A stretch of DNA of 26,004 bases from a virus, in IMG/VR virus record IMGVR_UViG_3300025652_000469, positions 1 through 26,004 of that record; one strand, given 5' to 3'. Both the position numbers and the translations under genes were made by a program. Under the pieces are notes generated by a model. It worked only from the letters and a program-made list of their open reading frames with translations. It searched no databases and was not told the DNA's origin. Shown piece by piece: positions 1-26,004 of the stretch. Position 1 is the first letter of the stretch; the number at the start of each line of letters is the position of its first letter.

Positions 1-244
1 TTCCTGTCGTATGCTGTGATGTAACTTTACTTCCTATAGCCTCACAAAGTTCAGGAGAACGATAGCCAGAGGTAATAATTACAGGCTTATTATCAAACTT
101 TACTTTTAATCTTTCTAATATTTCATAACAAAGATCAGTAAGGTTTTTAATTTCTCCACTACCAGCTTTGTTTTTAATACCAAGCCTAATTGCAGTAGAG
201 GACTTTTCAAATTCTTCTAACTTAAAGTGTTTGGATAATTGCAT
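1..244 (-). CDS. Peptidase M15A-type endolysin, N-terminal part (cut by window edge)
   Basis: Eighty-one codons are visible, starting MQLSKHFKLEEFEKSSTAIR. The layout matches the phage M15 (D-Ala-D-Ala carboxypeptidase-like) endolysins: an LSKHF.LEEF opening, a helical stretch ending in LERLKV, the strand VIITSGYRSPEL, and then SQHTTG, the beginning of the SxHxxGxAxD zinc site. The histidine in SQH is the expected first zinc ligand; the Asp and second His lie beyond the window. Such enzymes cut peptide cross-links in peptidoglycan at lysis. A GAGG ribosome binding site lies 6 nt before the ATG. The gene follows the tail-fibre chaperone by 8 nt, at the end of the late operon. The holin-like gene is about 20 kb away. 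The family assignment is firm; catalytic completeness cannot be judged. Confidence 0.85.
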   Translation of the reverse strand, partial: MQLSKHFKLEEFEKSSTAIRLGIKNKAGSGEIKNLTDLCYEILERLKVKFDNKPVIITSGYRSPELCEAIGSKVTSQHTTG

Positions 245-252
245 TTAAACCT

Positions 253-540
253 CTATGGTTTAGTTGGAAAAGTAACAGCATTAACTTCATCTAGTGTAGT
301 TAAGCCATCTGTAATATCTCTTAATGTTTGTCTGTAAGTTGTCATTGCAGAAGTTAAAGTATTATCTGATAATGCTAAATAATCAGTAGCAGTTAAAAGA
401 CTATTTCTTTTTTGTCTTAAATCTGCCATTGTTCTATCAAACGCACCATTAGCATAAGCTAATTCTTCAGCATCTCTTGCTGTTTCTTCTGCTGCTGTAA
501 AAGGAACTATGTTCCCATTTATATTGTGATGTCTTGCCAT
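253..540 (-). CDS. Phage tail (fibre) assembly chaperone, Phage_tail_APC-like
   Basis: A protein of 95 aa. The C-terminal half reads LRQKRNSLLTATDYLALSDN, then a YRQTLRDI motif and a terminal FPTKP. This is the signature of the Phage_tail_APC family (R..RD.LL..tDw..l.d......YRQ.LRD....wP.kP), which occurs alone or at the end of tail-fibre proteins. The likely role is to help fold or assemble the fibre proteins encoded just upstream (567-3272). The residue that is usually Trp in tDW is Tyr here, and the Trp before P.KP is Phe, so this is a divergent member. The first 30 residues are specific to this phage. A GGAG lies upstream of the ATG at a rather long spacing. Confidence 0.75.
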   Translation of the reverse strand: MARHHNINGNIVPFTAAEETARDAEELAYANGAFDRTMADLRQKRNSLLTATDYLALSDNTLTSAMTTYRQTLRDITDGLTTLDEVNAVTFPTKP

Positions 541-566
541 AATTATTTATACTCCATTGTTAATTG

Positions 567-1181
567 TTAAGCAATACCATAAAGGCAAATATCTCCAGCG
601 TCTATGTTGCCTGAGTCCATTTGAAACCTTACAGCATCAATTGCACTCGTAGTATTTCCATAACCAGCGCAATGTGTATCATTTGAAGCTGGATTATCGG
701 TCATGTGATTTGCTCTAATAATAAAATGTTTTACAAATGTTGTAGATGATGGATTAAATAATTTCATTTCACCACTTAAAGATAAATCATTATCTGTTGT
801 CATTGTTGTACTTATATTTTGATAGCCTGTTCCTTGTGCTAAATCAAAACTAGCATTATATCCTATACCAGAAAAGCTATCATTTTCTGCATGATAAGAT
901 TGAAACCAAGTTGTAGTTTTAGCAACATTATAATTAGAACCACCATCTGTACTTATGTTAAATTGAAAATAAGAATTTGATGAACTTGGGTGTATATTCT
1001 TAAATGTAAATAAATATTCTTTGTAAGTATTATCAAGCACTACACCACTTGCACCATCAACAAAAGATAAAGTACCAGAACCACTAGCTGTTAACTTTTT
1101 AATAAATACCATAGAACCACCAAAACCAGCAGACATAGAACCAGCATCAAATATTGTTGAACCATTACTAATTAAACCCAT
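567..1181 (-). CDS. Fibre-associated virion protein, tandem paralogue 1 of 3
   Basis: A protein of 204 aa and the last of three tandem homologous genes. It shares with the other two an N-terminus with ISNGSTIFDAG, the strand TLSFVDGASGVVLD, the motif KNIHPS, GGSNYNVAKT, a YHAEND box, FDLAQGTG, FNPSSTTFVKHF and a C-terminal NTTSAIDAVRFQMDSGNI..G.I.LYGI. It is rich in Ser, Thr, Asn and Gly with regularly spaced beta-strand-like segments and has no signal peptide, as expected of a tail or fibre structural protein. I associate this architecture with uncharacterised structural proteins of marine phages, from memory. A strong GGAGG lies just before the ATG, and the preceding gene stops immediately before it. 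A host-recognition or decoration role is inferred only from its place after the tail fibre gene. Confidence 0.7.
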   Translation of the reverse strand: MGLISNGSTIFDAGSMSAGFGGSMVFIKKLTASGSGTLSFVDGASGVVLDNTYKEYLFTFKNIHPSSSNSYFQFNISTDGGSNYNVAKTTTWFQSYHAENDSFSGIGYNASFDLAQGTGYQNISTTMTTDNDLSLSGEMKLFNPSSTTFVKHFIIRANHMTDNPASNDTHCAGYGNTTSAIDAVRFQMDSGNIDAGDICLYGIA

Positions 1182-1802
1182 CTATCCTCCAATTCCATAT
1201 AATTTTATTACTCCATCAAAGTTGCCAGAAGCCATTTTAAATTGTATGGCATTTATTGTACTGGTTGTATTAAAATATCCAGCACCCAAATTTCTAATAC
1301 TAGCATCTGGACTAGCATTTCTCATTGTACTTATATCTGATGTAAAATGTTTTACAAAAGTAGAACTATTTGGTGAAAAAAAATTTAATACTCCACAACA
1401 ACCATTATCTGCATCACTACTATTTGTGTATGCTAAAGTAACATCTGATGTTGATTGTGCTAAATCATAACTTGTTTGATAACCAAATAATGCTTCTGCA
1501 CCATTTTCAATATGATATGCTCTAAATATTGTTGTTGTTGCTGTAACACCATAGGAACTTCCACCATTTGTAGAAGTTTGAAAAACAAAAGAAGTATCAG
1601 AAGCTGGGTGCATATTAATAAATTTAAACACATAAGAATCATAAGTACCATCAAAAACAACAGAAGATGCACCATGTACGAATGATAAGGTAGCACTACT
1701 AGAAGCAGTTAAAGTTTTAATTAAAGTCATATCACCAGTTGGTACTGCACTATCTAAAGTACCATTGTTTATTAAATTTGTTCCATTAGATACAACTGTC
1801 AT
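1182..1802 (-). CDS. Fibre-associated virion protein, tandem paralogue 2 of 3
   Basis: A protein of 206 aa and the most diverged of the three copies. It keeps LIKTLTASSSATLSFVHGAS, INMHPAS (IHPS in the others), GGSSYGV, YHIENG, YDLAQST, FFSPNSSTFVKHF and YFNTTSTINAIQFKMASGN. The central part differs: it carries two adjacent Cys (NGCCGV) that are absent from the other copies. The C-terminus ends LYGIGG. The ribosome binding site AAGGATAG stands before the ATG, and the stop TAG abuts the ATG of copy 1. Its divergence suggests the copies are not functionally identical. The family is recognised by mutual similarity; the molecular role is unknown. Confidence 0.7.
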   Translation of the reverse strand: MTVVSNGTNLINNGTLDSAVPTGDMTLIKTLTASSSATLSFVHGASSVVFDGTYDSYVFKFINMHPASDTSFVFQTSTNGGSSYGVTATTTIFRAYHIENGAEALFGYQTSYDLAQSTSDVTLAYTNSSDADNGCCGVLNFFSPNSSTFVKHFTSDISTMRNASPDASIRNLGAGYFNTTSTINAIQFKMASGNFDGVIKLYGIGG

Positions 1803-1803
1803 A

Positions 1804-2427
1804 TTAACTATCCTTTATTCCGTAAAGTTTAATTTTACCAGATTCTATATTGTTAGATGTCATTTGAAATCTTACTGCATTTACAGCACTTGTAGTATTT
1901 GCATATCCAGCAACTAGATTATGATAATTAGCAGCAAAACCAGCATGACTTAGATGGGCTGATGAGCATATAAAATGTTTTACAAAAGTTGTAGAACTTG
2001 GGTTAAAAATTTGTAATGTACCAGAACCATTTTCATCTGCTGCATGACCAATTTTTGAAGTTAAATTTTGAAATCCTGTTCCTTGTGCTAAATCAAATCC
2101 AGTATCATAACCTAAAGTTACCGCTGCATCATTTTCCATATGATAAGCAACTATAAATGAAGATGTCTTTGCTACATTATAATTAGAACCACCATTTATT
2201 GAAACATTAAATGCAAGTTTTTGACCTGTATGACTTGGGTGGATATTAATAAACTCAAACTTATAAATAGGATATGTGCTATCCAAGACTACTCCAGCAG
2301 TTCCATGTACGAATGACAATGTAGAACTAGAACTAGCAGTTAAAGTTTTAATATGAACCATTGAGCCTAGACTAACTGAAAATGCACCAGCGTCTGCAAT
2401 GGTTACTGCATTAGAGATGATTGCCAT
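1804..2427 (-). CDS. Fibre-associated virion protein, tandem paralogue 3 of 3
   Basis: A protein of 207 aa, the first-transcribed copy. It starts MAIISNAVTIADAGAFSVSL and keeps all family boxes: TLSFVHGTAGVVLD, INIHPS, GGSNYNVAKT, YHMEND, FDLAQGTG, FNPSSTTFVKHF and YANTTSAVNAVRFQMTSNNI. At the DNA level it shares near-identical patches with copy 2, for example the stretch around 1670-1722 versus 2303-2354 encoding FVHG and the LTAS strand, which points to a fairly recent duplication or to recombination between copies. A GAGGAAG ribosome binding site precedes the ATG, and the tail fibre gene ends 2 nt upstream. It is probably a structural protein attached to the fibre or tail tip (inference from context). 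Confidence 0.7.
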   Translation of the reverse strand: MAIISNAVTIADAGAFSVSLGSMVHIKTLTASSSSTLSFVHGTAGVVLDSTYPIYKFEFINIHPSHTGQKLAFNVSINGGSNYNVAKTSSFIVAYHMENDAAVTLGYDTGFDLAQGTGFQNLTSKIGHAADENGSGTLQIFNPSSTTFVKHFICSSAHLSHAGFAANYHNLVAGYANTTSAVNAVRFQMTSNNIESGKIKLYGIKDS

Positions 2428-2429
2428 GT

Positions 2430-3272
2430 TTAAACTTCCTCTAATTTAAACTTATATTTTTTTCCTGATTTATTATTAAGGATATAAAGTTCTTCTGAAC
2501 CCTCTTGAATAGTCCAATTTCCTGTTGTGCCATCAACAATATTACCTTCGGTTTTACTTTCATTTGATAGATGTAAATCTCCTGTATAAATGTTTCTCCA
2601 TTGTTTTGATGGACTTCCTAAATCATAAGTATCATCAGCACTTGGTAATGCGTGTTCTCCAATAGAACTAAAGTCTGCTGCTGGTGCTGCTGCCCAAGTA
2701 AGACCACCCGTATTACCAGATTGTGCAGTAAGCATATATCCGTTTTGTGGTGCATTAGAAACTTTTAAATTTGCTTCATCAACAATATTGTCAGCAATAG
2801 TTAAAGCAGTTGCTCCTGTTACTTCGCCTGTGTGTGTTGCATTTGTACTAAAAGTTTGAAAAGATGGTACTGCTCCAGCACCAGCACTTACTAAAACTTG
2901 TCCTGAACTTCCTGTAGCGACAGCAACAGGGTTTCCTGAAGTATCATAAGAAATTAAATTACCATCTGTACCACTAGCCATTTTTGCTAAAGTAACAGAG
3001 TCATCTGCTAGAGTTACACTAGAGTCAGTAAAATCAACTGTGTTAGCTGTAAAATTAATAGTTGCTAAAGTTATATCATCAGCACCATCGTACATTTTTA
3101 AAAGTTGTGCAGTTGCAGCACCAGATGTATCTAACCAGATTGTTCCAGCGACAGCACTACTAGGTCTTGATGAACCTGAATTAGATGAATTAACAGCAGA
3201 AAGAACATTATTAATGTCTGTTCTAACTGTGGGAAAAGATGCGTTTGCTATGTTATAATCGTGTTGTGCCAT
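2430..3272 (-). CDS. Tail fibre protein
   Basis: A protein of 280 aa. The N-terminus MAQHDYNIANASFPTVRTDI with NNVLSAVNSSNSGSSRPSS followed by GTIWLDTS is a common opening of marine phage fibre proteins, probably the virion-attachment part. Residues of about 75-105 hold short repeats of the type VTLADDSVTLAKM, typical of a trimeric beta-helical shaft. The middle is Gly/Ala/Ser/Thr rich. The C-terminal part contains LPSADDTYDLGSPSKQWRNI, then TGNWTIQEGSEEL and the final GKKYKFKLEEV, which resembles the ends of structural fibre proteins that carry a DLGS..rW..iy..dlhl box. There is no obvious peptidase chaperone domain. The likely role is contact with the host surface. Three paralogous proteins and a fibre chaperone follow. 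Confidence 0.75.
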   Translation of the reverse strand: MAQHDYNIANASFPTVRTDINNVLSAVNSSNSGSSRPSSAVAGTIWLDTSGAATAQLLKMYDGADDITLATINFTANTVDFTDSSVTLADDSVTLAKMASGTDGNLISYDTSGNPVAVATGSSGQVLVSAGAGAVPSFQTFSTNATHTGEVTGATALTIADNIVDEANLKVSNAPQNGYMLTAQSGNTGGLTWAAAPAADFSSIGEHALPSADDTYDLGSPSKQWRNIYTGDLHLSNESKTEGNIVDGTTGNWTIQEGSEELYILNNKSGKKYKFKLEEV

Positions 3273-3290
3273 ATTTGTTTTATACTCCTT

Positions 3291-6155
3291 TTAGAACCCT
3301 TTTGCAATAAAATCAAATGTTTTAGATATTGCTGTTCCACTTGCATTTTTAAAAGTTACGTTAAATCCATTAATAGTTTTCGATTCTACTAAAAAGAAAT
3401 CTCCTGTTGCCATTCCTTGTCCTGTAATTCCTAGTGCATAATTAACAGTTTTATAAGGGTTTGTAAATGTTACAGTTTTAGTTCCAGCACCTGATGTTAT
3501 ATCATTTCCACTAAATATTCTATCTTCCATATCTATTGTAACTGATACTTCTTCTACAACAGGAGTTGAAGCTAAATCACTTGAAGTTAAAACAACTCTA
3601 AATTTAAAGTATCTAGCAGTATAGTTTCCTATTACAAAATTTTGAAAAGCTGTGTAGGTAGAGTTATCATTACTTGTTGCAATCTCAATATGTGCATTAG
3701 AGTTAGCTGGTGTATCTCCATCAAAACTAGAATTTTGTGTATCAAATAATCCTGTTCTATTATCAAATAAATCATCTGGGTCGTCTGAAGTTTGTTTTAA
3801 AGTAGCTGTAAGTCTGCAAGTATGTGAAGCACCTATATCAACTATATCTGCAAATAAATAATTACCACTTGCAAAGAAGTCTGCATTAGCTACACCAGAA
3901 TCAAAAAATCTAGTTGTTTCTGTATCAAAGTTTCCACTAGCTGAATCAAATAATTCAGAAGAATCTAATCTTAATGTGCCATCTACTAATGCTGTGTTTG
4001 TTAATGTTCCATCAAAGTCAGGGTGTTCTGATACAGAAGTTATTGAGTTAAAGTTTTGAATCCCTGTAACATTAGAAACAATAGCTGTTGCATTAGAACT
4101 AAAGTTTCCAAGTTTATCGACTGCTTTAATTAAATAAGTTCCAACCCTTGCTGGTACATTTATAGAAGTTGCTGGTCTTGATACTTTCTCTACCAAAGAT
4201 ACAGAGTTTGCCCAATCTCCTGTGCCATCTGTTAATGTTGAATATCTAATTTGATAATAAGCTAAATCTAAATCTGGCACTTGTGTCCATGATAAATGTG
4301 CTTCTTGTCCTAAAATATTACAAGAAAAATCTGTAACATCTTGTGGTGGCTCAATCGCACCAATAATAGTTCTAGTTGCTGTTACATAAGCTGAACTAAC
4401 TCCAAAACTATTCACAGCTTTAACTCTTACATTATAAATCTTTTGGTCAATTACATTTAAAACTCTATGATTTAATCCTGACCCTTGTGCGTAAATAATA
4501 TAATCTGAATCTGTGCTTAACTTATATTCCACTTGGTAATAATCAACAAAGCTATCAGGAGAAGCACCTATTGCTACATTTAAAGCTACAATTACAGTTC
4601 CATCATTATATTCAATTAATTCATCATCTAAAGTAACACTTGATGGAGTTTGAATAGTATAAGGGTTTGGTAAATTAGTTGATGGAGTTGATGCTACTTG
4701 TGTTTTAGTAGCCCAAGTATAATGAGAATCTTGGTGTTCCATTAAGTCTAAACCTAATGTGAAATCAGCATTAAAATTAATTGCTAATACTCTGAATTGT
4801 TTATTTGAAAAACCTAATGAAGAATGCGTTACTCCTAAAATATCTCCTATGGCAATATCATAAGCACTAAAGCTAACATTAATTGTTAAGCCTAATGCTT
4901 CTCTTGATCTTCTTAAAATAACTTCTGCTAGTTCTAATGCTTGATATGGACTTGTTATTGTTTTCATATCAAATCTTCCCTCTAATAAAAAACCACCATC
5001 AACAGCTTTCATAGTTGCGTGTTTATCTGCTGTTGCATATCCACTATCATCTATTTCAGGAAATTGTACTTCATTAACTTGATAGTTTCTATCTGGGTCT
5101 ACAAAAGAACATATAACTCTATTGTATTTTGAATTTTTAGTTGGACTATTTAAAGTATAGCCACCAATAATATCATCTTCTGTAATTGTAATTGAAGATG
5201 AGCCTGTTGTTTCTATTATTAATTTATATTTACCACTAACATAAGGAAGATAACCTCTACAACCTTTTAAAAATTCTCTAACATTATCTATTACAGGACT
5301 TGAAGTATCTATAATAGCATTACAATCCATTACGTCTATTGTAGTTGAACCATATGCTGTAACATCTGTATCACAAATTCCAGATGCTGTATAAAAACTT
5401 GGTATATCAATATTTGCTATCGCTATTCCTTTTCCATATCTTTCGTTAGTTAAATAATCTAATAAACACCATGCTGGGTTGTTTGAAAATGCAGCAGTTT
5501 GAGCAACAGAACTTGAATTGTAAGCTACAACTTTTTTACCTTGTACTACTGATTGAACTTTAGGAATTCCTGTAAATGCGTCTGCGTTCCATTTGAATCT
5601 TAAAGCTAAATAACAAAGTCCAGATAGTTTGTGAGAACTACCCCAATTATCTAATGTTGATAATAAATCAGAAGCTGATTGTCCATCAGTTCCATAATGA
5701 GGCTCTACTGTAATTAAACTTTCCGAATCTTTATAAAAATTAGCATCATTACTTGCTACTGTTCTTTGTGTATTATCTGCTAAATCTCCTGACCATGTTA
5801 TTACTTTGTCGTCAACTCTAATTTCTGTAATATCGTTTATCTCTCCCTCTGATAAAATAATTGCCATGTATAAATAAGTGTTATCAGTACCAGAAGTTTC
5901 TACAAAAACTCTAGTTCCACCGATCATTCTTTCTCCATAAATTACAGGAATATTTGCGTCATTAGATTGTTTATTTAATAAGATTCCTTTTTCGTAATTA
6001 TCAAAGTCATTAGTTCCAAAGTCTGGTTGTTCAGGAACTTTAGGACGCATAACCCAAGCTATCGCAACACTAATAACTAAACCAACAATAGGGTTTATCT
6101 TTAATGCCTTTGTTGCAATACTAACTACTGCTCTAAAAAAACTACCGAAACCCAT
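3291..6155 (-). CDS. Central tail hub / host-specificity protein (lambda J-like, with FN3 domains)
   Basis: A protein of 954 aa, the largest in the window. The N-terminus (about 8-36) is hydrophobic and amphipathic, as in many J/TipJ proteins, followed by P.IYGERMIGGTRVFVETSG, a typical start of the hub domain. Residues of about 250-340 resemble the Phage-tail_3 region (REFLKGCRGYLPYVSGKYKL, ITEDDIIGG). Two fibronectin type III-like modules lie at about 505-600 and 600-700, each with paired aromatic strands such as YYQVEYK and AYYQIRYST. The C-terminal 200 residues contain repeated LFDS/LFDNRTGLFDTQNSSFD segments and a beta-rich tip. By family knowledge it forms the tail tip trimer that contacts the host. 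It is coupled to the DUF2163 gene by TAATG and followed by the fibre genes. Confidence 0.8.
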   Translation of the reverse strand: MGFGSFFRAVVSIATKALKINPIVGLVISVAIAWVMRPKVPEQPDFGTNDFDNYEKGILLNKQSNDANIPVIYGERMIGGTRVFVETSGTDNTYLYMAIILSEGEINDITEIRVDDKVITWSGDLADNTQRTVASNDANFYKDSESLITVEPHYGTDGQSASDLLSTLDNWGSSHKLSGLCYLALRFKWNADAFTGIPKVQSVVQGKKVVAYNSSSVAQTAAFSNNPAWCLLDYLTNERYGKGIAIANIDIPSFYTASGICDTDVTAYGSTTIDVMDCNAIIDTSSPVIDNVREFLKGCRGYLPYVSGKYKLIIETTGSSSITITEDDIIGGYTLNSPTKNSKYNRVICSFVDPDRNYQVNEVQFPEIDDSGYATADKHATMKAVDGGFLLEGRFDMKTITSPYQALELAEVILRRSREALGLTINVSFSAYDIAIGDILGVTHSSLGFSNKQFRVLAINFNADFTLGLDLMEHQDSHYTWATKTQVASTPSTNLPNPYTIQTPSSVTLDDELIEYNDGTVIVALNVAIGASPDSFVDYYQVEYKLSTDSDYIIYAQGSGLNHRVLNVIDQKIYNVRVKAVNSFGVSSAYVTATRTIIGAIEPPQDVTDFSCNILGQEAHLSWTQVPDLDLAYYQIRYSTLTDGTGDWANSVSLVEKVSRPATSINVPARVGTYLIKAVDKLGNFSSNATAIVSNVTGIQNFNSITSVSEHPDFDGTLTNTALVDGTLRLDSSELFDSASGNFDTETTRFFDSGVANADFFASGNYLFADIVDIGASHTCRLTATLKQTSDDPDDLFDNRTGLFDTQNSSFDGDTPANSNAHIEIATSNDNSTYTAFQNFVIGNYTARYFKFRVVLTSSDLASTPVVEEVSVTIDMEDRIFSGNDITSGAGTKTVTFTNPYKTVNYALGITGQGMATGDFFLVESKTINGFNVTFKNASGTAISKTFDFIAKGF

Positions 6156-6721
6156 TACTCTCTACCCCATTTAATATCTTGTACTGTTTCAGAACTAAAG
6201 TTCATTCCAACATCTGTACTAAAAAATCTTTGTTGAGAAGTGTTGTTTGTTTTACGTCCATTCTTTTTATCAAAGTCTGCCCAATGACTTACAACACCTA
6301 AATTAACCACACTATCTGTTTCAGATTCACTAACACTAAAAGTTTCTATGTTTCCTGAATATAAAAGAAATGGGTCTGCAATAATAGAATTATCATCAGC
6401 TAATAAACCTCTAAAAATAGTTACAGCATCATTCACTATATTTTCATTTAGAACTACTGATATAAATGTTTGATCTGCACCTGATAAAGATATTGTTAAA
6501 CTTGATTTAGTTACATCTGCTTGTTCTGTAAAATTAGAAAAACCTAATATAAAATCACTTGCTGAATAAGTAACTGAACTACCTGATATTGATGATGTTA
6601 ATGGAAATGAGCAATCTGTAATATTAACAGGAGTACCAAACCCAAGTGTAATAAGATGGAATGGTCTAATATCATTTGTTGCTAATTCGTTCTTTAATGC
6701 TGTTGTCAGGCTTCTCGTCAT
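6155..6721 (-). CDS. DUF2163-type tail tip protein
   Basis: A protein of 188 aa from the chosen ATG. It opens MTRSLTTALKNELATNDIRP with an LITLGFGTPVNITDC strand, the classic start of the DUF2163 (phage BR0599) family, whose relative in the Rhodobacter gene transfer agent is a baseplate hub protein beneath the tail tube. A longer reading from a TTG at 6730 is possible, but a GAGGA ribosome binding site at 6724-6728 lies correctly for the ATG at 6721. The family often has a second conserved C-terminal domain rich in Cys/His; here the protein stops early after DIKWGRE, so it is short for the family. It overlaps the preceding 74-codon gene by 50 nt. Confidence 0.75.
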   Translation of the reverse strand: MTRSLTTALKNELATNDIRPFHLITLGFGTPVNITDCSFPLTSSISGSSVTYSASDFILGFSNFTEQADVTKSSLTISLSGADQTFISVVLNENIVNDAVTIFRGLLADDNSIIADPFLLYSGNIETFSVSESETDSVVNLGVVSHWADFDKKNGRKTNNTSQQRFFSTDVGMNFSSETVQDIKWGRE

Positions 6722-6896
6722 ATTCCTCAAATGTTCTTCTAGTTACTTTTATTGAATCATTGACAGTATAAGTAGCATTTTTAGATGGGTCGCTATACTT
6801 TCCTTGATTCAAAGATTGAGCATTAAAATCATCAGCTTCAATTATTTCTTCTGCCAAGAAATCAACACTAATCCAATACTTGACTTTATATTTCAT
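6672..6896 (-). CDS. Small protein of unknown function in the tail tip operon
   Basis: A protein of 74 aa, MKYKVKYWISVDFLAEEIIE followed by ADDFNAQSLNQGKY and a charged C-terminus. I do not recognise a family. It begins with a short beta-strand-like segment, and the rest is acidic and mixed in charge. There is no signal peptide or membrane span. The ATG lies 3 nt after the stop of the Dit-like gene, with a purine-rich stretch in place of a clear Shine-Dalgarno. It shares its last 50 nt with the start of the DUF2163 gene in another frame. Its place in the tail operon suggests a tail accessory role. Confidence 0.6.
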   Translation of the reverse strand: MKYKVKYWISVDFLAEEIIEADDFNAQSLNQGKYSDPSKNATYTVNDSIKVTRRTFEEYDEKPDNSIKERISNK

Positions 6897-7517
6897 CTAT
6901 AAGGCTTCTTCAACATCAAATTGATACTCGTAATATAATTTGCCTTCATTATCTGCACCTGATACTCCAAATTCTTGAATGTCAGTTGTTAAAGATACTG
7001 TAAATGGAACATTGTCATAAGTAACTACTGAATCGTTTGCTAGTGCTACAAGTAAAGGTGGCTCTATTGTAACTGTTGAAGCATTACTAGATGCCTGAAC
7101 ATCTGCTACAACCATATAAACTTTAGAATGACTTGCAAACTTTATAAAATCTCCAGCTTTGAATGCATGTGGATTATCGTTATGGTGTCCGTCCATAGCA
7201 ATCGTTGTATCTCCAACTGCGTGAACACCATTAACTAAAACTGTACCTGACTCGTTACCTCTAGCATCTTCAAGTTCTGGTGGGATAATTGTAAAGGTTT
7301 CTTTTTGACCTCTTTGTTTCATTATAAAAGCCATCAACTCTCCATAGGTACTTGATCTAGTTCCTGTAATAATTTGAACTGTAAAAGCAAATCTTTGGTT
7401 ATCTATTTGTCTAACTAATCTTTTACCTGATACTGATTTAGATACGATAGTATTTTGAATTGACTTTATTCCTAAAGTTCCAAATTTAGCAGTTGATATA
7501 GGGAAAGCACCTGACAT
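6897..7517 (-). CDS. Distal tail (Dit-like) protein
   Basis: A protein of 206 aa. The N-terminal half has the pattern of Dit or DUF2460-like proteins: a strand with SVSGKRLVRQIDNQRFAFTV, then YGELMAFIMKQRGQKETFTI, corresponding to the conserved region that ends in qrG....F. Residues of about 85-165 form an inserted beta domain (VNGVHAVGDTTIAMDG, FKAGDFIKFASHSKVYMVV) that many phage relatives also carry; it resembles a small binding module. The last 40 residues (VPFTVSLTTDIQEFG, YYEYQFDVEEAL) complete the tail-tube-like fold. By position, between tape measure and DUF2163, it should form the ring joining tube and tip. The TAATG overlap with the tape measure stop indicates coupling. Confidence 0.65.
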   Translation of the reverse strand: MSGAFPISTAKFGTLGIKSIQNTIVSKSVSGKRLVRQIDNQRFAFTVQIITGTRSSTYGELMAFIMKQRGQKETFTIIPPELEDARGNESGTVLVNGVHAVGDTTIAMDGHHNDNPHAFKAGDFIKFASHSKVYMVVADVQASSNASTVTIEPPLLVALANDSVVTYDNVPFTVSLTTDIQEFGVSGADNEGKLYYEYQFDVEEAL

Positions 7518-9097
7518 TAAATTATGTTTGAACTCCCTCTTTCATTTACAGCTTGATTAATTAATTGAGTTATTGTTCCTCTGCTTTGAGTTAGTAGTTC
7601 ATCAAATCCTCTAGCATCTACTGTATTAATGTTAAAATTAACTGTTGTACTTCCACCACCTGAACCACCTCTAGCTGATTGTTGTATTTGACCTGATTGG
7701 TTAGGTACAAATAATTCAGCACCTTGTTCTCCTACCATATAAGGTTGTCCTTTTTGAACTGAACCACCAGATGCTCTACCAAATAAACCACTTAAAAAAC
7801 TTCCACCACCCCCTGTCATAGCATTAAGTGCTATTTGTCTTTTTAAATTTGTATTCTGTCGTCTAATTAAATTATCTTTTTCTGCTTCTTTATCTACAAT
7901 CTCTCCTAATAATAATTTTTCTATTCCAAGTAAAGCAAGTCTTTCAATAGTTTTAGAGATAATGTTTATTAATATTTGTTGTGCTAACTTCTTAAATGTT
8001 TCATTTAATTCTTTACCTAATACTATTGATTCTGCAATAGATTTTGAAACACTACCTACACCAGACTTTATCATTCCAACTATTTCTTTTTGTATTTTAA
8101 AACTTTCATTAAGATTTTTAAGTTCTTCTTTAATTTTTTCAAATAGTGTTTTTTGTTTAACTAAATCAAAATTTACTTCTTTAATAACTTTTTTACCTTT
8201 TTCTATTTCAACAACAAAAGGAACATCAAAACCTAATAATCTCTGTATATCTTCTATCTGTCTTTTAATAAAATTAGTTGCGTTACCAACTGCTCTTATT
8301 GCACCAGCTAATGCTTTTACAGCAAATACTAAAACTTTACTTATTGCTCTACCTATTGTTTCAAATGCGTCTGCATTTTCTTCTATAAATTGATTTAAAC
8401 TTTTAAACTCTTTTTTAAGTTCATCAAAGAAACCAGCACCAGCTACTCCTCTTTTAAAATTAAATAACTTATCTCCAAGCATTGATAGAGTACCAGTAAA
8501 TGTTGTAGCAAGTTCATCTGTTGCATTACCAAATTTACCACCTTTACCAAAAACTTTTTGAAATGCTTTTACAGTTTCTTCTGCTGTTACAGTTGCACCA
8601 GCTTTAAAACCAAGCATATCTCTAACACCTTTTTCTCTAAAAATGTCTGCTGCACTTATACCACCAGCGAATGATCTTTGTATCTGCTCTCCAGCAGTTC
8701 TAAAATCTATTCCTGTAACTGCTGCAACATTACCAGTTATTTCTAAAATTTTTGCAAGTCTTTCTGAATCTCCAGCAACTACTGCTAAATTACCAGATGC
8801 TTCTTGTATTTGCTCTAATGAAAAAGGAACTCTTGAAGCAAAATTATTCATTACTTCAAATGCTTTAGCACCCTCTTGCGTACTACCAAATAACTGTTTT
8901 AATCTAACATTTAAATCTTCTATACTTCTTCCTGTGTTAACAAATGATCTAACTACAAGACCAGCACCTAAACCTACAAAAGCACCCTTTAAACTAAACA
9001 CAGCTTTTCGTAATCCAGCTAAACTACCTCTAATACCACCAAATGCTTGTTTGGTTTTATCTTGTGCTGTTATGTTAATCTTTAAATTTTGTGCCAT
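7517..9097 (-). CDS. Tape measure protein
   Basis: A protein of 526 aa. It starts with MAQNLKINITAQDKTKQAF and a Gly/Leu-rich hydrophobic stretch (about 28-52), followed by helical repeats with FGSTQEGAKAFEVMNNFA, FSLEQIQEASGNLAVV and TAGEQIQRSFAGGISAADIF, the recognisable core of tape measure proteins. A second hydrophobic helix lies near 250-270 (VLVFAVKALAGAI), then a long helical region to about 420 and a Gly-rich tail with ASGGSVQKGQPYMVGEQGAE, seen at the end of many tape measures. By the rule of about 0.15 nm per residue the tail would be near 80 nm. No lysozyme or peptidase domain is visible. Its ATG overlaps the stop of the frameshifted chaperone extension. Confidence 0.9.
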   Translation of the reverse strand: MAQNLKINITAQDKTKQAFGGIRGSLAGLRKAVFSLKGAFVGLGAGLVVRSFVNTGRSIEDLNVRLKQLFGSTQEGAKAFEVMNNFASRVPFSLEQIQEASGNLAVVAGDSERLAKILEITGNVAAVTGIDFRTAGEQIQRSFAGGISAADIFREKGVRDMLGFKAGATVTAEETVKAFQKVFGKGGKFGNATDELATTFTGTLSMLGDKLFNFKRGVAGAGFFDELKKEFKSLNQFIEENADAFETIGRAISKVLVFAVKALAGAIRAVGNATNFIKRQIEDIQRLLGFDVPFVVEIEKGKKVIKEVNFDLVKQKTLFEKIKEELKNLNESFKIQKEIVGMIKSGVGSVSKSIAESIVLGKELNETFKKLAQQILINIISKTIERLALLGIEKLLLGEIVDKEAEKDNLIRRQNTNLKRQIALNAMTGGGGSFLSGLFGRASGGSVQKGQPYMVGEQGAELFVPNQSGQIQQSARGGSGGGSTTVNFNINTVDARGFDELLTQSRGTITQLINQAVNERGSSNII

Positions 9098-9626
9098 TAT
9101 TTATAATTCTTTGCTTCTGCTAGTGATTGGTTTCTTTTATACTGATCTTGCTCTTTTTTCAAGTAAGCTAACCAAAGATTATAATGACTTACTGGCATAT
9201 CTAATACTTGTTGAATTGGAATATGGAGTCTATCTGCTACTGCTAAAAGCGACCAAGTATCAAGGTCGCTATCTACTTTTTTTCGGCTTCCTCGAACGAG
9301 GTATCTGCAAGAATTTTATTAGCGATAGTAGCTATAACATTAGAGTCTGCTTTTTTTCTTAAAGCAAATTTATCATTAACATCAAAGGCTTTAATCATTT
9401 CTCCTTTGTCATTTTTGACTTGGAGTTTCATTATAAGCAAATCAACTAGAATAGTTAAGTCTTGAAAGTTATTAGACTTTTTAAAGATAATGTTTTTTTC
9501 TTCAAGAGTTAATGGCTCTGAATAGAATATACTAGCATTTCCATGCTCGTCTTTCCATTGCTCTACTTCGATTGTAATAGTTTTAAGAGTTTCAAAATGG
9601 GATTTAACCCTGTCTATAATTGACAT
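9097..9626 (-). CDS. Tail assembly chaperone, -1 frameshift fusion (lambda GT-like)
   Basis: If ribosomes slip by -1 on A AAA AAG (9282-9276), the 117-residue chaperone continues for 59 more residues, VDSDLDTWSLLAVADRLHIP and onward to AEAKNYK, ending at the TAA 9099-9097, which overlaps the ATG of the tape measure gene. The product is 176 aa. The extension has the features of gpT-like domains: acidic start, W, helical, NLWLAYLKKEQDQ. No start codon suits separate translation of the extension. In lambda-like phages the ratio of short to fused chaperone controls polymerisation of the tail tube around the tape measure. The evidence is sequence only, but the signal, position and open extension agree. 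Confidence 0.85.
9248..9282 (-). promoter_or_regulatory. Programmed -1 ribosomal frameshift signal (slippery heptamer plus hairpin)
   Basis: On the minus strand the heptamer A AAA AAG (9282-9276) is in the correct frame, followed at once by the stop TAG (9275-9273). After a 5-nt spacer, AGCGACC (9270-9264) pairs perfectly with GGTCGCT (9254-9248), giving a 7-bp stem with a 9-nt loop. Heptamer type, spacing and stem agree with known bacterial and phage -1 frameshift sites. Confidence 0.85.
9273..9626 (-). CDS. Tail assembly chaperone, unshifted form (lambda G-like)
   Basis: A protein of 117 aa, mostly helical and charged, ending SFEEAEKK directly before TAG. It occupies the position between tail tube and tape measure that is reserved for G-type chaperones in siphoviruses. 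The primary sequence is not strongly family-specific, as is usual for these proteins. Residues of about 8-30 (FETLKTITIEVEQWKDEHG) and the PLTLEEKNIIFKK segment resemble phage tail chaperones that bind the C-terminal part of the tape measure. The final codons AAA AAG are part of the slippery site, so short and long products share all 117 residues. No strong Shine-Dalgarno is seen before the ATG. Confidence 0.75.
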   Translation of the reverse strand: MSIIDRVKSHFETLKTITIEVEQWKDEHGNASIFYSEPLTLEEKNIIFKKSNNFQDLTILVDLLIMKLQVKNDKGEMIKAFDVNDKFALRKKADSNVIATIANKILADTSFEEAEKK

Positions 9627-9634
9627 AAATTAGA

Positions 9635-10021
9635 TTAAACTGTTCCTACAGTTAAAGCACCAGTTCCTTGAAAAGTAACTGTTCTTGAAATAATTGCGTC
9701 CATTGAACTATTGATACTCATACCAGTAATAATTCCTGTTCCAGTATAACTAGCATCTCCTGAAGCAGCACCTTCTGGTAATAAAATAAAAGCAATAGAT
9801 GCACCAGCAAGTAATGCTTCTTGTTGAGCAGAACCTTCGTCAAAGTGCATTTCTAAAGTACCTGAAAATGAAGTCCGTCCAGTTACAAATGTCTTTGTTG
9901 CTGATGCTAAATTAGTATCTTCAACTACATCTCCTGTAGTTTCTATTGTGAAACCAGTTAGTTCGCCACAAGCTGTTCCAGCGACTTTTACTTGTCCTTC
10001 TTTTCCGTGATGTGTTGCCAT
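9635..10021 (-). CDS. Major tail tube protein
   Basis: A protein of 128 aa. It starts MATHHGKEGQVKVAGTACGE, then LTGFTIETTGDVVEDTNLAS, TFVTGRTSFSGTLEMHFDEG and a C-terminus with GTGIITGMSINSSMDAIISR and VTFQGTGAL. This alternation of strands is that of small tail tube proteins of the lambda/GTA type, in which TGFTIE..GD.VE and SFSGT.E...D are recurrent. It should polymerise into the tube under control of the downstream chaperones and tape measure. The preceding small gene (9988-10152) overlaps its first 34 nt, which suggests that the high expected yield depends partly on coupling. Confidence 0.85.
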   Translation of the reverse strand: MATHHGKEGQVKVAGTACGELTGFTIETTGDVVEDTNLASATKTFVTGRTSFSGTLEMHFDEGSAQQEALLAGASIAFILLPEGAASGDASYTGTGIITGMSINSSMDAIISRTVTFQGTGALTVGTV

Positions 10022-10152
10022 TTTTTATCCTCTTTAATTTTTGTTGTTTTCGTTTGTTCTTCCTTATAACCTAAACTTAAAAAATGTTCAAGATTAGTTT
10101 CATTAATAGTTATCTCTGAATTATCTTTATATAATTTAATGTCTTTAGCCAT
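9988..10152 (-). CDS. Small protein of unknown function overlapping the tail tube gene
   Basis: A protein of 54 aa starting MAKDIKLYKDNSEITINETN and continuing LEHFLSLGYKEE, then a Lys/Thr-rich tail. The ATG at 10152 lies 11 nt after the stop of the acidic-protein gene, with a weak AAGG upstream. The reading frame runs 34 nt into the tail tube gene in a different frame and ends at TAA 9990-9988. The segment LYKDNSEITI...LEHFLSLGY looks like a folded module, similar to small proteins placed near tail genes in other phages (from memory, not certain). No membrane segment. Confidence 0.55.
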   Translation of the reverse strand: MAKDIKLYKDNSEITINETNLEHFLSLGYKEEQTKTTKIKEDKKWQHITEKKDK

Positions 10153-10163
10153 AAGACCTTTTA

Positions 10164-10397
10164 TTACTTTTCATCTTCTTCGTCAATATCTTCTTGATCT
10201 TCTTCGTCATCTAAATCTTCATCTAAATCATCATTATCTGCTTCTTCCCAAGTATGATCTTCTTCTACATAATTTTCTCTAATTTCTTCAATTAAGTCTT
10301 TTACTTCTTCACAAAGTAAAGATTCTTTATCTTGTAATTTTTCTACTTGATCTACTTTTTTACTTACTCTATCTAATAATTTATCTAGTTTGCTCAT
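10164..10397 (-). CDS. Small acidic coiled-coil protein
   Basis: A protein of 77 aa with two halves. The N-terminal 40 residues (MSKLDKLLDRVSKKVDQVEK, LQDKESLLCEEVKDLI) form a heptad-like amphipathic helix. From about residue 45 the sequence is almost entirely Asp/Glu. A textbook AAGGAG ribosome binding site, 7 nt before the ATG, predicts good expression. It lies between the tail terminator and the small pre-tube gene. An acidic tail of this kind could act as an assembly chaperone or DNA mimic, but nothing in the sequence decides between these. I do not recognise a family. Confidence 0.6.
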   Translation of the reverse strand: MSKLDKLLDRVSKKVDQVEKLQDKESLLCEEVKDLIEEIRENYVEEDHTWEEADNDDLDEDLDDEEDQEDIDEEDEK

Positions 10398-10408
10398 TGG
10401 TTATCTCC

Positions 10409-10846
10409 TTATGGTGTTCCTGATTGATACTCGTACATACATCTAATTGTCATTTTTATTCCACCAACTGGAAATAAAGAACCTTCGTCAGTTTCTACTT
10501 GCACAACTTCTGAATCAAGTGCATTACTATCTCTTGTAATATCAGTTTCTATTGCAGATTCAATAGCTGTAATTAGTGCATTTCTTAAAGTATCTATATT
10601 AGAATCAGAACCTTTTACAAATCCTAATATTACAAAATCAATAGTACCATGTCTTGTTTTAGCACCACTTCCAAGTTCGCTATCTTCTCTATTTTCTTCT
10701 GATGTCTGAATTATAACTGATGGATATTGTTGTTCTGATAATTCGTCTAACAAGAAAGGTTGTCTAGTAGCTTTTTTAATTGCTGGACTAGATATGTTTG
10801 AAATAACTGATAATAAGTTTGCTGCTATGTTTTCTCTTACACTCAT
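10409..10846 (-). CDS. Tail terminator / tail completion protein (lambda U-like position)
   Basis: A protein of 145 aa. It starts MSVRENIAANLLSVISNISS, has a YPSVIIQTSEE strand, then TIDFVILGFVKGSDSNIDTL, followed by a helix with LRNALITAIESAIETD and a final IKMTIRCMYEYQSG. This order (N-terminal helix, beta-sheet, helix and terminal strand ending in a tyrosine-rich segment) is that of tail terminator proteins, which cap the tail tube and join it to the head. Its position, directly after the HK97 gp10-like gene and before the tube gene, supports this. ATGA overlap with the upstream gene. Confidence 0.7.
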   Translation of the reverse strand: MSVRENIAANLLSVISNISSPAIKKATRQPFLLDELSEQQYPSVIIQTSEENREDSELGSGAKTRHGTIDFVILGFVKGSDSNIDTLRNALITAIESAIETDITRDSNALDSEVVQVETDEGSLFPVGGIKMTIRCMYEYQSGTP

Positions 10847-11322
10847 ATTTTAAACTTTCTTAATTCTTTTTCTACAAATCGGTTGAACTGCTTACTTATA
10901 ATCTTTTCTGTTCTATTATTAAAGCCAAAAAATTCTCTTTTAGGGTCATTCAATACTTGATTAAATAATGCTCTTTTACGCATTTGTGAATTAGTAAAAC
11001 TTAATGATACTTGATTTCTACTTGATTTTTTAACTGTACTATTTGGTGTTAAACTTCCTAGCATTCTACCAGAATAAAATAAATCGACATTTGTTGACTT
11101 ACCTTCTCTGTTTAATTTTTTTAAATAACCTGAACTATAAGGTGCAAATCTTTTATCTCTAAAATCTATTCCTTTTTGTGTTTTGGTTCTTATTATATCT
11201 AATAATTGAAAACCAGCTTGTTTTAATCCTTTTTCAATAACTTTAGGTAATACTGATTGAAACTTTTGAAATTTTTGACTTACTTGTTTTTGATTAGATG
11301 TAATCTTTAATGTTACAGCCAT
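10843..11322 (-). CDS. HK97 gp10-like / virion morphogenesis-type tail completion protein
   Basis: A protein of 159 aa, strongly basic. The central part contains the family-like pattern TQKGIDFRDKRFAPYSSGYL and then VDLFYSGRMLGSLTP, matching the G.DF.g..f.pYs..Y......vDL..tG.Ml.s.. signature seen in HK97 gp10-like and Mu gpG-like proteins, needed for head-tail joining or tail completion. The C-terminus (FFGFNNRTEKIISKQFNRFV) also fits the ffG.......i family box. The gene sits between the connector and the terminator. Its ATG directly follows the stop of the connector gene. Confidence 0.75.
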   Translation of the reverse strand: MAVTLKITSNQKQVSQKFQKFQSVLPKVIEKGLKQAGFQLLDIIRTKTQKGIDFRDKRFAPYSSGYLKKLNREGKSTNVDLFYSGRMLGSLTPNSTVKKSSRNQVSLSFTNSQMRKRALFNQVLNDPKREFFGFNNRTEKIISKQFNRFVEKELRKFKI

Positions 11323-11808
11323 TTACCTAATTAATCTTCTAAATCCATGTAAAGGCTCTCTTTCGTTAGATACAATAGTTCCATCTGCATCAACATCATA
11401 CTCAACACCATCTTCCAAGATCATTCTCCATTCCATATTGTATTGACTCATATAATATTCTGCCATTCTTTCAAATCTATCTTTTTCTGTTTCTGGTCTG
11501 AATTTAGTTAATGCTGGTAAAAAGAATCTTCCCAAAAATAAATAAACACCAGCACGTTCAAATTGATCTAAATTAACTTTTGTATTAACCATTTCTGCTG
11601 TGTTAAGAACTGTAATGTCTGTGAATATGTTTGTTTTATAAACTGTCCACCACTCTACCCTTAATTGTCTTAAAATATCGTTAGTAGTTTGTGCAAAGAA
11701 ATTAACTGTTTCTGTTGCGTTATTTGCAATACCAAAGTCAAAAGCATCTGGTTGATACTTTGTTACATCAGCATGAGTAATTACATCAGCACCTGTATAA
11801 TTTGCCAT
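11323..11808 (-). CDS. Head-tail connector / head completion protein
   Basis: A protein of 161 aa, helical and rich in aromatic residues, with MANYTGADVITHADVTKYQP, QLRVEWWTVYKTNIFTDI, AGVYLFLGRFFLPALTKF and FERMAEYYMSQYNMEWRMIL. The repeated helices resemble gp6/gp15-like connector proteins that attach below the portal, but I cannot name the exact family. Its position after the capsid genes and before the tail completion proteins is the usual connector slot. The C-terminus (DVDADGTIVSNERE) may be a flexible arm. Confidence 0.6.
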   Translation of the reverse strand: MANYTGADVITHADVTKYQPDAFDFGIANNATETVNFFAQTTNDILRQLRVEWWTVYKTNIFTDITVLNTAEMVNTKVNLDQFERAGVYLFLGRFFLPALTKFRPETEKDRFERMAEYYMSQYNMEWRMILEDGVEYDVDADGTIVSNEREPLHGFRRLIR

Positions 11809-11809
11809 G

Positions 11810-11911
11810 TTAAAATACCCAAGATAATATAATTATAACTGCAACAGCAACACCAATACTTACTTTAGGATTTTGCTTTGCAAGTTCTATATATTTTGTT
11901 AAGTTTTTCAT
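11810..11911 (-). CDS. 33-residue single-span membrane protein
   Basis: A protein of 33 aa. It starts MKNLTKYIELAKQNPKV, followed by an uninterrupted hydrophobic stretch of about 16 residues (SIGVAVAVIIILSWVF) to the C-terminus. The polar, positively charged N-terminal half suggests an N-in orientation. The ATG overlaps the stop TGA of the upstream gene in the classic ATGA arrangement, so translation is probably coupled. A membrane miniprotein inside a head gene cluster is unusual. Possible roles include ejection or inner-membrane interaction; none can be shown from sequence. No family recognised. Confidence 0.6.
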   Translation of the reverse strand: MKNLTKYIELAKQNPKVSIGVAVAVIIILSWVF

Positions 11912-12105
11912 TTCTTTTTTTCTTTTCTTTTTTTAGGTTTGATAGGAACTACTGTTTCATTTTCAAAAGTTTGATCTACTTCTTTAACATTTTCTTTAAC
12001 ATTTTCATCAACAGGCTTCCACCCTCTAAATGTCCATGTGTTTATATTTTTTTGATAATCTTGTTCTGTTCTTTCTATAATTTTTTTTCCATTAGTCAGT
12101 TTCAT
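11908..12105 (-). CDS. Small protein downstream of the major capsid gene
   Basis: A protein of 65 aa beginning MKLTNGKKIIERTEQDYQKN, then a WTFRGWKPV motif, an acidic middle and a basic tail (PIKPKKRKEKKK). The first 33 residues look folded and conserved; the remainder is low complexity. The ATG has AAGGA about 8 nt upstream and lies just past the hairpin that follows the capsid gene. Its placement suggests a minor capsid or connector accessory role, perhaps contacting DNA through the Lys-rich tail (inference). I do not recognise a named family. Confidence 0.6.
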   Translation of the reverse strand: MKLTNGKKIIERTEQDYQKNINTWTFRGWKPVDENVKENVKEVDQTFENETVVPIKPKKRKEKKK

Positions 12106-12124
12106 AATATTTTTCCTTTTTCAT

Positions 12125-12151
12125 AAAGTGGGGAGTTAAACCCCCCACCTT
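12125..12151 (-). terminator. Hairpin after the major capsid gene (terminator-like or mRNA-stabilising)
   Basis: On the minus strand AAGGTGGGG pairs with CCCCACTTT (9 bp with one G-U) around a 9-nt loop. It begins 11 nt after the capsid stop codon. There is no long U tract after the stem, so complete termination is unlikely; partial termination or protection of the abundant capsid mRNA is more plausible. It is the most G+C-rich spot in the neighbourhood. Confidence 0.5.
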
Positions 12152-12161
12152 AAAAGTATTA

Positions 12162-13004
12162 TTATAGTATTGAAGAATCTGCAAGTACTTCTACACCATA
12201 AGAGTCATGTAATTCGCCAACACCATAAACTGCTGTTGCTACGATTTCATCTGCTCTTAAAGAAGCATCACGTTGAGTTTCAATCTTAATGTCTTGCATC
12301 ATTGCTAGACCTAAAGCATCTTTATGGAACATTCCACCTTTGAAATCTCCACCAGTTCCTGTATTTGCCATATTACCAGTTTCAAAGATTTTGATACCAG
12401 CGATTTGACCAATAAAGCCACCTCTTAGTGCTTCGTTTGATAGGTCAGTTGATAGACCAGCAAAAGTATTTGTTAATCCTGATTTAAGATCATAAGCTAC
12501 TTTTGGGTGCAACACACAATATGTTTCTTCAACAGGTAACCCTAATGCTCTTAGAGTTGATGCAGCATTGAAAATAGTTGCTGGCGATAAAGCTGCACTA
12601 TCTGTTCCAACTGCTGTTGAAAAACCATCAAATAGAGCAAGTAAATCTTGATCCATTTTTTTTGCGATTGCTTCTCCAAACAATTTACCAATATCTCCAG
12701 CTACATTTCTTGGTGCTGAATTTCTTGCTAAGTCTGTTAGAGTTGTCATGATACCAACCTCTGCTGCAGTAATAGTTACTGAACTTGGGTTGATAGCTGT
12801 GTTTGATAAATCAGATGCTTCTGATACTGCTGCTGCTGCTACTGCTGCATAGATCGGAACTTCAACTGATTTTCCACCACCTGATATAGCATAATTTTTA
12901 ACAAGATTTTTCATTATAGATTTCTCGTTAATTACAAATTGTGCTTCTGCCACTATCTCTGTATATAGTTCTGATAGTGTAGAACTTGTGCTTTCGTTAG
13001 CCAT
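12162..13004 (-). CDS. Major capsid protein (HK97 fold)
   Basis: A protein of 280 aa. Features of HK97-type coat proteins are visible: an N-terminal helix (LSELYTEIVAEAQFVINEKS), a beta strand pair with GGKSVEVPIYAAVAAAAVSE, the spine-helix region with MTTLTDLARNSAPRNVAGDI and the helix IGKLFGEAIAKKMDQDLLAL, then the A-domain (TYCVLHPKVAYDLKSGLTN, GGFIGQIAGIKIFETGNM) and the C-terminal strand ADEIVATAVYGVGELHDSYG. There is no protease domain or long delta domain, which fits a separate scaffold protein. AGGA lies before the ATG. The gene follows the scaffold gene by 12 nt. Expected to be the most abundant virion protein. Confidence 0.88.
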   Translation of the reverse strand: MANESTSSTLSELYTEIVAEAQFVINEKSIMKNLVKNYAISGGGKSVEVPIYAAVAAAAVSEASDLSNTAINPSSVTITAAEVGIMTTLTDLARNSAPRNVAGDIGKLFGEAIAKKMDQDLLALFDGFSTAVGTDSAALSPATIFNAASTLRALGLPVEETYCVLHPKVAYDLKSGLTNTFAGLSTDLSNEALRGGFIGQIAGIKIFETGNMANTGTGGDFKGGMFHKDALGLAMMQDIKIETQRDASLRADEIVATAVYGVGELHDSYGVEVLADSSIL

Positions 13005-13016
13005 TTTATTATCCTA

Positions 13017-13733
13017 TTATTTATTGTTTAAGTTAATCTCAACAGCACCTGAATCTCGCTTTTTCCTATATTCTGAATAGGTTTTACGATCTTCTGGATT
13101 TGTTAAGTCCAAGTCCTGTAAATTAAATGGTTTAACAGTTTTACCTTCGACACTACTCTGACTTCCTGAACCAGACAAAGACCCTTGACGGAAATGTGGG
13201 TTAGCATCTAAAAACTCTTTAACTCTATCATCTATCGTTAATAGTTCTCCTTTTGTGTTATATCTTACATTAGAATTATTATCAACTATTTCTATTCTAC
13301 CATCATCAGTATATTTAACTTCGTCTTTTAACAAAGATACGACTTGCTGTGCATTGATAGATTTTTCTCTATTAGCAACAGATAGAATTGAGTTATCAAC
13401 TTTTTCTTTTTTAATCTGTGTTTTATATCTGTTAAGTTCAGAGTCTTTTTCAGATAATCTATCTTGCATAATCTTCTCAATATCAGCTTTAGACTTAGCT
13501 TCTTTTAATTCTTGTTCTTTAATTAATTCAGCTTTTTTACTTTCTTCTGCTTCAAGAATCTTTTGTGTTTTTCTTTGTTCAGCTTCTAGTCTAGTTTTGA
13601 TTATGTTATCTAGTTGCTCTTGTGTAAAAGTTTGTTGTTTTGGTGTTTCTACTTGTGCTTCTACTTTTACTTCTTCTTTTGGTGCTTCTGTTTGTTCGTT
13701 TTTCGGTTGAACTACCTCTGTTTCTTGCGTCAT
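13017..13733 (-). CDS. Capsid scaffolding protein
   Basis: A protein of 238 aa. The N-terminal 35 residues are Glu/Gln/Pro/Lys rich, followed by FTQEQLDNIIKTRL, a hallmark of phage scaffolds, and a long coiled coil of Glu/Lys heptads to about residue 120. Residues of about 120-175 form a small beta region (DDGRIEIVDNNSNVRYNTKG). The C-terminus (DRKTYSEYRKKRDSGAVEIN) is basic and probably binds the coat protein. By family, it directs prohead assembly and then leaves. It lies directly before the coat gene, the usual order. No Ser protease motif is seen. Confidence 0.85.
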   Translation of the reverse strand: MTQETEVVQPKNEQTEAPKEEVKVEAQVETPKQQTFTQEQLDNIIKTRLEAEQRKTQKILEAEESKKAELIKEQELKEAKSKADIEKIMQDRLSEKDSELNRYKTQIKKEKVDNSILSVANREKSINAQQVVSLLKDEVKYTDDGRIEIVDNNSNVRYNTKGELLTIDDRVKEFLDANPHFRQGSLSGSGSQSSVEGKTVKPFNLQDLDLTNPEDRKTYSEYRKKRDSGAVEINLNNK

Positions 13734-13749
13734 AAGACTCCTGTTTAGT

Positions 13750-14739
13750 TTATATTATTAGTTCTCCAGCTTTGTTATACCAATCAGGATTGACATAACT
13801 CCATTGGTGTCGACAATTATAACCCCCTCGAACTATTAAAGGATTACCAGACTTCTTACCTTTCCAACTTGTGCTTGACCAAAGTTTTCTAACTTCGTCA
13901 ATAGTGAAAAGTCCACCTTGTCTTTTGTTATATACTCCACTTACTACATTTCTACATAACTGTCTAGTTGTTGGAATTACATCTCCATAGTATTTAACAT
14001 AAGTTAAACCAGCATCATTTGACTTATTAAAGTTTAATGTTGCATCAAAATCTCTTAATGAATCGTTTAATATCTGACCAGCATATCGTTTCATGTTCTC
14101 TCCAGCACGATCTCTAGCAAATTTAGTCTGTAAAGTTTGAATTGCTTTATCTACTGCGTCTTTTTTAGATTTATTAAACTTATTTTGATTTATATAATCA
14201 ACTAATTTCTGTGCTTCTGGGTCATCTGCACTAGCATAAATACCATTTATAGTTTGTCTTAATTCTTTTTCTAATACTGTAAATTCTGAACCAACTAATG
14301 TATTCTGATAAACTTTTTCTGATAATCGTCTTGTAAATGTATTAGATACATCTTTAAACTGTGTAAAGTATTGTTGTTTAAGATTCTGTACTAATGCTAG
14401 ATCGCCTTTAGTTAGTTCTTGAAACTCGATAGGTATATTGCCTATTCTTTTAAATATTTTCTCAATTCTTTTAGCTTGTTTATTAAAACCTTTTCTGACA
14501 ACTGTATCTGACCATGCTAAATATTCTCTTTCAAGAATAGCTTTTATTTGTGGTCTAATAGCAATAGCAGCTTGGAGTTCTATTAACTTACCATCTGTTA
14601 AAGGTAATCTACTAGCAAGAGATACTACTTCTCGTTCTATTCTGTCTAATGTTTTGATTAAAGTTTTATAATACTCTGCTTCAGCAAGTTCTATTTGCTT
14701 AATACGATATATTGTTGAATCTTTTATTATATCTGACAT
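13750..14739 (-). CDS. MuF-type minor head protein
   Basis: A protein of 329 aa. The N-terminal two-thirds is long helices. The C-terminal domain carries the MuF box: KYYGDVIPTTRQLCRNVVSG, then WKGKKSGNPLIVRGGYNCRH and QWSYVNPDWY, with the conserved GD...TR..C and G.NCRH. By family, it sits inside the head near the portal and may be ejected with the DNA. In some phages the C-terminal part is a toxin or NAD-using domain; here it is only the short conserved domain. It lies between portal and scaffold, as in SPP1-like phages. Confidence 0.85.
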   Translation of the reverse strand: MSDIIKDSTIYRIKQIELAEAEYYKTLIKTLDRIEREVVSLASRLPLTDGKLIELQAAIAIRPQIKAILEREYLAWSDTVVRKGFNKQAKRIEKIFKRIGNIPIEFQELTKGDLALVQNLKQQYFTQFKDVSNTFTRRLSEKVYQNTLVGSEFTVLEKELRQTINGIYASADDPEAQKLVDYINQNKFNKSKKDAVDKAIQTLQTKFARDRAGENMKRYAGQILNDSLRDFDATLNFNKSNDAGLTYVKYYGDVIPTTRQLCRNVVSGVYNKRQGGLFTIDEVRKLWSSTSWKGKKSGNPLIVRGGYNCRHQWSYVNPDWYNKAGELII

Positions 14740-14742
14740 TCA

Positions 14743-16155
14743 TTAAATATTTTCTTCTTCTACTTCTTGATCTTCCTCTACTACTTCGTCTTGTGTAAAT
14801 TCTCCAACCTCTGATTTAGCATCTATCTCGTCAAATATATCATTTAACTTTTCATCATCATCTATTACTGCTCTAGCAATTTCTTTATCTACTTCTTTAT
14901 TAAAAGTAGGAGAACCAATGTTTAATGCTTTTGCTTGTTGGAAATACATAAGATCACTTGCATAATCTCTAATGTTAAATGAATCTGGGTAATTAATCTC
15001 TCCATCAAATGTAACATTTTGAAACATTGCGTATAGTTTAAATAATTGTTCTTCGGCTATTTGTAAGTTGTCAGCTTTTTCTGATAGTCTAGCATTAAGT
15101 AATTCAAATTCTGTTTGTAAAGCTACACCAGATGATACTTGTGTCTTTGTACTTCTAATAGCCCCTGTATGTGCAATTCTATTTATAGCATCTACTTTGT
15201 GTCTTACTGATTCCATAATAGCTTGTAAGTTCTGCCCTGATGGTTGTAGTAAGTATGGTTTTAAATTAGGTTCTAATTCATCAGGCATTTCTATAACTGC
15301 ACCAGCACCAGCACTTGCATTAACACTTGGAGTCTTAACTAAAGATGGGTGGTTTGTTAATCTAATTAATTGTTCCATTTCAGAGTATTCATTGTAAATA
15401 GATTTTTGTAGATCAGCTATATCAGTTAAATCTGAATGACCAATTCCTCTCTTATGAGATTTAGCATTGTATAAAATAACTGCTGGTATTTTACCAATCG
15501 TATTCGGTGTAGAATCCATTAATCTAGGTTCTGAATCTTTAGGAAGATATACTGTATCAATTCTATCAGGAAACCATAATCTAAAATACTGTCCACCTTC
15601 TCTATCTACTTCTTCTCTTACTTTTAAATAATCAAGTTCATATCGACCATTAGCTTGTCTTTGAAAGTTCCAATCAAAAACATTTTCTGGAGTTAAGATT
15701 GATAAGTAGGGTCTGATATTTTGTTCTAGTTCTTCTGCTTGTGTGTTAGTCGTAATATTAGGTTTATCTAAAATCATAAAACAATGACCATAGATAGATG
15801 CGTAATTCTGTGCTTGTCTTATTACAGAGTTTAAATTGTTACCTTCTAAATCAGCGTCTTTTAAGAATGAATCTAAACTAGCTTCATCTTTCATTTCTCC
15901 AAAATCTCTACTTGGTCTAACTCTAAATAAAAATGATGAATAGATTTGAATAATATTTTTACAATGATTATCACATGGAGTGTTTGCAAGTCTTTGATTA
16001 AACTCGTTATCTAATTCTAAATTATATCTGCTTAAATATTGACCTAACATATAATCATAACCACCATTATATGATCTAATATAATACTGCCAATTAGTAA
16101 CTGTTTCCTGATAATCTGTGTGAAGTTCTGTTATTAAATCTCTGTTATATGCCAT
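14743..16155 (-). CDS. Portal protein
   Basis: A protein of 470 aa. It begins with a helical wing domain (DYQETVTNWQYYIRSYNGGY), then NHCKNIIQIYSSFLFRVRPS, ASIYGHCFMILDKP, and ILTPENVFDWNFQRQANGRY, a pattern common to portal proteins that match LtP..v.dW. The stem and crown are given by DIADLQKSIYNEYSEMEQLI and HKVDAINRIAHTGAIRSTKT. The last 40 residues are very acidic. The gene is between terL and the MuF gene. Length and order fit a dodecameric portal of the SPP1/HK97 group. High confidence from context plus pattern. Confidence 0.85.
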   Translation of the reverse strand: MAYNRDLITELHTDYQETVTNWQYYIRSYNGGYDYMLGQYLSRYNLELDNEFNQRLANTPCDNHCKNIIQIYSSFLFRVRPSRDFGEMKDEASLDSFLKDADLEGNNLNSVIRQAQNYASIYGHCFMILDKPNITTNTQAEELEQNIRPYLSILTPENVFDWNFQRQANGRYELDYLKVREEVDREGGQYFRLWFPDRIDTVYLPKDSEPRLMDSTPNTIGKIPAVILYNAKSHKRGIGHSDLTDIADLQKSIYNEYSEMEQLIRLTNHPSLVKTPSVNASAGAGAVIEMPDELEPNLKPYLLQPSGQNLQAIMESVRHKVDAINRIAHTGAIRSTKTQVSSGVALQTEFELLNARLSEKADNLQIAEEQLFKLYAMFQNVTFDGEINYPDSFNIRDYASDLMYFQQAKALNIGSPTFNKEVDKEIARAVIDDDEKLNDIFDEIDAKSEVGEFTQDEVVEEDQEVEEENI

Positions 16156-16158
16156 AAT

Positions 16159-17394
16159 TTATTTCATTGTCCATCTTCTCGGAGAACTAAATACTGTCTG
16201 TGTAGTCAATGGTTTTAAATAATCAATCATATAACCTAGTGCGTCATTCATATGGTCGAATCCATCTTCCTTATCAGGAATATTTGTATTCTCTTTGTAT
16301 ATCTGTCTTTGTAAACCTTTTATCAGGGTTTTGCAAGATTGTGAAACAAAAATATGTCTGACTCCATTAGAATCTTTTAATCTGCTATTCACAGCATTGA
16401 CCCTATCTCGAATTGCTGGGTGTCTATTTTTAACTTTAACTTTGAAACCAGCATTTTGTAAAATAGATAAGTCAGTTCTCCCACCAGCACTTGTCTTTCT
16501 TTGTTTAGAAGCTGGGTCAGGATATATAAAGATTGGTATTTTAGTACCATATCTATCTCTTAATTCTTGCACCATCTCGTCTGTATTACTTCCATAAATA
16601 ATAACTTCATCTACAAAATAAACTTTATCTTGCTCTAATTGTGCAACACAAGCTGACATTGGGTCTACGTTAAAGTCCATTCCTATATGTAAAGGTTTCT
16701 CCCAATCAATCTGTCGTTTAACTACATTATCTACAGGGTGGAAGTTATAATAAACAGAACCAGCATAGTTCTCAAATGTACCCTCAAACTCTTGTCTAAA
16801 AGTTCTAATATCTATGTCTTGTTTAGCTTGTTCTATTTCCTCTGCTGACACCATACCACCTTCAACAGTAGTATATTGGTAGCTATCCCATTCTTCGTCT
16901 TGCTTTCCTTTAAGATATAATTCATATGACCAATTACCATATCCCTTTGGTGTTCCACAGAATAAAACTTTACCAAGTGTATCAGCAACAGAAGCACGTA
17001 ATACTTCATACCATGCTCGTTTATCTATATCTGCAAACTCGTCTAATATAAGAAAATTTAATCCACTACCTCTTAACCCATCATAATTATCAGCACCCTT
17101 TAATGAGATTGTACTATTAGATTTCCTAATCGTAATAGTCATAGTAGTTTCGTTAATATCGTCTATCCAGTTAAACTGATTAAGCATCTCTTTTAGATTA
17201 GCCCATACGATCTCTTTAGCCATTTTAAATGTGGGTGCTATGTACCAGATTTTTTGATTAGGTTTTGTTGCGTACTTCATCATCTCGGTAATACATAGAT
17301 AGGTCTTACCAAATCTACGACCACTTATAAGAACTCTAAACCTTGATTGACTTGTAGATACTTTAAGTTGGGGTTTTGTCAGAGATATTTTCAT
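16159..17394 (-). CDS. terL: Terminase large subunit
   Basis: A protein of 411 aa. ATPase domain: Walker A GRRFGKT at 25-31, with the Arg-rich form usual in terminases; Walker B LNFLILDEFA at 112-121 with catalytic D118/E119; coupling motif FCGTPKG at 145-151. Nuclease domain: GMDFN with D240, YPDPAS with D293, and a C-terminal DHMNDALGY (D379, D384), the three acidic positions of the RNase H-like fold. It cuts and pumps DNA into proheads through the portal. The ATG overlaps the upstream 73-codon gene by 32 nt and lacks a clear Shine-Dalgarno, so coupling is likely. The small terminase subunit is unusually distant, about 3.7 kb upstream. Confidence 0.95.
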   Translation of the reverse strand: MKISLTKPQLKVSTSQSRFRVLISGRRFGKTYLCITEMMKYATKPNQKIWYIAPTFKMAKEIVWANLKEMLNQFNWIDDINETTMTITIRKSNSTISLKGADNYDGLRGSGLNFLILDEFADIDKRAWYEVLRASVADTLGKVLFCGTPKGYGNWSYELYLKGKQDEEWDSYQYTTVEGGMVSAEEIEQAKQDIDIRTFRQEFEGTFENYAGSVYYNFHPVDNVVKRQIDWEKPLHIGMDFNVDPMSACVAQLEQDKVYFVDEVIIYGSNTDEMVQELRDRYGTKIPIFIYPDPASKQRKTSAGGRTDLSILQNAGFKVKVKNRHPAIRDRVNAVNSRLKDSNGVRHIFVSQSCKTLIKGLQRQIYKENTNIPDKEDGFDHMNDALGYMIDYLKPLTTQTVFSSPRRWTMK

Positions 17395-17584
17395 TGCAGA
17401 AATAAGTGATATAGAGTTTATCCTTATTTATTTTTTCTTCCATTTTAATTGTATATTCAATAGTTAATTGACTACCACCTATAACACATTCAGACCATGT
17501 ATTAAACTTTACAGGAACTAAAGATGTACTATTACAAAAGCCTGTGATTGCAGAGCAGATACTAAAGGCTAATACATAGTGCAT
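17363..17584 (-). CDS. Small Cys-containing, possibly exported protein
   Basis: A protein of 73 aa with a hydrophobic start, MHYVLAFSICSAITGFCNST, and four Cys (10, 17, 33, 63). The motif F.ICSAI.G.C....P..FNTW.EC resembles small uncharacterised proteins of marine phages (from memory). The N-terminus is too short and lacks a clear cleavage site for a confident signal peptide, but the paired Cys suggest oxidation outside the cytoplasm. It is coupled to the upstream gene by TAATG and overlaps terL by 32 nt. Possibly part of the exported cassette described in the findings. Confidence 0.6.
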   Translation of the reverse strand: MHYVLAFSICSAITGFCNSTSLVPVKFNTWSECVIGGSQLTIEYTIKMEEKINKDKLYITYFCNENISDKTPT

Positions 17585-17889
17585 TATTGAAGTGGGTTTT
17601 TGTTGCTTTCTTTAATCTCGGATATTTCTAATTTTAATACTTCAATTTCTTTTTGCAATATAGCAATTTCTTTTTCTGCATTAGCTTTAATGTCTGCAAT
17701 ATCTTTTGAGTTATCTAATATAGCAAATCCATTTGTTTCTATACCAGATAAGTCAGGTGCAGTAGCATTAGATAGTTGCTCAATAGTAGATTCCATATTT
17801 GCAAACTTTGTAAACCCAGCACCAATAGATGCAATTAATCCTAGCACTACAACTATGTTTGTTAGATTGTCTTGTATTTTTTTAACCAT
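17584..17889 (-). CDS. Membrane-anchored coiled-coil protein
   Basis: A protein of 101 aa. The N-terminus MVKKIQDNLTNIVVVLGLIA and SIGAGFTKF forms a single membrane span (about 10-27) after a basic head. From about residue 58 to 95 there is a coiled coil (DIADIKANAEKEIAILQKEI, EVLKLEISEIKES). This N-in, C-out layout is like i-spanins or holin-like accessory proteins, but no partner lipoprotein with a clear lipobox was found. The first 8 nt overlap the end of the large exported protein gene. A role in lysis or membrane association is inferred only. Confidence 0.6.
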   Translation of the reverse strand: MVKKIQDNLTNIVVVLGLIASIGAGFTKFANMESTIEQLSNATAPDLSGIETNGFAILDNSKDIADIKANAEKEIAILQKEIEVLKLEISEIKESNKNPLQ

Positions 17890-19216
17890 TTTTTAACTCC
17901 TGTAATTCTAAAAGTAATAGTCTTTTTTTAGACTTAATTTCATTTAGTTTTTTAATCTTGATTTCCATTATATCATTATCAGTATATTTAACTAAATCAA
18001 CATTAGCATATATAGACCTATTATCAAATATCTCTATCTGATTCAAATAAATATCTTTAGGCTTATAAAACTCGGTATTATTATACTCTAATAATGAAGC
18101 CTGATCGTTCTGCATAGCATCTAATTTAATAATGTTTTTAATAGTTAAATTCTTTGCACTATCTTTTACTTGTGCGTCTACCTTATCCATAATCTTGTCT
18201 ATTTTAGGTTTCTTGCTTTTCTTACTTGCTACCTTTGTTTTAACTTCTTTTTTAGGTGTTTCTTCTGTAGTTTCCTTTGGTGCTTCCTCAATAACTTCTT
18301 CTTCTTTAGTTTCTTCTGGCATTTCCTCTTTAGCTTCTTTAATAATTTCTTCAGTTATAATTTCTTCCTCTGGTTTTTCTTCTATAATTTCTTCTACAAC
18401 TTCTGGCTTTTCTTCCATTATTTCAGGCTCTTTTTCAGGCATAGATATTATCTCTATAAGTTCTTCAATCTCTAATTCTTCTTCCATTGGTGGTGCTTGT
18501 ACTATTTTAAATTCTTCTTCAAACTTAAATTCTTGTTTAAATTCTACTTCTTGAAATATCTCCTCTTGCAACTCCTCAAATATGTTTTCTATTTCCTCTA
18601 TAAGTTCGTTAGATAAAACTTCATTATCATAAGTCATAGTAACAACTATATTATCTACATTTGCCCCACCTAGATTAGATGGTGCGTTAGCGTCAGTTCC
18701 AGCAATATTAAGATTACCTAAATTAGAATCTACTCCATTATATGTAAGTGAATCTGTAAAGTTAGCACCATTGATATTAGTTACATCAGTTCTAATCTTT
18801 GTGCTTGTGGCTAATACATTACCATCTGAATCTTTAATCTTTAATGTAACTGTAAATGAATCTGCATTACCTCTACCACCCCAACAACCAGCAACACCAC
18901 ATTCTCCATTTTGAACTTCTACTGTGCTATTTAATGTAATACCATTATCTAACATAGCTTGTGATATGGTTTCTGTTGTTAAATTAAACTGCTGTTCTAT
19001 TGAGCCACTATCTCCAAACTCTAAATCATAATTACTAGCTACATTGTTTAATGTGCAGCAATCACTTAATACTTGGACATCTCCATTAGTAGTCCAACCA
19101 TTAGCATTTCCTGTTTCAAAATTATTATTAATGATTAGGTTATTTGTTGTTATTTCTTCTGCTAAAGTTATATGGGTTAAGAGCATTAGCCCACTTATTA
19201 GAGAGATAATTCGCAT
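17882..19216 (-). CDS. Large exported protein: beta-rich domain plus Glu-rich stalk
   Basis: A protein of 444 aa. A signal peptide (1-19, ending THITLA before EE) is clear. A beta-rich domain follows (about 25-200): NLIINNNFETGNANGWTTNG, SNYDLEFGDSGSIEQQF and a C-x4-C pair (C106, C111, in GECGVAGCWGG), plus adjacent C53/C54. The NNF..GN..GW opening is typical of carbohydrate-binding jelly-roll domains. Residues 204-322 are mainly Glu with Lys, Pro and Ile, then a Lys-rich patch (323-346) and a helical C-terminus. The ATG at 19216 has AGGA 7 nt upstream; a TTG two codons earlier is less likely. The beta domain resembles unnamed marine phage proteins. It may act in the periplasm or on the cell surface. 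Confidence 0.7.
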   Translation of the reverse strand: MRIISLISGLMLLTHITLAEEITTNNLIINNNFETGNANGWTTNGDVQVLSDCCTLNNVASNYDLEFGDSGSIEQQFNLTTETISQAMLDNGITLNSTVEVQNGECGVAGCWGGRGNADSFTVTLKIKDSDGNVLATSTKIRTDVTNINGANFTDSLTYNGVDSNLGNLNIAGTDANAPSNLGGANVDNIVVTMTYDNEVLSNELIEEIENIFEELQEEIFQEVEFKQEFKFEEEFKIVQAPPMEEELEIEELIEIISMPEKEPEIMEEKPEVVEEIIEEKPEEEIITEEIIKEAKEEMPEETKEEEVIEEAPKETTEETPKKEVKTKVASKKSKKPKIDKIMDKVDAQVKDSAKNLTIKNIIKLDAMQNDQASLLEYNNTEFYKPKDIYLNQIEIFDNRSIYANVDLVKYTDNDIMEIKIKKLNEIKSKKRLLLLELQELKNG

Positions 19217-19253
19217 AAGCAAATCCTATTATTAATGTTATTATCCAAATCAT
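19140..19253 (-). CDS. 37-residue membrane miniprotein overlapping the exported protein gene
   Basis: A protein of 37 aa. It starts MIWIITLIIGFAYANYL, giving one short membrane span, followed by a polar, basic tail (NPYNFSRRNNNK). Its ATG overlaps the TAA of the preceding gene (TAATG) with GGAAA just upstream, and its last 77 nt lie in another frame over the start of the exported protein. The membrane span and coupling both argue for real translation, but it may only be a leader that delivers ribosomes to the next gene. No family recognised. Confidence 0.45.
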   Translation of the reverse strand: MIWIITLIIGFAYANYLSNKWANALNPYNFSRRNNNK

Positions 19254-19438
19254 TATTTCCTTACTGAATCTATGAAATTATAGACTCTACCAAATTGTTT
19301 ATCGATACTTATTAAATCTTGCTGTATCATATTAACTAAAATTTGTAATTCCAATAATGTAACTAAAGTCCATGTTGCTAAACCCATTAAAATTGTACCT
19401 AATAAGCCTATTAACATTGTATTAGTTTTTCTCGTCAT
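19253..19438 (-). CDS. Small membrane protein
   Basis: A protein of 61 aa, MTRKTNTMLIGLLGTILMGL then ATWTLVTLLELQILVNMIQQ and a polar C-terminus (DKQFGRVYNFIDSVRK). One long membrane span (about 8-30), possibly with an amphipathic second helix. The ATG overlaps the TGA of the Cys-containing exported protein gene (ATGA), and its own TAA overlaps the next ATG. The size and topology could suit a holin or antiholin, but the two-span protein at 20745-20945 is a better holin candidate. Confidence 0.6.
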   Translation of the reverse strand: MTRKTNTMLIGLLGTILMGLATWTLVTLLELQILVNMIQQDLISIDKQFGRVYNFIDSVRK

Positions 19439-20058
19439 CTAGTATGTAGTTTTAATTTTTTAGCTTCTTCTTTGTTAATCTTCTTATCTATTACTTCTCT
19501 TTTTTTAATTCTTTTTACATAAGTCTTGTAATCTGGTCTTTCAAATTCATATTTATTCCATATTGCTAAAGCGTCTTTACCTATCTTGCCATCTACAGGA
19601 CAAGGTGTACCAGCGTTAATCATTGCTTCAAATACTCGTTCATCTTGACACAATAAAGCCACACTTCCTACTTTCATACCAAAGTCATACAATACTTTTG
19701 CTAATTTAATTCTTTCACAGTTCATATCTCTATTAGTCTTACCACCAGAAAAGCCTGTACCAAATGTCTGAATACCTACTGATACTCCTGTTGCACAAAC
19801 GTCTTGCGATTGAGCAGAGAATGATGGTGCTGAAGCAGTATAAGGTGCTGATTTAACATTAGAATGATTAGTAGAGTTTGATGTAGTATTTGATGATGAG
19901 CCTGATTGGTAAGTTGTACTAGATTCTGAAGTATATCCACCCTCGATAGATGTATTAGAGCCAGATGTATTTGTTTGTGTACTGTCAGGATATGCTGGTT
20001 TAACAAGGCATAATAAACAAAATAAAACAATCAATACTCCTGTAAAATAATAGTTCAT
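19435..20058 (-). CDS. Exported Ser/Thr-rich protein with conserved Cys domain
   Basis: A protein of 207 aa from the ATG at 20058, which has GAGGA 8 nt upstream; an ATG five codons earlier lacks a ribosome binding site. A signal peptide (1-24, FTGVLIVLFCLLCLVKPAYP) is followed by a Ser/Thr/Asn-rich linker (25-80) and a compact domain: DVCATGVSVGIQTFGTGFSG, NCERIKLAKVLYDFGMKV, LLCQDERVFEAMINAGTPCP, with Cys at 88, 114, 137 and 153, enough for two disulfides. I recognise this domain as common in marine phages and without a known function. The C-terminus is very basic. It lies in the exported cassette between terS and terL. A role in envelope modification or lysis is speculation. Confidence 0.7.
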   Translation of the reverse strand: MNYYFTGVLIVLFCLLCLVKPAYPDSTQTNTSGSNTSIEGGYTSESSTTYQSGSSSNTTSNSTNHSNVKSAPYTASAPSFSAQSQDVCATGVSVGIQTFGTGFSGGKTNRDMNCERIKLAKVLYDFGMKVGSVALLCQDERVFEAMINAGTPCPVDGKIGKDALAIWNKYEFERPDYKTYVKRIKKREVIDKKINKEEAKKLKLHTR

Positions 20059-20076
20059 ATTTGTTATCCTCATAAA

Positions 20077-20349
20077 TTAAATTTTAAATCCTTTTTTCCA
20101 TGATTGAATAGCCCAATAAGCTGGGCTTAAATTCTTCTGGCCTTTAACTTTGGCCAAGATAGGTCTGAATCTTGCAAAGAAACTCTTTTGCCTAGCTGGA
20201 ATATTCTTCTTGATAGACATAGTCTTAGAGCCAAAATTAACCTTCTTAACTCTGCCTGATGATTTATCTTTTACAAAGACTTTAAACTTCTTAACATCTC
20301 CACGAGATGGTTTATTAAGTTTAACAGTTCTGTTTTTATATTTAGCCAT
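20077..20349 (-). CDS. Small basic protein, DUF5872-like
   Basis: A protein of 90 aa with a very basic composition. The middle has KKFKVFVKDKSSGRVKKVNF followed by GSKTMSIKKNIPARQKSFFA, which resembles the conserved KVnFGdpnM.IkrdnPaRRKSFrARh segment of the DUF5872 group of phage proteins (recalled, not searched). The usual C-terminal Cys are missing and the end is AYWAIQSWKKGFKI. It is probably a nucleic-acid or capsid-associated protein, but the function is unknown. No clear Shine-Dalgarno; the 52 nt upstream are nearly pure A/T and could contain a promoter for the cassette below. Confidence 0.6.
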   Translation of the reverse strand: MAKYKNRTVKLNKPSRGDVKKFKVFVKDKSSGRVKKVNFGSKTMSIKKNIPARQKSFFARFRPILAKVKGQKNLSPAYWAIQSWKKGFKI

Positions 20350-20401
20350 ATGGCATAAATATCACATATGGATTAATTAATAAATTAAAATAATGTTAGT
20401 T

Positions 20402-20569
20402 CTATTCTTGTTTATTTTCTATTAACTTTCTTTGTTCTTTTATTACTTCTAATGCTTTGTTTAATTTTCTTAAAGCTACATCTCTTTGAATCCTTGCTTG
20501 ATCGCACTCTGATCTAGCTTGATCTCTTTGTTGTCTTAATTTTAAAAAAGTATTCTCTCCAATGTTCAT
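20402..20569 (-). CDS. 55-residue coiled-coil protein
   Basis: A protein of 55 aa, MNIGENTFLKLRQQRDQARS then a continuous charged helix (CDQARIQRDVALRKLNKALE) to the end. It has a strong Shine-Dalgarno (AGGGAGA, about 5 nt before the ATG) and follows the next upstream gene by 11 nt. One Cys is present. Nothing identifies a family. The 52 nt after its stop, before the basic-protein gene, have no ORF and are AT-rich. Confidence 0.6.
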   Translation of the reverse strand: MNIGENTFLKLRQQRDQARSECDQARIQRDVALRKLNKALEVIKEQRKLIENKQE

Positions 20570-20580
20570 ATTATCTCCCT

Positions 20581-20748
20581 TTATTTGTTAGCTTTTTTAC
20601 CTTTGTTTATACCTTCTTTTATTACATATCCTAGTGTTCCATTAGCACCTATCTGAACTTCTTTTTTAAGATTCTTAAATAGCATCATCTCTTGAATCTT
20701 TTTCCAATGTTTTTTTAAATAGGATTCTATAACTTTATTATCTCTCAT
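20581..20748 (-). CDS. 55-residue basic protein
   Basis: A protein of 55 aa, MRDNKVIESYLKKHWKKIQE then a VQIGANGTLGYVIKEGINKG segment and a Lys-rich end. Short helix-strand-helix character, no membrane span. Its ATG overlaps the TGA of the holin-like gene (ATGA), so the frame is well supported by coupling even though there is no known family. Confidence 0.6.
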   Translation of the reverse strand: MRDNKVIESYLKKHWKKIQEMMLFKNLKKEVQIGANGTLGYVIKEGINKGKKANK

Positions 20749-20945
20749 TTGTTGCCACCAATATAACCACCAATAACACCAATTAATCCTGTAACTGACA
20801 TCTTCATTAGGGTTATGACACTCTCATCTACTGGTCTATTTTCTTCTAATGCTACCCAATAATCGCCTACAATAATAACACCAAGAAGTATTAAGACACC
20901 ACTTGTTATCAATAGAATTACAATGTCTTTAAAGTTTTTAATCAT
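20745..20945 (-). CDS. Holin-like small membrane protein with two spans
   Basis: A protein of 66 aa. Span 1 is about residues 8-28 (DIVILLITSGVLILLGVIIV), then a polar, acidic loop (ALEENRPVDESV), and span 2 is about 48-64 (MSVTGLIGVIGGYIGG). Size, two hydrophobic helices and Gly-rich second span fit class II-type holins or other phage membrane proteins found in marine phages. If it is the holin, it would open the inner membrane for the endolysin encoded at the left edge. It starts in an ATGA overlap with the small basic gene and ends in one with the next. Confidence 0.55.
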   Translation of the reverse strand: MIKNFKDIVILLITSGVLILLGVIIVGDYWVALEENRPVDESVITLMKMSVTGLIGVIGGYIGGNK

Positions 20946-21076
20946 CTTCCTTGTCCTTTATACCTTGTTAGTTTCTTATTTCTTTTCTCGCTTTTATTCA
21001 AAGTCTTTTTATGACGTTGAGGTCTTTTGGGTGGTTTATCACGAGGTGTATATAATGAGAAATTCTGTTTAGCCAT
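20942..21076 (-). CDS. Small very basic protein
   Basis: A protein of 44 aa, MAKQNFSLYTPRDKPPKRPQ then RHKKTLNKSEKRNKKLTRYK and GQGR. About two-fifths of residues are Lys or Arg. This kind of short F.LYtPRD.P.KRPrRHKK protein occurs near terminase genes in marine phages (from memory). It probably binds nucleic acid. The start overlaps the terS stop (TAATG) and the stop overlaps the holin-like start (ATGA), which together support the frame. Confidence 0.6.
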   Translation of the reverse strand: MAKQNFSLYTPRDKPPKRPQRHKKTLNKSEKRNKKLTRYKGQGR

Positions 21077-21441
21077 TATACATCTTCTACTTTAGCATCT
21101 ATAATTAATGGTAAAGGCTCATTAGTAGTTTCTGTTTGAGTTCTATCTTTCATACCTAGATAGTTTTTACTTAACCATATCTGCATATGAGTATTATCTT
21201 TCTTAACTGCCTTATCCCACATCTTCTTTCTTAGACTAGCTTTACCCTTTTCCCTGAACTGATCTATAATATCTGCATAATTTCTTCTTAATGTTTTAGC
21301 TGATATATTCATTACACTAGCTATCTCATAGTCAGGACACCCAATAGAAGCTAAGTTCTTTAAGATTTCTGTATCTATATAGATTTTAGGTCTTCCAGCA
21401 CCTTGCCTTTTTTCTGTTGTATTTGCCTTAATTTTGTCCAT
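21076..21441 (-). CDS. terS: Terminase small subunit
   Basis: A protein of 121 aa. The first part QGAGRPKIYIDTEILKNLAS is followed by a helix-turn-helix (CPDYEIASVMNISAKTLRRN) that suits recognition of packaging DNA, then an oligomerisation helix (GKASLRKKMWDKAVKKDNTH) and MQIWLSKNYLGMKDR, which is the typical terS end M.IWL.KN.LG..D. By family, it forms a ring that loads TerL on the genome. The order terS, many small genes, terL is unusual; terL starts about 3.7 kb downstream. The gene overlaps the methyltransferase gene by 14 nt and has only a weak ribosome binding site. Confidence 0.8.
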   Translation of the reverse strand: MDKIKANTTEKRQGAGRPKIYIDTEILKNLASIGCPDYEIASVMNISAKTLRRNYADIIDQFREKGKASLRKKMWDKAVKKDNTHMQIWLSKNYLGMKDRTQTETTNEPLPLIIDAKVEDV

Positions 21442-22678
21442 TTTCTACTTTTGCTTTTAAACTTGTAAATTCTTGCATTGCATTTTCCAATTCTGCTTTT
21501 AAGCCTGTAAATTGTTCCCATCTTTTAACTATTACATCACAATATTTAGGGTCTAATTCCATAACTCTTGCTTTACGATTTAGTTTCTCACAAGCTATTA
21601 AAGTGCTTCCTGATCCACCAAAACAATCTATAATTATATCTTCATTTTTACTAGAATTTTCTACTGCTTTGCATATTAATTCTACAGGTTTTTGAGTTGG
21701 GTGTACATATTTAGAAGTTGCACCTCTACTCATTTGCCATACGTCTGATTGAGATTTATCTCCATACCATTGTTCTCCACAATAAAATATAAATTCATGT
21801 TGTGGTCTATAATGACTTTGTCCTAAACCAATAGATTTTTTATCCCAGACTACACAGTTTTTTATTTTATAACCAGCATCAGTTATAGCTTTATAAAACT
21901 CAGTATAAGTTCTCCAAGTAAAACATATATAAGCAGAGCAACCCTGTTTAGCTTTTATTAAAGATGTACTTAAACTATCCCTAACCAAAGATATTAAAGC
22001 ATCATCTCTTAAATCATCATTTTTAATCATTCCATGTGCTTTTACTAACGCACCTTTTTCAGTACTACCTTCGGCTCTTCCTCCACCATAAGACATTCCA
22101 TAAGGAGGATCGGTAAAAATCATATCAGCTTGTTCAGTACATAGTTTATCAAAATTATCTATTAGAGTACTATCCCCACACATAAGTCTATGATTACCAA
22201 GTTTCCAAATATCTCCTAGTTTAGTTATAGGGTCTTCAGGTAGTTCAGGAACTGCATCTTCATCAGTTAAACCTTCTTTCTCCTCGAATAACATATTATT
22301 TAGTTGATCTTCGTTAAATCCAGTAAGTTCTAAATTAAAATCTTTTAAATCTAATTCTTTTAATTCCATTTTAAGTAACTCATTATCCCACTCGGATTCT
22401 TCGCTAGTTCTATTATCAGCTATTCTATATGCGTTTATTTGTTCAGGTGTAAGATTGTCAGCAATAGTAATTGGTACTTCTTTAAACCCTAATTTTTTAG
22501 AGGCTCTAAACCTAGTATGTCCTACAACAATAATTCTATCTTTATCAACTACGATAGGTTGTCTAAATCCATATTCTTTTAATGACATAGCAACAGTTTC
22601 TATTGCTTTTTCTGATAATTTTCTGGGGTTGTTCTCATAAGGTTTTATAGTATTTATATCTGCGATCTCAATTTTCAT
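21428..22678 (-). CDS. ParB-domain DNA methyltransferase (beta-class, probably N6-adenine)
   Basis: A protein of 416 aa with two domains. Residues 1-90 are ParB/sulfiredoxin-like: IKPYENNPRKLSEKAIETVA, then GHTRFRAS (53-60, the GxxRxxA box). Residues 155-395 form the methyltransferase: motif IV DPPY at 190-193 (TDPPYGMSYGGG), HPTQKPVEL at 326-334 and the SAM-binding FGGSGSTL at 353-360. Motif IV before motif I indicates the beta class, and DPPY indicates N6-adenine rather than cytosine. A C-terminal coiled coil follows. No partner endonuclease is adjacent. Likely roles are protection from host restriction or regulation. Such fusions are common in phages. Overlap ATGA with the upstream gene. 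Confidence 0.88.
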   Translation of the reverse strand: MKIEIADINTIKPYENNPRKLSEKAIETVAMSLKEYGFRQPIVVDKDRIIVVGHTRFRASKKLGFKEVPITIADNLTPEQINAYRIADNRTSEESEWDNELLKMELKELDLKDFNLELTGFNEDQLNNMLFEEKEGLTDEDAVPELPEDPITKLGDIWKLGNHRLMCGDSTLIDNFDKLCTEQADMIFTDPPYGMSYGGGRAEGSTEKGALVKAHGMIKNDDLRDDALISLVRDSLSTSLIKAKQGCSAYICFTWRTYTEFYKAITDAGYKIKNCVVWDKKSIGLGQSHYRPQHEFIFYCGEQWYGDKSQSDVWQMSRGATSKYVHPTQKPVELICKAVENSSKNEDIIIDCFGGSGSTLIACEKLNRKARVMELDPKYCDVIVKRWEQFTGLKAELENAMQEFTSLKAKVENGQN

Positions 22679-22962
22679 ATTATCTCCATTTTTTTAATTT
22701 GTTTAATACAACCAATAGGAAAGACATTTCTATCACTAAAAGATTCTTCGTTCTCATCATAAGAAGCAAAAGTTTTTAAATGTTGTTTATCTTTACTAAA
22801 AATATATGCGTTAGTTATCATTATAGCTGGTTTCATAGACTCAAACTCTTTTACATTAGCATGACCAGAATCTCCAAGTATATCTAACCATTTTATTTCA
22901 TAAAAATAGTATTTCTTAGAGTTTATTGAAATGTGTCTGAATTGTGTTTTTTTCTTAACCAT
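22675..22962 (-). CDS. Conserved phage protein of unknown function
   Basis: A protein of 95 aa, basic start MVKKKTQFRHISINSKKYYF, followed by YEIKWLDILGDSGHANVKEF, a central AYIFSKDKQHLKTFASYDEN and FSDRNVFPIGCIKQIKKM. The WLDI..DS.HA..kEF...kPA and SYD......DR.vFP.GCIk pattern looks like a conserved small phage family (from memory), with no assigned function. Mixed alpha/beta, no membrane span. It directly precedes the methyltransferase with an ATGA overlap and may work with it; this is context only. Confidence 0.6.
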   Translation of the reverse strand: MVKKKTQFRHISINSKKYYFYEIKWLDILGDSGHANVKEFESMKPAIMITNAYIFSKDKQHLKTFASYDENEESFSDRNVFPIGCIKQIKKMEII

Positions 22963-23097
22963 TTAATGTTTTTTATGATTATCACTTTCCACAATAGCTT
23001 TATAAAATTCAAGTTGCATCTTTAACCTTTTATTTTCAATAGAGAGATTAATCAATCTTTTTCTAACATACTTAAATATTCTTAATATCGCACTCAT
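22963..23097 (-). CDS. 44-residue basic protein
   Basis: A protein of 44 aa, MSAILRIFKYVRKRLINLSI then a helical ENKRLKMQLEFYKAIVESD end, with a leucine-zipper-like spacing. The ATG overlaps the TAA of the preceding gene (TAATG) and its own TAA lies directly before the next ATG. Short, basic and helical, so a DNA- or protein-binding accessory factor is possible. No family recognised. Confidence 0.5.
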   Translation of the reverse strand: MSAILRIFKYVRKRLINLSIENKRLKMQLEFYKAIVESDNHKKH

Positions 23098-23666
23098 TAA
23101 TAGGCTTTCAAAGGTTCATCTTTAAATTTATGTTTCAAATACTTCTTATTGTCTTTTCGGAGTATAACGTAATGACCTTCTTCTCCTACTTTTTCATAAT
23201 CTTCCTTGCTAGACTTTTTAACAACAGTATTTAGTATTTGTTTATTAGTTACTTGTTTATTAGTATGAGGCGATAGGTGGTCGTGAGGTGGTTGCGTGTC
23301 ATCTACGTACTGAAATTTGTCGTAGTTTATAACACTTATTATCGTTATTTTTCGGCTAGGGTGGTTTGAGGTGGGATTTAGGTGGTGCAAACGGACAGCA
23401 ATCATACCCTGTTTTTTCAACCTCATAATGAAAGTTCTCATTTCAGAATAGCTTATTCCCCAAATGGTAGAGTTCTTTCTTAATGGAAATATTAATTCTG
23501 CTCTTTTTACAAATATTGGACTATCTAAAAATTTTAGAGTCTTATCCTGATGACTAGCTGAACTAATCATATAAAGCCAAATACTAGATTGAATTAAATT
23601 CTTAAATACTTTGTGTTTCCAAACATCACGATAGACTAAAAAATATCCTGATTTTCTACTTTGCAT
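23097..23666 (-). CDS. Winged-helix protein, replication-initiator type
   Basis: A protein of 189 aa. Residues of about 5-110 follow the pattern of phage replication or DnaD-like winged helices: GYFLVYRDVWKHKVFKNLIQ, then SSIWLYMISSASHQDKT, RKNSTIWGISYSEMRTFIMR and RLKKQGMIAVRLHH, ending with the wing ITIISVINYDKFQ. After residue 122 the sequence is a low-complexity linker (Pro/His/Thr/Asn) and a basic tail. In other phages, similar proteins bind the replication origin or recruit host helicase. Here no helicase is nearby, so either replication or regulation is possible. It overlaps the upstream 54-codon gene by 11 nt. Confidence 0.6.
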   Translation of the reverse strand: MQSRKSGYFLVYRDVWKHKVFKNLIQSSIWLYMISSASHQDKTLKFLDSPIFVKRAELIFPLRKNSTIWGISYSEMRTFIMRLKKQGMIAVRLHHLNPTSNHPSRKITIISVINYDKFQYVDDTQPPHDHLSPHTNKQVTNKQILNTVVKKSSKEDYEKVGEEGHYVILRKDNKKYLKHKFKDEPLKAY

Positions 23667-23820
23667 TATTGCTCTCTTTCTCGATCATCTCGATTAATTG
23701 TTTTTTTGAATATCTGTTTAACAGAGTCTTAATTATATTTGTGGTCTTTTTTTGTTTCTCATACTCTCTTGCTCTATTGTTAGATATTACCTCAAAGTGT
23801 TCATCTCTCATTTCTGCCAT
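23656..23820 (-). CDS. 54-residue helical protein
   Basis: A protein of 54 aa, MAEMRDEHFEVISNNRAREY then a helical, basic stretch (EKQKKTTNIIKTLLNRYSKK) and a final QLIEMIEKES. It starts in a TAATG overlap with the stop of the HNH gene and ends 11 nt inside the winged-helix gene. Amphipathic and charged, without a membrane span or Cys. No family recognised; the coupling on both sides supports the frame. Confidence 0.55.
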   Translation of the reverse strand: MAEMRDEHFEVISNNRAREYEKQKKTTNIIKTLLNRYSKKQLIEMIEKESNNAK

Positions 23821-24146
23821 TATAGTTCTCCCTTATGTTTGTTGTAAAAATTAAATAAGTCGTTTGCTTGTTCCATGTCTGCTACTAATTTTTTTACTTC
23901 CTGTAATATAAAAGTTTCTTTCCCATACATATCTTCAAACTGTTGCTTACAGTTATGAATACTGAATTGTCCTTGATGATGGTCATAGCAAAGTGGAATG
24001 GTATCGTAGTGGCTTGATCTTCTGCCTATTCCTAGCCCAATGGGACGTATGTGATGCACATTAGCTGGTCTTTGACATACCCAACACCCTAAACTAGCAA
24101 CCTTGCTCATATGCTCTCTCTCGGCTTTTGTAGGTGGTTTTTTCAT
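23820..24146 (-). CDS. HNH-type nuclease (Ref/DUF968-like)
   Basis: A protein of 108 aa. It has P.KAERE HM..VA at the N-terminus, then GCWVCQRPANVHHIRPIGLG (C21, C24, H31, H32), a basic GRRSSHYDTI, and PLCYDHHQGQFSIHNCKQQF (C53, H56, H57). This is the zinc-binding HNH layout of the RecA-dependent nuclease Ref and DUF968 proteins. It is likely to cut DNA in recombination or packaging. The predicted zinc and metal residues are all present. It overlaps the Mom-like gene by 4 nt. An HNH protein beside a modification gene may serve recombination rather than restriction. Confidence 0.8.
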   Translation of the reverse strand: MKKPPTKAEREHMSKVASLGCWVCQRPANVHHIRPIGLGIGRRSSHYDTIPLCYDHHQGQFSIHNCKQQFEDMYGKETFILQEVKKLVADMEQANDLFNFYNKHKGEL

Positions 24147-24799
24147 ATTAGCAATCCTTGTGTTTGAATATCAGTATCAGTTAAATAATTCTTATTATTA
24201 AATTTAGGATATTTTGATATTGGGTATTTTAATTTATTGATAAGTGTTTTTTTATCTTTTTTATTACCAATAAAATAAATGTATCTATGTTTTCTAGGTC
24301 TATCTATTACTTCAAATTTATCAGGATTATTTTTTCTTTCTTCCAAAGTGTATTGTTCGCAAATTGTTTTACTATGCTTATTAGTATTTTTCATTCTCCA
24401 TTCAGTTCTTTTATCTGATAAGCCAGTATATATAAAATTAGTAGCCTGATAGATATACCCTGTATGATTTTGGCTAGTATCAGCATAAGAAACAATAATA
24501 CTTGGTTTAGGTAGTTGTTTAAAAGAATTAGATACTAAAAAAGATGCTTCATTTTTAATATTGTTTTTTAATACTAACCTATTTAACTCTAAAACTATTT
24601 TTTTATAATCATCTCCAGCAATTCCTCTACATAATGATGAAGAAGCTGGAGAACCATAAGTAACTACTCCAACAAGTTCATTTTCTAGATAAAGACCAAA
24701 TGAATAAGATATACTTGGCATACGTTTTGCATAATGAATATCTAAAATAAAAGGTTTAGTTTCATTATAGGAAATGCGTAAAACCTGATAATTATTCAT
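24143..24799 (-). CDS. Mom-like adenine hypermodification protein (GNAT-fold)
   Basis: A protein of 218 aa. Distinct boxes are HYAKRMPSISYSFGLY (22-37), GVVTYGSPASSSLCRGIAG (44-62), ELNRLVLKNNIKNEASFLVS (71-90), IIVSYADTSQNHTGYIYQAT (101-120) and NFIYTGLSDKRTEWRM (121-136). I match this to the phage family named Mom for adenine methylcarbamoylation, in which the ELNRL and SYAD..q.H.G.iYqAtnF.YtG boxes are the most conserved. The known Mu Mom enzyme modifies adenines in phage DNA and blocks many host restriction enzymes. The family match is from memory, and the activity is untested. No Com-like translational activator is apparent next to it. Confidence 0.7.
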   Translation of the reverse strand: MNNYQVLRISYNETKPFILDIHYAKRMPSISYSFGLYLENELVGVVTYGSPASSSLCRGIAGDDYKKIVLELNRLVLKNNIKNEASFLVSNSFKQLPKPSIIVSYADTSQNHTGYIYQATNFIYTGLSDKRTEWRMKNTNKHSKTICEQYTLEERKNNPDKFEVIDRPRKHRYIYFIGNKKDKKTLINKLKYPISKYPKFNNKNYLTDTDIQTQGLLI

Positions 24800-25089
24800 T
24801 TAGATTTCCACACAATAGCTTGTTTTCCATATTTAGTTTCTCGTCTTAAACCAGAGTCCTCTACTAAGTTTAAAATTTGTAATTCTCTAATTCTACCACA
24901 AACAGAACTCAAAGGCATTTCTAATTCATCTGATATTTCATAATTAGTAGATGATTGTAGTTTTACAAAATCATAAACCATTTCTCTTTTAGTTTTTATT
25001 TTAGGTTTTATTGTGGCAAGTGCTTGTTGGCTTGTGTCAGTATAATTACAAGACTCGTAGTCAGTATCAAATATATCTAGTTGCTTCAT
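24796..25089 (-). CDS. Small winged-helix DNA-binding protein
   Basis: A protein of 97 aa from the ATG at 25089, chosen because AGGGAGA stands just upstream; a longer reading from TTG at 25119 has no such signal. A winged helix covers about 35-97: KTKREMVYDFVKLQSSTNYE, ISDELEMPLSSVCGRIRELQ and LNLVEDSGLRRETKYGKQAI, ending VWKSK. The first 30 residues are acidic and flexible. It is the first gene of the long minus operon and directly follows the divergent promoter region, so it may regulate that region (inference). Coupled to the Mom-like gene by ATGA. Confidence 0.65.
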   Translation of the reverse strand: MKQLDIFDTDYESCNYTDTSQQALATIKPKIKTKREMVYDFVKLQSSTNYEISDELEMPLSSVCGRIRELQILNLVEDSGLRRETKYGKQAIVWKSK

Positions 25090-25108
25090 CTCTATTCTCC
25101 CTATTAAT

Positions 25109-25145
25109 GGCTGACCCAAATAAGAGAGAGGTATTCAGATCAGCC
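25109..25145 (-). promoter_or_regulatory. Inverted repeat in the leader of the minus operon
   Basis: GGCTGA (25145-25140 on the minus strand) and TCAGCC (25114-25109) are perfect complements separated by 25 nt. The second arm ends 20 nt before the ATG at 25089, close to the AGGGAGA ribosome binding site. It could form a leader hairpin affecting translation of the winged-helix gene or be a two-part operator; the long loop makes the former less certain. Confidence 0.35.
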
Positions 25146-25175
25146 GAAGTATTATGATATGAAAATATAAATACT

Positions 25176-25191
25176 TGTTTCTTGCGAAACA
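25176..25191. promoter_or_regulatory. Palindrome TGTTTC-N4-GAAACA (possible operator or RNA hairpin)
   Basis: A perfect 6-bp inverted repeat with a 4-nt centre, TGTTTCTTGCGAAACA. On the minus strand the centre is GCAA, a GNRA tetraloop, so the leader RNA would form a short stable hairpin. It also has the size of a dimeric repressor site between the two operons. Only one copy was noticed in this window. Confidence 0.4.
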
Positions 25192-25407
25192 TAATCTCTC
25201 TAACATATTTTTTATTTATATTCATATCTTTATTGATTCGTTTTTTATATCTGATTTGAAAATAAAACAAGAAATAAAACTTGTAAGGGTTAAATTAGTT
25301 AAAAAAGATAGGTTTTATGCGATAAATAAAGCTATTGCAATACAACTTGTTTTATAGTTAAATACTTAAATATGTTAATTAAAAAAAACAAACAAGGAGA
25401 GAGCATA

Positions 25408-25719
25408 ATGAAAAAATATAAATTTAAAGGTTCAGAAACTACTAATGATCTTTATGACCTAGAAGATAAAGGTATCATAGAGTTCAATATTTACTCTGAT
25501 ACTTACGTTGAGTATCTTGATGCTAAAATAGTTTATCTTGGAGAAGATAATGCTTTTTATAGTCAAGAAAAATTTGACGAATTAACTGAATGTCAAAAAA
25601 ATAAAGTTAGAGCAAGACTTGATTTAGATTGGGCAGAATGTAATTTTGGAGAAGATTATAATTTTGAATTAAATAAAGCTAGAGATATTGAAAGAAGTTA
25701 TGATGAGGTAAGAGCATAA
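25408..25719 (+). CDS. Acidic protein of unknown function, first gene of the plus operon
   Basis: A protein of 103 aa. The ATG at 25408 has AAGGAGAG about 8 nt upstream, better than an earlier ATG at 25372. It starts MKKYKFKGSETTNDLYDLED and has a beta-like N-terminal part (IIEFNIYSDTYVEYLDAKIV), then helices with ECQKNKVRARLDLDWAECNF and GEDYNFELNKARDIERSYDE. Mixed alpha/beta, acidic, no membrane span. I do not recognise the family. Its transcription is divergent from the structural operon, so it may belong to early functions. Confidence 0.65.
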   Translation: MKKYKFKGSETTNDLYDLEDKGIIEFNIYSDTYVEYLDAKIVYLGEDNAFYSQEKFDELTECQKNKVRARLDLDWAECNFGEDYNFELNKARDIERSYDEVRA

Positions 25720-25784
25720 TGGAACATTTATATTTAGCTTTAGCATTATCTATAGTAATAACTTTAATATTGGGAGAGAAGTAA
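25719..25784 (+). CDS. 21-residue hydrophobic miniprotein
   Basis: A protein of 21 aa that is nearly one membrane span (LYLALALSIVITLILG) between MEH and a final EK. The ATG overlaps the preceding TAA (TAATG) and its TAA overlaps the next ATG (TAATG), while GAGG precedes it within the upstream gene. This is either a real membrane miniprotein or a coupling leader. No family recognised. Confidence 0.4.
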   Translation: MEHLYLALALSIVITLILGEK

Positions 25785-26004
25785 TGAGAATACCAACTAA
25801 CTCAAACTTTAGTAAAGAGATTGCTAAAAAGTTTAAACAGATTTTCCACCGAGATATGACTCTTGGTGGATTACAAAATTTACAGGACGAAATTGATTTA
25901 ATCAATCCTGTAGATAGTTACTTGGAAAACCAAGTGGCTCAAATAAGGAAAGCTAATGAACCCAAAAAAAATGTTTCAGGTTCAAGAGCAGTACGACAAG
26001 AGTA
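25784..26004 (+). CDS. Protein of unknown function, cut by the right edge
   Basis: Seventy-three codons are visible, starting MRIPTNSNFSKEIAKKFKQI then FHRDMTLGGLQNLQDEIDLI and NPVDSYLENQVAQIRKANEP. The frame runs off the window at an incomplete codon TA after GAG, so it may end within one or more codons or continue. GGGAGA lies about 9 nt upstream of the ATG. The helical, charged sequence shows no recognised motif. Confidence 0.55.
   Translation, partial: MRIPTNSNFSKEIAKKFKQIFHRDMTLGGLQNLQDEIDLINPVDSYLENQVAQIRKANEPKKNVSGSRAVRQE

Follow-up and report, generated by a model that had tools for sequence, protein, structure and literature searches.

A conserved marine phage module of predicted exported proteins with an exchangeable lectin-like head: a candidate for a spanin-like lysis step in pelagiphages

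The closest described counterparts of the genes examined here are the two-component spanins, such as Rz/Rz1 of phage lambda and gp18.5/gp18.7 of T7, the latter phage presenting the gene order holin-TerS-Rz/Rz1-TerL. When 677 phages infecting Gram-negative bacteria were surveyed, no spanin was found in 91 of them (~13%), and other routes of outer-membrane disruption were left open (Kongari et al. 2018, PMC6139136). No Pelagibacter phage is listed in Table 10 of that survey, and the section of it considered here describes no module of the kind reported below. In marine phages, curli CsgGF genes have been found in the myophages Melnitz and HTVC008M, with a proposed role in lysis control (PMC9004378), and among the nameable genes of marine metaviromic islands, the most frequent one encodes a 'putative carbohydrate binding domain containing protein', placed under 'host recognition' (PMC3909814).

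The stretch of DNA analyzed here (the window) is a 26-kb virus contig of 26,004 nucleotides. Its TerL is 80-89% identical to those of the isolates HTVC202P, HTVC111P, HTVC112P and HTVC026P, and the window is therefore assigned to a pelagiphage of the HTVC026P type. Pelagibacter (SAR11), the host of pelagiphages, is an abundant ocean bacterium. A first-pass annotation of the window had reported that the two terminase genes lie apart, separated by eleven genes that are all coupled by overlaps and of which at least six encode membrane-bound or exported products. The separation is borne out by profile matches to both terminase subunits (Table 1), but the interval contains ten open reading frames (44, 66, 55, 55, 90, 212, 61, 444, 101 and 73 aa, in order from terS) and overlaps are present at only seven of its eleven junctions (1, 4, 4, 4, 8, 1 and 32 bases), the other four being gaps (11, 52, 3 and 36 bases), so that 102 of its 3,681 bases are non-coding. 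Five of the products (p66, p212, p61, p444 and p101) are clear candidates by hydropathy for membrane-bound or exported proteins, whereas p73 probably is not one, its hydrophobic start being short (19-residue maximum of 1.39). In this phage, as in HTVC202P, the M15 endolysin gene is found where the tail genes end, far from the terminase interval, and a search of the window for Rfam families and tRNA genes returned no match.

Table 1. Features of the window discussed in the text; the minus strand carries every gene under discussion.
Feature	Position	Strand	Description	Basis
M15 endolysin	2..244	-	peptidase M15 endolysin, partial at left window edge	PF08291, E=8e-11
terL	16159-17394	-	terminase large subunit	phrog_2, E=1e-47
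p73	17363..17584	-	small Cys protein overlapping terL start	phrog_19893, E=3e-31
p101	17584..17889	-	N-terminal TM ~9-27, coiled-coil tail; module core	hydropathy, alignment
p444	17882..19216	-	exported by prediction, lectin-like head	signal peptide, AF2 model, fold search
p61	19253..19438	-	single span, TM ~8-26; optional	phrog_33111, E=5e-38
p212	19435..20073	-	Sec-exported by prediction; module core	phrog_20531 (no function assigned), E=7e-9
p90	20077..20349	-	very basic, cytosolic, net charge +25; conserved upstream neighbour, outside module	phrog_7595
p44, p55a, p55b (and p66)	20402..21076	-	small genes following terS, variable in occurrence	presence differs among relatives
p66	20745..20945	-	strongly hydrophobic, probably two-span, putative holin-like; only in some relatives	hydropathy
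terS	21076-21441	-	terminase small subunit	phrog_309, E=1.3e-9

The first-pass annotation had set the separation of terS and terL against their usual adjacency. It is a trait of the group and no oddity of this genome, since all 67 complete intervals of the HTVC026P type that were examined are split, with lengths of 1.3-4.5 kb, and because T7 has spanin genes between TerS and TerL the split alone is unremarkable. The exported module described below is present in 35 of these 67 intervals and absent in 32, in a set that is enriched for the module by the inclusion of near-identical and module-selected loci; among terL-seeded loci with at least 3 kb of upstream sequence, it is found in 18 of 42. 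The presence of p44, p66, p55a, p55b and p90 likewise differs among relatives. On the other hand, p73 is found with or without the module, and it is therefore considered to be tied to terL and to lie outside the module. In module-free genomes the slot usually holds members of phrog_20984 (one span plus a coil) and phrog_24646; a strict alternation between this pair and the module was considered and rejected, phrog_20984 being present in 9 of the 35 module intervals as well. Within the HTVC026P-type group, the module is located immediately upstream of p73-terL, in a slot that it fills in only some genomes.

The genes p212, p444 and p101, with p61 as an optional member, constitute a conserved module that unrelated marine phages have inherited as one unit. 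Within the terL-seeded set the three core genes are either all present or all absent. Searches seeded with p444 or p212 recovered the same gene order in phages that lack a terL of the HTVC026P type; in the 63 non-redundant p444 loci, p212 is located upstream of p444 in 58 of 60 cases and p101 downstream of it in 52 of 53, figures that measure order and co-occurrence, rather than module frequency, given how the loci were retrieved. Named carriers include HTVC202P, Baldr, HTVC033P, HTVC023P, the T7-like uvMED S28-C10 and the T4-like Mosig, the module lying directly upstream of a different TerL in Baldr and adopting a variant order in HTVC115P. In two roseophages, CRP-810 and CRP-207, the gene enclosed by p212-like and p101-like genes is not p444 but another one. 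The same arrangement is seen in marine MAG contigs that bear the labels Porticoccaceae, Bacteroidetes and Rhodobacteraceae, while contigs labelled Maricaulis and SAR86 present the full module order. Several of these MAG contigs look like putative phage sequence. Hence, rather than occurring independently and at unrelated places, p212, p444 and p101 keep their order in unrelated phages, and the first-pass proposal of a discrete envelope or lysis module holds as an envelope module for p212-(p61)-p444-p101, but not for the whole set of inter-terminase genes, a putative role in lysis being favoured by the neighbouring genes discussed below.

Signal peptides and single N-terminal spans, as judged from hydropathy, charge and family conservation, support a predicted periplasmic location for the bulk of all four products (p212, p61, p444 and p101). 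The phrog_20531 profile is matched by 48 of 49 p212 relatives. Conserved in p212 are a segment rich in Ser, Thr and Asn (QTNTSGSNT.IEGGY) and, in the C-terminal domain, four cysteines (93, 119, 142 and 158). Most relatives carry an A-x-S/G/A site before G-STQ at the end of the signal, the window's own protein reading PAYP-DS at this point. The AF2 model of p212 is of low confidence (mean pLDDT 56), and a PDB sequence search with the p212 and p444 profiles yielded nothing useful. The coiled-coil tail of p101 ends in a conserved ...IEEIK....NPL. Even the roseophages CRP-810 and CRP-207 retain the NPL ending, as does Pelagibacter phage Mosig. The single-span p61 appears to be N-in/C-out by charge, has a short amphipathic tail and is encoded between p212 and p444, a place taken in other phages by phrog_20984 and phrog_24646. 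In T7-like pelagiphages p61 or phrog_20984 is found at the position of the T7 Rz/Rz1 region, p61 lying directly before maturase A (TerS) in HTVC011P and Gjalp.

The largest product, p444, starts at an ATG at 19216, with an in-frame TTG also available at 19222, and comprises a predicted signal peptide (residues 1-19), a head (20-198), a Glu/Pro/Lys-rich, acidic stalk (~199-335) and a helical C-terminal part (336-444). The alanine at position 19, preceding E20, is nearly invariant across the family. In the AF2 model the head is a beta-sandwich with pLDDT mostly near 90 and helices are present near the C terminus, whereas residues 219-336, which cover most of the low-confidence stalk, and 369-412 score below 50. 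The modelled head matches the sugar-binding domain of Fbs1 (2rj2; Z=19.0 over 170 residues), TmCBM61 (Z=14.4) and lectin-like domains of phage tailspikes (Z 13-14.6), and sub-threshold CBM_4_9 matches were obtained for 5 of 49 relatives (best E=1.5e-4). According to the model, residues 20-198 thus adopt the jelly-roll beta-sandwich seen in carbohydrate-binding module and lectin domains.

Comparison of p444 homologs reveals a marked discontinuity between head and tail. Four relatives (L018, L021, L041 and L143) have tails 86-89% identical to that of the window and heads only 19-22% identical, and head distances to the window across 55 non-redundant loci fall into two groups separated by a gap from 0.36 to 0.59. 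Distances between p212 proteins correlate with those of the p444 tail (Spearman 0.85) and of p101 (0.71), but not with those of the p444 head (0.14), even though the head lies between p212 and the p444 tail; within the HTVC026P-type group, none of these distances tracks terL. The view that sharply different head alleles have been swapped over a near-identical tail is well supported, as are the unity and mobility of the module and the predicted export of its products. The possibility of unrelated folds among the alternative heads found no support, since types A and B align as distant homologs (hhalign 96.5%, E=1e-9). Co-divergence was also considered as proof of contact between p212 and the p444 tail and was rejected: in loci with head allele A alone the head tracks the rest of the module (0.86), so that these loci co-diverge throughout and the overall pattern shows allele exchange onto a jointly evolving frame, not physical contact.

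The neighbourhood of the module outside the HTVC026P-type group is suggestive of lysis. Of 34 non-redundant loci, 13 have an endolysin gene no more than 1.5 kb downstream, when the expectation by chance is, by our own estimate from position alone, ~4% for one endolysin in a 40-kb genome. The endolysins beside the module are of the M15, lysozyme or amidase type, with M15 and lysozyme confirmed by both Pfam and PHROGs. Similarly, 19 of 39 non-redundant loci carry within 0.8 kb upstream of p212 a gene that is termed holin-like on hydropathy and position, phrog_2524 and phrog_6637 having no assigned function and the only lead being a match of one phrog_6637 member to a holin family (E=0.0035). The order is holin-like gene-p212-phrog_20984-phrog_24646-p444-p101-M15 in loci L198-L200, L202 and L204, and holin-like gene-p212-p61-p444-p101-lysozyme in L169 and L170. 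Inside the HTVC026P-type group, the corresponding counts are 0 of 12 for endolysins and 0 of 14 for holin-like genes, and the argument for lysis is therefore drawn from relatives. Since in the window's own group the module is not adjacent to an endolysin (0 of 12) and is optional (18 of 42), lysis in these phages does not require it, and a part in an arms race would likewise suit optional genes whose heads are exchanged.

Among the module products, p101 would fit the plan of an i-spanin, with a predicted N-terminal span and a predicted periplasmic coiled coil, as judged from hydropathy, charge and alignment. Alignment of its profile with T7 gp18.5 and lambda Rz by hhalign gave probabilities of ~0.1% or less, in a class of proteins that are known to diverge widely, and weak matches to the Rz-like phrog_739 (5 of 23 members, best E=0.004) are equalled by those to unrelated coiled-coil families. 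A pattern-based lipobox scan of all open reading frames on both strands, which recovered T7 gp18.7, lambda Rz1 and Bor as positive controls, detected no candidate in the window or in the complete HTVC202P genome, and hence no canonical o- or u-spanin was found in either; by hydropathy, p444 and p212 also lack the C-terminal span of a u-spanin. An equal scan revealed one lipoprotein-like early gene in HTVC112P and no convincing lipoprotein in the module-free HTVC010P and HTVC019P, which weakens the absence of a lipoprotein as a mark of module carriers, and one relative (L036) encodes an Rz/Rz1-like pair. The relatives of the window seem to be devoid of a canonical spanin, in a manner that is not tied to the module.

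Taken together with the gene neighbourhoods, these features make it reasonable to postulate, with a confidence just short of even, that p212-(p61)-p444-p101 is a late periplasmic module, most likely with a role in lysis that is spanin-like but non-canonical. In such a scheme p101, together with p61 or, elsewhere, phrog_20984, would be anchored in the inner membrane with its coil in the periplasm, the exchangeable head of p444 would attach to a glycan of the envelope, either peptidoglycan or LPS, and the helical tail of p444 would join p101 and p212, the latter completing the complex. Once holin and endolysin had opened the inner membrane and the wall, the complex might destabilize or tether the outer membrane. 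The discrete head alleles might then reflect ligands that differ between hosts, or exchange under selection. A more ambitious version, which we regard as possible but doubtful, is that a lipoprotein-free envelope-disruption machine, widespread in marine phages, would replace the spanin complex and be adapted to each host envelope. Its parts would be a coiled coil anchored in the inner membrane, an exported protein rich in Cys and a glycan-binding protein on a stalk, with alleles that are swapped.

The main rival to a lysis step is superinfection exclusion or receptor masking, in which exported p444 and p212, held by p101, would cover or bind surface glycans with the head and block other phages, allele swapping following the receptors of competitors. 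This explanation accounts nearly as well for the optional presence of the module and for heads that are discrete at 20% identity yet homologous, and it also agrees with the lectin-like fold and the predicted Sec export. Matches of p212 relatives to exclusion PHROGs exist (E=0.0037 and 0.0057), but they are weak and come from one of 49 members each, surface exposure is putative, and a lysis step agrees better with a module that is found repeatedly with a holin-like gene on one side and an endolysin gene on the other; we therefore consider exclusion rather unlikely. It is improbable that p444 is a receptor-binding protein of the virion, as implied for the metaviromic-island proteins (PMC3909814), in spite of the annotation of its homolog in uvMED S28-C10, the tailspike fold match and the hypervariability of the gene. 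The signal peptide and its A19|E20 site are conserved across the family, and p444 moves with a membrane-anchored partner instead of with tail genes, both of which argue against a virion role. Sec-exported proteins are normally not incorporated in phage tails, which are assembled in the cytoplasm. Equally hard to sustain is a control of lysis timing in which p61, p101 or phrog_20984 would regulate the holin in antiholin or pinholin-like fashion while the exported partners sense the periplasm: many pelagiphages do have p61 or phrog_20984 ahead of TerS or next to an endolysin, and T4 RI is a reported case of a lysis regulator that a phage exports (PMC8385771), but neither the long stalk nor the exchangeable lectin head is explained and no RI-like match was found. 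Finally, that unrelated small genes have merely gathered in a permissive gap is very improbable and largely refuted for the core genes by the invariant p212-p444-p101 order in unrelated phages and by a joint divergence of p212, p444 tail and p101 that terL does not explain, although it stands for the genes near terS, where the p44 to p90 part varies between relatives and small hypothetical genes are many.

If the spanin-like reading is correct, the module would represent a three-gene candidate for outer-membrane breakage in SAR11, among the most abundant bacteria of the ocean, common to pelagiphages of several types and related to genes of roseophages and of further marine contigs. The first-pass suggestion of a previously undescribed system was too strong with regard to individual parts, since BAQ94057 of uvMED S28-C10, a p444 homolog, is already annotated as a 'putative carbohydrate binding domain containing protein'. 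Nevertheless, no earlier description of the module as a unit, of its export or of its head swapping was found in the open-license papers searched, and a search of these for pelagiphage lysis with carbohydrate binding gave no match. A hypervariable virome protein filed under 'host recognition' would thus be re-filed as a predicted exported envelope protein, which changes the meaning of its variability.

With respect to known systems, the module resembles two-component spanins in that p101 is, by hydropathy, a small coiled-coil protein with a predicted N-terminal span, encoded at a late gene position, and in that T7 keeps its spanin genes between TerS and TerL, as the window does its module. It differs from them in having no lipoprotein partner in the window and HTVC202P and no detectable homology to Rz, and in adding two predicted Sec-exported proteins, one with a lectin-like head. 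By the lipobox scan, HTVC202P would join the spanin-less phages recorded in the survey cited above (PMC6139136). The head of p444 shares its predicted fold (Z 13-19) with the CBM4/9, CBM16, CBM61 and F-box-associated sugar-binding jelly rolls, which makes glycan binding putative for p444, but it is only ~15% identical to them, phage-encoded and borne on a long acidic stalk. The curli CsgGF genes, too, are carried by phages of streamlined marine bacteria and code for exported envelope proteins, although these differ from the module products, CsgG being an outer-membrane pore. The metaviromic-island protein, whose annotation the p444 homolog BAQ94057 bears, is reported as hypervariable (PMC3909814), as p444 is here, while p444 departs from that filing in being predicted to be Sec-exported, in belonging to a module with p212 and p101 and in swapping its heads over a constant tail.

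Just upstream of terS lies an ORF that resembles a fusion of two parts, a ParB-like domain and a DNA methyltransferase with a DPPYG motif; in some relatives (L036, L044, L050 and L113) a gene related to this putative fusion sits between terS and terL. Elsewhere in the window, three paralogous proteins of 204-207 aa are encoded in tandem, apparently as duplicated tail or receptor-binding genes. Adjoining tail genes, three pelagiphages have annotated homologues of RTX-type lysine acyltransferases. In contig IMGVR_UViG_2228664050_000002 (loci L132 and L162), a second p444-p101-p73-terL copy occurs in inverted orientation, and is probably an assembly artefact.

Locations of the genes discussed
Feature	Location
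ParB-like/methyltransferase ORF	window 21428-22678
Tandem paralogues	window 567-2427
Acyltransferase homologues	L229:11285-11734; HTVC026P gp47; HTVC112P gp46
Roseophage CRP-810 gp51	L226:5201-5623
Roseophage CRP-207 gp73	L227:3292-3873
phrog_20984 (example)	L233:5001-5363
Coil-lipoprotein pair	L036:4048-4475

The roseophage genes CRP-810 gp51 and CRP-207 gp73 are annotated as 'lysozyme', yet encode single-span coiled coils with an NPL end and are relatives of p101; the label looks wrong. The phrog_20984 family, likewise a single span with a coil, was found across 45 phage records. Phages of Pelagibacter account for 40 records with it, and uvMED genomes label it 'fibrinogen-like coiled coil'; in its own right, it is a good candidate for an i-spanin or lysis protein. 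In L036, which lacks the module, the same terS-terL slot is occupied by a 75-aa single-span coil and then a 66-aa lipoprotein with an LAGC lipobox, likely constituting a two-component spanin pair.
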